Assembly (NCBI GenBank): GCA_002304445.1
Contig: NEVA01000023.1
Location: 1 to 54,651 of the forward strand
Direction: 5' to 3'
DNA from: Opitutia bacterium Tous-C4FEB
GTDB taxonomy: Bacteria > Verrucomicrobiota > Verrucomicrobiia > Opitutales > Opitutaceae
Length of the DNA stretch: 54,651 bases
Part shown: piece after piece, positions 1-54,651 of the stretch
Layout of the letters: each line of letters opens with the position of its first letter
How positions within the stretch are numbered: position 1 is the first letter of the stretch
Position numbers and translations under genes: made by a program
Notes under the pieces: generated by a model
Database searches by the model: none
Told to the model about the DNA's origin: nothing
What the model saw: only the letters and a program-made list of their open reading frames with translations

Positions 1-98
1 CGTGGCGCGTTCTCTCCTCAACCGTCATCCCCGAAGCCGTCGCCTCCGATCACCGGCCGCTGCTGGTGGAGCTGATTCTGGCTACGGCCGAACAGTGA
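1..98 (+). CDS. C-terminus of an endonuclease/exonuclease/phosphatase-family protein (partial)
   Basis: The gene enters from outside the window; the visible frame begins at base 3 and gives 31 codons before the TGA at 96-98. The tail reads ...EAVASDHRPLLVELIL..., and the SDHRPL(L)VE block is the typical C-terminal metal/phosphate-site segment of the endonuclease/exonuclease/phosphatase (DNase I-like) fold. Substrate cannot be told from this fragment: nuclease, phosphoinositide phosphatase-like or other phosphodiesterase are all possible. It lies on the same strand as the rhodopsin operon but is separated from it by about 560 bp, so it is probably not co-transcribed. Confidence 0.6.
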   Translation, partial: WRVLSSTVIPEAVASDHRPLLVELILATAEQ

Positions 99-657
99 TT
101 CAGTTCATTTGTCGTTCAACGCGCTGAACAAGCCCCGTCGCGGTATTTCAGCTCTGGCGGTCGGACAGAAAATGCGCCGTTCGATTACCTGGGAAAATTC
201 TTCCGGTACTGGCGAAAATTACGAGATGCTGCGCACGACATCGTCCCTTTGGTCGCCAAGCTCAGCTAGAGACCTTACCCGGGCCCACCCATCGCGGGGT
301 AAGCCAGCGTTCTCATAGTCAAAATGAAATTAATACAAACAATTAGATGATGTAATTATGACACTTCTTACTTGCTCCAATTAGCGTCCGATAGAATCTC
401 GGACTCACCCCACCCTGAAAAAATCGTAAAATGTTCTCAAGTGAGCGCTCCACCTCGTGGCCGCTCACGGCTTAGTTTCAAGACCCCAAGTAATCATTTC
501 CGTTCTGCAGATTAAGCTCTGCAGCTTCTTCGAAATTCGTTTCCCGAAAATCTCCAGAGATCCATTTCGCCGAGCCGGTCCACCGGTAGGTTCATACCCC
601 CGAGCCCCACGTTTCGCTGCTTCGAAACCAAGACATCCCCCCGAAAAAAATTTTCCC
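99..657. other. Long leader/intergenic region before the rhodopsin operon
   Basis: No convincing gene is visible in these 559 bases. The stretch around 304-380 is clearly richer in A+T than the rest of the window, as expected for a promoter region or a foreign edge. Two stem-loops can be read: CTTACCC/GGGTAAG at 274-280 and 297-303, which may end the upstream transcript, and GTCCGA/TCGGAC at 386-391 and 399-404 in the likely leader. An open frame runs into the rhodopsin gene from 457, but its extra N-terminal 67 residues look like noise and would place the signal peptide internally. I could not fix a -35/-10 pair with confidence. Confidence 0.5.
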
Positions 658-1458
658 ATGTTAACCAAACTAAAATCAAAAAAACTTAGGGCCCTTTCAG
701 TGGTTCTAATCGGTTTATTATCGTCGAGCAACGCCTTCGCTGCCGCGGGATCCAACTTGAAATCCGACGATTTTGTCGGGGTTTCGTTTTGGATGATCTC
801 AATGGCGCTTGTCGCCGCGACCGCCTTCTTCTTCCTCGAAACCCAACGGGTGACGGCGAAGTGGAAGACTTCGCTGACTGTGTCCGGTCTGGTCACGATG
901 GTGGCCGCCTGGCACTATTTCTACATGCGCGATGTGTGGGTGGCCACCGGCGCCACACCCACGGTCTATCGCTACATCGACTGGATCATCACCGTCCCAC
1001 TGCTGATGGTGGAATTCTATTTGATCCTCTCGGCCATCACCAAAGTCCCGGCCGGCGTGTTTTGGCGTCTGATGATCGGAACGCTCGTTATGCTCGTCGC
1101 GGGCTACATGGGCGAGGCCGGTTACATGGCTGCTTGGCCTGCATTTATCATCAGTATGGCCGGTTGGGCGTTTATCATTTGGGAAATTTATTTCGGCCAA
1201 GCCGGGAAAATTAATGCCGATTCAGCTCCCGCTGGTGTTCAAAGCGCCTTCAAGTTGATGCGCGCCATCGTAGTGTTCGGCTGGGCGATTTACCCGATCG
1301 GTTACTTCCTCGGCTATCTGACCGGCTCCGGTCCGGAGAGCAGCATGAAGATGTTGAACATCGTCTATAATCTGGCCGACGTCGTGAACAAGATCGCCTT
1401 CGGCGTAATTATTTGGACGGTCGCGGTTTCTGAGTCCGATAAAGCGTCCGCAAAGTAA
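658..1458 (+). CDS. Proteorhodopsin, green-tuned light-driven proton pump
   Basis: A 266-residue seven-helix type-1 rhodopsin that binds retinal and pumps protons out across the inner membrane. It aligns by eye along its whole length with SAR86-type proteorhodopsin. In this numbering H86, R105, proton acceptor D108, T112, spectral-tuning L116, donor E119, D241 and Schiff-base K245 match H75, R94, D97, T101, L105, E108, D227 and K231 of the reference, so it has the DTE pump motif and the leucine expected for green absorption. The block RYIDWIITVPLLMVEFY is diagnostic. The start at 658 is chosen because it gives a normal signal peptide (residues 1-29, ending SSSNAFA-A), as proteorhodopsins have. 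It is the first gene of a retinal operon and is followed by a hairpin before crtE. Pumping is inferred from conserved residues, not shown. Confidence 0.97.
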   Translation: MLTKLKSKKLRALSVVLIGLLSSSNAFAAAGSNLKSDDFVGVSFWMISMALVAATAFFFLETQRVTAKWKTSLTVSGLVTMVAAWHYFYMRDVWVATGATPTVYRYIDWIITVPLLMVEFYLILSAITKVPAGVFWRLMIGTLVMLVAGYMGEAGYMAAWPAFIISMAGWAFIIWEIYFGQAGKINADSAPAGVQSAFKLMRAIVVFGWAIYPIGYFLGYLTGSGPESSMKMLNIVYNLADVVNKIAFGVIIWTVAVSESDKASAK

Positions 1459-1471
1459 TAGGTCTGCATAG

Positions 1472-1515
1472 TTCCGGTCGAAACGTTGCTTTTTTGGCGT
1501 TCGACCGGAATTTTA
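1472..1515 (+). terminator. Intrinsic-terminator-like hairpin between rhodopsin and crtE
   Basis: A perfect 11-bp inverted repeat, TTCCGGTCGAA at 1472-1482 and TTCGACCGGAA at 1500-1510, with a 17-base loop and TTTT directly after the stem. It begins 14 bases past the rhodopsin stop and ends 12 bases before the crtE start. This fits a partial terminator or a 3'-stabilising structure that yields more rhodopsin mRNA than carotenoid-enzyme mRNA. The T-run is short, so readthrough is likely. Confidence 0.7.
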
Positions 1516-1527
1516 TCATCCTCAGTT

Positions 1528-2415
1528 ATGAACGCTCCCCTGCAGCTCGCCGCATCGGTCGCGGATTTTTCGTCCGCCGACCATCTTGTGCGGGTGGAGC
1601 GTCTGCTGGTGGAGTTAGTCTCTGAATCGACGACTTCCCATCTTGATCCTTTTGATACCGGTCGCGCGGCCTTGGCGCATCTAGCATCTGGCGGCCAGCG
1701 GGTACGAGCCAAGCTCGGACTCGACGCCGGAATTCGGGTGGGGTTGTCGCAAGATGATGCTGTTGTCATCGCTGCAGCGGTGGAACTTTTGCACAACGCC
1801 TCTTTGGTCCACGACGACTTTCACGATGGCGCGATGCTTCGTCGCGGAGTTCCCACCATTTTCGCCTCTCGCGGTGCTGATGTAGCCGTGCTGACGGGAG
1901 ATTTGCTCCTCTCGGCGGCCTACGCGGCAATCGCCCAATTTTCCCGACCCGCGGTCATTGCGGACATGGTCCGGCTGATTCATCGGCGGACTGCTCAAGT
2001 CATCCGTGGCCAATGCGGCGACCTATCGGCTCGTAAGCAGCCCGTCACCGAACTAGCCCGCTATGAGGCAATCGTTGCCGGCAAATCCGGAGCCTTACTC
2101 AGTCTTCCATTGGAACTGGCTTTACTGGGCGCGGGCGTCCGCGATTCGCTCGGGCTGGCCCAAGAGGCGGCCGAGTCATTTGGCATCGGCTATCAAATCG
2201 TCGACGATCTCGAAGATGCGAAAGTCGACGGCCCTCTTTCTCTAAACATCATCAATGTTCTTCAGATCGAGCACACCCCGATAGAGGCCGCCCGTCTCGC
2301 GCGCCAAATCGGGTCACGGCACCTGCAATTTGCGATGGATGCAGCCGGCCGACTGCCGCTGGGCGCTGGCGAATTGCTGGGCAAATTGGCCCGAGTTATG
2401 AGCGAGCGTCTGTAA
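1528..2415 (+). CDS. crtE: Geranylgeranyl diphosphate synthase
   Basis: A 295-residue trans-polyprenyl diphosphate synthase, cytoplasmic, which condenses isopentenyl units to C20 GGPP, the precursor of phytoene. The first aspartate-rich motif is DDFHD at residues 96-100, followed by the LRRG that binds diphosphate; the second is DDLED at 226-230 in GYQIVDDLED. The spacing and total length suit short-chain prenyl synthases. GGPP is preferred over FPP as product because crtI, crtB and crtY follow directly. The ATG at 1528 is chosen over an upstream in-frame start at 1486, which would lie inside the hairpin. No idi gene is present, so isoprenoid supply must come from elsewhere. Confidence 0.92.
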   Translation: MNAPLQLAASVADFSSADHLVRVERLLVELVSESTTSHLDPFDTGRAALAHLASGGQRVRAKLGLDAGIRVGLSQDDAVVIAAAVELLHNASLVHDDFHDGAMLRRGVPTIFASRGADVAVLTGDLLLSAAYAAIAQFSRPAVIADMVRLIHRRTAQVIRGQCGDLSARKQPVTELARYEAIVAGKSGALLSLPLELALLGAGVRDSLGLAQEAAESFGIGYQIVDDLEDAKVDGPLSLNIINVLQIEHTPIEAARLARQIGSRHLQFAMDAAGRLPLGAGELLGKLARVMSERL

Positions 2416-2433
2416 CGAGCCGGAAGCCCCCGA

Positions 2434-3909
2434 ATGCAGGCAATCGTCGTCGGGGCCGGTTTCGGTGGAATCGCCTCGGCCCTGCGCTTACGCGCAAAAG
2501 GTTACGAAGTTCGTCTGATCGACCGGTGCGAAATGATCGGTGGGCGGGCTCAGGTCTACGTGCGGGAGGGCTTCCGACACGACGCCGGCCCCACGGTGAT
2601 CACGGCGCCGTTCCTGCTTGAAGAACTGTTTCTTTTGTTCGGTGAGCGGATGGAGGATTCCCTCAAATTAGTGCCACTCAAACCGTGGTATCGTTTCGAA
2701 TTTTCCGATGGCGACCATTTTGATTATGGTGGAACGCTGGAGGATACGCTGGCCGAAATCAGCCGGATCGAACCGCGCGATCGCGAGGGCTACCTTGCTC
2801 TCCTGGCCCATTCCCGCCGTATTTTTGATGTAGGCTTCACGGAGCTTTCCGCCCAGCCATTTGATCGGTTCTCGACCATGCTTAGACAGGTCCCGCGCTT
2901 GGTCGGCTTGCGCAATTACGAGACCGTGTGGACCATGGTGAAGCGCCACCTGCAGAGCGAGAAACTGCGCCAAGCATTTTCAATCCAACCTCTGTTGGTT
3001 GGAGGCAATCCATTTGATACGACCAGCATCTACGGGCTCATTCATTTTCTCGAACGTGCTTACGGCGTGCACTTCGCGATGGGCGGAACCGGGGCGGTCA
3101 CGGCCGCACTCGGCGGTTTGATGAAGCGACGCGGCATCGAGATCCAACTCAATACCTCGGTTGATTCCATCGTGATCGAACAGGGGCGGGCCACGGGCGT
3201 TTGCTTGGAGAACGGAACGAAACTGAAAGCCGACATAGTCGTCTCGAATGCCGATGCCGCCCACCTCTATCGCGCGATGATCCCTCCTGCGCAGCAGAGT
3301 GCCGCGAGCCGGTTGAAACTCGCGGCGGCGCACTATTCGATGGGTCTTTTTGTGATCTATTTCGGGACGACTCGGACTTACCCGGCGGTGGCCCATCACA
3401 CCGTTTGGATGGGTTCACGTTATCGCGAACTGCTCGTCGATATATTCCATCGTAAAATTCTGGCGGACGATTTTTCCCTTTATCTGCATCGACCGACCGC
3501 AACCGACCCAAGCTTCGCGCCTCCGGGATGGGACAGTTTTTACGTGCTTTGCCCGGTGCCAAACCAGCAGGCAAAAATTGATTGGTCGGTCGAAGGACCC
3601 CGCTTGCGCAACCGGATTGTCGCGGCGCTCGATCGCACGATTCTGCCCGGATTGACCGCCACAATCACCGCTGACTTTTACAAAACACCGGACGATTTCG
3701 CCCACGATTACCTGAGCGTGCACGGCGCCGGGTTTTCCGTCGCGCCGTTGTTTCGACAGTCCGCTTGGTTTCGCTTTCACAATCGGGCCGAAGGCATCCG
3801 CAATCTTTACCTTGCCGGTGCCGGGACCCATCCGGGCGCAGGGCTGCCCGGTGTGCTCTGCTCGGCCAAAGTCGTGGATGCGCTCATCCCGGCGGTCTCC
3901 ACAGCGTGA
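2434..3909 (+). CDS. crtI: Phytoene desaturase (phytoene to lycopene)
   Basis: A 491-residue FAD-dependent CrtI-type desaturase that converts phytoene to lycopene, membrane-associated in family members. The N-terminus carries the dinucleotide-binding motif VVGAGFGGIASAL (G7-x-G9-x-x-G12), followed by DRCEMIGGRA and DAGPTVIT. The C-terminus has the bacterial desaturase signature LYLAGAGTHPGAGLPGVL. Length is normal for the family. It starts 18 bases after crtE, and its TGA overlaps the GTG start of crtB, indicating translational coupling. Confidence 0.95.
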   Translation: MQAIVVGAGFGGIASALRLRAKGYEVRLIDRCEMIGGRAQVYVREGFRHDAGPTVITAPFLLEELFLLFGERMEDSLKLVPLKPWYRFEFSDGDHFDYGGTLEDTLAEISRIEPRDREGYLALLAHSRRIFDVGFTELSAQPFDRFSTMLRQVPRLVGLRNYETVWTMVKRHLQSEKLRQAFSIQPLLVGGNPFDTTSIYGLIHFLERAYGVHFAMGGTGAVTAALGGLMKRRGIEIQLNTSVDSIVIEQGRATGVCLENGTKLKADIVVSNADAAHLYRAMIPPAQQSAASRLKLAAAHYSMGLFVIYFGTTRTYPAVAHHTVWMGSRYRELLVDIFHRKILADDFSLYLHRPTATDPSFAPPGWDSFYVLCPVPNQQAKIDWSVEGPRLRNRIVAALDRTILPGLTATITADFYKTPDDFAHDYLSVHGAGFSVAPLFRQSAWFRFHNRAEGIRNLYLAGAGTHPGAGLPGVLCSAKVVDALIPAVSTA

Positions 3910-4850
3910 AGCCGGCAACAAACAACGTCGCTCTGGCCACCGCCGAAAACGCGCTGAAGAAGAAAGGTCGTAGTTTTTATTGGGCGCGGCGTCTTCTCGG
4001 CCCAGTTCATGCCAGCCGAGCAACTCGCCTCTACGGCTTTTGCCGTCACCTCGACGATCTCGCAGATGAGGCAACCTCGGTTGCGAGCGCCCGGGTTAAA
4101 CTGGGTGCGGCCAGCCAAGATATCGCCGCAGGAGTCTCTTCAGATCTAGTGATTCGAGATGGGATCGAGCTCATGCAAGAGTGTGGAATTTCTCCGGTAA
4201 TCGCCGTCGAGTTGGTGAAAGGGCTCATCTCCGATCTCGATCCCGTGCGCTGCCCAGATGAAGCGGCCCTGCTCCAATATTGCTACCGGGTGGCCGGGAC
4301 GGTCGGAGTGATGATGTGCGGCGTGCTCGACGTCTCCGATCCGAAGGCGTTCGCGCATGCCATCGATCTGGGAATTGCCATGCAGTTGACAAATATCTGT
4401 CGGGACATCGCGGAGGACGCGGCTGCAAATCGCCGCTATCTGCCCGCGTCTCTCATCGGTGATCTCGGCCCGGAGGAACTGATCGCGCCCTCCTCGGCGA
4501 GCCGACCCCGCCTCCGGAAAGGCGTGGAGACTTTGCTGAATCGCGCGGATCGGCACTACGCCAGCGGTGAAATGGGGATGGCTTACCTGCCGCTCCGCGC
4601 CCGGAGCGGCATCTTGGTCGCAAGCCGCGTCTATCGCGCGATCGGCACGAGGTTGAGAGCGCAGGATTTTGTTTTCTGGGAGGGTCGGATGATGGTTTCA
4701 GATCGTCGCAAGGCCGGGTTAACCGTCGACGCATTGATCAGCGCACCCTGCCAAAGATTTTTTTGGCGCAAGCCTTTCGGGCACGATACCAGCCTGCATG
4801 ATGCGCTGCTCGGGCTTCCCTACATCGAACCGCGCCATGCGATCCGATAA
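3906..4850 (+). CDS. crtB: Phytoene synthase
   Basis: A 314-residue squalene/phytoene synthase-family enzyme that joins two GGPP molecules head-to-head to give phytoene. The two Mg-diphosphate motifs are DDLAD (residues 50-54, in CRHLDDLADE) and DIAED (167-171, in LTNICRDIAED). The GTG at 3906 is chosen as start because it overlaps the crtI stop (GTGA) and gives a normal length; an upstream frame from 3765 would overlap most of the crtI C-terminus and adds unlikely sequence. The end overlaps crtY by 14 bp. Confidence 0.94.
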   Translation: MKPATNNVALATAENALKKKGRSFYWARRLLGPVHASRATRLYGFCRHLDDLADEATSVASARVKLGAASQDIAAGVSSDLVIRDGIELMQECGISPVIAVELVKGLISDLDPVRCPDEAALLQYCYRVAGTVGVMMCGVLDVSDPKAFAHAIDLGIAMQLTNICRDIAEDAAANRRYLPASLIGDLGPEELIAPSSASRPRLRKGVETLLNRADRHYASGEMGMAYLPLRARSGILVASRVYRAIGTRLRAQDFVFWEGRMMVSDRRKAGLTVDALISAPCQRFFWRKPFGHDTSLHDALLGLPYIEPRHAIR

Positions 4851-6018
4851 CGATATTGCAATTCTCGGCGGCGGATGTGCTGGCTTAAGTCTAGCCATGC
4901 GGCTCGCCGACTCGGGTGCGGAAGGCCCAAGCGTAGCGGTGCTTGAAGGCCGAGCGCTCTACGCTCCGGACCGGTCTTGGTGTTTCTGGGATGATGGGAA
5001 TGCGCGTCTGCGCCATCTCGTGCAGCATCGTTGGAGCTCGGTCGCGGTCGCAGACCATCGGCGTCGGGTCACGGTCGACTGTCGCGCAGCGCCTTATCAG
5101 ATGATACCAGCGGCAGCCTTCTACTCTGCCGCTACCCAGGCGATTGCAAAAACTTCCCGGATCGAACTCGCGATGAACGAGACCGTCATCGCGGAGCCTC
5201 AGAAAGAGGATCGTCGCTGGCGAATTGAGACGAGCACCGGTGTGCGCTACGCAAAACAGATCATCGATACCCGGCCCCCACCGCGGCTTGAGGGTGAATC
5301 CGCTATTTTGTGGCAATCCTTCTCGGGCCACGAAGTGACGTGTGATGCGGCTTGTTTCGATCCCGAATCCGCCACCCTCATGGATTTTTCCTCAAGTCAT
5401 AAGGGCGAAATCGCTTTTCTCTATCTGCTCCCTTTTTCAAAGCACCGCGCGTTGATTGAGGCTACCGTCTTTGCGCCCAAGCCACTCGGTCCGAGCGAAC
5501 TGGCGGACAGGTTGGGACGCCTCGTTCGCCAGTGGGTGGGTGAAGCGGGTTTTTCCGTGCTGCGCTCCGAGCATGGCATACTGCCGATGGGCCAAGCCGC
5601 TCCCGCTCAAACTATGGACGCGACCTTTGTCCGCGCCGGCGTGGTCGGAGGCGCTGTGCGCGCTGCCTCGGGTTTCGCTTTCCAGCGTATTCAACGATGG
5701 GCTGAAGACTGCGCCGCCGCGCTGTTGGCCGGACAACCGCCGAGGGCGCATGCCCCGGACCCGTGGCTGCGTCGGACCATGGACGGCCTCTTTCTCCGCG
5801 TTCTTCGGGCGAGGCCCGACCTCGCCCCGGACCTTTTTTTGAAACTGTTCGCGATGAAAGATTCCGGCCATATCATCCGTTTTATGAGCGATTGCCCAAC
5901 TCTGGCCGACTACGCGGCCATCGTCTCGGCATTACCGGCCGGACCTTTCTTAAGAGAGATTCCACGCCGCTTATCGGGTTCATCTCGAAGATCGATCAAG
6001 GGCCGTGCCGCCGGATGA
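4837..6018 (+). CDS. crtY: Lycopene beta-cyclase, CrtY type
   Basis: A 393-residue FAD-dependent lycopene cyclase making beta-carotene. It has the N-terminal nucleotide-binding segment DIAILGGGCAGLSLAMRLAD, the CrtY-typical RSWCFWDD and PYQMIP blocks, LPFSKHRALIEATVF in the middle and EHGILPMG near residue 250. The ATG at 4837 is preferred over 4798 because it sits directly before the flavin-binding strand; it lies inside the last codons of crtB. The stop codon overlaps the blh start (ATGA), so the two are probably translationally coupled. Confidence 0.92.
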   Translation: MRSDNDIAILGGGCAGLSLAMRLADSGAEGPSVAVLEGRALYAPDRSWCFWDDGNARLRHLVQHRWSSVAVADHRRRVTVDCRAAPYQMIPAAAFYSAATQAIAKTSRIELAMNETVIAEPQKEDRRWRIETSTGVRYAKQIIDTRPPPRLEGESAILWQSFSGHEVTCDAACFDPESATLMDFSSSHKGEIAFLYLLPFSKHRALIEATVFAPKPLGPSELADRLGRLVRQWVGEAGFSVLRSEHGILPMGQAAPAQTMDATFVRAGVVGGAVRAASGFAFQRIQRWAEDCAAALLAGQPPRAHAPDPWLRRTMDGLFLRVLRARPDLAPDLFLKLFAMKDSGHIIRFMSDCPTLADYAAIVSALPAGPFLREIPRRLSGSSRRSIKGRAAG

Positions 6019-6905
6019 AAGCTCAGAGAACCCAAGGTCTGGTCTTCAGTCTCGGCGCCCTTGTTCTTGCGGCGGTGTCGTTGGTCCTTGGACGTTTCGA
6101 CGAGCGGGTCGAATTGATTGTTGTAGCCTCGCTCATCGTTGTTCTCGGCGTGCCTCATGGCGCACTCGACACGCTCTTCGCCCATCGGCTTTACGGAATT
6201 AGCACACTCGGAGGCTGGCTTCGGTTTGGCCTGATCTACCTGCTTCTCTCCGGTTTGGTGGTTGGTCTGTGGTTCCTCCAACCCGCGCTGTTTCTCATCG
6301 GGTTTCTCATTATCTCCGCCGCGCATTTTTCAGGTGATCCTACGGCTGGAACTCCGTGGCCCACCCGCATCATCTATGGCGGCGCGATCATAATCCTTCC
6401 CTCTCTTTTCCACGCCGCGGACATCGCGCGACTCTTTGCCCTACTTGCCGGAGAAGAGTCGGCCGCGATCATAGGGCCATGGCTTAGCCTGCTCGCCTGG
6501 CCGTGGGTCGTCGGCCTGGTACTGGCCAGTCTGCAACGCGTGCGCTCGGATTGGTTGACCGCCGTGGAGCTAGGCGCCGTCGGTGTGCTCGCGATCGCGG
6601 CTCCGCCTCTCATCTCCTTCGTCGTCTTTTTCTGCGGCATGCATAGCGCCCGGCACATCCTTAGGTCGGTGGACTATTCGGGCCGGCCCTCCCTCTACCG
6701 ACTCCTCGCCGCCGCCCTTTTGCCGATGCTGGGGGTTTTGGGTGGGTCTGCGCTCGCTTGGTATTTTCTTCGTGAGATTTCACTCGATGCCAAAATTATC
6801 CAGTTGGTCTTTGTTGGACTCGCCGCTCTGACGGTTCCGCACATGGCTTTGGTGGAACAAGTCCGGCTTTCCGGATGGAAAAAACCGACTGCCACACCCC
6901 TTTAG
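6015..6905 (+). CDS. blh: Beta-carotene 15,15'-dioxygenase, Brp/Blh family (retinal synthase)
   Basis: A 296-residue polytopic inner-membrane protein of the Brp/Blh family, which splits beta-carotene into two retinals. It has the family block VLGVPHGALDTLFAHRL near residues 42-58, AAHFSGD near 104-110, FCGMHSARHIL in the second half and PHMALVE near the C-terminus. These histidines are the expected iron ligands. Several hydrophobic helices are evident (for example around 10-25, 65-85 and 90-105). It is the last gene of the operon and supplies the chromophore for the rhodopsin at 658. The start at 6015 overlaps the crtY stop by 4 bp. Confidence 0.93.
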   Translation: MKAQRTQGLVFSLGALVLAAVSLVLGRFDERVELIVVASLIVVLGVPHGALDTLFAHRLYGISTLGGWLRFGLIYLLLSGLVVGLWFLQPALFLIGFLIISAAHFSGDPTAGTPWPTRIIYGGAIIILPSLFHAADIARLFALLAGEESAAIIGPWLSLLAWPWVVGLVLASLQRVRSDWLTAVELGAVGVLAIAAPPLISFVVFFCGMHSARHILRSVDYSGRPSLYRLLAAALLPMLGVLGGSALAWYFLREISLDAKIIQLVFVGLAALTVPHMALVEQVRLSGWKKPTATPL

Positions 6906-7198
6906 TTATACCCAAACGACGAAGTCCGGGCAGCGGTTGCCTTGGAGCAGATCTTCAAAGCAAAAAGCGAACCACGAAACGAGTCGCCGGCTTTGGATCC
7001 TTCGCCACGAGAAGGAGATTTTTTGGCCCGCGGGATGTTTCGAAACGTCGTTACGGGCGCCAGTCTCAAAATAGCTCAGGGGCACGCGAGATGGATTTCT
7101 TCTATCGAGGTAACCCTGTCGGCCCGAACGCCAACCGGGCGCCTTTCCGGTCTCAAGGGCCATTTCTGAAGCCGCAGCCTCTGACTTTTCAATCAGGC
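6906..7198. other. Intergenic region after the photosystem operon; nothing recognised
   Basis: These 293 bases lie between convergent genes (blh and the PHP gene). I see no RNA gene, no strong terminator and no recognisable protein. Open frames on both strands are short and show no family motif. The base composition is less GC-rich than the flanking PHP gene, so it may be degenerate DNA at the edge of an acquired island. Confidence 0.4.
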
Positions 7199-8545
7199 CT
7201 ATCTCATCGCCCCTACCACCGGCTGCGTCCACGCCGTTTCAAACTCGTTGGCCACACTGCCGTTCGCTTTCGCCTTTGAGGAAATCACCCGGGCGCGCAC
7301 ATAAATCTCGTCGCCGCGCAACGTGTAGCTCGCCGCCGACCCTTTCACTTCGGCCAACACCGCGCCCACGTCTTTGCTGTAGCGGCGGTGCGGCAAGGTC
7401 CTCGCCGCCGAGGCATCACCTGGGCGCGGCGGCAGCAATTGGCTCGATGGATCGTAGCCTCGGCGCGTGCCGATGAACTGCGTCACGTAGGTCACCCCCG
7501 GCTCCGCTTGGATTTCCAGCCCCAGCGTTGTCGCCGTGCGCGTCACTTCTTTCAGCGTCACGCCCGACGTCGCATAAAAATCCCCCGCCTCCATCGCCAA
7601 AACAATCGACTCCGGCGTGAGATGGCGCGCCCGCACCATCACCCAGCCGCGGCCCGAATTGCTCTTCCCGAGCATCTGCTCGTGGTAATTGTGCGAATCG
7701 TCGACGCCGATGCCATACATCACGTCGAGCTTGAGCTCCGCGAGCCGGCGCGTGAGCACCACGTCCCAAATCTCTTCGTTGCTCAGGTGCGCGACGTCGC
7801 CGGCGTTATGAACTCCCGGATGGCCGTTATAGACTTCGAAAAACTTCTCGTGGTGCACCTGCATCAGTTCCTCCGCCGTCACGCCCCAGATGAAATTCGG
7901 ATGGTTCAGATGGAGAAACATCGGCTGCCCCGTTTCCTCCCGCTGCACGCGCACGGCTTCGACGGTGCGTTGCATGATTTCGAGCGCGTTGTCCGCCGCG
8001 ACCGGCGCAACGAGGCTGCGCGGATTCGTGAGGTTCATGTGCACCGGCCCGCCTTGCTCCGGCGTCGTAGCCGTCGCCGGGCGCTTCCAATTTGCGGTCA
8101 CCTCAAGACCCGGAATCATCAGAAACCGCCCCGGCTCCTCGAAGAGTGTGCGATATTCGGCGAGCGGCTTGAGCCGCACTTCCCGCCCGCCCGCCACCTC
8201 GCGTTGCTCGACCCAATCGGCGCCGAAGCGTGCGATGTAGTTTTCCAATACGACCCCGCCGCCACGCTGCACCACTTTGCCCGCCACGACCGTCGGCGGC
8301 TTGATCGCGAACCAGCGCTGGCCCTCTGCCATGATGTTGTGGTCCGACATCGCGAGGAAGTGATAGCCCGCGCGTTTATACCAATCGGTGATCATTTCCG
8401 GGTAATCGTCGCCGTCGCTCCAGAGCGAGTGGGTGTGCAAATTGCCCTTGAACCAACGCGGTCCCGATTCGGCTCCGGGCAACGGAGCCATCGTTCCACC
8501 GACTGCGATCGCTCCGCAAAGCAGGAAAGGCCCGAGAGTTTTCAT
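7199..8545 (-). CDS. Exported PHP-domain metal-dependent phosphoesterase
   Basis: A 448-residue protein with a signal peptide (about residues 1-26) and a PHP domain. Metal-binding motifs are visible: NLHTHSLWSDGD near residues 35-46, AMSDHN near 65-70, LHLNHPNF in the middle and GIGVDDSHNY later. PHP proteins of this type are metal-dependent phosphatases or phosphodiesterases; the substrate is unknown. With a signal peptide it should act in the periplasm. Downstream of a TonB-dependent receptor on the same strand, it may work on an imported or surface-released phosphorylated substrate. The C-terminal 100 residues form a beta-rich extension with no family I recognise. Confidence 0.8.
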   Translation of the reverse strand: MKTLGPFLLCGAIAVGGTMAPLPGAESGPRWFKGNLHTHSLWSDGDDYPEMITDWYKRAGYHFLAMSDHNIMAEGQRWFAIKPPTVVAGKVVQRGGGVVLENYIARFGADWVEQREVAGGREVRLKPLAEYRTLFEEPGRFLMIPGLEVTANWKRPATATTPEQGGPVHMNLTNPRSLVAPVAADNALEIMQRTVEAVRVQREETGQPMFLHLNHPNFIWGVTAEELMQVHHEKFFEVYNGHPGVHNAGDVAHLSNEEIWDVVLTRRLAELKLDVMYGIGVDDSHNYHEQMLGKSNSGRGWVMVRARHLTPESIVLAMEAGDFYATSGVTLKEVTRTATTLGLEIQAEPGVTYVTQFIGTRRGYDPSSQLLPPRPGDASAARTLPHRRYSKDVGAVLAEVKGSAASYTLRGDEIYVRARVISSKAKANGSVANEFETAWTQPVVGAMR

Positions 8546-8605
8546 CGGGTACGATTCACGAACCGATTGGCTCCGCGAGTAAAGCCACCAACCGTGACAA
8601 TCCGG

Positions 8606-8850
8606 CTACCCGCGCGTTCTATCCGCGCCGCCGGTGCTACGCCGCAAGCTCCAGCACCACCCAACCAAACTCAGGTCCACGGGCGCCGGCTCCGGAATGG
8701 CCGTGCCGGTGAACGCCCCCACCTGGCTCCGGTACGCAGCGAGGCTGCTCATGAGGGGATAATCCACATCACGCATCGTCGCGATCGACCCCGCGCTGTT
8801 CCAAGCCAGCCCGTTGCCTCGGCCGCTCGTGCTGCCCGCCGGACGGCGCG
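8606..8850 (-). pseudogene. Probable remnant of the 3' end of an unidentified gene
   Basis: Between the TonB-dependent receptor stop and the PHP gene, the minus strand reads protein-like sequence (for example SIATMRDVDYPLMSSLAAY and VGAFTGTAIPEPAP), but there is no sensible start. A +1 shift after the PEPAPVD segment would give EFGWVVLELAA followed by a stop, a more natural C-terminus. This suggests a truncated, frameshifted remnant. I do not recognise the family. The whole 308-base gap (8546-8853) holds nothing else I can support. Confidence 0.3.
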
Positions 8851-8853
8851 GGT

Positions 8854-11800
8854 TTAAAACGTGCCCTTGATCCCGGCGGTCCAAAGCGAGCCACCGTAGT
8901 CGTCGCGCTGGCGGAATTTCGCATAGACCGGCGTGTTCGGCCCGTAGGTTTTCTGGTCTTCGGTGGCCCCGCCGAAATTGCGCAGGGCGACGAAAAAGCC
9001 GAGCTGGCGGGTGATAAAATATTCGCCGCTGATGTCGATGTAGAGGCGCTTGGGGCGGTAGTTGTAGGTGCCGGGCTCGATGCCGCGGCCAATGATGGCG
9101 GCGCGGCGCTGGAGACCGCGGTAGTTTTCATTGATGCGAAGATTCCACTTCGGCCGGGTGATGCTGAGGCCAAAGTTAGCGACAAAGGGATTCATATCCA
9201 GGAACTGGTCGAAGGACCTCTTCGCGCGTTGGGAGCTGGCATTCGCGAAGAACCGCATTCCGCGCGCCCAGTGCGGCAGGAAGGTGAGCGGCTGCTGGTA
9301 GTCGAATTCTAGACCACGCATCCGCACATTTTCAGGGTTATTGTAATTCGTGGAGACGTCGTACTCCGCATAAGTGTCGGGATCGAGGGCGTAGGTCGCG
9401 AGAAATTCGTCGGTGGGCCGCGCCACGGTGGTGACAAAGGCGTTTTGGTAATCGCGGATGAAGGCACCGACGGAGATTTGGCCGCCGCCCACGAAGTAAT
9501 ACTCGAGGCGGGCGACGTAGCTCTCGGCCTGCCACGCTTTCAGGTTCACGTTGCCGAGGGTGATACGATTGCCCGAGCTGGGCGGATTCTCGGTGTTGGG
9601 GAGGGTCACGCCGCTGACGTAGTTGGTAAACTGCGGGCGGCCGACGGTCTGGTAGTAGGCGCCGCGCGCGATTAGATTTTCAGAAAGATTGTAGCCGAGG
9701 TTGATGCTGGGGAAGAGGCGGAGAAATTCCTTTTTTGCGGTATAACCCCGGTCGATGAGCGTGCGTTGGAGCGCGCCGAGCGGATCGGTGGCGCTGTTGA
9801 CGATCTGGAGGGGAATACCGTTCGGGTCTTTGACGACGTTGCCGGCGGCATCGCGTCGGAAATTGCGCGTCGGATCGTTGAGCACGCCTTGGGCGTTGAT
9901 GTTGGTCTGCTCGGCGCGGAGGCCGGTCGTGAGCTTCAGGCGATTGCTGAAAAACGCGGCGTCGGCACGGAAGTAACCCGAGGAGATGATCTCCTGCACG
10001 CGGTTCGAGTTGTTGGTCCGATTGGTGTAGTCGGCGTTGGCGTTGCGGGTCCAGTGGCTGGGGTTGGCGCGGTAGCTCTGCCAGAGTTGGCCGTTGTCCA
10101 CGTGCTGCTGCTTGGGGAGGCCGAAGTCGGGGATGCGCGTCGAGTAAACCGCGTCCAAGAACGGGACGGGAGTGTCGTCGTTGATTAGGCCGGCCTGGGT
10201 CGTGGGCGTAGTGCTGGCGCGGCCATCCGCGCCCACGTAGTTGTAGAGTTCACCCGAGGTGCCCCGGCGGTCGCGGAGCACGGTGCGAAGATCGACGCCG
10301 GCCTTCAACGCGACCGGGATATCGCGCACCACGAAGTCGCGGCGGATGTTGCCGAAGGCTTGGCGGCGGGTCTCGTAGGCCTTTTGCCGGATGCTGTTGG
10401 CTGAGACGATCGAGTAGCTTTTGAGGTCGGATGGATCGACCTTGTTGCCGGCGGGATCGGTCACCGTGAAGCGGCCCGGGCGGAGATAAAAAATGTCGTC
10501 GAAGCGGATCGTCACGTGGGTGCGGCGCCCGATGAAACTGTTAAAAGCCCCGTCATCGATGTCCTGGTATACGATGCGCGAAGTGGAGTAGGAGACGCCG
10601 GATTCGAGCTTCCAAAGCGGGCCGTCGTGGCGCCAGGTGAGCGTGGGCATGAGGGTGCGGCCGGGGCGGATGCGGCCGTTGTTCACCAGCTCGATCTGGC
10701 CGGCGTTGATGGTGGGGCCGGTCGGGGGAAACGCGCTCTCGGCGCCGCGGGTGAACGACGGACCCCAGTCGCCCGGGGCGACGCGGTTGATGATGATATT
10801 CTGGGTGCGGGTGGCGAAGTGTTCGCGGAGGTAAGCATAGGAAAAACCAAAGGAGAGGCGGTCACGGGGGGCAAAACGCCAGTCCACCGTGGTCGCGAAG
10901 GAATAGCGGGTCGTGTCTTTGCCGGAGTCGCGCCACGAGTAGTTGGTGAGATAGGGTTTGTCGGGCGTAGTGTCGGGCAGTCCCGTGCTCGCGGTAGCCG
11001 CGGCGTTCGTGACCGCGGCGGCGCCACGCCATTGGGTCGCCTGGTTGCTCTGCGGCGTATACTGCATCGAGTAGCCGGCGGAAAACGTGAACCCGAAGTT
11101 TCGATTCACCGGCACGACCGCCGATACATCGAAGCCGGGATGAATCTTGTAAGTTTTTTCACCCCAACCCGGACCGGGCGACTGGCGCAGAAAGGAGCGC
11201 TCGGCGTCCTTCATCAGAAAGGCGACGCTGTAGTTGTACGATGGGCGGCTCCGCTCGAACGCGCTGCGCGGCACGAAATTCACCGAGCCGGCGAGGGCGG
11301 AGCCGGGTTGCTCGGGCGTGGGTGAGCGGTTCACCTCGACGCGCGAGACGCTGTTGATGGAAACCTGATCGAGCTCGACGGCCCGGGTGGTGCCGCCGCC
11401 GGCGGCGCTGGCCATATCGAAACCGCCCATGGAAATCGGGACGTTTCCTGCCGGCACGCCACTGATGGAGAACCTTCGGGCATCACCGCCCGTGTAGTCG
11501 CTCGTGATCCCGGGGAGAAACTTCATGAACTCGCCCACACTGCCGTCGGCAATGGTGCCGAATTCGTCGGCTGAGACGACGTTCGTGATGTTCTTCGCGA
11601 AGCGCTGCTCGTTGATCGCCAGCGAAGCCGCGTCCATCTCTTTCGACGAGGTGACGTTGAAAGCATCGAGCTTGATGGTGTCAGCGGCCGCGTTTCCCCG
11701 CCCCGGCGGAGTCTCTCCGGAGAACGTGACGTCGCGTTGCACAGTCTGACCGGAGGTTACGTTCACCGCCTCCGTGACGACGCCGCGCCCTGTGTAGAAA

Positions 11801-12045
11801 ATGGTTAAGATGACTTTGCCCGCCGGGACCTCCGCCAGGCGATACTGGCCGATGGCGTCCGTAAACGTTTCCTGCTTCGAACCCGCGACGGTGACCCGGG
11901 CGTTCTCGAGATACTGGCCGCGGCGCGCATCGAAAACGCGCCCTTCAATTGTGCCGGAGGCGGTAACTTGCGCGCCAGCCGAGTAGGCCGACGCCAGCGC
12001 GAGAAACAGGCCCAAAGCGCGGTGAAACAGGAATGCAGTTTTCAT
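8854..12045 (-). CDS. TonB-dependent receptor with N-terminal carboxypeptidase-regulatory domain
   Basis: A 1063-residue outer-membrane receptor. Residues 1-25 are a signal peptide ending near SAGAQ. Residues 30-105 form a carboxypeptidase-regulatory-like beta-sandwich (GTIEGRVFDARRGQYLENA). A plug domain follows (about 130-265, with FLPGITSDYTGGDARRFSIS and a VSRVEVNRSPTPEQPGSALA end). The rest is a 22-strand barrel ending in a C-terminal phenylalanine (WTAGIKGTF), as the BAM machinery prefers. It probably imports a large or scarce ligand using TonB energy; the ligand is unknown, but the neighbouring TIM-barrel and Gfo/Idh/MocA genes point to a carbohydrate. There is no SusD-like partner. 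It diverges from the TIM-barrel gene across 272 bp that must contain both promoters. Confidence 0.92.
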   Translation of the reverse strand: MKTAFLFHRALGLFLALASAYSAGAQVTASGTIEGRVFDARRGQYLENARVTVAGSKQETFTDAIGQYRLAEVPAGKVILTIFYTGRGVVTEAVNVTSGQTVQRDVTFSGETPPGRGNAAADTIKLDAFNVTSSKEMDAASLAINEQRFAKNITNVVSADEFGTIADGSVGEFMKFLPGITSDYTGGDARRFSISGVPAGNVPISMGGFDMASAAGGGTTRAVELDQVSINSVSRVEVNRSPTPEQPGSALAGSVNFVPRSAFERSRPSYNYSVAFLMKDAERSFLRQSPGPGWGEKTYKIHPGFDVSAVVPVNRNFGFTFSAGYSMQYTPQSNQATQWRGAAAVTNAAATASTGLPDTTPDKPYLTNYSWRDSGKDTTRYSFATTVDWRFAPRDRLSFGFSYAYLREHFATRTQNIIINRVAPGDWGPSFTRGAESAFPPTGPTINAGQIELVNNGRIRPGRTLMPTLTWRHDGPLWKLESGVSYSTSRIVYQDIDDGAFNSFIGRRTHVTIRFDDIFYLRPGRFTVTDPAGNKVDPSDLKSYSIVSANSIRQKAYETRRQAFGNIRRDFVVRDIPVALKAGVDLRTVLRDRRGTSGELYNYVGADGRASTTPTTQAGLINDDTPVPFLDAVYSTRIPDFGLPKQQHVDNGQLWQSYRANPSHWTRNANADYTNRTNNSNRVQEIISSGYFRADAAFFSNRLKLTTGLRAEQTNINAQGVLNDPTRNFRRDAAGNVVKDPNGIPLQIVNSATDPLGALQRTLIDRGYTAKKEFLRLFPSINLGYNLSENLIARGAYYQTVGRPQFTNYVSGVTLPNTENPPSSGNRITLGNVNLKAWQAESYVARLEYYFVGGGQISVGAFIRDYQNAFVTTVARPTDEFLATYALDPDTYAEYDVSTNYNNPENVRMRGLEFDYQQPLTFLPHWARGMRFFANASSQRAKRSFDQFLDMNPFVANFGLSITRPKWNLRINENYRGLQRRAAIIGRGIEPGTYNYRPKRLYIDISGEYFITRQLGFFVALRNFGGATEDQKTYGPNTPVYAKFRQRDDYGGSLWTAGIKGTF

Positions 12046-12317
12046 GAGGGGTAGATATAGGAATCGGGTCAGTAGGCCCGGTCAGAAGGCAGACCGATTC
12101 AGGACAAATTGCAGGGGTGGGATTTCCATCGCGGGGCAAAACGTGCCACGACCGAAAAAAACACACGCCCTCCGCGCGCCGCAAGCGAGGGAATTTTTTG
12201 GCGCGCCGGTGCCGTAGACCGGCTTGTCAATCGACCGGGGGTCGCCCAGTTTTCCCGTTCCGCAACCGTCCGGTTGCCACCCCGCTTTCTCCCCTCTGCG
12301 TTTTATTTTTTCTGCCC

Positions 12318-13403
12318 ATGCTCCGCCGTACTTTCCTAAAAAACACCGCCGTCGCCGCGACCGCCACTGCGTTTGCCGACCCCACCTTGCTCGCTGCCGC
12401 CGCCGCGAAGCCCGCGCCCAAGCTCGCCGTCGGCCTCGACAATTACGCCCTCCGCGCCATGGGCTGGAAGGCTCCGCAACTGATCGACTACGCCGCGTCG
12501 CTCAAGTGCGACACGCTCTTCATCTCCGACCTCGACGCGCTGGAAAGCCTCGACGATTCCGCTCTCCGCCTCGTGCGCGCGCGCGCGGAAGCCGCCGGTC
12601 TCACGCTCTATGTCGGAAGCTGGAGCATCTGCCCGACATCAAAGACGTTTAAGAAAAACTGGGGCACCGCCGAAGAGCATCTCCGCCTCGGCCTGCGCGT
12701 CGCCAAAACTCTCGGCTCGCCGATCTTTCGCGCCGTCCTCGGCAACATGGAAGACCGCAAATCCGAGGGCGGCATCCAAGCCCGCATCGCGGATACGGTC
12801 GCCGTGCTCAAGGCCTGCCGCGCCGACGCGCTCAAAGCCGGTTTGAAAATCGCCATCGAGAACCACGGCGGTGATTTGCACTCGTGGGAGTGTCGCCAGC
12901 TCATCGAGGCCGCCGGCACCGATTTTGTCGGCTGCAACTTCGACTCCGGCAACGCCGCCTGGACCCTCGAAGATCCGATGGACGCCTTCGAAGCCCTCGG
13001 TCCCGTCACGATCTGCTCCAGTCTCCGTGACCAACAGATCTGGTCCACCCCGGAAGGCGCCGCCGTGCAATGGACCGCCGCCGGCGACGGTCTGATTGAC
13101 TGGAAGGCGTTTGCCGCCCGCTGGGCCCAACTTTGCCCCCACGTTCCGATCATGATCGAGACGATCTCCGGCGCCCAGCGCGCCTTCCCTTACAAGCAAC
13201 CGGATTTCTGGAAATTCTACGACCGCCGCCCGGAAAAACTCGCGAAATTCGAAGCCCTTGCCGCCCGCGGTCGCCCGCTCACCGCTTTCAAGGCCCCCGC
13301 CGGCCCCGAAGGAAAAGCCGTCACCCAAGAATTCCAAAAAGCCGAGATTGCGAAATCTATCGCCTTCCTACGCCGCGAGATCGGCCTCGGGCTCCGCACT
13401 TAA
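12318..13403 (+). CDS. Exported sugar-phosphate isomerase/epimerase-like TIM barrel
   Basis: A 361-residue protein of the xylose-isomerase-like TIM-barrel superfamily. The N-terminus MLRRTFLKN followed by an alanine-rich segment is a Tat-like signal. Barrel landmarks are GLDNYALRAMG, the metal-ligand segments KIAIENHGGD and VGCNFDSGNA, and MIETISG near the end, giving Glu/Asp/His ligands as in sugar 3-epimerases and myo-inosose dehydratases. The exact reaction is unknown. An upstream in-frame start at 12117 is rejected because it would put the Tat motif inside the protein. It is followed about 100 bp later by a Tat-type Gfo/Idh/MocA oxidoreductase, suggesting a paired oxidation-isomerisation of a sugar. 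Confidence 0.82.
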   Translation: MLRRTFLKNTAVAATATAFADPTLLAAAAAKPAPKLAVGLDNYALRAMGWKAPQLIDYAASLKCDTLFISDLDALESLDDSALRLVRARAEAAGLTLYVGSWSICPTSKTFKKNWGTAEEHLRLGLRVAKTLGSPIFRAVLGNMEDRKSEGGIQARIADTVAVLKACRADALKAGLKIAIENHGGDLHSWECRQLIEAAGTDFVGCNFDSGNAAWTLEDPMDAFEALGPVTICSSLRDQQIWSTPEGAAVQWTAAGDGLIDWKAFAARWAQLCPHVPIMIETISGAQRAFPYKQPDFWKFYDRRPEKLAKFEALAARGRPLTAFKAPAGPEGKAVTQEFQKAEIAKSIAFLRREIGLGLRT

Positions 13404-13412
13404 AAAAGCCAT

Positions 13413-13474
13413 GAATGGACGCGAAGGAACACGAATTCGAACTGACTCCGGTTCGTGTCCGTTCGCGTCCATTC
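13413..13474. repeat. Long imperfect palindrome (GAATGGACGCGAA family) between two genes
   Basis: Two 23-base arms, 13413-13435 and 13452-13474, are inverted copies matching at 21 of 23 positions, around a 16-base loop. The arms begin GAATGGACGCGAA and end ACACGAA. It lies just after the stop of the TIM-barrel gene. It could act as a terminator or mRNA-stabilising hairpin, or be a REP-type dispersed element. Confidence 0.75.
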
Positions 13475-13506
13475 GTGGTTAAAAACATTCTCCCCCCCCC
13501 AAAAAA

Positions 13507-14874
13507 ATGAACCGCCGCTCCTTCCTCCACACCTCCGCCGCCGCGACTGCCCTCGCCGCGTTTCCTTTTTCCCTCCGCGCCCAACCCAAATCCGGCGGCC
13601 CCCGGTTCCGCACCGCGCTCATCGGCTGCGGTTGGTGGGGCAACAATATCCTCCGCGAAGCCATGGCGAGCGGCGCCTGCGAAATCGTCGCCCTCTGCGA
13701 CGTCGATTCCCGCCAATACGAAGCCACCCTCAAAAACGTCGCGGCCGGTACCGGCGATACGCCCAAACTTTTTAAGGATTACCGCGAACTCCTCGCCGCC
13801 GCGAAGCCCGAGATCGTCATCGTCGGCACGCCCGACCACTGGCACGCGCTGCCGATGATCGCCGCCGTCAAAGCCGGCGCTCATGTTTACGTGGAAAAGC
13901 CCATCGGGCATACTGTGATGGAGGGACGCGCGATGGTGAACGCCGCGCGCGCTACCGGCCGCGTCGTCCAAGTCGGCACGCACCGGCGCATTTCCCCGCA
14001 CAACATCAGCGGCCGGGAATTTATCCGCTCCGGCCAAGTCGGCGACATCGGCATGGTGCGCTGCTTCGTGCTCGGCGGCGGCGGCCCTGACCGGGCGCTT
14101 CCCACCGTCGCCGTCCCGAAGGAGCTCGACTGGGACATGTGGTGCGGCCCCGCTCCGCTCCGCCCGTTCAACGGCGGTGATCCGCGCACCCCGACCGTCG
14201 GCGCCGGCAACCGCGGCATCCACCCCCGTGGTTTCCGCAACTACCTCGACTACGCCAACGGCACGCTCGGCGATTGGGGTATCCACTGGCTCGACCAGGT
14301 CCTCTGGGTCACCGGCGAAAAGTATCCGAAACGCATTTTCTCCAGCGGCGGCCGCCCCATCGCCGGCGCGCCCGTCTTCACGGCCCAAGAGCAGACCACC
14401 GACGCCCCCGACCACCAACTCGCCACCTACGCGTTTGAAAAGTTCAACGTGCAATGGGAGCACCGCCGCTTCGGGGCCAACAACACCGACAAAGGCGAAA
14501 GCGTCGGCTGCTATTTTTACGGCACGAAGGGGATTTTCCACATGGGCTGGCAAAAAGGTTGGACGTTTTACCCTGCCGATTCGAAAGCCCCGCCGATCAC
14601 CGAAGCCGCCCAGCTCAACGCGCCCGATTCGCAAAACATCAAGGAGCACTGGACCGATTTCCTCGCGGCCATCCGCAGCGATGGAAAAATCAAACCCGTG
14701 AGCGACATCGGCGAAGTCCACTTGGCGAGCAACATGGCGCTCCTCGGCATGGTCTCGATGAAACTCGGCCGCAGCCTCGACTGGGACGGCGCCACCGAGC
14801 GCATCCTCAACGACGAAGCCGCCAACAAACTCCTCCGCCGCGACTACCGCAAAGGCTACGATTACCCGACCTAA
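13507..14874 (+). CDS. Gfo/Idh/MocA-family oxidoreductase with Tat-like signal
   Basis: A 455-residue NAD(P)-dependent oxidoreductase. The N-terminus MNRRSFLH with a following hydrophobic stretch is a Tat-like signal, so the folded, cofactor-loaded enzyme is probably exported. The Rossmann motif TALIGCGWWGNNIL lies near residues 37-50, and the family catalytic lysine sits in VYVEKPIGH near 127-135. GDWGIHWLDQ carries the usual histidine region. The substrate is a sugar or cyclitol of unknown identity. It is the second gene of a probable operon with the TIM barrel. The start codon is preceded by nine C and six A residues rather than a ribosome-binding site. A GC-rich hairpin follows the stop. 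Confidence 0.88.
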   Translation: MNRRSFLHTSAAATALAAFPFSLRAQPKSGGPRFRTALIGCGWWGNNILREAMASGACEIVALCDVDSRQYEATLKNVAAGTGDTPKLFKDYRELLAAAKPEIVIVGTPDHWHALPMIAAVKAGAHVYVEKPIGHTVMEGRAMVNAARATGRVVQVGTHRRISPHNISGREFIRSGQVGDIGMVRCFVLGGGGPDRALPTVAVPKELDWDMWCGPAPLRPFNGGDPRTPTVGAGNRGIHPRGFRNYLDYANGTLGDWGIHWLDQVLWVTGEKYPKRIFSSGGRPIAGAPVFTAQEQTTDAPDHQLATYAFEKFNVQWEHRRFGANNTDKGESVGCYFYGTKGIFHMGWQKGWTFYPADSKAPPITEAAQLNAPDSQNIKEHWTDFLAAIRSDGKIKPVSDIGEVHLASNMALLGMVSMKLGRSLDWDGATERILNDEAANKLLRRDYRKGYDYPT

Positions 14875-14880
14875 AAAGTA

Positions 14881-14902
14881 GGGCGGGGTCTCCGACCCGC
14901 CC
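14881..14902 (+). terminator. GGGCGGGTC-type hairpin after Gfo/Idh/MocA gene
   Basis: GGGCGGGGTC at 14881-14890 pairs with GACCCGCCC at 14894-14902 around a TCC loop with one bulged G. It begins 6 bases after the stop. The same palindrome type follows other genes at 37171, 37220, 39595 and 39648, so it is both terminator-like and a repeat family. Confidence 0.65.
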
Positions 14903-14920
14903 TCCGCGCCCGAGCCCTCA

Positions 14921-14985
14921 CTGCGCCTACTTCGTCCCGAGGTTGAAGAAAATCCGCACGTTCTTCATCTGTCGCCTGGCCGCGG
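14921..14985 (-). pseudogene. Remnant C: last ~20 codons of the VCBS/FG-GAP gene at 21081
   Basis: About 65 bases here are nearly identical to the 3' end of the intact gene at 21081-22238. On the minus strand they read RRQMKNVRIFFNLGTK and a stop, against GRQTKNVRIFFNLGTK in the full gene. Nothing upstream of it is preserved. It sits directly before the DUF433/DUF5615 toxin-antitoxin module, mirroring the other broken copy before the AbrB/PIN module. Confidence 0.8.
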
Positions 14986-15054
14986 GGGTATGATCCGGCC
15001 CTTCGGCTCGGCCTTTTCCGAGAGGCGCATTTCAGCGGCTGAAGAAGAAAGCGG

Positions 15055-15384
15055 CTACCGGATCTCCACCAGCCGCGTGCCTTGAGCGACCAAGGCCACG
15101 ATCTGCGGCACCCGTGGCACGAACCACGCGCGCAAGGCCGCGTTGGACGTATTGCCCACGCGCAGCCACACGACGCAAGGACCTGTCTTGGTCGCTTGCA
15201 CGCGCAAGGCAAAGTCCTCGTCCTTGGTCACAATCACGCAGCCACTGGCCTCCGCGTGCCGCCAGATCGCCCCGTCTTCGGCCTCGCGGAAACCGATCTC
15301 GCGCACCGCCTGCGCCTCGCATCCCGCTTCGACCAGCCAGCGGGCGAGCGCCGGGGGCAACTGGGCATCGATCAAAAACTTCAC
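15055..15384 (-). CDS. DUF5615 PIN-like putative toxin
   Basis: A 109-residue protein of the DUF5615 family, a PIN-like fold usually paired with DUF433 proteins. The N-terminal acidic strand FLIDAQLPPALARWL and the middle IVTKDEDF carry the aspartates expected for a metal nuclease site. It starts with GTG overlapping the DUF433 stop by 4 bp (GTGA), so the pair is translationally coupled. Toxic RNase activity is inferred from family and arrangement only. Confidence 0.82.
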   Translation of the reverse strand: MKFLIDAQLPPALARWLVEAGCEAQAVREIGFREAEDGAIWRHAEASGCVIVTKDEDFALRVQATKTGPCVVWLRVGNTSNAALRAWFVPRVPQIVALVAQGTRLVEIR

Positions 15385-15608
15385 CGACTGGCAACGAGCA
15401 CAGGGTGATCGAGCTGGGCGGCGGCGTATTCCAAGCTCGCCTTGATGTCGTCCGCCTCAAGATCGGGATAGTCCGCGAGGATTTCCGATTCGGGGATGCC
15501 GGCCGCGACGAGGTCGAGCACGTCCTTCACGCGGATGCGCATCCCCCGAATGCAAGGCCGGCCTCCGCATTGGTTCGGGTTGAAGGTGATGCGTTCCATA
15601 TAATTCAT
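15381..15608 (-). CDS. DUF433 putative antitoxin
   Basis: A 75-residue DUF433 protein. The pattern RITFNPNQCGGRPCIRGMRI followed by VLDLVAAGIPESEILADYPD is characteristic: a short beta hairpin and a helix-turn-helix-like segment. Members are the upstream partner of DUF5615 PIN-like toxins and likely bind both toxin and promoter. The start could be at 15608 or three codons later at 15599; there is no clear ribosome-binding site. No operator palindrome was seen upstream. Confidence 0.82.
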   Translation of the reverse strand: MNYMERITFNPNQCGGRPCIRGMRIRVKDVLDLVAAGIPESEILADYPDLEADDIKASLEYAAAQLDHPVLVASR

Positions 15609-15879
15609 GCCGGCAAGTTAGCTGCGGGAGGCCGTTTCGCAAGGCCCGTATCCGGCGGCGACAACCTCGCCCCCGAGTGCGCGGCGGCGTGGACTCCTTT
15701 CAGCTTACTATCGAGGCGTGGGCATAAACCTGCGTCGTCTACAAACCCGCGTGCCCGATTTGATCCCCGACGTGGCGGATGTCCGCGCCGTGCTCCTAGC
15801 CCTCATCGCCAAGCCTTGGCGTCAGGACGTGACCTACACTGCTTACCAACCGCCTCGATTCAGCTGATCGACCTGATAC
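15609..15879. other. Gap with a possible small coding remnant (15718-15867, plus strand)
   Basis: On the plus strand a GTG at 15718 opens a 49-codon frame (GINLRRLQTRVPDLIPDV near the start) ending at 15867. A different frame just upstream reads VDSFQLTIEAWA and a stop. These look like shreds of a decayed gene rather than a functional one; no family is recognised. No terminator is evident for the Ig-domain gene whose 3' end is at 15880. Confidence 0.25.
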
Positions 15880-18800
15880 TTAAGGGCCAGGGAGCGGCAT
15901 CTCATAAACCTCGATGATGGCTACACCCGTAACGTCATTCACCCCTGAAATCAGCGCGGTGTAGTTGCCCGGCGCGAGTGTGATCAAAAGCGCCGAGTCC
16001 TTCGAGGCAGCTGGCAGGGCGAAAGCGCCGACTGCCGCCGTCGCTGCAGTAATCTGGGAGCCACTCCCAACCGAGCCCCAATTGTCATTGGAAGCCACAG
16101 GCACGCCCGACGCCCTGGTTAAGGTTAAAAAAGGATCTGGAAGAGTATCGCCCACATTGAACTCACTCAGCGTCGGGCCGACCGCTCGGATCAGAAATTG
16201 TCGGGGCCTCTCGCCTTCCACCGTGATACCACAGATCCCGATCGCCGGACCCGCACCGACAAAGGCCCTGCTAGAGAGACTGGATATCCGGTTATCGGTA
16301 GTATCGGCCGCATAAACTTCTACCAGTGCGACGCCGGAACGAGCCGCCGAATCGGTCACCTGCACCGTGTAATTGCCCGGGACTAAAGTGGCGACCAACG
16401 CCGCGTCGGTTGGATTTGAAAGTGGGAATCCGCTCACTCCTGAAGCAAGCCCGTTGGGGGTCGTTGCGCGGTCGAAATCATCATTCGTAGCGATCACGCG
16501 CCTATCGCCGTCATAGAGAGTGATCTTGGGATTGGGCAGCAGCCCACCAAGGCCGAAGGCGGAGAGGCTGGGACCGATGCCGCGGATGAGAACCTTTTTG
16601 GCGCTCGCACCCGTGATGACGAAACCGGCGATAAGCGTGCTATCGCCCGGACCGGTGCCGGCGCGAGTGGAGATGTTGGCGAGGCGGGCGGAGCTATCGA
16701 CGGTGAGCTTGGCGACGGAGCTGCGGGTGCTGCCGAGGCTGTTGGTGACGACCACCGTGTAATCGCCAGCGTCGGCGGTCGTGACGGGGTTGAGCGTAAG
16801 CGTGGTGCCGGTGCCGACCGGCGTGGTGCCGCGAAACCATTGGTAGGTGAAGGGCGCACTGCCGGCGGCAGCCACGTTGAATACAGCGGTGCGGCCTGTG
16901 GACGCAGTGAGGCTCGCAGGAGCGGCCGTGAGAACGGGAGCACTGGGTGCGACGACAATGCGCACTGGGGCACTGGTGACGGAGCCGGCGCGGTTGGTAA
17001 CCGTGACCGTGGCGGTGTAAGTGCCAGAGATATTTGTTGGGATGGAGACCGTAGACTTTCCAGAATCGGCGGCGGGAACCACACTGCTCCAAGAGTAGAT
17101 TAGCGGTCCAGAGCCAGCCGCCGTGACCGAAAGCGATGGTGAGGAGCCGGGTGTGATACTGGCAGAGTCCGGTGTTAGAGACACAATCATCGGCGGCCGG
17201 ATTTCAGTCGTCGTTGTTGCCATCAAGCGGACCAAATTTGGACGAGAGGTAGCATCGAACGCCGTGAAGTCACCGGTTACCAGCGCACGTCCATCCCGCA
17301 AAGGGTAGATTCCAGTAATGTTGCCATTGGGCTCAGTCTTCAAGGCGGTAGGCCCGCCGCCAAAAAGGTTTACGCTGTGATCAAAGGTCGAATCAAGCGA
17401 ACCATTGGAATCGTAGCGAGCCAGTGAGCGAACGATTCGGCCCGGGGTATTTTCATAAACGTTACTTGCGATGTAGACGTATCCACGTGAGTCAGCTGCA
17501 GAGACTCTCGTTATTGTCCCTCTGGAACTGCTCTGCTTTTTTGGCCACGAAACGTCGAGCAGACCTTCAGGCGTCAGTCGACCAGTCGAAATAAAAGAGT
17601 TAAGCGAAGCAGGATTGGTGGCGAGAAACTGCTCTTGATAAAGGATCCGTCCATCCGGGGAATTTTGGATTTTATGCAAGGGAATGGTATCAGTCGCCTT
17701 GAACATTGAGAGGTATGTTGGATCGATCGTGCCGTTTGTATTGAGCCGCTGAATTGAACTTGCTGAGCAGAGAAGTATTCGACCGTCATTCAGTAGCGCG
17801 AATGAGGCAGGCAGTGTAGAGCTGCTCGGAGCCGTGAAACTGGGATCAAGTCCTCCGTCTAAGTTCAGACGCAAGAGTCGGGTGCTTGATAGCAGCAAAA
17901 TTTTACCGTCCGCTTGCAGCGACAGTTTGGGGTTCGGGTTTGATGAGGCAGAGGCGGCGGGAATGAACGTGGTATCCACGCTTCCATCTGAGTTTAGCCG
18001 CGCCAAATTCGGGCGGGCCACGTTGTTGATCGTTTGGAAAGTGCCTGAGACGGTCACCCGCCCGTCCGGTTGAAGGACAAGTTGGGCTATCGAGCCTCCG
18101 GTGTTTAAGCCAACACCGATGTTGAAGGTCGCGTCGAGCGAGCCATCTACGTTGAGCCGGGCTAGCGCAAACGGGGATACCCCGGCAGTGACGAAAAACT
18201 GCGAACCTCCGATGATGATTTTGCCGTCCGGCTGTTCGACTGCTGCGGTCACGCCGGCCGTCATGATCAGAGTCGGAGTAAAGGTTGAATCAACGATGGG
18301 CCCGGGCGTGTTACTGGCGGCGAGTTGGAGCACGGCGGCGGTGCTGGTGGCAGAGCCGAGCTGGTTGGTGACGGTTACGGCGTAGCTGCCGGCCTGGGCG
18401 GATTGGGCGTTAGACAGGAAGAGCTGATCGGAGTTTTGGCCGGCAAGGGGCTGGCCGTTAAAAGACCATTGATAGGTGAGCGGCGGCGAACCGATGGCGG
18501 TGGCGGAGAGAAGGACGTTGCTACCGGCGACTTCGGTAACACTACGCGGCGATACAGCGATGGCGGGGGCGGCTGCTACCGGGACCGAGCGGAGAATGGT
18601 GCCGCCAGAACCTACCGTAACAACGGAGACATCGCTTGCCGCGACGGCGGTGAAAGTAGCGGTGCTGCTTGAAGCGCGAGCCGTCCAAGTCGAACCGGGC
18701 GCGGGTGTAGTTACGATGGCGCCGGCGGTGCCGACGGCGATAAACTGGCCGTTGAAAAAGGTGATGCCGCGCAAATAGGCGGTCGTGCCGCTGGCGAGGG

Positions 18801-19485
18801 TGGTCCACGTGGTGGCGTCGCTCGACGTGATCGCGTACCCGTCTTCACCGACGGCGACGAAGGCCCGGCGGGCGTAGGTGACGCTCTCTACGAAAAAGCC
18901 GCCGGGAAGCGCTTTGGCGGCGTAGTTCGTCGCGTCGATGGTGGTGCGCACGAGACCGTTGTCGCCCGTGATGACAAATTGGCCGTAGGCGAAGATCAGG
19001 TCGCGCAGCCGGTCCGTGCTCGGACTGAGCTTGGTCCACGCGAGGCTGTCGGTGGAGGTGAGGAGTTCGCCGGATTCGGCGACGATCATCCAGCGCCCGC
19101 CGCCGTAGGCGACGCCGTTAAGCCGCGCGGTGGTGCCACTGGTGCGAGGTGTCCACATGATCGCGTCGGCCGATGTCAGAATGAGCCCACTCTCGCCGAC
19201 GGCCGTCCACGTGCCGGCGCCGTAGCCAACGCTCACGATCCACCGCGTCGGAAAGCCGGAGGAGCGTGTCGTCCAAGCGGTGCCGTCCGGCGAGGTGAGG
19301 ATCGTGCCCTGCTCGCCGACGGCGACCCACTGATTCGCGGCAAAGGCGACGCTCCAGAGATTGGCGGTCGTGCCGGAGGGACGCGCCACCCACGCGTCTT
19401 GGGCGCGAGAGGAAACACCCGCCATACCCACGGCCAACATCAAAAGGCTCAAAACGGATCGGGTGCGCATGAACGGGTTATACAT
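15880..19485 (-). CDS. Giant exported protein: YCF48-like propeller, Ig domains, delta-60 repeats, duplicated C-terminal module
   Basis: A 1201-residue secreted or surface protein. It has a signal peptide (MRTRSVLSLLMLAVGMAG to SSRAQ). Residues about 28-300 are six or seven repeats of the WTxxSSG...V(A)VGExGxIxTSxDxxxWT type, like YCF48/photosystem-stability propellers. An Ig-like domain lies at about 310-390. Delta-60 repeats at about 400-740 have the pattern L(N/x)xDGSxDxxFxP...QPDGKI. Ig/PKD-like domains follow at 765-930. Two copies of a 125-residue C-terminal module follow, sharing LIRGIGP/LIRAVGP and VPGNYTVQV/APGNYTALI. Role unknown; probably adhesion or sensing at the cell surface. 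Start is either 19485 or 19470 (MRTRS). A duplicate of its 5' end sits at 20918-21013. Confidence 0.8.
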   Translation of the reverse strand: MYNPFMRTRSVLSLLMLAVGMAGVSSRAQDAWVARPSGTTANLWSVAFAANQWVAVGEQGTILTSPDGTAWTTRSSGFPTRWIVSVGYGAGTWTAVGESGLILTSADAIMWTPRTSGTTARLNGVAYGGGRWMIVAESGELLTSTDSLAWTKLSPSTDRLRDLIFAYGQFVITGDNGLVRTTIDATNYAAKALPGGFFVESVTYARRAFVAVGEDGYAITSSDATTWTTLASGTTAYLRGITFFNGQFIAVGTAGAIVTTPAPGSTWTARASSSTATFTAVAASDVSVVTVGSGGTILRSVPVAAAPAIAVSPRSVTEVAGSNVLLSATAIGSPPLTYQWSFNGQPLAGQNSDQLFLSNAQSAQAGSYAVTVTNQLGSATSTAAVLQLAASNTPGPIVDSTFTPTLIMTAGVTAAVEQPDGKIIIGGSQFFVTAGVSPFALARLNVDGSLDATFNIGVGLNTGGSIAQLVLQPDGRVTVSGTFQTINNVARPNLARLNSDGSVDTTFIPAASASSNPNPKLSLQADGKILLLSSTRLLRLNLDGGLDPSFTAPSSSTLPASFALLNDGRILLCSASSIQRLNTNGTIDPTYLSMFKATDTIPLHKIQNSPDGRILYQEQFLATNPASLNSFISTGRLTPEGLLDVSWPKKQSSSRGTITRVSAADSRGYVYIASNVYENTPGRIVRSLARYDSNGSLDSTFDHSVNLFGGGPTALKTEPNGNITGIYPLRDGRALVTGDFTAFDATSRPNLVRLMATTTTEIRPPMIVSLTPDSASITPGSSPSLSVTAAGSGPLIYSWSSVVPAADSGKSTVSIPTNISGTYTATVTVTNRAGSVTSAPVRIVVAPSAPVLTAAPASLTASTGRTAVFNVAAAGSAPFTYQWFRGTTPVGTGTTLTLNPVTTADAGDYTVVVTNSLGSTRSSVAKLTVDSSARLANISTRAGTGPGDSTLIAGFVITGASAKKVLIRGIGPSLSAFGLGGLLPNPKITLYDGDRRVIATNDDFDRATTPNGLASGVSGFPLSNPTDAALVATLVPGNYTVQVTDSAARSGVALVEVYAADTTDNRISSLSSRAFVGAGPAIGICGITVEGERPRQFLIRAVGPTLSEFNVGDTLPDPFLTLTRASGVPVASNDNWGSVGSGSQITAATAAVGAFALPAASKDSALLITLAPGNYTALISGVNDVTGVAIIEVYEMPLPGP

Positions 19486-19850
19486 AAACGAAAAGCGTTC
19501 CGTCGACTAGTGAGTGTCGCAAAATCGCTACGCGCCTAGCCCCACCGCCTACTTCGCCGTCCCGAGGTTAAAAAAATCCTCACGTTCTTCGTCTGTCGTC
19601 CGGCCGCGATGATATCCAGCCGCCCGTCGCCATCGAGGTCCGCCAGTTTCAAATCCTCCACGGCGACTTCGGTCCCGCCGATCTCAAACCTCTGCGCGCC
19701 CACCCCCGCCGCGTCCCCCGGCACATAGAGCCGGATCCCCGGCGCCCCACGCGGATTCATCGCCCGCCAGCCTGCCACGATCTGCGGTGAGCCGATCCCG
19801 AGCACATCGTCCAACGCGAGGGCGTGGCCGTCTTTCAGCGTCTCATCGGG
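19397..19850. repeat. Direct repeat copy A (5' end of Ig gene + 3' end of VCBS gene)
   Basis: About 455 bases matching copy B at roughly 20922-21380 in the same orientation. The VCBS coding part is about 95% identical by eye; the intergenic part is more diverged. Copy A keeps the Ig-gene 5' end joined to its full gene, but its VCBS part is cut off at 19850. The two copies flank the AbrB/PIN toxin-antitoxin segment. Confidence 0.85.
19536..19850 (-). pseudogene. Remnant A: last ~100 codons of the VCBS/FG-GAP gene, frameshifted
   Basis: The minus strand reads the C-terminal ~100 residues of the protein at 21081-22238, including EIGGTEVAVEDLKLADLDGD. The upstream part is missing: homology stops abruptly at 19850. 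Near the end a single base is lost in the T-run of the RIFFNLGTK segment (ATTTTTTTAACCTC here, ATTTTCTTCAACCTC in the intact gene). The original stop is therefore out of frame. It is a dead duplicate. Confidence 0.88.
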
Positions 19851-19858
19851 CTAAAAAA

Positions 19859-19930
19859 AGGGTCCAACTTCGCATTTTGTCCTCTGCAGAGAAAATGACA
19901 AAGTGCAAGGTGTGCACCTCTTCGGCTCGG
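19859..19930. repeat. Left inverted-repeat hairpin of the AbrB/PIN segment
   Basis: GTCCAACTTCGCATTTTGTC at about 19861-19880 is an imperfect inverted copy of GACAAAGTGCAAGGTGTG at 19897-19914, which is followed by CTCTTCGGCTCGG (to 19930). A related structure lies at 20812-20912 on the other side of the toxin-antitoxin genes. Together they look like paired ends of an inserted segment. Confidence 0.55.
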
Positions 19931-20016
19931 CTTTCGGTGAAGGGTTTGGCCAGGGCTCGCAATTCCGGTCGCGACATGGCGACCGGCGAGTGGCGAGTGG
20001 CTCCCAGCCAAAGGAA

Positions 20017-20049
20017 AACGCCGTCGCGGGCAGGCCCGCAAACGGCGTT
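20017..20049 (-). terminator. Terminator hairpin after the AbrB/PIN module
   Basis: AACGCCGT at 20017-20024 pairs with ACGGCGTT at 20042-20049, with a second inner stem GCGGGC/GCCCGC. Read on the minus strand, the stem is followed by TTTTCC. It lies about 30 bases past the PIN stop, a fitting place for an intrinsic terminator of the module. Confidence 0.65.
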
Positions 20050-20075
20050 TCTTGGCGGCTAAAAAAGGAAGCGGC

Positions 20076-20498
20076 TCAGAGCACGCCCTGGGCGCGTTGC
20101 TCCACCAAAAACTCGCCCGGCGTGGCGATGCGCAGGCCGTAAACCTCGCGGCCGAGTTTCGTGTGGAAGTCGCCCTCGTCGAGGTTGAGCAGCCAATCCG
20201 ACCGTACCGCCAAGGCCGCGATGACGACAGGGCGATCCTTGGCCTTCGGGAAGACGAGCGGCTTGTCGAGCGCTACGCTCGCCCGCACGAAGCGCACGCG
20301 CGGCGCGATCTCGTTTTTCCAAGCGGTCGCGGCGGAGCGGCCCACCTTCGGCAGATTGCGGCGCGTCTCCTCGTCGCAGTAGTCGGAGCTGACGAGTTCC
20401 CAGCCGCGCGCCGCCGCCTCGGTCACGACGAAGCGCGACGCGCCTTTCCCCGATCCTGACGCGGCGAGCAAGACGCTCGTATCGAGAAAGAGCCTCAC
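20076..20498 (-). CDS. PIN-domain putative toxin (VapC-like)
   Basis: A 140-residue PIN-domain protein. The N-terminal RLFLDTSVLLAA carries the first catalytic aspartate (D6), DEETRRNL gives a middle acidic site, and LLNLDEGDF the C-terminal acidic residues. Such proteins are Mg-dependent RNases neutralised by an AbrB- or Phd-type partner. The GTG start at 20498 is chosen because it overlaps the antitoxin stop by 4 bp (GTGA); a longer frame from 20561 runs over the antitoxin gene. Function as toxin is inferred from family and gene order. Confidence 0.82.
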   Translation of the reverse strand: MRLFLDTSVLLAASGSGKGASRFVVTEAAARGWELVSSDYCDEETRRNLPKVGRSAATAWKNEIAPRVRFVRASVALDKPLVFPKAKDRPVVIAALAVRSDWLLNLDEGDFHTKLGREVYGLRIATPGEFLVEQRAQGVL

Positions 20499-20743
20499 TT
20501 TCTCTTGGCCTTCCCGGCGGCTTGGAACGTCTTCATGTCCGCCTCGTCGCGGGCGATCCACGCTTGGATTTGCGCTTTGGGGATGTCGCGCACGGGTACG
20601 GTCGCCGCCGGGTGCAGGAACAGCCCGCCGTCGCGCTCCTCGACGAGGAGCATCGGATGGCGGAGCTTATCGAGGCCCATCTTGCGCCGAAGTTCGGGCG
20701 GTAGCGTCAGGCTGCCGCGTTTGGAGAGAGCGAGTATCGTCAT
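20495..20743 (-). CDS. AbrB/SpoVT-family putative antitoxin
   Basis: An 82-residue protein with a swapped-hairpin AbrB DNA-binding domain: MTILALSKRGSLTLPPELRR followed by KMGLDKLRHPMLLVEERDG. The C-terminal half (RDIPKAQIQAWIARDEADMK) is a likely toxin-binding helix. The ATG at 20743 is preferred to one at 20758 because the family domain begins exactly there and a perfect palindrome occupies the bases upstream. Its stop overlaps the PIN start. Confidence 0.82.
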   Translation of the reverse strand: MTILALSKRGSLTLPPELRRKMGLDKLRHPMLLVEERDGGLFLHPAATVPVRDIPKAQIQAWIARDEADMKTFQAAGKAKRK

Positions 20744-20765
20744 GCGGCAATGCTGCATTGCCGCA
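20743..20765. promoter_or_regulatory. Perfect palindromic operator at the AbrB start codon
   Basis: TGCGGCAATG-CTG-CATTGCCGCA: two perfect 10-base arms with a 3-base spacer, ending at the antitoxin ATG. AbrB-type antitoxins bind such dyads, often with the toxin, to repress their own promoter. The position over the start supports autoregulation; direct binding is inference. Confidence 0.7.
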
Positions 20766-20811
20766 ATACGCCGCGCAAGCCTCGCGAGGCGCGAGCTTCG
20801 CGCCGGGGTCA

Positions 20812-20912
20812 GCCGAAGGAGTCAAACTTTGCACTTTTCACCTTGGCCTGATTCTCAGGGCAATGGGGTTTGGGTCCGTGCACTAAGTGCGAAGTTTTTG
20901 GCCTCTTCGGCT
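20812..20912. repeat. Right inverted-repeat hairpin of the AbrB/PIN segment
   Basis: GCCGAAGGAGTCAAACTTTG at 20812-20831 (continuing CACTTT) is an imperfect inverted copy of the 20885-20912 stretch that begins AAGTGCGAAGTTTTTGG and ends CTCTTCGGCT. The right-hand arm also resembles, in direct orientation, the left-end repeat at 19901-19930. Confidence 0.55.
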
Positions 20913-20917
20913 CGGAC

Positions 20918-21013
20918 TCATGAGTCCTGGGCCCGCGAGGAAACACCCGACATACCCACGGCCAACACCAGAAGGCTCAAAACGGATCGCGTGCGCATGA
21001 TTGCGATAGACAT
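20918..21013 (-). pseudogene. Orphan signal-peptide copy of the Ig/delta-60 gene 5' end
   Basis: The minus strand encodes 31 residues containing MRTRSVLSLLVLAVGMSG and SSRAQDS, then TGA. This is a near copy of the signal peptide of the giant protein at 15880-19485, cut off right after the cleavage site. It belongs to the ~455-bp duplicated block (copy B) and is a truncated gene remnant, although it could still be translated. Confidence 0.8.
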
Positions 21014-21380
21014 AAACGAAACGCGTTTAGTCTGATCGTGAGCGTCGCAGAATCGCCGCACCCTTTCTTGCGCTCTGCGCCTACTTCGTCCCGAGGTTGA
21101 AGAAAATCCGTACGTTCTTCGTCTGTCGTCCGGCCGCGATGATATCCAGCCGCCCGTCGCCATCGAGGTCCGCCAGTTTCAAATCTTCCACGGCGACTTC
21201 GGTCCCGCCGATCTCAAACCTCTGCGCGCCCACGCCCGCCGCGTCGCCCGGAACATAGAGCCGGATCCCCGGCGCCCCGCGCGGAGTCATCGCCCGCCAG
21301 CCCGCCACGATCTGCGGCGAGCCGAGCCCGAGCACATCGCCCACCGCCAAGGCGTGGCCGTCTTTCAGCGTTTCATCGAG
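20922..21380. repeat. Direct repeat copy B (truncated Ig 5' end + intact VCBS 3' end)
   Basis: Counterpart of the block at 19397-19850. Here the VCBS gene is whole and the Ig gene is reduced to its signal peptide, the reverse of copy A. The arrangement is what single-crossover integration or a tandem duplication across this junction would give. Confidence 0.85.
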
Positions 21381-22238
21381 CACCCGCCGCTTCCACTTGC
21401 CGCCCGGTGCCCCGGGTTCGAGATAGAGCGCCACGGTGTTCCCGTGCATCGGCTCGATCGTCGCGAGGAATCGCCGGGTTCCACCCAGCCGGCCTTCGCG
21501 GATTTCCCCGGCAGGTTGGTCGGTTAACTGCCGGTTTTTCCACCCGCCGGCCGTCCGGCCAAAATACCAGATCCCTTCCTTGCCCGCCGCCAACAACTCC
21601 TCCTCCGGATCGACGTCCCAGTTGATCGCCTGGAAATTGTGCGAGGCGTGCATGAAGTCGCCGACGACCGCCGTCTTCCATTCCTGCCGTGGATCTTTCG
21701 GCACCGTATAGGTCAACAGCTTCGCTCCCGCCCCCGCGTTGTTCTTGTTGCCCCGCCCGTGGAGCGGCTGGACGGCCAACTCATACTTGCCTGCGGAATT
21801 TTTCACCCAGTGCATCCGGTGCACTGTGGGTTTGTGCGGCAGCCGCACCGGCTCCCAACGTTGCGTGCGGTCCGCCGGCGCGATCAGGAAAAAAACCGCG
21901 CCGCTGTTGACCGTGTCGCCGGGATTCCATTCCGCGCCCACCGCGACTTCGCAGCGACCGTCGCCATCGATGTCCGCCGCCGCGATGCACACGTTGTCTT
22001 TCTCCGTAAGATTTTCCGCGATCACGAATTTCTTCCACGTGGGATTCCGATACCAAGCGATCTGTTTTTTGTCGGCGAGCAACACGTCGGGCTTCCCGTC
22101 GCCATCGACGTCGGCGATCGCGAGTCCGTAGCCGATTTCGATCTTCGTATCGATGTCCACGACCCGGAACTTCGGCGCCGCCAATTCCGCCGCCACCGCT
22201 ACTCCGCCCGCCAGCACCCAAATCAGAAGGTAACGCAT
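21081..22238 (-). CDS. Exported VCBS/FG-GAP repeat protein
   Basis: A protein of 385 residues (389 if it starts at a GTG at 22250) with a signal peptide (MRYLLIWVLAGGVAVAAE). It contains FG-GAP/VCBS calcium-binding blades of the form DVDGDGKPDVLLAD, DIDGDGRCEVAVG and DLDGDGRLDIIAAG, consistent with an integrin-alpha-like beta propeller outside the cytoplasm. Function unknown; relatives occur beside polysaccharide-use genes. Two broken copies of its 3' end lie at 14921 and 19536. It is paralogous in type, not closely, to the protein at 34609. Confidence 0.82.
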   Translation of the reverse strand: MRYLLIWVLAGGVAVAAELAAPKFRVVDIDTKIEIGYGLAIADVDGDGKPDVLLADKKQIAWYRNPTWKKFVIAENLTEKDNVCIAAADIDGDGRCEVAVGAEWNPGDTVNSGAVFFLIAPADRTQRWEPVRLPHKPTVHRMHWVKNSAGKYELAVQPLHGRGNKNNAGAGAKLLTYTVPKDPRQEWKTAVVGDFMHASHNFQAINWDVDPEEELLAAGKEGIWYFGRTAGGWKNRQLTDQPAGEIREGRLGGTRRFLATIEPMHGNTVALYLEPGAPGGKWKRRVLDETLKDGHALAVGDVLGLGSPQIVAGWRAMTPRGAPGIRLYVPGDAAGVGAQRFEIGGTEVAVEDLKLADLDGDGRLDIIAAGRQTKNVRIFFNLGTK

Positions 22239-22461
22239 CCGCCATTTCACTCAGGCCCCGGCCGAAAAAGCAAAACTCCCTTGAGCGGGGCCGCTACCCC
22301 GGGCGATTTTCGTCAAAATCTGCGCGGAAAAGCGCAAAACAAGCGGGGAATTTCCGCTGCTATCGGCGTATCTTACGGGAACCCCTTGCCTCTCCCGCGT
22401 TCAAGCCCCCGCCGATCCCCGCCAGTTTTTCCGCCCGCATTCGATTCCACCCCGCTCCTCC

Positions 22462-22938
22462 ATGAATTCTCAATCTGCCACTCTTTCGCTTGCCGAGGCC
22501 ACCTCTGACGATGCGGTCGAACTCAACGTCGCCGTCATTTACGAGAACTTGGCCGCCGGCCACCGGGCGCTCGCCTTTATCGCCAACCTTAATCAGCACC
22601 TGCACACCGAGGTGTCGTTGAAGCCCAGTCTCTGGCGCTTTGATCTGCTCGACCATCCCCGGTTTCGGGCTCAGGCCTCGCTCGCGGCCGACCGCGCCGA
22701 GCTCATCTTTATCTCGGCCGACCAGTGCGCTCAACTGCCCGCACCCGTGAGCACTTGGGTCGAGGAATGCCGGCCCCGGCATTCCTCCGAGGCCCGTGCG
22801 CTGATCTTCCTGAACGCATCCGCCGACCTGACTACGCTGTCTCTCGAAAGTGACGCCGGCGTTTACACCGCCAGCCAACCCCGTCCGCGGTCCGATCCCG
22901 CCGCCGAACCCTGCTTCGCGGTCAACTCCGACCGGTGA
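22462..22938 (+). CDS. Hypothetical protein, 158 residues
   Basis: I do not recognise the family. The N-terminal half has a strand-helix pattern (LNVAVIYENLAAGHRALAFI then a leucine/tryptophan-rich segment) and a second strand-like block (RAELIFISAD), reminiscent of an incomplete receiver-like alpha/beta fold. The last ~40 residues look disordered. No signal peptide or membrane helix is seen. It stands alone between two minus-strand genes with about 220 bp upstream, so it has its own promoter. The start is preceded by a pyrimidine-rich tract, not a ribosome-binding site. Confidence 0.6.
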   Translation: MNSQSATLSLAEATSDDAVELNVAVIYENLAAGHRALAFIANLNQHLHTEVSLKPSLWRFDLLDHPRFRAQASLAADRAELIFISADQCAQLPAPVSTWVEECRPRHSSEARALIFLNASADLTTLSLESDAGVYTASQPRPRSDPAAEPCFAVNSDR

Positions 22939-22993
22939 TCCCGCCGTTCAAGGCAGTCCAAGCGAGCGACAAGAGCGGGTTGAGGTTTACGAA

Positions 22994-23010
22994 GCCCCGT
23001 GATTCGGGGC
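22994..23010. terminator. Short hairpin between convergent genes
   Basis: GCCCCG at 22994-22999 and CGGGGC at 23005-23010 around a TGATT loop. It lies between the convergent stops of the hypothetical gene and the sugar-binding protein gene and could serve both directions. No T-run follows on either side. Confidence 0.45.
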
Positions 23011-23021
23011 GGGGCGCCCGA

Positions 23022-23984
23022 TCACTTCGGCAGCCAGGTTTCCCAGCTCTTCGCGATAGCTTCGACGTTGGCGCGGGTGACCGGGATCAGTGCGGTGTTC
23101 GCGATGGCTTGCGGCGGGGATTTCTTTAGCAGGAGTTTGTTGACGAGGCTTTCGACGGCCAGGCGGCCGTAGCCATAGACATCTTGGCCAAGCAGCAATT
23201 GCACGTGCCCGCTGCGCACGTAGCCGAGTTGCTGCGGGAGTGCGTCGATCGACACGCACTTGATCGTGCCGGCCGGCCATTTGAGCGCGTTGTCGGTGAA
23301 CAAGGGCCAGCCGCCGAGCAGGCCCCAGCCGGTGATGTCGGGATTCGCCTGCATCACTTGCTCGATCTTCGCGACGGCATCCTGCGGCGTTTCCTTGTGG
23401 TAAAAAATATCCACGAGCCGGATGCCGGGAAACTTCTTCGCGGCGGCGCGAAAACCGGCGGCGCGTTGCTGGAGATTGACGGCGTTGGGATTGCCGTCGA
23501 TGGCGGCGACCACGCCCTTGCCGCCGAGTTCGTTGGCAAGCGCCTCAAACGTCGCCGCGCCCGCCGCGTAGTCGTCGATACCGATCGAGATGAATCGTTT
23601 GCTCGCCGGAGCGTCGCCCGAGAACGTCGCGACCGGCACACCTTGCGCCACGGCTTTGTTGATGGTGTCGGTCACTTTGTTGGCGTCGGAGCAACTGATG
23701 ATGATGCCGTCGGCCCCGTTGAGCAGGAGCTGTTCGATGAACTCGGCTTGTTTCTGCGCGTCCTCTTCGTTGGGGGTGCGCCAGTCGATTTTGACCGTGA
23801 TCCCGTGTTGTTTCCCAAGGTCGCGGGCGGCGTCGTTGGCCCCGGCGCGGGCGGCTTCGAAGAAAGGGTTGCCCGCTGATTTCGCGACCATGCCGAGAGT
23901 GTAGGTCTGCTGGGCGAAGCCGAGCGGGGCAACGAGGCTGGCGGCGAGCAGGAGCAGGGTGGGGCGGAGCAGGTTCATCGTCAT
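23022..23984 (-). CDS. Periplasmic sugar-binding protein (ABC type, Peripla_BP_4)
   Basis: A 320-residue protein with a signal peptide (ends near APLGFAQ) and the fold of ribose/galactose-type substrate-binding proteins: TYTLGMVAKSAGNPFFEAA at the start, GADGIIISCSDANKV, TFSGDAP and a C-terminal GYGRLAVESLVNKLL. It should bind a monosaccharide or related ligand in the periplasm. No permease or ATPase gene is nearby, so it either serves a transporter elsewhere or a sensor. The start at 23984 has an alternative ATG two codons later. Confidence 0.85.
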   Translation of the reverse strand: MTMNLLRPTLLLLAASLVAPLGFAQQTYTLGMVAKSAGNPFFEAARAGANDAARDLGKQHGITVKIDWRTPNEEDAQKQAEFIEQLLLNGADGIIISCSDANKVTDTINKAVAQGVPVATFSGDAPASKRFISIGIDDYAAGAATFEALANELGGKGVVAAIDGNPNAVNLQQRAAGFRAAAKKFPGIRLVDIFYHKETPQDAVAKIEQVMQANPDITGWGLLGGWPLFTDNALKWPAGTIKCVSIDALPQQLGYVRSGHVQLLLGQDVYGYGRLAVESLVNKLLLKKSPPQAIANTALIPVTRANVEAIAKSWETWLPK

Positions 23985-24041
23985 GAGTTACGGGCGCCGC
24001 GCCGGACGGACCAACTCAAAAACGTGCGCGCCCGCACTTTC

Positions 24042-24971
24042 TCAGCGGGGCCGGTCGCGCCAACGCCAACCGCCCGCCAGCAGACTGCCGATCACCGAGT
24101 GGAACACGCTGGATATCGCGCAGGGCACGGCGGTGAGCGGGTCCGCAAAATTTTGGCGCGCCAACACCACGCCGAGCCCGCTGTTTTGCATGCCCACCTC
24201 GATGGAGATCGTGCGGCAGGTCGTCTCGGTCTGGCCCGTGAGCCGCGCCAACAGATAACCGACGCCAAACCCGCCGGCGTGCAGCAAGAATACCGCGAGC
24301 ACGAGCGGGCCGGCGCTGGCCCGGATGGCCGGTGCGTTGGCCCCCACGATGCTCGACACGATCAGCATGACGCCGAGCACCGAAGCCAACGGCGCGGCCG
24401 GGAGCACCGAGGCCACGGCGCGCGGGGCGACACGACGGAGGACCAAGCCCAACAGAACCGGCAGCACCACCACTTGCGCCGTGCTCATGAAGAGGCCCCA
24501 GCCGTCGACCTTGACCCAGGTGCCGGCTAGCCAACTCGTGAGCAACGGGGTCATGAAGACGGCCGCAAAGGTCGAACACATCGTCATCACGACCGAAAGC
24601 GCGACATCGGCGCGCGCCAGATAGGTGACGATGTTCGACGCGGTGCCGCCGGGACAGCACGCGACGAGGATCAGCCCGACGGCGAAAGGCCCATCGAGTT
24701 GCAGCGCTTGGGCGATGCCCCAGCCGAGCCCGGGCATGATCGTATATTGGGCGACGAAGCCGATGGCGATCGGCCGTGGCATCATGCCGATGCGTTTAAA
24801 ATCCGCCGGCTCCAACGTGAGCCCCATCCCGAGCATCACGAGGGCGAGGGTCCAGACGATCCACGGTCCGGAAAACCACGTGAACACGGTGGGCTCCACG
24901 AGCGCGATCCCGGCTCCGACCAAAATCCAGAGCGGGAAAGCATCGGCGGCGAGCGAGAGAAATCGGGGCAT
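24042..24971 (-). CDS. Bile acid:sodium symporter (BASS) family transporter
   Basis: A 309-residue inner-membrane protein with about nine or ten hydrophobic helices. Family landmarks are the LALVMLGMGLTLEPADF block, the CCPGGTASNIVTYLA crossover motif (residues about 105-120, sodium site) and IEVGMQNSGLGVVLA. Family members move organic anions with sodium: bile acids, pantoate, 2-keto acids and others. The substrate here is unknown. It runs in the same direction as the sugar-binding protein gene, about 57 bp upstream of its start, and may be co-transcribed. Confidence 0.88.
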   Translation of the reverse strand: MPRFLSLAADAFPLWILVGAGIALVEPTVFTWFSGPWIVWTLALVMLGMGLTLEPADFKRIGMMPRPIAIGFVAQYTIMPGLGWGIAQALQLDGPFAVGLILVACCPGGTASNIVTYLARADVALSVVMTMCSTFAAVFMTPLLTSWLAGTWVKVDGWGLFMSTAQVVVLPVLLGLVLRRVAPRAVASVLPAAPLASVLGVMLIVSSIVGANAPAIRASAGPLVLAVFLLHAGGFGVGYLLARLTGQTETTCRTISIEVGMQNSGLGVVLARQNFADPLTAVPCAISSVFHSVIGSLLAGGWRWRDRPR

Positions 24972-25284
24972 CGCGCCAACGTGGTTACCGCTCGCCGAGA
25001 TGGGAATAGAAAAACAGCGGGTGTGAATTCGGAGGTTGAGTCAGCGGCGCGTGATGAAAGTAGCAGGGGCATCTCGCGCATGACTGAACGGGCATCGTGC
25101 CCGTCGTTTCCGATCCCCTGGGCGGGGCGCCGACGCCACCTCGAGCCTTGGCTTTGCATTCCGTTTCGCCGACGTCGTCGGCTCACGCGGGAATCTCTTG
25201 CCACGCTCCGCGCCAATTTTCGTGATGAAGATGGCTCCGTTTTTGCCGCCTCGGCTGCGGCACCCACTCCCTTTTTCCCCACCC
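24972..25284. other. Divergent intergenic region, 313 bp
   Basis: It lies between the divergent BASS transporter and the DenD-like gene, so it should carry both promoters, though I cannot assign them. One clear palindrome is ACGGGCA-TCG-TGCCCGT at 25088-25104. No gene or RNA is recognised. Confidence 0.4.
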
Positions 25285-26277
25285 ATGAAAGTTATCATCA
25301 CCGGCGGCGGCGGTTTTCTTGGTTCTCGGCTGGCGGGCAAACTTCTCCAACGCGGCGAACTTACCGGCCCCTCGGGCGCGTCGGAACCCATCGACCAGCT
25401 CGTGCTCTTTGACGCTTTTTTTCACCAACCGCCCGCCGATGATCGCGTGCGGCACATCCAGGGCGACATCGGCGACCGCGCGGCGGTGTTTGCGGCCGTG
25501 GGCCAAGACGCCGCGACGTCGATTTTTCACCTCGCCTCGATGGTCAGCGGCGAATGCGAGGAACGCTTCGACGACGCGCTCCGCGTCAACCTCGACGGCG
25601 GACGTAATGTTTTCGAAGCGGCGCGCGTCCTGCCAGGCCGCCCGCGGGTCGTGTTCGCCAGCAGCATCGCCTGTTACGGAGGTGCGGCCGTGCGCCGCCC
25701 GTGCTCCGATTCAGATAAACTCACTCCGGGCACGACCTACGGCATCACCAAAGCCATCTGCGAACACTTGCTCAACGACCACACCCGCAAAGGCCACTTC
25801 GACGGTCGCACGGCGCGCCTGCCCACGGTGATCATCCGGCCGGGCAAGCCCAACGCGGCCGCGTCGAGTTGGGTGAGCGGGATGTTTCGCGAGCCGTTGC
25901 GCGGCGAGCCGTGCCAGTTGCCGGTGCCGCGCGATCAAGGTCATCCCGTGACCGGTTATCGCACGGTGATTGATTCGCTCGTCGCGCTCCACGAAGTGTC
26001 CGAGGTAGCGCTCGGCGGAGATCGCGGCTACGTCTTGCCGGCCCACACCGTCACGCCCGCGCTGGCGTCCGCCGTGCTGGCAGAAATCGCGACCGAGCAC
26101 GGTCTCACGCTGGGGCCGGTGGTCGAGGCTTTGGATGCCCGGATCCATGGGATCGTGAGCAATTGGCCGGTTGCAATCGACGCGACGCGCGCGGTCGCAC
26201 TCGGCCTGCCGGTGCCGCCCGATTTGAAGACCATCGTGGCCCAGTATCTCGAGGATTTTGGTGCGGCCCGGCGGTAA
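25285..26277 (+). CDS. denD: NAD-dependent sugar-acid dehydrogenase/epimerase, DenD-like
   Basis: A 330-residue extended short-chain dehydrogenase. The NAD site is MKVIITGGGGFLGSRLAGKL at the N-terminus, HLASMVSGE follows, and the active site is SSIACYGG with YGITK (Tyr-x-x-x-Lys). The block IIRPGKPNAAASSWVSGMFR resembles D-erythronate dehydrogenases, which oxidise four-carbon sugar acids. The symbol is tentative: another sugar-acid dehydrogenase is possible. The ATG at 25285 is used because it begins the Rossmann strand. The typical OtnK/OtnC partners are not next to it. Confidence 0.72.
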   Translation: MKVIITGGGGFLGSRLAGKLLQRGELTGPSGASEPIDQLVLFDAFFHQPPADDRVRHIQGDIGDRAAVFAAVGQDAATSIFHLASMVSGECEERFDDALRVNLDGGRNVFEAARVLPGRPRVVFASSIACYGGAAVRRPCSDSDKLTPGTTYGITKAICEHLLNDHTRKGHFDGRTARLPTVIIRPGKPNAAASSWVSGMFREPLRGEPCQLPVPRDQGHPVTGYRTVIDSLVALHEVSEVALGGDRGYVLPAHTVTPALASAVLAEIATEHGLTLGPVVEALDARIHGIVSNWPVAIDATRAVALGLPVPPDLKTIVAQYLEDFGAARR

Positions 26278-26367
26278 ATCCGGAGCGACCGCTTGAGCGG
26301 GCGCGAGTAGGGCGCTCTCCGTGGGCTGCGGGGTTGCTTCGATTGGCGAAATTGTTTTTCTCGGGCG

Positions 26368-28599
26368 ATGTCCTCTATCTCCCACGCTTGGAACTTCTTC
26401 CGGACCGGCGGCCTCGATCAAGTTTCACTCACGAGCGGTGCCGATCTGCTCGCACTCGAGCACCTCGACCAGAAGCTGTGGGTTGCGCTGAGTTGTCCCG
26501 TCAAGGGCTTGGAACTCGATGAAAAGACCCTCGCGTTGATCGATTCCGACGCCGACGGCCGGGTGCGCGTGCCCGAGCTGCTCGCCGCGATCAAGTGGGC
26601 CGCCGCCCGGTTGAAAGACCCAAGTGTACTTCTCTCTGGCGCCGATTCTCTCCCGCTCGCCGCGATCAACGACGCCACGCCCGAGGGTAAAATCCTCCTC
26701 GCCTCGGCGAAACAAATTCTCTCCCACCTCGGTAAGAAGAACGCCACCGCGCTTCCGGTGGCCGACGCCGCCAATACCGCCAAAATCTTCGCCGCTTCCG
26801 CGCTCAACGGCGATGGCGTCATCCCGCCCGAGGCCACCGAAGACGCCGCGACGCAGACCCTCATCAAGGAGATCATCGCGACCGTCGGCGGCACGCCCGA
26901 CCTCGCCGGCAGCACGGGCGTGACCGTCGCCCAGATCGACAGCTTCTTCGCCGACCTCGCCGCCTACGTTGGGTGGGTTGAGCAGAGCGCCGCCAAAGAG
27001 ATCGCCATCCTTGGCTCCGCCACCGATGCCGCCGTCGGCGCCCTCAAGGCCGTCCGCGCCAAGGTCGAGGACTACTACGCCCGCACCCGCCTCGCCGCCT
27101 TCGATGGCCGCGCCCTCGCCGCCCTCAACCGTAGCGAGACCGAGTATCTCGCCCTCGCCGCCAAGGACCTCACGATCAGCGCCACCGAGGTTGCCGGCTT
27201 CCCGCTGGCCCGGATCGCCGCCGATGCCCCGCTCCCGCTACTCACCGGTGTGAATCCCGCTTGGGCCGCCGCGCTCGCGACCCTCCACGCCGCCGTCGTC
27301 ACACCCGTCTACGGTGCCGACAAGACCTCGCTCACCGCCGCCGAGTGGACCGCGCTCAACGCCAAGTTCGTCCCGTATGAGACGTGGCTCGGTGCCAAGG
27401 CCGGCACCGCCGTCGAGAAACTCGGCCTCGCCCGCGCCAAGGAAATCCTCGGCGGCACGGGTCGCGCAGCCCTCGCCGTGCTTATCGCGGCCGACGCCGC
27501 GCTCGCGCCCGAGTTCAAGGCCATCAGCGACGTCGAGCGCCTCACCCGTTACCACCGCGACCTCCGTGCGCTGCTCCACAATTTCGTTAACTTCGCCGAC
27601 TTCTACTCGCGCGACCGCTGGGCGATGTTCCAGGCCGGCACGCTCTATCTCGATAGCCGCAGCACCGAACTCTGCATCCGCGTGGATGGTGCCAATCCGC
27701 TTGCCGCAATGAGCAAGGCCTACATCGCCTACTGCACCTGCACCCGCGCCGGCCTGCCGCCGATGACCATCGCCGCCTGCTTCACGCAGGGCGACAGCGA
27801 CTACCTCTTCGTCGGCCGCCACGGCGTGTTCTACGACCGCGCTGGCCGTGATTGGGACACCGTCATCACCAGCATCGTGGACAACCCGATCAGCATCCGG
27901 CAGGCGTTCTGGTCGCCGTATAAAAAGTTTATCCGCATGATCGAGGAGCAGATCGCGAAACGCGCCGCCGCGGCCGACGCCGAAGCGACCGGCAAACTTG
28001 CCGCCACCGCGGAAAAGACCGCCAACGCGGACAAGGCGAAGTCCGAGATTCCCAAGAAACTCGATCTCGCCGTCATCACCGGTATCGGCGTCGCCATCGG
28101 GTCAATCGGCACGTTCGCCTCATTGGTGTTCGCGAAGTTTGTGGAGATTCCGGTCTGGAAATTCCCGTTCATCTTCCTCGGCCTGATACTCGCGATCTCG
28201 TTGCCCTCGATGGTGATCGCCTGGCTCAAACTCCGCCAACGCAACCTCGGTCCGATCCTCGAAGGCAACGGCTGGGCCGTGAACGGCCGCGTGAAGATCA
28301 ACATCCCGTTTGGCACCGCGCTCACCGACATGGCCGTGCTCCCGCCCGGCGCGAAACGCTCGCTCGAAGATCCCTACGAGGACAAAGAAGCCGCCGCGCA
28401 ACAGCGCAAAGCGATCACTTTCGCCGTGCTCGTGGTGCTCGCCGCCGCCGCGATCTGGGTGCGCTGGGACCAGATGAAGCACGCACGCTATTTTTGGCAG
28501 CCCGCGCCCGCGCCGGTGACGGCCATTACTACGGCCTCACCGGCGGCGCCTGCGTCCTCGGTTCCGGTAGGCCCGGTGCCCACTGCTCCGGCCAAGTGA
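26368..28599 (+). CDS. Large membrane protein with canonical EF-hand loop, function unknown
   Basis: A 743-residue protein I cannot place in a named family. The N-terminus has no signal peptide. Residues 59-70 form a textbook EF-hand calcium loop (D59, D61, D63, G64, E70 in DSDADGRVRVPE), and a degenerate second one lies near 146-156 (NGDGVIPPE). The middle is alanine-rich and helical, followed by a conserved-looking aromatic domain (residues about 400-530: HNFVNFADFYSRDR, CTCTRAG, GRHGVFYDRAGRDWD). Membrane helices lie near 566-590, 599-620 and 682-700, and the tail is rich in Ala/Pro. The large N-terminal domain is probably cytoplasmic and calcium-responsive. It follows the DenD-like gene by about 90 bp. 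Confidence 0.75.
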   Translation: MSSISHAWNFFRTGGLDQVSLTSGADLLALEHLDQKLWVALSCPVKGLELDEKTLALIDSDADGRVRVPELLAAIKWAAARLKDPSVLLSGADSLPLAAINDATPEGKILLASAKQILSHLGKKNATALPVADAANTAKIFAASALNGDGVIPPEATEDAATQTLIKEIIATVGGTPDLAGSTGVTVAQIDSFFADLAAYVGWVEQSAAKEIAILGSATDAAVGALKAVRAKVEDYYARTRLAAFDGRALAALNRSETEYLALAAKDLTISATEVAGFPLARIAADAPLPLLTGVNPAWAAALATLHAAVVTPVYGADKTSLTAAEWTALNAKFVPYETWLGAKAGTAVEKLGLARAKEILGGTGRAALAVLIAADAALAPEFKAISDVERLTRYHRDLRALLHNFVNFADFYSRDRWAMFQAGTLYLDSRSTELCIRVDGANPLAAMSKAYIAYCTCTRAGLPPMTIAACFTQGDSDYLFVGRHGVFYDRAGRDWDTVITSIVDNPISIRQAFWSPYKKFIRMIEEQIAKRAAAADAEATGKLAATAEKTANADKAKSEIPKKLDLAVITGIGVAIGSIGTFASLVFAKFVEIPVWKFPFIFLGLILAISLPSMVIAWLKLRQRNLGPILEGNGWAVNGRVKINIPFGTALTDMAVLPPGAKRSLEDPYEDKEAAAQQRKAITFAVLVVLAAAAIWVRWDQMKHARYFWQPAPAPVTAITTASPAAPASSVPVGPVPTAPAK

Positions 28600-28645
28600 A
28601 TCTCGGGTAAAACCCGGCGCAGCTTCGTCATCTGATTCGATGTAA

Positions 28646-28695
28646 GAGCGAGCTTGCTCGCGATTTTGCGCTCGGAATCGCGAGCAAGCTCGCTC
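28646..28695. repeat. REP-like double palindrome (GCGAGCTTGCTCGC type)
   Basis: Two perfect 20-base inverted arms: GAGCGAGCTTGCTCGCGATT at 28646-28665 and its exact reverse complement at 28676-28695, with a 10-base loop. Each arm is itself a palindrome (GCGAGC-TT-GCTCGC). It lies between the convergent ends of the EF-hand protein gene and nadB. The core closely resembles REP elements that are abundant in Pseudomonas intergenic regions. Confidence 0.85.
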
Positions 28696-28729
28696 CGGCA
28701 ATTTTTCCAACGGCAGTTGATCCCGGCGC

Positions 28730-30295
28730 TCAATCCGCGTCTGGCGCGATGTAGTGGCAGCCTTTGCTCCGCGGATTTAGCGTGGCAGCGTGGACGACCA
28801 GCAGAGCGGTCTGCACGGCGTTGCGCAGCTCGATCAGGTCGCGGGTGAGGCGACAACCGCGATAAAAACTCTGAATTTCTTCGCGCAGCTCCAACAAGAT
28901 GCGGCGCGCACGGGTGAGGCGTTTGGGCGAGCGCACGACGCCGGCATAGTTCCACATCGTCGTCTGGATTTGCTGGATGTCCTGCCGCACGAGCACGGGG
29001 TCGGCTTCGCGCGTGGGGCTTTCCCAGGCGCGGGGCTCGGGCAGGTGATACGCGAGGCGCGCGACATCGTCGGCATCGGCGAGCGCGGTGAACTTGGCGC
29101 TCGTGAGGCACTCGAGGAGGGAGGTGCTCGCGAGGCGGTTGGCGCCGTGCAGGCCGGTGCAGCCGGTTTCGCCGACGGCGTTGAGGTGGCGGATGTTGGT
29201 GCGGCCGTGGAGATCGGCGTGGACCCCGCCGCAGGCGAAATGAGCGGCGGGCACGACGGGGATCGGCTCGCGGGAAATATCCACGCCGTGGCTGAGGCAG
29301 CGCGCGTAGATCGTGGGAAAACGTTCGCGGATGAATTCGGGCTTCATCGCGGAGAGATCGAGGAACACGCACGACTCGCCGCTGGCGGCCAGCTCCTGCT
29401 TGATCGCGCGGGCGACGACATCACGGGGCGCGAGCGAGCCGCGCGGGTGCACGCCGTCCATGAAACGCTCGCCCTTGGCGTTGATGAGCACACCGCCTTC
29501 GCCGCGGAGGGCCTCGGTGACGAGGAAGCGAGGGGCGTTTTTCTTGGCGAAGACGGTCGGATGAAATTGGACGTATTCGAGGTCGATGAGGCGCGCGCCC
29601 ACGCGATACGCCATCGCGACGCCGTGGCCGACGCTGCCGGGCTGGTTGGTGGAGTGCAGGAAAATTTGCCCGAGGCCGCCGGTGGCAAGGATGGTTTTCT
29701 TGGCGACGATGGCGACGGTCTCGCCGGTGACGGTGTCGAGCACGTAGGCGCCGAAGCAGGTGAGCGGCTCGTATTTGTCGGCGGAGTCGGCGGAATTATG
29801 CGAGAGCGTGAGCAGGTCGATGGCGACCCAGCCTTGGCGGCGTGTAATGCGGGGCGTGGCGTCCACGCGTTGCGCGACGCGGTCGAGGATGGCGTGGCCG
29901 GTGGCGTCCTTGGCGAAGATGATGCGCTTCTCGCTGTGCCCGCCCTCGCGGGTGAACTCGAGTTTGCCGGCGGCGTCGCGGTCGAAGGCGACGTGGAGTT
30001 CGTCGAGCAGGAGTTCCTTCACTGCGGCCGGGCCCTCGTTGACGAGTTGCGCGACGGCGGCGGGATTCGAGGTGTGGTCGCTGGCTTCCTGGATGTCCTG
30101 CGCGAGCGAACCGGCGTCGGTGGCCGTGGTGGTGTCGTATATAATTCCGCCCTGCGCCCAATCGCTGTTGGCGGCGAGGGGTTCGGAGAGGGAAAGAAGT
30201 TCGACCGCGAGTCCGCGCTTGGCGGCTTCGAGCGCATACGCCGAGCCCGCGAGCCCGGCGCCAATCACGAGACAGTCGGTGCGGAGGGTTTTCAT
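28730..30295 (-). CDS. nadB: L-aspartate oxidase
   Basis: A 521-residue FAD enzyme that oxidises L-aspartate to iminoaspartate, the first step of de novo NAD synthesis; NadA uses the product. The FAD motif is CLVIGAGLAGSAYALEAA at residues 9-26, with the family block NSDWAQGGI near 43-51, EGGHSEKRIIFAKD, VQFHPTVF and RGEGGVLINAKGERFMDG. The C-terminus has the succinate-dehydrogenase-flavoprotein-like helical domain. The ATG overlaps the stop of the PIN gene upstream by 4 bp (ATGA), so translation is probably coupled to it. Length is normal. Confidence 0.95.
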   Translation of the reverse strand: MKTLRTDCLVIGAGLAGSAYALEAAKRGLAVELLSLSEPLAANSDWAQGGIIYDTTTATDAGSLAQDIQEASDHTSNPAAVAQLVNEGPAAVKELLLDELHVAFDRDAAGKLEFTREGGHSEKRIIFAKDATGHAILDRVAQRVDATPRITRRQGWVAIDLLTLSHNSADSADKYEPLTCFGAYVLDTVTGETVAIVAKKTILATGGLGQIFLHSTNQPGSVGHGVAMAYRVGARLIDLEYVQFHPTVFAKKNAPRFLVTEALRGEGGVLINAKGERFMDGVHPRGSLAPRDVVARAIKQELAASGESCVFLDLSAMKPEFIRERFPTIYARCLSHGVDISREPIPVVPAAHFACGGVHADLHGRTNIRHLNAVGETGCTGLHGANRLASTSLLECLTSAKFTALADADDVARLAYHLPEPRAWESPTREADPVLVRQDIQQIQTTMWNYAGVVRSPKRLTRARRILLELREEIQSFYRGCRLTRDLIELRNAVQTALLVVHAATLNPRSKGCHYIAPDAD

Positions 30296-30747
30296 TTTTG
30301 GTCTATGACTGGCAGCACTCGGAGGCCGCAGTGACGCGCAAATTCGCGTTGGCGCACGTCGAAACTTAACAGTGTGTCGGCCCCTAGCACACGCGCCGCC
30401 GCCACGTGGAGCAGATCGAGCGTGCGCACGCCTAAGCGGGCGGTCAGTGAGGCGGAAAGCATTTCACCTTCCTCGTAATGCCGGTAGACTGGAAGTGGCG
30501 TGCGCCGGAGAATGCTGGTCTCCAGACACTCCAACATCCGCCGTTGCATTCTGCCGAGGCCGGTCGGATCGAGTTTACTCTGAAAAACGAGCGACCGCGC
30601 CGCGTTGTTGAACTCAAGTGCGCCGAAAAACGTCAGCGGTATCGCCGGTGCGGTGAGCGCGGTCGCGAGGACCTGTTTCGCTGCCAGACTGTTTCGATCC
30701 TGACCGACAAACGAGAGGAGAAACGAGGTATCCGCGTAAGCGTTCAC
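30292..30747 (-). CDS. PIN-domain putative toxin inside the nad operon
   Basis: A 151-residue PIN protein: AYADTSFLLSFV with D6, GALEFNNAARS with a glutamate, VRTLDLLHVAAARVLGAD, and LSFDVRQREFA as the C-terminal acidic site. It should be a VapC-like ribonuclease. It starts with GTG overlapping the stop of the small upstream ORF (GTGA) and ends overlapping the nadB start (ATGA). Thus it is wedged with 4-bp overlaps between a putative antitoxin and nadB. Toxicity is not shown by sequence alone. Confidence 0.82.
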   Translation of the reverse strand: MNAYADTSFLLSFVGQDRNSLAAKQVLATALTAPAIPLTFFGALEFNNAARSLVFQSKLDPTGLGRMQRRMLECLETSILRRTPLPVYRHYEEGEMLSASLTARLGVRTLDLLHVAAARVLGADTLLSFDVRQREFARHCGLRVLPVIDQK

Positions 30748-30923
30748 CGTTCCAAGAAATCCACGTAACTGAAGGGCATGATCTTCCCGCCAAAATCTTC
30801 ATCGAGCCATTTCTTATAGTCCGGCGGCGTCCAAGTTTTTGCTGCGGCTTTCACGGGACGCGCAGCTTTGTTCCTGGATTTGGGTGCGCGGCGCAGCGGC
30901 GACTTGGGCGTGGCGGCTTTCAT
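30744..30923 (-). CDS. Small putative antitoxin (59 residues) upstream of the PIN gene
   Basis: An ATG at 30923 opens a 59-codon frame. The first ~28 residues are very basic (MKAATPKSPLRRAPKSRNK), suited to nucleic-acid contact; the second half, TWTPPDYKKWLDEDFGGKI then MPFSYVDFLER, is acidic and aromatic, suited to wrapping a PIN toxin. It lies 31 bases after the nadC stop and overlaps the PIN start. I know no named family for it; the antitoxin role is inferred from size, position and charge pattern. Confidence 0.65.
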   Translation of the reverse strand: MKAATPKSPLRRAPKSRNKAARPVKAAAKTWTPPDYKKWLDEDFGGKIMPFSYVDFLER

Positions 30924-30954
30924 GGGAGAAATGAAGAGTTGGACGAAAAATGAG

Positions 30955-31797
30955 TCAACGGCGCGCCGACAGAATCGTGAGACTCAAGTCGGCCGCCGGG
31001 GCGGAGTGGGTGAGGGCGCCGACGCTGATGACGTCCACTCCGGGCAAGGCGTAATCGCGGAGGGTTTCGAAGCGCACGCCACCGGAGACTTCGACGACGG
31101 CAGAGCCCGCGATAATCGCGACGGCGCTGCGAATGAGCGCGGGCGACATGTTATCGAGCAGGATCACTTCGGCACCGGCGCGAACGGCTTCTTTCACTTC
31201 GGCGAGCGTGGTGGTCTCGACCTCGATTTTCGCGGAGTGAGGGGCGGCGAGGCGCGCGAGTTTTACGGCCTTGGTGAGCGAGCCGGCGGCGGCGATGTGG
31301 TTGTCCTTGATGAGGACGTGCTCGCCGAGGGAGGAGCGGTGGTTCACGCAGCCGCCGCAGCGCACGGCGTATTTCTCGAGTGCGCGCCAGCCGGGCGTGG
31401 TCTTGCGGGTGTCGACGACGCGGGTGGTGGTGCCGGCGAGGGCATCCGCGTAGCGGCGCGACTGCGTGGCGACGCCGGAGAGTCGCTGAATGAAATTGAG
31501 GGCGGTGCGCTCGGCGGTGAGGAGCGATGCAGTGGGGCCGGTGACGGTGAGAACCTTGGAGCCGTTTTTGACGCGGTCGCCGTCGGCGGCGGTGAGTTTT
31601 ACCTTAAACGCGGGGTCGACTCGGGCGAAGACGGCGGCGGCGACTTCGACGCCGCAGAGCGTGAGGTCTTGGCGGGCCTCGATGAAGGCGCGGGAGCGGT
31701 GGCTCGGCGGAAAGATCGCGCGGCTGGTGACGTCGCCGAGCCCGGCGTCTTCGTCGAGGGCGAGGTCAATCAGGTGAGCGGTGCGAGGCGTGAGCAT
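30955..31797 (-). CDS. nadC: Nicotinate-nucleotide pyrophosphorylase (quinolinate phosphoribosyltransferase)
   Basis: A 280-residue enzyme that converts quinolinate and PRPP to nicotinate mononucleotide. Motifs: [15 protein letters not shown] at the N-terminus, [16 protein letters not shown] (the TRKT substrate site), [15 protein letters not shown] and [12 protein letters not shown]. The ATG at 31797 (MLTPRTAHL) matches the usual family start; another in-frame ATG at 31833 adds 12 residues but lies inside a palindrome. It follows nadA by 76 bp and precedes the antitoxin/PIN pair by 31 bp. Confidence 0.93.
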
Positions 31798-31825
31798 AAA
31801 ATTGAAAACAAGGCGTTTCCGAAAG

Positions 31826-31848
31826 TTTGTCATCTATTACATGACAAA
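31826..31848. promoter_or_regulatory. Palindrome upstream of nadC, candidate operator
   Basis: TTTGTCAT at 31826-31833 and ATGACAAA at 31841-31848, perfect 8-base arms with 7 bases between. It sits in the nadA-nadC gap, about 30-50 bases before the nadC start, in a locally AT-rich stretch. This suits a dimeric repressor site controlling nadC and the genes behind it. The regulator is unknown. Confidence 0.6.
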
Positions 31849-31873
31849 TTTTCGGTTGTAGCGGGGGTGGTTT

Positions 31874-32917
31874 TTAGTCGCCGGGAGTGAGTTCGAACAT
31901 GCGGTCGATGCACTTGGCGGCGCGGAGGCGGAGGCTTTCGTCGAGGGTGACGATCTGGTCGGGGCGCGGGGCGCGGAGGGCATCGCGGATTTTTTCGAGA
32001 GAGTTCAACTTCATATAGGGGCAGAGCCGGCAGCCGCCGATGAAGTGTTTCTCGGGTGACTCGACCTCGAGCCGGCCGACGAGGCCGCACTCGGTGAGCA
32101 TGAGGAAGTAGGGCGCGGGGGTCGTCTTGACGTATTTCATCATCGCGCCGGTGCTGCCGACGAAATCGGCGACGGCGGCGACCTCGGCGGTGCATTCGGG
32201 GTGGGCGACGACCTTGAGGCCGGGAAATTGGGCACGGGCGGCGTGGACCTGTGCGGCGGTGAACTCGTCGTGGACCATGCAGGTGCCGTCGGAGGAGATA
32301 ATTTCCTTGGTGACGCCGCGGCGCTTGAGCTCGCTGCGGACGTTGTCGGCCATGAGGCGGTCGGGCACGAACAGGATGCGCTGGGCGGGCAGGTTGGAGA
32401 CGATGTCGTAGACGTTGCCGGAGGTGACGCAGACGTCGCTCTCGGCTTTCACGTCGGCGGTGCTGTTGATGTAGCAAACGACGGTGGCGTCGGGGTACAG
32501 GGCTTTCAGCTTTCGCACGCCGTCGCCGTCGATGGAGTCGGCGAGGGAGCAGCCGGAGCCGCGGTCGGGGACGATGACGGTGGCGTCGGGCGAGAGGATT
32601 TTGGCCGTTTCCGCCATAAAAACGACGCCGGCAAAGAGGATGACCTTGGCCTTGGCCTCCTTGGCTTTGAGGCTGAGGAAGTAGGAGTCGCCCTTGAAGT
32701 CGCCCACGCCGTAGACGATCTCGGGCTCGACGTAAGAATGGGTGAGGATGACGGCGTCTTTCTCCCGCTTGAGGCGGTTGATCTCAAGGGTGAGCGGAGC
32801 GATGGCGAGGCAAGTCTCGTAGTTCCATTTTTTGCCGCTCGGATCGCACTCCACGTGCATGAGCGAGCCAAGCAACCGGGTGGCCTCGGCTTCGATTTCT
32901 TGAGCGGTGTCGGTCAT
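31874..32917 (-). CDS. nadA: Quinolinate synthase, iron-sulfur
   Basis: A 347-residue quinolinate synthase that condenses iminoaspartate with dihydroxyacetone phosphate using a [4Fe-4S] cluster. Landmarks: ILTHSYVEPEI, FAGVVFMAETAKIL, DRGSGCSLAD, HPECTAEV and GGCRLCPYMKLN; the cysteines in these blocks are the expected cluster ligands. The ATG at 32917 is chosen over one at 33016, which would run through the divergent promoter region and add basic, unfamily-like residues. It is the first gene of the nadA-nadC-antitoxin-PIN-nadB run. Confidence 0.93.
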   Translation of the reverse strand: MTDTAQEIEAEATRLLGSLMHVECDPSGKKWNYETCLAIAPLTLEINRLKREKDAVILTHSYVEPEIVYGVGDFKGDSYFLSLKAKEAKAKVILFAGVVFMAETAKILSPDATVIVPDRGSGCSLADSIDGDGVRKLKALYPDATVVCYINSTADVKAESDVCVTSGNVYDIVSNLPAQRILFVPDRLMADNVRSELKRRGVTKEIISSDGTCMVHDEFTAAQVHAARAQFPGLKVVAHPECTAEVAAVADFVGSTGAMMKYVKTTPAPYFLMLTECGLVGRLEVESPEKHFIGGCRLCPYMKLNSLEKIRDALRAPRPDQIVTLDESLRLRAAKCIDRMFELTPGD

Positions 32918-33024
32918 GAGGGTCAGAGGATGCACGTTTCGGCCGTAATGGTCAAAGCCGGGGTGTGTCTTGAGTTTGGCGGCGGCGCTTGCGACCCGAA
33001 CAATCTTTGTTGTCATTGCCCGGT

Positions 33025-33777
33025 ATGAAATGCCCGGCCACCGACACCTCCCTCCGCACCGGTTTGCGGCGGATTGGCGCGGAGGCGCCCGAGGTGATCG
33101 AGTTGTTCGACTACTTGGAGGACCTGCCGCTCTGGATGAAGGACGTCGCCGGCACCTACCAGTGGGTAAGCGTCTCGTTTCTACTCAATTTTGGTCTCAA
33201 GACGCGCGAGGAGGTCATCGGCCACAACGACTACGATCTCTGCGGCGAAGCGCTCGCCAACCAATACCGCATCGACGACGAGCGCGTGCTCCGCGGTGAA
33301 CGGATTCTTTCGCGGGTGGAACTCGTCGGCCGGTTCGACCACACCGCGCGTTGGTGCGTGACCTCGAAAATCCCGTTGCATGACGCCAAGGGCAAGGTGG
33401 TGGGCAATGCCGGCGTCACGCGGCCGCTCGCGGCGCAGGGTCCGGGCACCCCTACCGATTCGCCGCTCAGCGAGGCCATCCGGCACGTGAGCCAGCACTT
33501 CGCCGAACCCATCACCAACCAAGAACTCGCCGCGGCCTGCGGGCTGTCCGTGCGGGCGTTTGAACGGCAGTTTCGCGCGACCTACCAGAGCTCACCGCAC
33601 GATTACGTGCGCCAAATGCGGGTGCGGATGAGTTGCAGCGCGCTGGTGTTTTCAAAAAAGTCGTTGGCTGAAGTCGCCAGCGGGTATGGCTTCGCCGATC
33701 AGAGTCACTTTGCGAAGGAGTTCCGCCGCATCATGGGCGATACGCCGCGCGAATACCGCGCGCGTTACCAGCGCTGA
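33025..33777 (+). CDS. PAS domain-AraC family transcriptional regulator
   Basis: A 250-residue regulator. Residues about 25-135 form a PAS-like sensor (LPLWMKDVAGTYQWVSVSF, then EEVIGHNDYDLC and GNAGVTRPL). Residues about 145-250 are two AraC helix-turn-helices (LAAACGLSVRAFERQFRATY and LAEVASGYGFADQSHFAKEF). It starts about 108 bp from the divergent nadA start, so it may control the nad genes, itself, or the modules downstream. The ligand sensed is unknown. The start at 33025 is preferred over one at 32989. Confidence 0.85.
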   Translation: MKCPATDTSLRTGLRRIGAEAPEVIELFDYLEDLPLWMKDVAGTYQWVSVSFLLNFGLKTREEVIGHNDYDLCGEALANQYRIDDERVLRGERILSRVELVGRFDHTARWCVTSKIPLHDAKGKVVGNAGVTRPLAAQGPGTPTDSPLSEAIRHVSQHFAEPITNQELAAACGLSVRAFERQFRATYQSSPHDYVRQMRVRMSCSALVFSKKSLAEVASGYGFADQSHFAKEFRRIMGDTPREYRARYQR

Positions 33778-33816
33778 GCGCGGCGGGAAGCGGGCGGGGC
33801 GTTGACACGACGTGCC

Positions 33817-33843
33817 GTGCTCACAGCGTGCTCACATGAGCAC
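33817..33843. promoter_or_regulatory. VapB operator: direct and inverted GTGCTCAC repeats
   Basis: GTGCTCACA occurs at 33817-33825 and again at 33828-33836, and the second copy forms a perfect dyad GTGCTCA-CA-TGAGCAC at 33828-33843 that includes the vapB ATG. A TTGACA matching a -35 box lies at 33802-33807. This is a typical autoregulatory site for a VapBC complex. Confidence 0.65.
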
Positions 33844-34048
33844 CACCATCACGGCAAAAGTTTTCAAGGCGGGAAACTCCAAGGCGCTGCGCCTGCCCCG
33901 CGGGCTCGATGTGAGGGCGAAAGCCTACGAAATCACCCCGACCGCGACGGGTTTCATGATGACCGACCCAAAGGCGGAAGCGCGCCGGTTAAAGGCGTTG
34001 CAGGCCTTGTGGGGCTCTGCGCCTGACTTTCCCGATCACACGAAATGA
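33836..34048 (+). CDS. vapB: VapB-type antitoxin
   Basis: A 70-residue antitoxin with an AbrB-like N-terminus (TAKVFKAGNSKALRLPRGLD), the usual VapB DNA-binding fold, and an acidic/basic C-terminal tail that should bind VapC. The ATG at 33836 is chosen because the family sequence begins there; an upstream start at 33812 would translate the operator. It overlaps vapC by 4 bp (ATGA). Confidence 0.85.
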   Translation: MSTTITAKVFKAGNSKALRLPRGLDVRAKAYEITPTATGFMMTDPKAEARRLKALQALWGSAPDFPDHTK

Positions 34049-34467
34049 TCTTCTTGCCGGACACCAATGTGCTCTCCCGTTACCTCAGAGGTCGGGATGA
34101 AGACGTGCCGTTAAAGTCGCGGCTGGAGCGATCCCTCGCCGACTGCCGGCTGTCGTCCATCGCGCTGATGGAACTGGAATACGGCGCGGCGAAGCGACCG
34201 GAAGTCACGGTCTTTCGCGAGCGCATTGCCCGGTTAAAAGCGGTGTTTCCCGGTGTCGCCCCGTTTGACGCGGCGGCGGCTTACCAGTCGGGAATCGTGC
34301 GCGCCTACCTCGCCCGCCTAAGACCCAACGCCCAGCCCATCGGCGCCTACGACGCACTTTTGGCCGGACATGCGCTGGCCCTGGGAGCGGTTTTCGTGAC
34401 GCACAACGTCGCCGAGTTTTCGCGGGTGCCGGGCTTGGCGATCGAGGATTGGTCGCACGCCCGGTGA
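34045..34467 (+). CDS. vapC: VapC-type PIN-domain ribonuclease toxin
   Basis: A 140-residue PIN-domain toxin. Catalytic acidic residues are visible at D6 (FLPDTNVLSRYL), E43 (MELEYG) and D103 (PIGAYDALLAGHAL); VTHNVAEFSRVPGL is the family C-terminus, with N121 where many have an aspartate or asparagine. VapC enzymes cut tRNA or rRNA when VapB is degraded. It is coupled to vapB by overlapping stop and start codons. Confidence 0.88.
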   Translation: MIFLPDTNVLSRYLRGRDEDVPLKSRLERSLADCRLSSIALMELEYGAAKRPEVTVFRERIARLKAVFPGVAPFDAAAAYQSGIVRAYLARLRPNAQPIGAYDALLAGHALALGAVFVTHNVAEFSRVPGLAIEDWSHAR

Positions 34468-34608
34468 GCGGGCGGGTTGGAATTGCCGCGACGTTTTTGA
34501 ACAAAATATTGTCGCAGCCATTCTAGTCGGCGACTCGGCTCTCGGGTAATTTAGTGATTCTTGTTCTTCCTCCCGCGCGTCACCCCACGTCTGCCTCGGA
34601 TTATCCCT

Positions 34609-35835
34609 ATGTTTAACTCCTTCTCTCGCCGCGTCGTAGTTGCCGGCTTCGCCTGCGCCGTCTGGCCCTTGCTGGCACAAGCCTCCGCGGCGACGCCGTC
34701 GATTACTTTCAAGAAGCAGATCGTCGACGCCAGATTCTACGCCGAGAGTATCGCCGCCGCCGACGTTAACCAAGATGGTAAGCCTGACCTGATCGTCGGG
34801 CCTTTGTGGTGGGCCGGGCCGGGCTTCACCAAACGGACCGAGCTCCGTGCCCCCCACGCCTACGACAAAGAGAGTTATTCCGACACCTTCATTTCCGACG
34901 CGGGTGATGTGGACGGCGATGGCTTGCCCGATGCGATCCAAATCGGCTGGCCCGGCCGCCCCGCGCACTGGTTGAGGAATCCGGGCAAGACCGGCGGTGA
35001 TTGGCCCCGTTTTCTGATCCATCCTTACGTCGGCACCGAGTCGCCCCACTTTGTGAAGCTCTTGGCCGGCCAGCCTGACGTGCTGATTTTCTCCGCTTAC
35101 AAAAAAATCGGCTATGCCACCCGGCAGCCCGGTAAGCCCGAGACCCCGTGGTCGTTCCGGGCGATTTCTCCCGAAGGCGAGTGGCAACGTTACACCCATG
35201 GCATCGGCGCCGGCGACATTAACGGTGATGGTCGGGCTGATTTGCTCACGTTTAACGGTTGGTGGGAGCAACCCGCGTCCCTGGCCGGCGACCCGCTGTG
35301 GAAGTTTCACGCCACCGACTTCGGCAAAGGCGGCGCCCAGATGTATGTTTACGATGTAAACGGCGACGGCCGCGCCGACGTCATCACCAGTATCGAGGCC
35401 CACAAATACGGCGTGAGCTGGTTCGAACAGCTGCCGCCCGTCGCCGGCGCCACCGGGCCGACGTGGCGCGAGCACGCGATCTTGAGCCGCGATCCCGCCG
35501 AAAAACTTGGCGGCGTCCAATTTTCCCAGCCCCATGCCACGGTTCTGGCGGACATCGATGGCGACGGCTTGCTCGACGTCGTCACCGGCAAACGGCATTG
35601 GGCCCACGGCTCAAAAGGCGACCCCGAGCCCAACGCGCCCGCCGTGCTCTATTGGTTCAAACTCAGCCGCGATCCCGCGACCAAAGCGGTCACCTACACG
35701 CCGCACCAGATCGACAACGATTCAGGTGTCGGCACCCAGTTTGTGGTGACGGACCTGGATGGCGACGGCCGGCCCGATGTCGCTGTTGGCAACAAACGCG
35801 GCGTCTTCGCCTTCATCCAACAACGCACCCCGTAG
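34609..35835 (+). CDS. Exported VCBS/FG-GAP repeat protein at the head of the sugar locus
   Basis: A 408-residue protein with a signal peptide (ends near LLAQASA). It has at least five FG-GAP blades: DVNQDGKPDLIVG, DVDGDGLPDAIQIG, DINGDGRADLLTF, DVNGDGRADVITS, DIDGDGLLDVVTG and DLDGDGRPDVAVG. These form a calcium-binding beta propeller in the periplasm or at the surface. Function unknown; position suggests ligand binding in the following sugar-oxidation genes. The ATG at 34609 gives a clean signal peptide. Confidence 0.82.
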   Translation: MFNSFSRRVVVAGFACAVWPLLAQASAATPSITFKKQIVDARFYAESIAAADVNQDGKPDLIVGPLWWAGPGFTKRTELRAPHAYDKESYSDTFISDAGDVDGDGLPDAIQIGWPGRPAHWLRNPGKTGGDWPRFLIHPYVGTESPHFVKLLAGQPDVLIFSAYKKIGYATRQPGKPETPWSFRAISPEGEWQRYTHGIGAGDINGDGRADLLTFNGWWEQPASLAGDPLWKFHATDFGKGGAQMYVYDVNGDGRADVITSIEAHKYGVSWFEQLPPVAGATGPTWREHAILSRDPAEKLGGVQFSQPHATVLADIDGDGLLDVVTGKRHWAHGSKGDPEPNAPAVLYWFKLSRDPATKAVTYTPHQIDNDSGVGTQFVVTDLDGDGRPDVAVGNKRGVFAFIQQRTP

Positions 35836-35892
35836 TCTTTTCGCACCTTTCCGAAACCCTTAACCTTAATCTTTCCACTCAAACTTCATTCC

Positions 35893-37164
35893 ATGGCCAT
35901 TCCCTCCGTCCTCGATCTCAAAATCGTTAAGAAATCCACGCAAAGCCTCGTTGAGGCCGAGCTTGCCGCCACCGGCGGTCTGCTTCGGCTTGCGCCCGCC
36001 TGGGTGCCGCGCTCTTTCCTCCAGCCCGGCCTGCGGATCAAGCTCCACCCCGATGATACCTACGCCTATGGCCTGAATCGCGGCGGCATTGACGAACGTT
36101 GGTTTGCCTCGACGACCGTCACCGCCAACGAGGGTCGCGCTTGGGACGAAGGCCTCAGCTGGTGCGTGGTCGGCAACAAAAAGTTTACGCTTCAGCAAGC
36201 CGTGGCCGATACCGGTGCCACACTCGTCGGTTCGGCGATTTGGAAAAAATACAAGAAGTGGCCCGTTTACTCGAAGTTCTTCGATAACATGGGGCCGATC
36301 CCGCACCACATGCACCAAAGTGCCGCGCAGGCGAAGCTCGTCGGCCAAGAAGGCAAACCGGAGTCCTACTACTTCCCGCCGCAGCACAATCCCGTCGGCA
36401 ACAACTTCCCCTATACGTTCATGGGCTTCGAGCCCGGCACGACGAAAGAGCAGGTCAAACAGTGTATCCGCAATTGGAACAAGGGCGACAACGGCATCCT
36501 CGATCTCTCGAAAGCCTACCGCCTCAAAGTCGGCTCCGGTTGGCTGATTGATCCGTGCATCCTCCACGCCCCCGGTTCCCTCTGCACCTACGAGCCGCAG
36601 TGGGGCAGCGACGTCTTCGGCATGTATCAAAACCTCGTCGAGGGCCGCGAAGTGCCATGGTCGCTCCTGGTAAAGGACATGCCCAAGTCGAAGCACAAGG
36701 ACATCGATTTCATCGTCGATCAGCTCGACTGGGAGAAGAACGTGGACCCGAATTTCAAGGACAACCACTACCTCGAGCCCGTTCCTGTGGCCGACACCCG
36801 CAGCGAGGGTTACGTCGACCGCTGGATCGTTTACGGCAAAGTTGACGGCGAACAGCTCTTCACCGCCAAGGAACTGACCGTCGATCCCGGCACCAAATGC
36901 ACCGTCAAGGATACCGGCGCTTACGGCCTCATCTGCGTGCAAGGCTCCGGCAAGATCAACGGCCAGCCGCTCGTCAGTCCGAAGCTCATCCGCTTCCATG
37001 AGCTCACCGAGGACGAGTATTTCTGCACCGAAGACGGCGCGAAAGCCGGGGTTACCTTTGAGAATACCAGCTCGACCGAGCCCATGGTTTGCCTCCGGTA
37101 TTTCGGTCCCGAAGTAAATCCCACCGCCCCGAAAATGGGCGCGTATCGCAATAACAAGTTCTGA
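35893..37164 (+). CDS. Cupin sugar isomerase, class I mannose-6-phosphate isomerase-like
   Basis: A 423-residue double-cupin protein without a signal peptide. GPIPHHMHQS (residues about 135-144) supplies histidine metal ligands, YYFPPQHNP lies in the family position, and GWLIDPCILHAPGSLCTYEP carries the second histidine and the arginine-region loop, as in phosphomannose isomerases. The exact sugar is not determined. It follows the FG-GAP gene by 57 bp and precedes a TIM-barrel isomerase, suggesting cytoplasmic processing of the sugar that the locus imports. Confidence 0.72.
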   Translation: MAIPSVLDLKIVKKSTQSLVEAELAATGGLLRLAPAWVPRSFLQPGLRIKLHPDDTYAYGLNRGGIDERWFASTTVTANEGRAWDEGLSWCVVGNKKFTLQQAVADTGATLVGSAIWKKYKKWPVYSKFFDNMGPIPHHMHQSAAQAKLVGQEGKPESYYFPPQHNPVGNNFPYTFMGFEPGTTKEQVKQCIRNWNKGDNGILDLSKAYRLKVGSGWLIDPCILHAPGSLCTYEPQWGSDVFGMYQNLVEGREVPWSLLVKDMPKSKHKDIDFIVDQLDWEKNVDPNFKDNHYLEPVPVADTRSEGYVDRWIVYGKVDGEQLFTAKELTVDPGTKCTVKDTGAYGLICVQGSGKINGQPLVSPKLIRFHELTEDEYFCTEDGAKAGVTFENTSSTEPMVCLRYFGPEVNPTAPKMGAYRNNKF

Positions 37165-37170
37165 AAAAGT

Positions 37171-37243
37171 AGGGCAGGGTCTCCGCCCCGCCCTTTCTCC
37201 GTTTCTTTTTTCCCAATCCAGGGCGGGTCAAAGACTCCGCCCT
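37171..37243 (+). repeat. Two GGGCGGGTC-type hairpins after the cupin gene
   Basis: AGGGCAGGGT...CCGCCCT at 37171-37194 and AGGGCGGGTC-AAA-GACTCCGCCCT at 37220-37243 are two imperfect hairpins of the same family as those at 14881, 39595 and 39648. The first lies 6 bases past the stop, the second 34 bases before the next start. They may attenuate transcription between genes. Confidence 0.65.
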
Positions 37244-37277
37244 GCTTTTCAACCTCAACTCCCCCTCCCAAAATAAT

Positions 37278-38315
37278 ATGCCCGCCAATAACTTCCCCAA
37301 ACTCCACAACGCAGCCTGGCCCGGTCTCGTCGGCAAAGGCTCCCCCGGCGCCGAGCCGTTCATCGACCTCGACACCATGCTCGATCTCACCGCGAAAGCC
37401 GATGTCGGCGGCGTGAAATTCGATGGCATCGATCTCTTCCTCTACAACCCGCACACCGATATCGATATCTCCGACGACGGCATCAAGGCCCTCGCCAACA
37501 AGATCAAGTCGAAGGGTCTCGTCGTCGGTTCCGTCGTCGCCCCGGTGTGGTTCGACGCTTCCGCCGGCGGTGACGAAAAGGCCCGCGCCAACTTCGTCTC
37601 CCACGTCCGCAAGGCCATCCGCATCGCGAAAAAACTCCGCGAGCTCGGCGTGCGTCCCTACGGCGTCGTCCGCATCGACAGCGCCACGGGCGTCACCGCC
37701 TGGGACAAAGACCCTAAGGGCACCACCAAGCTCATCGCCCAAACCTTCCGCGAATGCGGCAAGATCGCCAAGGGCGAAGGCGAGCGCCTCGCCGCCGAAG
37801 GTGAGATCTGCTGGGGCGGCATGCACTCTTGGAAAAACATGCTCAACCTCCTCGAGGCCGTTGGCATGCCCAAGGTCGTCGGCTTCCAAGCCGACATGTC
37901 GCACACGCACCTCTACACGCTCGGCGCCAACGCCGAGGCGCACCGCATCGTCCCGAAGAATTACCACTACGAGCCCGCCGAGTTCCACAAGGCGATGGTG
38001 AAGCTCACCGACGCGCTCCGTCCGTGGACGATCGATTTCCACGTCGCGCAAAACGACGGCAGCACCTACGGTTCCGGCTCGCACGAGAAGACCGGCCGCC
38101 ACTGCCTCGCCACCGACCCGAAGGGCAAACTCAACATCGCCCGCGACTCCGGCTACTGGCTCCGCGACGGCAAGGGCAAGGTCACGAAAAAGATGAAACA
38201 CATCTGCTGGGACGGCTGCATGTTCTCCAACGAAGTCCTCATGAAACAGCAGACGTGGAACGACATTCTCGCCGCCATGATCGAGGTCCGCACCAACCAC
38301 GGCTGGGTCGGCTGA
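37278..38315 (+). CDS. Xylose-isomerase-like TIM-barrel enzyme
   Basis: A 345-residue cytoplasmic protein of the sugar isomerase/epimerase/2-keto-myo-inositol dehydratase-like TIM-barrel group. Visible blocks are [54 protein letters not shown] and [10 protein letters not shown]. The Asp/His/Asp residues in these blocks are plausible metal ligands. No signal peptide. In loci of this sort such enzymes epimerise, dehydrate or cleave keto-sugars made by the neighbouring Gfo/Idh/MocA enzyme; the reaction here is unknown. Confidence 0.75.
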
Positions 38316-38323
38316 GCCCACCC

Positions 38324-38397
38324 GTCATTGCGAGGCGCGTAGCGCCGCGGCTATCCAGCTGGATCGCCACGGCCCGCTGCGCGCCCCTCGCGATGAC
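38324..38397. repeat. GTCATTGCGAG dispersed repeat, full palindromic copy
   Basis: GTCATTGCGAGG at 38324-38335 and CCTCGCGATGAC at 38386-38397 are inverted arms (11 of 12 match), with an inner dyad ATCCAGCTGGAT at 38353-38364. It fills the gap between the TIM-barrel and Gfo/Idh/MocA genes. The GTCATTGCGAG core belongs to a repeat type seen in the intergenic DNA of many unrelated bacteria; a half copy lies at 51571. Confidence 0.75.
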
Positions 38398-38437
38398 AAT
38401 CCGTTACTCTTTCTAGTTCAAAATCCACTCACTCCCT

Positions 38438-39586
38438 ATGGCCAAGAAACAACTCCGCATCGGTCTCATCGGCTACAGCTTCATGGGCCGCGCTCACAGC
38501 AACGCCTTCCATCAGGTTAATCACTTCTTCCCCTCGTCCTACGAACTCGTCCCGCAAGCCGTCTGCGGCCGCGACGCCGCGAAAACGCAGGAGTTCGCCG
38601 ACAAATGGGGCTACAAGTCCATCGAGACCGATTGGAAGAAGCTCATCGCGCGCGACGACATCGACGTCGTCGACATCGCCACGCCGAACAATCTCCACGC
38701 CGAGCAAGTCATCGCCGCCGCCAAGGCCGGCAAGATGATCCTCTGCGAAAAGCCCCTCGCGCTCAACGGACCCGAGGCCGAAAAAATGCTCAAGGCCGTC
38801 ACGAAGGCCGGCGTGGCCAATATGGTCTGGTATAACTACCGCCGCTGCCCCGCCGTCGTGCTCGCCAAGCAACTCATCGACGCCGGCAAGCTCGGTCGCG
38901 TTTACCACTACCGAGCAAACTTTCTCCAAGACTGGACCATCAATGCCGATCTCCCGCAGGGCGGCACCGGCCTCTGGCGCCTGGACTCCAAAGTCTCCGG
39001 CTCCGGCGTCACCGGCGATTTGCTCGCGCACTGCATCGACACCGCGATGTGGCTCAACGGTGGCATCAAAGATGTGAGCGCGATGACCGAGACTTTCGTC
39101 AAAGAGCGCAAACACACCGTCACCGGCAAGGTTGAGAAGGTGAACATCGACGACGCCTGTCTGTTTCACTGTCACTTCAACAACGGCTCCCTCGGCCTCT
39201 TCGAGTCCACCCGTTACGCCCGCGGCCACAAGGCGCTCTATACCTTCGAGATCAACGGCGCGAACATGTCGCTCAAGTGGGACCTGCATGATCTCCACCG
39301 CCTCCAAGTCTTCGACTATACCGACGAAGGCCCGGAGCGCGGCTGGAAGAGCATCCACGTCTCCGACGGCGATCATCCCTATTGCGGCAATTGGTGGGTG
39401 CCCGGTCTCCAGCTCGGTTACGAACACAGTTTCGTCCATGCGATGGTCGAGTTCGTCCGCGGCCTCGAAAGCGGCAAGGGCTGCAAACCCGACTTCAAAG
39501 ACGGACTCGCCACCGACTATGTGACCGACGCCGTGCTCAAGTCGGCCAAGACCCGCAAGTGGCAGAAAGTAAAGCAGGCCAAATGA
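38438..39586 (+). CDS. Gfo/Idh/MocA-family dehydrogenase, cytoplasmic
   Basis: A 382-residue NAD(P)-dependent sugar or cyclitol dehydrogenase. The Rossmann motif is [18 protein letters not shown] near residues 6-23, the catalytic lysine lies in [11 protein letters not shown] near 102-112, and the C-terminal alpha/beta domain includes [20 protein letters not shown] with the usual Asp/His pair. Unlike the enzyme at 13507 it has no Tat signal. It likely oxidises a hydroxyl of the sugar (often C3) using NAD, feeding the TIM barrel and DUF1080 enzymes of the locus. Confidence 0.88.
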
Positions 39587-39594
39587 TCTAGAGC

Positions 39595-39668
39595 AGGGCA
39601 GGGCCTTTGCCCTGCCCTAGTTTGAGTTTCTCTCCTCCAAAAACCCCGGGCGGGTCTCAGACCCGCCC
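39595..39668 (+). repeat. Two strong hairpins between Gfo/Idh/MocA and the ThuA fusion gene
   Basis: AGGGCAGGGC-CTTT-GCCCTGCCCT at 39595-39618 (perfect 10-bp stem) and GGGCGGGTCT-C-AGACCCGCCC at 39648-39668 (perfect 10-bp arms). Each is followed by a T-containing stretch (AGTTTGAGTTT; CTCCTTTTT), as in intrinsic terminators. They probably reduce readthrough into the very long next gene. Confidence 0.7.
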
Positions 39669-39680
39669 TCCTTTTTCCCC

Positions 39681-42600
39681 ATGTTTTGTCACGCCGCCCG
39701 CCTCCTCGCCTTGGTCTCCGTTTTCGCCGCCACGCTCACCGCGGCCGCTCAGAATTCCCTCGTGCTCAATCCGCCCGCCGGGTCGAAGGCCACGGGCAAA
39801 CACGTGGTCCTCCTTTCCGGCGATGAGGAATACCGCAGCGAGGAGGCCCTCCCGATGTTGGCGAAAATTCTCAGCCAACGCCACGGCTTCAAGACCACCG
39901 TCCTCTTCTCGTTGGGGGCCGACGGCACGATCGATCCCACCAACGGCAAATCGCTCGCCGACTCCGAAGCCCTGGACACCGCCGACATTATCATCATGTC
40001 GCTCCGTTTTCGTCTGTGGACCGATGAAGCGATGGCGCGCTTCGACGCCGCTTATCGCCGCGGAGTTCCGATGATTGCGCTGCGCACCTCGACGCACGCC
40101 TTCAACTTTCCCGCCGCCAGCAAGTGGTCGGATTACTCGTGGAACAACAAGACCACCAACCCGGGAGGCTTTGGGAACCAAGTCTTGGGCGAAACGTGGA
40201 TTTCCCACTGGGGCAAACACAAGATCGAGGCCACCCGCACCGCCGTCGAGCCGGCCAACGCCAACGACCCGCTCCTGCGCGGCGTGGGTGAGATTTTTGG
40301 CCCCACCGACGTCTACGAAGTCTCATTGCCCGATGATGCAAAGATTCTCCTGCGCGGCCTCGTGTTGAAGGGCATGCAACCCACCGACGCACCGGCCGAC
40401 ACGGTGAAGAAACTCGCCGGCACGACCGCCACCCAGCCGCTCAACTCACCCGCGATGCCCGTTGCTTGGACGCGTCTCCACCGGAATCCCGCCGGCAAAG
40501 AAAACAAAATTTTCGTCACCACGATGGGTGATGGCATCGACTTACAGGACGAGTCGCTCCGCCGGCTGGTCGTCAATGCCACCTACTGGGCCGCCGGGCT
40601 CGAAATTCCGGCCAAGGCCGATGTCGCCACGTTCGACGGTTACGCCCCGCGCATGTACGGCTTCAACGGCTATCGCACCGGCATCAAACCCGCCGACCAT
40701 GCCCTTGGTAAAGTGCTCCCCGTGGGCGGCACCGTGCCGCCGCCGCCGCCGAAACCTCCGGCCGCGCCGAAGCCCACGACGTCGGTCGCACCTGTGGCGC
40801 CCACGATCCCCGCCGCGCTCAACACGCCGCTCACCCTTAATCCCGGCACCAAGATCGCCCTCGTCGGCAACGCGCTCGCCGATCGCATGCAGCATTTCGG
40901 CGCGCTCGAGACGCTCATTCACGCGAAGTATCCGAAACACGAACTCGTCGTGCGCAATCTCGCCGTCACCGGCGACGAACTGACCACCCGCGCCCGTTCC
41001 AAAGACTTTGGCTCCCCCGACGAGTGGCTCGCCCGCGTCGGCGCCGATGTGATTTTTGCCTTCTTCGGTTTCAACGAATCCTTCGCCGGTCCCGCCGGCC
41101 TCGCGAAATTCAAGTCGGATCTCGATGCGTTCCTCCGCGACACCCGCGCCAAAAATTACGGCACCCGCGGAGCGCCGCAGATCGTGCTGTTCTCGCCGAT
41201 CGCCAACGAAGCCCATCCCGACAAAAATTTCGAAATTCCGGCGGCGAACAACCGCAACCTCGCGCTCTACGCCGCCGCGATGGCCGAGGTCGCCGGCGAT
41301 CGCGCCGGTGTGACCTTCGTCGATCTCTACGCCCCTTCGCAGAAACTGTTCGCTGAGGCCGCCAAGGCCGGCCGGCCGCTCACGATCAACGGCGTCCACC
41401 TCAACCAGACTGGTGACGCCGCCTTCGCGCCCGTGATTTTCCAGACGCTATTTGGCGAAGCCGCGCCGGTCGGTGACTTCTCGCAACTCCAGGCCGCCGT
41501 AAACCGGAAAAACACCGAGTGGCATTCCCGCTACCGCACGGTCGATGGCTACAACATCTACGGCGACCGGTCGAAGATCGCCTACGAATCCGTCAAGGAT
41601 CAGCCCAAGATCACCAATTATCAGATCATGCAGGAGGAGATGAAACAGCGCGACACCATCACGGCCAACCGCGACCGCATCCTCTGGGCTGCCGCCAAGG
41701 GCGAAACCGCCCCGCCCGAGATGCTCTCGCTTCCGTTGGTCACTCCTTTCGGCACCAACAAGCCCGGCACCAACCCCGACGGCACCTACGAGTTCTTCAC
41801 CCCGGAGCAATCCATGGCGCAGATGAAACTCGCCCCCGGAGTGAAGGTGAACCTGTTCGCCAGCGAGCGCGAATTCCCCGAACTCGCCAAAGCCGTGCAG
41901 ATGGCCTGGGACACCAAGGGCCGCCTCTGGGTCGCCGTCTGGCCCAACTACCCGAGCCGCACCCCCACTTCCAAACTCGGCGACAGCATCATCATCCTGG
42001 AAGACACCGACCGTGACGGCAAAGCCGACAAACTCACCCACTTCCTCGACAACCTGAATTGCCCGACTGGCTTTCAATTCTACAAGGACGGCCTGCTCGT
42101 CATGCAGGCGCCGAATCTCTGGTTCGTCCGCGACACCGACGGCGACGGCAAGGCCGACACCCGCGAAAAAGTCCTCATGGGCCTCGACTCCGCCGACTCC
42201 CATCACACCGCCAACTCCCTCGTCTACGAGCCCGGCGGCGCGATTCTGCTCAGCGACGGCGTCTTCCACCGCTCGCAGGTTGAGACCGCCCTCGGGCCCG
42301 TGCGCAACATCGACGGCGCGCTTTTTCGTTTTGAGCCGCGCACCGGGAAATTCGAGACCTACGCCGCGTACGGCTTCGCCAATCCGCACGGCCGCGCCTT
42401 CGACCGCTGGGGCAATGATATCATCACCGACGCCACCGGCAATGCCACCTACTTTGGCGCGGCCTTCAGCGGTCGCCTCGATTACCCCGAGAAACACCCA
42501 CGGTTGAAACAGATTTGGGAACGTCCGTCGCGCCCCTCCGCCGGCAGCACGATCATTACGAGCACGCATTTCCCCCAAGAGTATTGGGGCAATTATCTTA

Positions 42601-44789
42601 ACCCCAATGTGATTGGCTTTCAGGGCATTTTTCGCATCTCGCTCGAGGCCGACGGCGCCGGGATCAAGGGCGTCCGTCAGACCGACCTCATGTCGTCGAC
42701 GGAGAAAAATTTCCGACCCATCGACACCAACGTCGGGCCCGATGGCGCGATCTACGTGATCGACTGGCACAATCCCCTGATCGGTCACCTCCAGAGCCAT
42801 CTCCGCGATTCCAACCGCGACCACGTCCACGGGCGCATCTATCGCCTCACCTACGAAGGCCGTCCGCTCGCCACCCCGCCCGTCATCGACGGCCAACCGA
42901 TTCCGGCGTTGCTTGAGTTGCTCAAGCGCCCCGAAGACCAGATCCGCAACCTCGCCAAAATCGAGCTCGGCAAACACGACACCGCCGCCGTGATCGCCGC
43001 CGCCAAGACTTGGGTCGCCGCGCTCGACTCCGCGCACGCCGATTATCAACACCACCTTACCGAAGCGCTCTGGCTGCATCAGTGGCATAACGTCGTCGAC
43101 GTCGCGTTGCTCGACCGCGTTTTGAAATCCCCGAGCGCCGATGCCCGCGCCGCCGCCGTGCGCGTACTCTGCTACTGGCGTGATCGCGTCCCCGGCGCGC
43201 TGGCGATTCTCCGCGAGAAAGCCTCCGATGAAAGCCAGCGCGTGCGCCTCCACGCCGTGCGCGCCGCCAGCTTCTTCTCCGAAGTCGCCGCGACCGAGGT
43301 CGCCCTCGCCGCGACCAAGCTCCCCGTCGACTACTATCTCGACTACGTCATCGGCGAGACGCTCCGCCAGCTCCGTCCGTTTTGGGCGAAGAGTATTGGT
43401 GACGGCTCCGGCTTCGCCTCGGCCGATCCCGCCAGCGTGCGCTACCTGCTGCGCACCCTCAAAGTTTCCGACCTGCTCAAACTCCCGCGGACCGTCGACG
43501 TGCAGGAAAACATCCTCGGCCGCTCCGGCGTCACCGATGCCGTCCGCGCCGAAGCCCTCGCTGGCCTGGCCAAAGCCCGTAAGGTTACCCCGGTCGAACT
43601 GCTCCTCACCACGATCGATTCACCCGGCGAAGTGGACTGGAAAAACGTCGGTCGCCTCCTGCTGATGCAGCCTGCGGCCGATCTCAAACCCCACCGCGCC
43701 GCGATGCTGAAGCTCGCGCTGGCCGACAACGCCCCGGGCCGCTCCCACGGTTGGGCCGCGCTTGCGCTCGCGGACGGCTCGCTCGACGCGCTCTGGACCG
43801 AGGCGCGGAAATCCCCGCTCTCCCAAGCCAGTTTCCTCGGCGGAGTGCATCTCATTCCCGAGGCCAAGTTACGCGCCACCGCCTATGACCTCGTGATGCC
43901 GATTCTCGCCGCCACCATCACCGATCTCCCCGGTCCCGATGGCATCGTGCAAGCCATGCAACGCGACGCCATCCGCTCCGCCGTCAGCACGCGCCGAGAA
44001 CCCGCTGCCGTCTTTAACGCCGTCGCCGGCATGATCGCCCGCGGTTATCAAGTGCCGACCGCCGCCCAGGGTCTGCGCGCGCTCCCGCGCGCCAATTGGC
44101 CCGCCGAGTCCGCCGCCGCCGCCGCGCGCGATCTCGTGGCTTGGGCCGGCAAAGCCCACTCGAGCGAACGCACCGGCCGCGATTATATCGAGACCGTTCA
44201 AGTCGCCGGCCTGCTCGTGGATACCATGCCCGCCGCCGAAGCCGCACCGCTCCGCGCCACTTTGGCCGGTTTGCGCGTGGCGAGCTTTGTGGTTCGCACC
44301 GTCGTCGAAGAGATGCGTTACGACACGACGCGCCTCGTCGTGCAGATGGGAAAACCCTTCGAGATCATTTTCGAGAATCCCGACGTGATGCCGCACAACC
44401 TCGTCGTCGTCCAACCCGGGGCGCGTCAAAAGGTGGGCTTGTCCGCGATGGAGTTGCCCGCCGGTCATGTGGACCGCCAAGGCCGGGCTTGGGTGGGCGA
44501 AGACAAGGAAATCATCGCGGCGTCCAAAATGCTCGAGGCTGGTCAGGCGGAGACGATGAAGATCACCGCACCGCGTACGGAGGGCGTCTACGAATTCGTC
44601 TGCACCTTCCCCGGGCATTGGGCGCTCATGCATGGCGAGATCGTCGTGACCAAGGACGTCGACGCCTATCTCAAGGCCAACCCGCCGCCGGCCCCCGCGG
44701 CCCGTGCCGTCACACTCCTCGAACTTTGTGATCCGCGCCTCGCGCAACCTCTCGTTTCGTCCACCGTCCTATCCTCCCGCACCCCATGA
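39681..44789 (+). CDS. Exported multidomain ThuA-SGNH-propeller-HEAT-cupredoxin fusion protein
   Basis: A 1702-residue periplasmic protein with a signal peptide (residues 1-23). Domains in order: ThuA-like (about 38-345; VVLLSGDEEYRSEEALPML, STHAFNF); a Pro/Ala linker (about 352-380); an SGNH/GDSL-like domain (about 388-595) in which the catalytic Ser position is A398 (GNAL for GDSL) while H573 in INGVHLNQ is kept; a PVC-type six-bladed propeller dehydrogenase-like domain (about 709-1070; DTDGDGKADTREKV, FANPHGRAFD); HEAT-like repeats (about 1075-1530); and an azurin-like cupredoxin (about 1550-1660) with all type-1 copper ligands: H1572, C1641, H1646, M1650. Related PVC proteins usually end in cytochrome c; copper here is a variation. 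It probably oxidises a sugar and passes electrons through copper. The stop overlaps the DUF1080 start by 4 bp. Confidence 0.85.
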   Translation: MFCHAARLLALVSVFAATLTAAAQNSLVLNPPAGSKATGKHVVLLSGDEEYRSEEALPMLAKILSQRHGFKTTVLFSLGADGTIDPTNGKSLADSEALDTADIIIMSLRFRLWTDEAMARFDAAYRRGVPMIALRTSTHAFNFPAASKWSDYSWNNKTTNPGGFGNQVLGETWISHWGKHKIEATRTAVEPANANDPLLRGVGEIFGPTDVYEVSLPDDAKILLRGLVLKGMQPTDAPADTVKKLAGTTATQPLNSPAMPVAWTRLHRNPAGKENKIFVTTMGDGIDLQDESLRRLVVNATYWAAGLEIPAKADVATFDGYAPRMYGFNGYRTGIKPADHALGKVLPVGGTVPPPPPKPPAAPKPTTSVAPVAPTIPAALNTPLTLNPGTKIALVGNALADRMQHFGALETLIHAKYPKHELVVRNLAVTGDELTTRARSKDFGSPDEWLARVGADVIFAFFGFNESFAGPAGLAKFKSDLDAFLRDTRAKNYGTRGAPQIVLFSPIANEAHPDKNFEIPAANNRNLALYAAAMAEVAGDRAGVTFVDLYAPSQKLFAEAAKAGRPLTINGVHLNQTGDAAFAPVIFQTLFGEAAPVGDFSQLQAAVNRKNTEWHSRYRTVDGYNIYGDRSKIAYESVKDQPKITNYQIMQEEMKQRDTITANRDRILWAAAKGETAPPEMLSLPLVTPFGTNKPGTNPDGTYEFFTPEQSMAQMKLAPGVKVNLFASEREFPELAKAVQMAWDTKGRLWVAVWPNYPSRTPTSKLGDSIIILEDTDRDGKADKLTHFLDNLNCPTGFQFYKDGLLVMQAPNLWFVRDTDGDGKADTREKVLMGLDSADSHHTANSLVYEPGGAILLSDGVFHRSQVETALGPVRNIDGALFRFEPRTGKFETYAAYGFANPHGRAFDRWGNDIITDATGNATYFGAAFSGRLDYPEKHPRLKQIWERPSRPSAGSTIITSTHFPQEYWGNYLNPNVIGFQGIFRISLEADGAGIKGVRQTDLMSSTEKNFRPIDTNVGPDGAIYVIDWHNPLIGHLQSHLRDSNRDHVHGRIYRLTYEGRPLATPPVIDGQPIPALLELLKRPEDQIRNLAKIELGKHDTAAVIAAAKTWVAALDSAHADYQHHLTEALWLHQWHNVVDVALLDRVLKSPSADARAAAVRVLCYWRDRVPGALAILREKASDESQRVRLHAVRAASFFSEVAATEVALAATKLPVDYYLDYVIGETLRQLRPFWAKSIGDGSGFASADPASVRYLLRTLKVSDLLKLPRTVDVQENILGRSGVTDAVRAEALAGLAKARKVTPVELLLTTIDSPGEVDWKNVGRLLLMQPAADLKPHRAAMLKLALADNAPGRSHGWAALALADGSLDALWTEARKSPLSQASFLGGVHLIPEAKLRATAYDLVMPILAATITDLPGPDGIVQAMQRDAIRSAVSTRREPAAVFNAVAGMIARGYQVPTAAQGLRALPRANWPAESAAAAARDLVAWAGKAHSSERTGRDYIETVQVAGLLVDTMPAAEAAPLRATLAGLRVASFVVRTVVEEMRYDTTRLVVQMGKPFEIIFENPDVMPHNLVVVQPGARQKVGLSAMELPAGHVDRQGRAWVGEDKEIIAASKMLEAGQAETMKITAPRTEGVYEFVCTFPGHWALMHGEIVVTKDVDAYLKANPPPAPAARAVTLLELCDPRLAQPLVSSTVLSSRTP

Positions 44790-45544
44790 AAAAACTCCGC
44801 TCCCGCCTCGTCTCGCTTGCGCTGCTCGCGCTCGCTCCCTTCGCCGTCGCCGCCGATGCCGGCTTCAAATCAATCTTCGACGGCCAGACCCTTGCCGGCT
44901 GGGACGGCAACAAAGACGTCTGGTCCGTCCGCGACGGCGCGCTCACCGGCCAGACCACCGCCGAGAAAACCGTCAAGGCCAACACCTTTCTCGTCTACAA
45001 CGGCGCCCAGCCCGCGAATTTTGAGCTGAGGCTGTCCTTCCGCCTCACCGCCCAAAACGAGAAGAATCAGGCCAACTCCGGCGTCCAATACCGCAGCAAG
45101 CTCATGGATCCCGCGACCTTTGTGGTCGGCGGCTACCAAGCCGACATCGATTCCACGGGCAAATATGCCGGCATGCTCTACGAAGAGAGAGGTCGCGGTA
45201 TCTTGATGGGACCCGGCGAAAAAGTCCGCATCGGCGCCACGATCATGGTCGATGACGCCAAAAAAGCCGGCGCCAAGAAGAAGCAGACCGCCGTGGAGAA
45301 ACTCCCCGGGGCCACGCCGCCTGCCGAGATTCTCGCCGCCTACAAACTCGGCGAATGGAACGATTTTGTCGTCATCGCCGAGGGCAACCACCTCCGCCAC
45401 TACCTCAACGGCAAGCTTACCGCCGACGTGATCGACACCGATTCCACCCTCGGAGCCGCTGCCGGCGTCATCGCCTTCCAGCTCCACACCGGACCGCCGA
45501 TGACGGTTCAGTTCAAGAACGTCTCTCTCAAGACCCTCCCGTAA
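44786..45544 (+). CDS. DUF1080 protein, 3-keto-disaccharide hydrolase type
   Basis: A 252-residue exported protein (signal peptide to about residue 23) with the DUF1080 concanavalin-like fold: FKSIFDGQTLAGWDGNKDVW, SGVQYRSKLMDP, YQADIDSTGKYAG, WNDFVVIAEGNHLRHYLNGK and a C-terminal VQFKNVSLKTLP. Pfam describes the domain as 3-keto-disaccharide hydrolase. With ThuA and Gfo/Idh/MocA neighbours, hydrolysis of a 3-keto glycoside is a sensible assignment. Translation is coupled to the fusion gene, and a terminator follows, so it closes that transcription unit. Confidence 0.85.
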   Translation: MKKLRSRLVSLALLALAPFAVAADAGFKSIFDGQTLAGWDGNKDVWSVRDGALTGQTTAEKTVKANTFLVYNGAQPANFELRLSFRLTAQNEKNQANSGVQYRSKLMDPATFVVGGYQADIDSTGKYAGMLYEERGRGILMGPGEKVRIGATIMVDDAKKAGAKKKQTAVEKLPGATPPAEILAAYKLGEWNDFVVIAEGNHLRHYLNGKLTADVIDTDSTLGAAAGVIAFQLHTGPPMTVQFKNVSLKTLP

Positions 45545-45569
45545 GGCGCTCGTCCGCCGTTTGCTTTTG

Positions 45570-45591
45570 CCGGGCGAGGTCGCTCGCCCGG
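45570..45591 (+). terminator. Terminator after the DUF1080 gene
   Basis: CCGGGCGAG-GTCG-CTCGCCCGG: a perfect 9-bp GC-rich stem with a 4-base loop, followed by TCTTGTT. It lies 25 bases past the stop, before the receptor genes. Confidence 0.75.
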
Positions 45592-45705
45592 TCTTGTTAG
45601 TGTACCCCCCCCACGCCCCGCTGCGGCTGTGCCTGCCCGCGTCATTTCTTCGCACGGCCGATTCATGCAGGGATTCCTTAAACCTGCCTCACGCTAATCC
45701 CCTCG

Positions 45706-48700
45706 ATGAGAACCTCACCCCCATCCCATCAACGTCTCCCCGTTGCCACGTCTCACCTGCTACCCCTTGCCCTCTCGGTCTTTCTTTCTTTCTCCGCCAC
45801 CTTTACCCAAGCCGCCACCATTTCCGGGAATGTGGCCAATCTCGGCACGGGCAACCTCCTGCAAGGCGCCCGGGTTGAGATTCCCGCTCTCGGAGTCTCC
45901 GCCCTCGTTGATGAAACGGGCCGTTACGTCCTCGGCTCTCTCCCCGCCGGCACCCACGAACTCGTCGTCACTTACCTCGGCCTCGATAGCCAACGCGCTG
46001 TTGTCGCCGTCACCGCCGATCAAGGCGCGACGCGTAACTTCGATCTCACCACGGGCATCTATAAGCTCGAGCAGTTTAAAGTGAAGGGCGAGCGCGAGGG
46101 CGATGCGTCGGCCCTGACCGCCGCGCGCAACGCCGAAAACCTCAAGAACGTCGCCGCCACCGACTCCTTCGGCAATCTGCCCAACATGAACGCCGGTGAG
46201 GTCGCCATCCGCTTGCCCGGCATCTACGGCGAACTCGACGCCGGCGGCAACCTCAGCGGCTTCAACGTTCGCGGCATGGGCGCGGGCCTCAACTCCGTCA
46301 CGATGGACGGCGGCCTCATGACCGGCCAGGGCGGCCTCGGGCGCTCCATTTTCGTCAACAACATCACCGGCGCGATGTTCGACCAGGTCGAGCTCATCAA
46401 GGGTCACACGCCTGACAAGGGCGCCGATTCCCTCGGCGGCACGATCAATTTCAAGAGCCGCTCGCCCCTCTCCATGCGCGAGAAACGCCGCATCACCTAC
46501 ACGCTCAGCGCCCGCATCGCGCCGTCCTTCACGCAACAGATTCCCATCCGCGAGCAGCGTCGCCTCCATGGTCTCGCCAACCTCGGCTACCAGGAAGTCT
46601 TCGATGCCTTCGGTGGCAGCCGCAACCTCGGCGTCTCCGTCACGCTCTTCAACAGCGAGACCGCCATCGGTTCGTTTTTCACCACCCGCGATTTCCAGAA
46701 CACGGCCACCTCGCCCGCCTTCCTCTATAGCTATCTCACGAGCGATCTCTACAACCACCGCCGGCAGAAAAACATCACCGCCAAAGCCGACTACCGGCTC
46801 GCCCCGTCGACCAAACTCTCGTTCCTCGCGACTTACATCGATCACTCCGAAGTCTATCGCCGCCAATACAACGTCAGCGCCATCACCAATCAGGTCGTAT
46901 TTGATCCCGCGCTCGACACGGCTGCCAATACGGCTGCTGGTATCGCGCCGGGCTACACCCCACGGGTGACGACCGTGCGCCCCGTCCCAAGCTCCGTGAT
47001 CGATGTCACCATGACGGGCCCGAATAATTTCTTCAACCGCCTCCGCCGTGTCGACTTGGGCCTCGAGCACCAGCAGGGACCGCTGCTAATCGAAGCCAAC
47101 CTCCGCCGCACCCAGACGCGCATCAACATCGGCAACGGCGAGGGTGGAGTTCTGGTCAATCGTATCGCCGGTGCCGGCTGGATCCTCGATCGTACGGAAT
47201 CGGATCTGTTCCCCAAATTCATCCGGAACGGCGGTCCCGATTTCACCAACCCCGCCAATTATCGGCCTACCGCCAACGGCCTGACCAACGGCAACAACAA
47301 GGAATTCCACGAGGTGAACGAAGGCCGCATCGATGTGCGCTACAATCTGCCGCTCTCGGCGCCGATTTTTGCCAAGGCCGGCGTCCACTGGCGCGAGCAG
47401 ACCGTGGGTGTTCGTAGCGCCTCGCGCCGTTGGAGCTACACCGGCACCGGCCCGCTCCCCCACGACCCCAATCTCGTCACGATGGACCAGCGCAAGACGG
47501 GCCGCGGCATCCCGCAATGGGAAGCGTCATGGTTTATTCGTGGTCGCGAGGTGATCGACCCCACGATCTGGCGGGAGGATTTCTATTTTCGCGAGACCAC
47601 GGGCTTCACCTCCTACCGCCAAGCCGTCGAAACGGTCACTGCGCCCTACGCGATGGCGCAGGGTAAGCTCGGTCGCGATGGCTGGCTCGCCCGCACCGGT
47701 TTCCTCGGCGGCGTGCGCTGGGAGAAGACCGAGAACGAGGCCGACGGCTTCGTGCGCGCCCGCCGCCTCAGCGGCACGCCTGCTACCGCCACCGAGGCCG
47801 CAGCGATCGCCGCGGCGCAGGCCGACTACGCCAACAACCGCCGCACCGTTGACGGCGAATACACCAAAGCGTTTCCCAGTGTCCACGCCTGGCACGACAT
47901 CACCCAGAATCTCAAGGCTCGCCTAAGCTGGTCCACGAGTTTTGGCCGCCCCGGCTTCGGCAATCTCGTGCCCGGCGAGATGCCCAATGAGGCCAACGCC
48001 AACTTCGGCGGCCGCTCCACTCTCACGATCAACAACCCGTCCCTCCTGCCGCAGACCGCGAAGAACTGGGACGCCACGCTCGAGTATTATTTCGAGCCCG
48101 TCGGCAACTTCTCGGCCGGCTGGTTCCACAAAGAGATCCGCGACTACATCGTCGGCGGCATCGAATCCGGTATCATCGCAACCGGCACTGATAACGGCTT
48201 CAACGGCGAATACCCCGGCTGGACCATCCTCACCACCGCCAACGCCGGCACCGCCGTGGTGCAAGGCTGGGAATTTAGCTATCAGCAGCAGTTCACATTC
48301 CTCCCCGGCATGCTCAAAGGCCTCAGCGGTAGCATCAATTACACGCTGCTCGATACCCACGGTAACTTCGGCGGCACCGGCCGGCGCGAAAAGGGCGAGG
48401 TGCCGAACTTCGTTCCGGTTACTACCAACGCCAGCCTCAGCTGGCGCTACCGAGGATTTACCACGCGCCTGCTCGTGAACTATGCGGACACCTTCCTCAC
48501 TGCCTACAACGCCATCTCGCCCGCGCGAAACCTCTACCGCGTCGAGCGCAAACTCATCAACGTCGGCTTCGGCTACCAACTCCGTCCCACGCTCAACGTG
48601 ACCCTCGACGTCGATAACCTCACCAATGTCCCGCAGAAGCGCTACCGCGGTACAACCGACAACGTCGAACATTTCAACTATCCCGGCACCACCATCACCA

Positions 48701-48723
48701 TCGGCCTCAACGGTCGCTTTTAA
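45706..48723 (+). CDS. TonB-dependent receptor with N-terminal carboxypeptidase-regulatory domain
   Basis: A 1005-residue outer-membrane receptor. Signal peptide to about residue 36 (FTQAA), carboxypeptidase-regulatory-like domain about 37-120 (ISGNVANLGTGNLLQGARVE), plug about 130-260 (LPGIYGELDAGGNLSGFNVR, VELIKGHTPDKGADSLGGTI), then a long barrel ending TITIGLNGRF with terminal Phe. It should import a glycan fragment or related large ligand for the sugar locus. It stands behind a terminator, so it may have its own promoter in the 161 bp before it. No SusD partner is seen. Confidence 0.92.
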   Translation: MRTSPPSHQRLPVATSHLLPLALSVFLSFSATFTQAATISGNVANLGTGNLLQGARVEIPALGVSALVDETGRYVLGSLPAGTHELVVTYLGLDSQRAVVAVTADQGATRNFDLTTGIYKLEQFKVKGEREGDASALTAARNAENLKNVAATDSFGNLPNMNAGEVAIRLPGIYGELDAGGNLSGFNVRGMGAGLNSVTMDGGLMTGQGGLGRSIFVNNITGAMFDQVELIKGHTPDKGADSLGGTINFKSRSPLSMREKRRITYTLSARIAPSFTQQIPIREQRRLHGLANLGYQEVFDAFGGSRNLGVSVTLFNSETAIGSFFTTRDFQNTATSPAFLYSYLTSDLYNHRRQKNITAKADYRLAPSTKLSFLATYIDHSEVYRRQYNVSAITNQVVFDPALDTAANTAAGIAPGYTPRVTTVRPVPSSVIDVTMTGPNNFFNRLRRVDLGLEHQQGPLLIEANLRRTQTRINIGNGEGGVLVNRIAGAGWILDRTESDLFPKFIRNGGPDFTNPANYRPTANGLTNGNNKEFHEVNEGRIDVRYNLPLSAPIFAKAGVHWREQTVGVRSASRRWSYTGTGPLPHDPNLVTMDQRKTGRGIPQWEASWFIRGREVIDPTIWREDFYFRETTGFTSYRQAVETVTAPYAMAQGKLGRDGWLARTGFLGGVRWEKTENEADGFVRARRLSGTPATATEAAAIAAAQADYANNRRTVDGEYTKAFPSVHAWHDITQNLKARLSWSTSFGRPGFGNLVPGEMPNEANANFGGRSTLTINNPSLLPQTAKNWDATLEYYFEPVGNFSAGWFHKEIRDYIVGGIESGIIATGTDNGFNGEYPGWTILTTANAGTAVVQGWEFSYQQQFTFLPGMLKGLSGSINYTLLDTHGNFGGTGRREKGEVPNFVPVTTNASLSWRYRGFTTRLLVNYADTFLTAYNAISPARNLYRVERKLINVGFGYQLRPTLNVTLDVDNLTNVPQKRYRGTTDNVEHFNYPGTTITIGLNGRF

Positions 48724-48770
48724 CGACGGAGCGAAAATCATCAACCGTATCTAAGCCCATTGCACAACCC

Positions 48771-51563
48771 ATGGAAACACTCTCCCTCCGCCGCTCGCTC
48801 CGCCTTCCTTCGGCTTTACTCGTCTCGCTCTCTGCTTCCGCCCTTTCCGCCCAAACCGCCCTCGCTCCTTCCTACAGCGGTACCAATACTCCGGCGGCCG
48901 AGGCGGCCGCCGCCGTCAAACTCGAGGACTTTGTCGTCACCGGGGTCTTCAATGCCACTGAAGCCAAGAAGGCTACCACCGCCATTACCACGCTGACCTC
49001 CGCGTATCTCGCCGAGCAGGTCTATCTCAGCGCCGACGATATGTTGCTCGAGGTCGCCGGGGTGTTCGTGAATTCCTCGCTCGGCGAAATTCGCGGCATG
49101 GTTTATTCGCGCGGCATCTCCGCCGATAGCTCCGACGGCGCCACCGGCCAATACTACGTCTCCATGCAGGAGGACGGCCTGCCGATCACCAACATCGCCT
49201 TCGGCAACTACAACGCCTCCTACTTCAATCGCCCCGATGCCACGCTCCAACGCGTCGAGGCCGTCCGCGGCGGCAGCGCCTCCATCACGTCCTCTAATTC
49301 CCCCGGCGGCGCTTTCAACTACATCAGCCGCACGGGTTCTGCCCGCGCCGGCGGAGAAATCCGCACCCGCTTCGGGCTCGAGGGCCGCGGTGAGCCGCAT
49401 TACCGTGCCGACTTGGTTTACGGCGGCCCGCTTGGCCGGACGGGCTGGGTTTACAGCATCGGCGGCTTCTACCGCCACGCCGTGGGCCATCGCCCCGCCG
49501 ACGGTTATCCGATGAACAACGGCTTTGTCACTCGCGGCAATCTTTTCAAAGACTACGGCCGCGGCTCCGTGAAAATTTACGGCAAATACATGGACGACCG
49601 GAACCACTGGTATGAATACCTGCTCGCCCGCGATCCGCAGAACCCGAAGCAGTTTCCCGGTCTCAGCCGCTACAGCACCAACCTGCTGCCGAAAAGCTCC
49701 CACCAATACCCGCGTGAGTCCGATACCACCTTCGGCACCTTCGACACCGCCGATGCCGTGCGCTCCCGCCAGCGCTATGTTGGCATCGATTGGAAACACG
49801 AATTCGGCGACGGTTGGTCCCTCAGCCACAACGTGAAATTCAGCCGCAGTTGGGCCGACTGGAACTCCTCCGCCGGCGTTACCCCGCGCTCCCTCGAGTG
49901 GCCGAATTTTTTCTCCTCGATGGCCATCCAGTTCAGCGGCGGCGGCACCGCGCTCAACGGCCGGGTGCCGCCCGGGCTTTACCGCTTCTCCGACCGACGA
50001 ACCGGCAATGTCCTCGCCGAGGTCACTTCCAACGGCAACTACACGGTCAACGCCAACGCCCTCGTCAACGCCGGCCAGATCGTCCGCTTTGCCAATCTCC
50101 CCAACCCGCAGATCGTCCCCAGCGCGTTCTGGGTGAACACCGGCCGCGTCGCCAACGAGCACATGGACGAGATCATGGAGCGCCTTGCGCTCACCAAAAA
50201 ATGGCGCACCCATTCGTTAACCGGCGGCGGCTACTTCGGTTACGCGGGCATCTCCGACCGCCAGACCAGCGGCGGTCGCACCGCCTCGCCGCTCACCGAG
50301 CAACCGGAGCCCGTCGCGATCACTTGGATACCCGCGACCGCCGCCAACCAACCCGCCGGCACGCCCGCCGCCGCCCTCGCCGCCGTCGCCGGTTGGAACG
50401 GCCAGCCCGTCCAGCTCACCAATCCCGAAGGCTTCACCGCGCTCGGCAACGGCTACACGCGTGACCTCGCGATCTCGCGCCAATTTGCCTATTTCTTCGG
50501 CCACAAGTGGGACATTACTCCGCGCTGGGGCATTGATTGGGGTTTTCGCGGCGAGCGCATCCGGGTCGATGGCTTCAATCAATCCGGCTCGCAAAACCCT
50601 CGCGGCAATTGGGACCCCACTTACGGCGGCGCCGACGGCAATCCCCTCACGCTGGCCGACAACCGCTTCACCGTGCCGAATCCCAACGCCCAGTGGTTTT
50701 TCGATAAGGACGTCCGCGCCTTCTCGTGGTCCGTCGCCAGCAATTTCGTCATCAACAACGAAAACTCCTTCTACGTCCGCTTGGCCGACGGCGAGAAGGC
50801 GCCCGACTACGCTTTCTTCCGCAACTACAACTCCGTCTTCCGCCTCGCGAACCTCCGCCCGCGCCCCCAGACGGTCGAGCAAGTTGAACTGGGCTACCGC
50901 TGGAAAACCGCCCGCGCCACCGTCACCGTCACACCGTTCTGGTCGCGCCTCGGTAACATCAACTCGAACCCCCAGGCCACCGAAGCCGACGGCATCACGC
51001 TCTACTATCCCGATCCCATCTACAACATGACCACCACGCTCGGCGTGGAGATCGAGGGCGAATACCGCTTTACTGATCGCTTCAAGGTGCGATCCGTCCT
51101 CACCGCCCAAAAGCCTGAGAACACGATCTGGAAGGTCTTCGTCGCCGGCGTAAACGGCCGCGACGACGACAGCTACCTCGATTTCTCCGGCCGCGACGCC
51201 GACAACAACCCTGACTTCATCCTCAACACCACGTTCGATTACCGCCTACGCAACGGCTTCGTAAACGCGTCGTGGCGCCACATGGGCGAGCGCGCCGGCA
51301 ACATCGCCAACGTCATCACGCTCCCGCGCTTTAACCAGTTTAACCTAAACGCCGGGTGGACCATCAGCCGCACGCGCAACCTCGGCTTCTCCATCAACAA
51401 TCTCTTCGACAGCGAAGGCGTCATGACGTGGCGCGGTTGGGGCGTGAACCCTGGCGATCGCCAGAGCTACCGGTCTCTCCCCGCGTCAGGTCGCGACACC
51501 ATGCTTCAATACGTCCCCGTCCAGCCCCGCTCCTACTGGCTTACCTTTACCCAAAAATTATGA
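48771..51563 (+). CDS. TonB-dependent receptor without regulatory domain
   Basis: A 930-residue outer-membrane receptor. Signal peptide to about residue 28 (SALSAQ), a TonB-box-like VKLEDFVVTGVFN near 50-62, a plug containing RGISADSSDGATGQYYVSMQ and RVEAVRGGSASITSSNSPGG, then a barrel ending YWLTFTQKL. It is shorter than its neighbour, lacks the carboxypeptidase-like domain and has the layout of siderophore-type receptors (FhuE/FpvA-like). Its ligand may therefore be a metal chelate, perhaps copper or iron for the adjacent copper and haem enzymes, rather than a sugar. It starts 47 bp after the first receptor. Confidence 0.9.
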   Translation: METLSLRRSLRLPSALLVSLSASALSAQTALAPSYSGTNTPAAEAAAAVKLEDFVVTGVFNATEAKKATTAITTLTSAYLAEQVYLSADDMLLEVAGVFVNSSLGEIRGMVYSRGISADSSDGATGQYYVSMQEDGLPITNIAFGNYNASYFNRPDATLQRVEAVRGGSASITSSNSPGGAFNYISRTGSARAGGEIRTRFGLEGRGEPHYRADLVYGGPLGRTGWVYSIGGFYRHAVGHRPADGYPMNNGFVTRGNLFKDYGRGSVKIYGKYMDDRNHWYEYLLARDPQNPKQFPGLSRYSTNLLPKSSHQYPRESDTTFGTFDTADAVRSRQRYVGIDWKHEFGDGWSLSHNVKFSRSWADWNSSAGVTPRSLEWPNFFSSMAIQFSGGGTALNGRVPPGLYRFSDRRTGNVLAEVTSNGNYTVNANALVNAGQIVRFANLPNPQIVPSAFWVNTGRVANEHMDEIMERLALTKKWRTHSLTGGGYFGYAGISDRQTSGGRTASPLTEQPEPVAITWIPATAANQPAGTPAAALAAVAGWNGQPVQLTNPEGFTALGNGYTRDLAISRQFAYFFGHKWDITPRWGIDWGFRGERIRVDGFNQSGSQNPRGNWDPTYGGADGNPLTLADNRFTVPNPNAQWFFDKDVRAFSWSVASNFVINNENSFYVRLADGEKAPDYAFFRNYNSVFRLANLRPRPQTVEQVELGYRWKTARATVTVTPFWSRLGNINSNPQATEADGITLYYPDPIYNMTTTLGVEIEGEYRFTDRFKVRSVLTAQKPENTIWKVFVAGVNGRDDDSYLDFSGRDADNNPDFILNTTFDYRLRNGFVNASWRHMGERAGNIANVITLPRFNQFNLNAGWTISRTRNLGFSINNLFDSEGVMTWRGWGVNPGDRQSYRSLPASGRDTMLQYVPVQPRSYWLTFTQKL

Positions 51564-51570
51564 TCTGCCT

Positions 51571-51604
51571 TGTCATTGCGAGAAGCGCAGCGACGAAGTA
51601 ATCT
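51571..51604. repeat. Half copy of the GTCATTGCGAG dispersed repeat
   Basis: TGTCATTGCGAG at 51571-51582 followed by AAGCGCAGCGACGAAGTAAT matches the first half of the same repeat family as 38324-38397, without the inverted second half. It lies between the second receptor and the cytochrome-type gene. Confidence 0.65.
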
Positions 51605-51677
51605 ATCCGCCAACTCCCGCGTGCCAGCGCCCTTACCTCGCGCTTTCACTCTCCGCTCACTTCCACTTTCCCAAATC

Positions 51678-54443
51678 ATGATCTCCTCCCGCTTGCTCCA
51701 CCACCGCCGCGCCAGCCTCGGCGCGCTGCTCCTTCTGGGCCTTACCGCGGTCGCGCTCCCCGCCCAAACGCCCGACGAAAAAGCCAAGGGCAAAGCCAAA
51801 TCGGCTGCGCCCGCCGCAGCCGCCCGCGCCGAACTCGCTGCCCTCACCGAGGCGACCGCTCCCTCGGCCATCCAAGTGGCCGCCGGGTTCAAAGTGGAGT
51901 TGCTCTACACGGTGCCAAAGGAAGAGCAGGGTTCGTGGGTCGCGCTCGCCGTTGACCCCAAGGGCCGGATCACCGCCGGCGACCAATACGGCGGGCTCTA
52001 CCGGATCAGCCCGCCGCCTGTCGGCACGAGCACCGGCACCAAGGTTGAAAAACTCGCCATCACTTTGCCTGCGGTCCCGCTTCCCCCCGGAGCCGAACCG
52101 CGCCCGACCCCTAAACGCGCGCAAGCCACCGGCGGTGCCGCCTCGCCCTCCGTGGGCGCACACGGGCTCCTTTATGCCTTCGACAGCCTCTACGTGATGG
52201 TCGACGAGGTGCCGGCCAAGCAGGGTATTTGGCGCCTCCGCGACACCGACGGCGACGATCAGTTCGACGATTTCAAGTATCTGCGTGAAACTCGCGGCAG
52301 CGGCGAACACGGCCCCCACTCGCTGGCCCTTTCTCCGGACGGCAAATCCATCTATTTTGCGAACGGCAATATGACCGCCCTGCCCACGGGCTTCGAGAAG
52401 TCCCGCCCCGTCCGCTGGGATGAGGACCATCTCCTTCCCCGCATGTGGGATGCCCGCGGCCACGCCAAAGACACATTCGCGCCCGGCGGCTACATCGCCC
52501 GCTCCGACCCGGAGGGCAAAACGATCGAGATTTTTGCCATGGGCTTCCGCAACCAGTTCGACCTTTCCTTCGACCAAAACGGCGAACTCTTCACCTACGA
52601 TTCCGACATGGAGTGGGACCAGGGCGCGCCGTGGTATGTGCCGACCCGTATCAACCACGTCGTCGATGCCGGTGACTACGGTTGGCGCAGCGGCGCGGGC
52701 CGTTGGCCCGACTACTACGCCGACAGCCTGCCGGCCCCGCTGAATATCGGCCCGGGCTCGCCCACCGGCACCGTCTTCGGCACGGGCGCGAAATTTCCCG
52801 CCAACTATCAGACTGCGTTTTACGCCGCCGATTGGACCTACGGCACGCTCTACGCCGTCCACCTCAAGCCCGACGGCGCCAGCTTCATCGGCGAGAAGGA
52901 AGAATTTCTCTCCGGCAAGCCGCTTCCGCTCACCGACCTCGTGATCAACCCCCGCGACGGCGCGATGTATTTCGCCGTCGGCGGCCGTCGCACGCAGTCT
53001 GCGCTCTACCGCGTGACCTATACCGGCACCGAATCTACCGCCCCGGCCAAGCCGCCGGAGCCCACCGCTGAGGCGAAACTCCGTCGCTCGCTCGAAGTTT
53101 TGCACGCCGAAGGCACCGGCCCGGCGGCCATCGCGATCGCCTGGCCCCACCTCGCTTCGCCCGACCGTTACGTGCGCTTCGCCGCCCGTGCCGCGATCGA
53201 GCGCCAGCCCGCTTACCACTGGGCCGACCGCGCGCTCGCCGAGAAGAATCCCCAGGCCGCCATCGAGGCCCTGATCGCCCTCGCTCGCGTTGGCGAGAAA
53301 CGCTACCAGCCCAAGCTCATCGACTCGCTTCTGCGACTCGACTTCGCGAAACAACCCGCGGCGCTCCGGCTCCCACTCCTCCGCGCTTGGCAGCTCGCCT
53401 TCACGCGCATGGGCAAGCCCGATGCCGCCACCTGCGCCCGCGTGGTCGCGAAACTCGATCCGCATTTCCCGCACACCGATACGTTCGTGAACCGCGAACT
53501 CGTCTCGCTGCTCGTCTACCTCGACTCGCCCACCGTCGTGGCGAAGACCGTGCCGCTACTCCGCGTCGCCGAACCCGTGACCATCACCGGCGAACTGCTC
53601 GGCGGCGAAAAACTCATCGCGCGCAACGACCGCTACGGCTCCACCGTGCAAAGCGTCGCCGATGCCCGCGCCGACCGCCAACAGATCCACTACGCCTACA
53701 ATCTTCGCCACGCCACCGCCGGTTGGACGCCCGCGCTGCGCCGCGAGTATTTTTCGTGGTTCCCCCGCACGAGCGCATGGAAAGGCGGCGCCAGCTTCCC
53801 CGGATTCCTGAAAAACATCCGCACCGAGTCGCTCGCCCGCGTGCCCGACGCCGTCGAGCGTATCGCGTTGGAGAAACTCTCCCTGGCGCCGCTCAACACC
53901 GTCGTCGCCGACTATGTCGCCCCGAAAGGACCGGGCCGCGACTACACGGTGAATGACGCGGCCGCTCTCTTCCCCGCCAAGCTCACCGGCCGCAAATTCG
54001 CGCAAGGCAAAGCGATGTTCACCGCGACCGCGTGTCTCGCCTGCCACCGCTTTGGCAACGAAGGCTCCGGCATCGGTCCCGACATCTCCGGCGCCGGCAA
54101 CCGCTACAGCGTTCGCGACATGTTGGAGAATCTGATCGAGCCCTCAAAAGTCATCAGCGACCAATACGGCAGCGAACAGATCGAGCTGAAGAACGGTGAC
54201 ATCGTGTTCGGCCGGGTCGTCGGTGAAGCCGAAGGCCAGCTGCTGGTGATGAGCAATCCCTTCGCGCCCGATGACGTGACGAAGGTCGATCCGGACCGCA
54301 TCAAAGAGCGGAGCAACAACCCTGTTTCCATGATGCCGGCCGGTCTGATCAACAGCTTGAACGCGGACGAGTTGAAAGACCTCGTCGCGTATCTCCTGAG
54401 CGGCGGCAACCCCGACGACCCGATGTTCGCAAAGGCGAAGTAA
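51678..54443 (+). CDS. PVC-type exported haem protein: propeller, HEAT repeats, cytochrome c domain
   Basis: A 921-residue periplasmic protein with a signal peptide (to about residue 30, VALPAQ). A six-bladed propeller region (about 60-465; VALAVDPKGRITAGDQYGG, FDSLYVMVDEV, MGFRNQFDLSFDQNGELFTY) resembles soluble glucose/sorbosone dehydrogenase folds. HEAT-like repeats follow (about 480-640), then a cytochrome c domain with one haem site C786-L-A-C789-H790 and a likely axial Met in NNPVSMMPAG. It is probably a sugar oxidase with its own electron carrier, complementing the cupredoxin-tailed fusion. The start at 51678 is preferred over a long upstream frame from 51570 that would translate the repeat. 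Confidence 0.86.
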   Translation: MISSRLLHHRRASLGALLLLGLTAVALPAQTPDEKAKGKAKSAAPAAAARAELAALTEATAPSAIQVAAGFKVELLYTVPKEEQGSWVALAVDPKGRITAGDQYGGLYRISPPPVGTSTGTKVEKLAITLPAVPLPPGAEPRPTPKRAQATGGAASPSVGAHGLLYAFDSLYVMVDEVPAKQGIWRLRDTDGDDQFDDFKYLRETRGSGEHGPHSLALSPDGKSIYFANGNMTALPTGFEKSRPVRWDEDHLLPRMWDARGHAKDTFAPGGYIARSDPEGKTIEIFAMGFRNQFDLSFDQNGELFTYDSDMEWDQGAPWYVPTRINHVVDAGDYGWRSGAGRWPDYYADSLPAPLNIGPGSPTGTVFGTGAKFPANYQTAFYAADWTYGTLYAVHLKPDGASFIGEKEEFLSGKPLPLTDLVINPRDGAMYFAVGGRRTQSALYRVTYTGTESTAPAKPPEPTAEAKLRRSLEVLHAEGTGPAAIAIAWPHLASPDRYVRFAARAAIERQPAYHWADRALAEKNPQAAIEALIALARVGEKRYQPKLIDSLLRLDFAKQPAALRLPLLRAWQLAFTRMGKPDAATCARVVAKLDPHFPHTDTFVNRELVSLLVYLDSPTVVAKTVPLLRVAEPVTITGELLGGEKLIARNDRYGSTVQSVADARADRQQIHYAYNLRHATAGWTPALRREYFSWFPRTSAWKGGASFPGFLKNIRTESLARVPDAVERIALEKLSLAPLNTVVADYVAPKGPGRDYTVNDAAALFPAKLTGRKFAQGKAMFTATACLACHRFGNEGSGIGPDISGAGNRYSVRDMLENLIEPSKVISDQYGSEQIELKNGDIVFGRVVGEAEGQLLVMSNPFAPDDVTKVDPDRIKERSNNPVSMMPAGLINSLNADELKDLVAYLLSGGNPDDPMFAKAK

Positions 54444-54472
54444 GCGCGCGCGGGACCGACCTTAGCCGTCTC

Positions 54473-54649
54473 TCAAACCCATCGCGCCCCGAAATCGCGG
54501 CGGTCGACCGGCCAAGTCCGCCAGCGCGGGTGCGCGGGGATGGCACCGGGTTGCGTGACGCGGGCGGCTTCGGCGAGGTTGTGACAGACGACGCGCAAGT
54601 CGGCCTCGCACCAAAAGTCGTTGGTCGTCGTGGGATCGGGGGCGTGCGC
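54473..54649 (-). CDS. C-terminal part of an unidentified protein (partial)
   Basis: The minus strand is open from the window edge for 58 codons to a TGA at 54473-54475. It reads TTTNDFWCEADLRVVCHNLA and then WRTWPVDRRDFGARWV at the very end, with the tryptophan/arginine-rich character of a real protein. I cannot name the family; the rest lies outside the window. It converges with the haem-protein gene at 51678-54443. Confidence 0.55.
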   Translation of the reverse strand, partial: AHAPDPTTTNDFWCEADLRVVCHNLAEAARVTQPGAIPAHPRWRTWPVDRRDFGARWV

Positions 54650-54651
54650 CG

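Follow-up and report, generated by a model that had tools for sequence, protein, structure and literature searches.

The window analyzed here, the 54,651-nt contig NEVA01000023.1 of Opitutia bacterium Tous-C4FEB (hereafter the home genome), raises the question of what a bacterium would do with a single long chain that joins ThuA, SGNH-like, propeller, and HEAT segments to a copper domain. The original prediction was that this could be a self-contained copper-wired sugar dehydrogenase. The reading that we favor, with a confidence a little better than even, is that the product would be an exported, sugar-oxidizing propeller oxidoreductase of the PVC type, in which an azurin/auracyanin-like cupredoxin takes the place of the C-terminal cytochrome c.

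The 1702 residues are encoded, as predicted, by one unbroken open reading frame (Table 1), with a GC3 of 0.80 to 0.82 across all five domains. Pfam matches to the whole protein are Lipase_GDSL_2 (residues 410-580, 1.5e-11), DUF7133 (residues 708-1058, 2e-74), HEAT_2 (residues 1142-1219, 2e-8), and Copper-bind (residues 1543-1656, 2.8e-10). ThuA is absent from this whole-protein list at E 0.01, and is recovered when positions 39753-40650 are scanned alone, with PF06283 scoring 34.4 bits against a gathering cut-off of 33.4 (3.4e-8). A model of residues 25-660 matches the ThuA-fold structures 4e5v (Z 17.7, rmsd 3.5, 228 aligned) and 1t0b (Z 16.9, rmsd 2.8, 202 aligned) in VIA, which realigns the top 1000 Foldseek entries and from which the absence of a family is not read as absence; a set of ThuA residues is invariant in 21 of 21 aligned rows. 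The N-terminus resembles a signal peptide, and hydrophobic starts of a similar kind were seen by eye in 16 of 18 relatives, 16 being the number of N-termini that are usefully readable; the protein is probably exported.

Table 1. Positions of features in the window
Feature	Position	Strand	Size or residues	Basis or remark
Unnamed neighbor gene	35893..37164	+		At 12 of the best 80 of 85 loci
Sugar-isomerase-like TIM barrel (AP_endonuc_2)	37278..38315	+		Neighbor at 15 of the best 80 of 85 loci
Gfo/Idh/MocA oxidoreductase	38438..39586	+		Neighbor at 16 of the best 80 of 85 loci
Fusion ORF: ThuA, SGNH-like, propeller, HEAT, cupredoxin	39681..44789	+	1702 aa	No interruption
Signal-peptide-like N-terminus (...TAAAQ)	39681..39752	+	1-24	Sequence reading by eye
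ThuA domain	39768..40670	+	~30-330	Pfam ThuA 3.4e-8; VIA 4e5v, 1t0b
Pro/Ala-rich linker	40671..40829	+	~331-383	Break-off point of relative L077
SGNH-fold domain, catalytic Ser and Asp lost	40830..41600	+	~384-640	Pfam 1.5e-11; VIA 7br2 Z 19.0
Propeller, DUF7133/TIGR02604	41778..42905	+	~700-1075	Pfam, NCBIfam, model and VIA
HEAT-like helical repeats	42906..44240	+	~1076-1520	HEAT_2; helices in model
Cupredoxin domain	44253..44666	+	~1525-1662	Pfam, ligands, phmmer, Foldseek
Cu ligand codon	44394-44396	+	H1572	
Cu ligand codon	44601-44603	+	C1641	
Cu ligand codon	44616-44618	+	H1646	
Cu ligand codon	44628-44630	+	M1650	
3-Keto-disaccharide hydrolase (PF06439/DUF1080)	44786..45544	+		Pfam 2.5e-37
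Related propeller protein ending in CxxCH domain (TIGR02603)	51570..54443	+		

The cupredoxin domain carries the full type-1 ligand set that had been predicted, with His, Cys, His, and Met in azurin order, each at the expected residue. Across an alignment of 70 rows that includes the window's own, the first His is kept in 70/70, and the Cys, His, and Met in 68/68 covering rows, two rows being gapped at these three positions; conservation of this extent argues that the ligand set is not there by chance. Among PDB sequences, the tail is matched best by auracyanin A (phmmer, 2aan, 3.1e-11), and auracyanins and azurins are the top Foldseek rows for a model of residues 690-1702 (mean pLDDT 84.8, pTM 0.67), with 6kol (TMt 0.87, 33% identity) and 2aan at ranks 1 and 2 and many azurins lower. 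The domain thus shares its fold and its H-C-H-M ligands with auracyanins A and B and azurin, but differs from them in sitting on a large chain, and it scores 35.8 bits versus a cut-off of 105.1 for the azurin equivalog TIGR02695. No CxxCH motif is present anywhere in the 1702 residues.

The propeller of this chain belongs to TIGR02604 (217.1 bits versus a cut-off of 122.2), and the home genome encodes 12 ORFs above that cut-off. Ten have CxxCH, located at 74-93% of the frame, and two have a cupredoxin, these being the fusion in the window and L096 (C34); none has both and none has neither. The premise that PVC propeller proteins usually end in cytochrome c therefore holds in this genome (10 heme versus 2 copper), and the protein at 51570, which had been offered as the contrast, does have a CxxCH domain. 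Another home-genome protein, L105, shows the SGNH-propeller-HEAT order of the fusion with a cytochrome c at the end (6.4e-9). Relative to the CxxCH proteins of the TIGR02604/DUF7133 type, the fusion is alike in its above-cut-off propeller and in a domain order as in L105, but unlike in lacking CxxCH, in ending with a cupredoxin, and in its N-terminal ThuA domain. It is a copper-ended version of a known, uncharacterized PVC propeller family, and the NCBI name, heme-binding CxxCH protein, is unfit for the copper-ended members above the cut-off (the window's and L096).

A whole-protein scan of one genome per species returned 85 relatives, and the best 80 of the 85 loci were kept, nearly all labeled Verrucomicrobia, Opitutae, or related. 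One locus (L011) is labeled Gemmataceae and another (L068) Klebsiella, the latter being hardly credible. This domain survey, which had been suggested together with the original prediction, shows that the fusion recurs: 20 of the best 80 loci are ThuA-fused, with a cupredoxin seen in 19 and the remaining one, L011, ending with its contig. The ThuA part of L012 is split by a frame break. A further 39 of the best 80 loci have propeller or HEAT with a cupredoxin and no ThuA in frame, although six of these frames start at a contig edge (L018, L038, L045, L070, L076, and L078). At 11 split loci the chain is divided between two genes, one for SGNH-propeller and one for HEAT-cupredoxin-heme; 4 of these 11 also have ThuA as a gene of its own, and at L064 the first of the two genes begins at a contig edge. 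The ThuA-less relatives include L059, from Haloferula sp. BvORR071. Nine of the best 80 have SGNH-propeller-HEAT without an in-frame cupredoxin, among which L037 is cut by a contig end and L056 is followed by just 210 bases, and at two others (L048 and L079) no CxxCH or cupredoxin motif was found in frames of at least 60 aa within ~8 kb on each side. The last of the best 80 (L077) has ThuA alone.

How heme and copper versions are related was examined on an unrooted tree of 50 chosen propeller rows, comprising 31 with copper, 10 with heme, and 9 whose chain has neither. Copper requires four label changes on this tree, at least three of which are imposed by starred branches, and heme requires two or more, although several heme rows are long branches and are flagged as unsure. 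On account of these four copper changes and at least two heme changes, the tree points to more than one exchange of heme and copper, without proving it. At the split loci, the cupredoxin gene, which adjoins the SGNH-propeller gene, also encodes a CxxCH that follows the cupredoxin motif in 11/11 cases; in L049, the sole split locus scanned, it matches TIGR02603 at 5.5e-28. This occurrence of CxxCH in the split cupredoxin genes, together with the heme/copper alternation, gives the strongest grounds for viewing the cupredoxin as an electron-transfer module on the propeller chain, an assignment that is well supported by the sequence comparisons.

A role of the cupredoxin in copper handling, with delivery to an outside copper enzyme instead of electron transfer, is improbable in our view. 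It would suit an N-terminus that suggests export, and sister cupredoxins match CopI, albeit weakly and far below the cut-off; but the type-1 set is complete with an invariant axial Met, the best matches (auracyanin and azurin) are electron carriers, and a heme domain is both the alternative module on these chains and the element that comes after the cupredoxin in the split genes.

We also asked how widespread cupredoxins on long chains are among 288 genomes drawn evenly across the phylum. Copper-bind is present in 37 of them, with 67 matches, 36 in frames below 350 aa, 24 in frames of at least 800 aa, and seven between. Fourteen of the 24 long frames are SGNH-propeller-cupredoxin proteins, the window's included, and in another seven a cupredoxin sits at the C-terminus of a chain that has DUF6797 (six pass its cut-off, L098 falls below) and no more than a weak propeller signal. 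The others are two DUF1080-cupredoxin-PA14 frames (L099 and L100, from two other genomes) and one (L101) with an N-terminal cupredoxin followed by a weak GSDH/DUF7133-like part. Propeller chains that bear a copper domain are thus a recurring arrangement among these 24 long frames. A full-text literature search (titles and abstract starts, with most subscription papers and bioRxiv outside its reach) found no description of a cupredoxin fused to a TIGR02604-type propeller.

Whether the propeller is itself a dehydrogenase is the central issue, and the structural comparisons give two orderings. In the Foldseek search with the model of residues 690-1702, the first propeller row is the luciferin-regenerating enzyme 5d9b (E 5.1e-7), and there is no PQQ dehydrogenase among the best 50 rows listed. 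VIA reverses this order, with PQQ, pyranose, aldose, or glucose dehydrogenases filling ranks 1-16 (Z 26.4-23.5, rmsd 2.7-3.4, 272-296 aligned; 2ism is only putatively a dehydrogenase), including the AA12 enzyme 6h7t (Z 26.4, rmsd 3.2, 294 aligned), 3a9g (Z 26.2), 6jt5 (Z 25.6), 1cq1 (Z 24.9), and 2g8s and 3das (both Z 23.5). Close behind are hedgehog-interacting protein (HHIP; Z 23.0), which is not known to be an enzyme, and SMP30-type lactonases (Z 22.5). The modeled propeller therefore has the fold of PQQ dehydrogenases by VIA, a fold common to nondehydrogenases too, and because HHIP and SMP30 score so closely, the predicted fold does not by itself settle the function. The description of the fused segments as related to sugar oxidation is supported by the best VIA matches; it is not supported by the SGNH domain, which has lost its serine (see below), nor by Foldseek, which ranks other propellers first.

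A profile of the propeller (A2) searched against the PDB up to E 10 gave 18 distinct sequences. No PQQ dehydrogenase is named among them, and short NHL-like pieces of teneurin-like proteins score best. Nine residues, D839, H841, N901, R1012, D1028, H1036, R1042, D1043, and R1052, are invariant in 63/63 propeller rows. The fungal AA12 PQQ pyranose dehydrogenase CcPDH is one of the closest known parallels, with a six-bladed PQQ-dehydrogenase fold and a fused electron-transfer domain (6jt5; excerpts of PMC6881789), although it carries a cytochrome b where the fusion carries copper, and the PDB profile search detects no sequence similarity of the fusion propeller to PQQ enzymes of this type. In CcPDH the quinone-side Arg-Asn pair is given as Arg430 and Asn431 (in the same excerpts), and in the fusion the pair reads Ala900-Asn901, with Arg at motif position 900 in 0/31 rows of profile A2; this is a motif reading, not a superposition, since there is no sequence match to PQQ enzymes from which to map residues. 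The heme propeller in the window (51570) has GFRN, by eye. For PQQ synthesis, pqqC was not found in the home genome, and its cut-off is passed by 0/14 control genomes either; pqqE has only matches far below the cut-off in the home genome, and again 0/14 control genomes pass. Five Verrucomicrobia are described, in PMC12124388, as importing PQQ without synthesizing it.

These features bear on an explanation in which the propeller is redox-inactive (a lactonase, a lyase, or a binding module), the cupredoxin docks on, or trades electrons with, another protein such as the neighboring heme propeller or a separate dehydrogenase, and the chain is a scaffold. The missing PQQ Arg by motif, the lead of the luciferin-regenerating enzyme among the Foldseek propeller rows, the proximity of HHIP and SMP30 in VIA, the nine loci whose chain shows no redox module, and the heme propeller gene nearby would all fit. 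Set against these are the invariant polar cluster in the propeller and the finding that each of the 12 home-genome propellers above the cut-off carries exactly one redox module, and we consider the scaffold explanation unlikely, while giving it more weight than any other alternative. We thus retain the oxidoreductase reading, with a cofactor that could be PQQ or other.

SGNH hydrolases have a catalytic Ser in block I and an Asp-x-x-His in block V. The domain in the fusion has the SGNH fold by both Pfam and VIA, and yet the nucleophile position 398 is Ala, Gly, or Thr in 36/39 rows (Ser in 3/39), position 570 is Asn in 37/40 (Asp in 3/40), and position 573 is His in 27/40 and lost in 13/40; Asn465 is present in 40/40. 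A catalytic SGNH esterase is ruled out by the loss of Ser and Asp. Because the nucleophile, mostly the Asp, and partly the His are lost, the alignments suggest that this domain is likely a binding module.

The gene downstream would link the fusion to 3-keto-glycoside metabolism. Its start overlaps the fusion stop by four bases (ATGA), and it encodes a DUF1080 protein, a proposed 3-keto-glycoside hydrolase (in excerpts of PMC9007349). A DUF1080 homologue is near 16 of the 18 ThuA-fused relatives in which the contig continues past the gene (not L009 and L010), and none was found at the 33 ThuA-less relatives with a frame that begins away from a contig edge, although the flanks of some are short. 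A universal pairing is ruled out; among the best 80 loci DUF1080 accompanies the ThuA-fused relatives, the contig-edge loci L038, L070, and L076, and L077. The upstream gene at 35893 matches nothing in Pfam or NCBIfam at E 0.01.

The L077 locus is of particular relevance, as its DNA is 91-95% identical to the window on both sides and window positions 40777-44744 are missing; the ThuA gene stops in the linker, DUF1080 follows, and the SGNH-to-cupredoxin part is not at the locus. In this metagenome-assembled genome the missing part may lie elsewhere, or the locus may be misassembled. If taken at face value, L077 would favor viewing the fused part as a dispensable accessory, with ThuA and DUF1080 doing the work of the pathway and the Gfo/Idh/MocA neighbor, present at 16 of the best 80 loci, as the oxidizing enzyme. 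This is a poor prospect, however, given that the propeller-HEAT-cupredoxin part is ~50-80% identical in 40 aligned one-chain relatives with invariant ligands, and that the Gfo/Idh protein in the window has no obvious signal peptide by eye.

From the computed domains, ligand conservation, heme/copper alternation, folds, and neighbors, we infer a route for the favored oxidoreductase that takes in export, copper loading, cofactor, substrate, electron flow, and the order of steps. The ThuA and inactive SGNH domains would bind a sugar, a glycoside, or a ketosugar product, and the propeller would oxidize the bound sugar through a two-electron cofactor. Electrons would then exit singly by way of the fused copper and pass to a soluble carrier, either the only standalone azurin of the home genome or a cytochrome c, and from there reach a terminal oxidase, while the DUF1080 hydrolase would cleave the 3-keto-glycoside product. 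The standalone azurin is a lipoprotein-like chain from a 175-aa frame, and its gene adjoins COX2-cytochrome c and COX1 genes, making an exit route for electrons at this point possible; the distribution of azurins is treated in part of PMC8779525. The nine loci without an in-chain cupredoxin, L077 without a propeller-copper part at the locus, and the 33 ThuA-less relatives at which no DUF1080 homologue was found count against this mechanism. Of the original proposal, the copper-wired sugar dehydrogenase gains from the ligands and cupredoxin fold, the replacement of cytochrome c, the VIA matches to PQQ and sugar dehydrogenases, and the DUF1080 overlap, but self-contained is not supported: the electrons need an acceptor beyond the chain, the motif reads Ala in place of the PQQ Arg, and pqqC was not found in a search that passes its cut-off in 0/14 control genomes as well.

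A broader proposal, which we put forward tentatively and with less than even confidence, is that Verrucomicrobiota have a family of propeller glycoside 3-dehydrogenases wired through copper. Cupredoxin and cytochrome c would be interchangeable exit modules on one chassis, relay versions would have copper and heme arranged serially within a partner subunit, and the cofactor would possibly be other than PQQ. According to PMC5615132, which speaks of the PSCyt class, Verrucomicrobia encode numerous multidomain proteins with cytochrome modules whose function is unknown; that class is comparable to the TIGR02604 propellers, but is another family. The occurrence of heme, copper, and copper plus heme on related chains is a natural set. 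Since the color of the copper version allows it to be tracked, the set offers a direct test of whether these proteins are dehydrogenases that transfer electrons.

LacABC, the lactose 3-dehydrogenase of Caulobacter, is of the GMC type, a different protein family from the propeller-cupredoxin chain. It is alike in that oxidation is periplasmic and occurs beside a DUF1080 proposed hydrolase (excerpts of PMC9007349). In the home genome DUF1080 is matched 17 times and Gluconate_2-dh3 four times, and since one of the latter lies ~0.3 kb from a DUF1080 match on C12, a LacABC-like route may be encoded elsewhere in the same genome.

Two long open reading frames from the phylum survey (L099 and L100) each combine a 3-keto-disaccharide hydrolase (DUF1080), a cupredoxin, and PA14 in one chain, a direct connection by fusion of the cupredoxin and hydrolase families. 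Another group of seven long reading frames ending in cupredoxin, the second such class, carries DUF6797 (L081, L090, L092, L093, L098, L102, and L103); among these seven, the DUF6797 score falls under the cut-off in L098, DUF7133 is weak or absent throughout, and six, all but L092, show a TIM-barrel match that stays under the cut-off. In the home genome, the standalone azurin gene is transcribed divergently from adjoining oxidase genes.

In L077, a relative with 91-95% DNA identity to the window, ThuA and DUF1080 are both present, but the stretch running from SGNH through propeller and HEAT to cupredoxin is missing (L077 3300-3700 versus window 40777-44744). The breakpoint falls within the Pro-rich linker, and the roughly 50 bases leading up to the DUF1080 start are still similar to the C-terminal tail of the window fusion. 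Many of the ThuA-less relatives carry an insert ahead of the last HEAT part; the single insert scanned, that of L020, was recognised as an F5/8 type C (galactose-binding-like) domain.

Coordinates of features outside the window
Feature	Locus and position	Strand	Remark
F5/8 type C insert	L020 7842-12365, residues about 1143-1241	+	
Standalone azurin	L104 4894-5418	+	lipoprotein-like by eye
COX2-cytochrome c, COX1, probable third oxidase subunit	L104 487-4665	-	third subunit by eye only
3-keto-disaccharide hydrolase-cupredoxin-PA14 ORF	L099 3819-6581	+	
3-keto-disaccharide hydrolase-cupredoxin-PA14 ORF	L100 3689-6427	-	

The heme propeller protein at window 51570-54443 may be the more classical PQQ-type protein of the two propellers; its GFRN contains Arg-Asn, and the copper propeller differs there. 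The window gene at 35893-37164 lies in the vicinity of the fusion at 12 loci and has no match in Pfam or NCBIfam at E 0.01. Elsewhere in the home genome, a DUF1080 match (G000:C13:56588-57184) is interrupted by one in-frame TGA, a possible pseudogene or assembly error. One SGNH-propeller-HEAT relative (L068) lies on a metagenome-assembled contig labelled Klebsiella pneumoniae, a label that is probably wrong.
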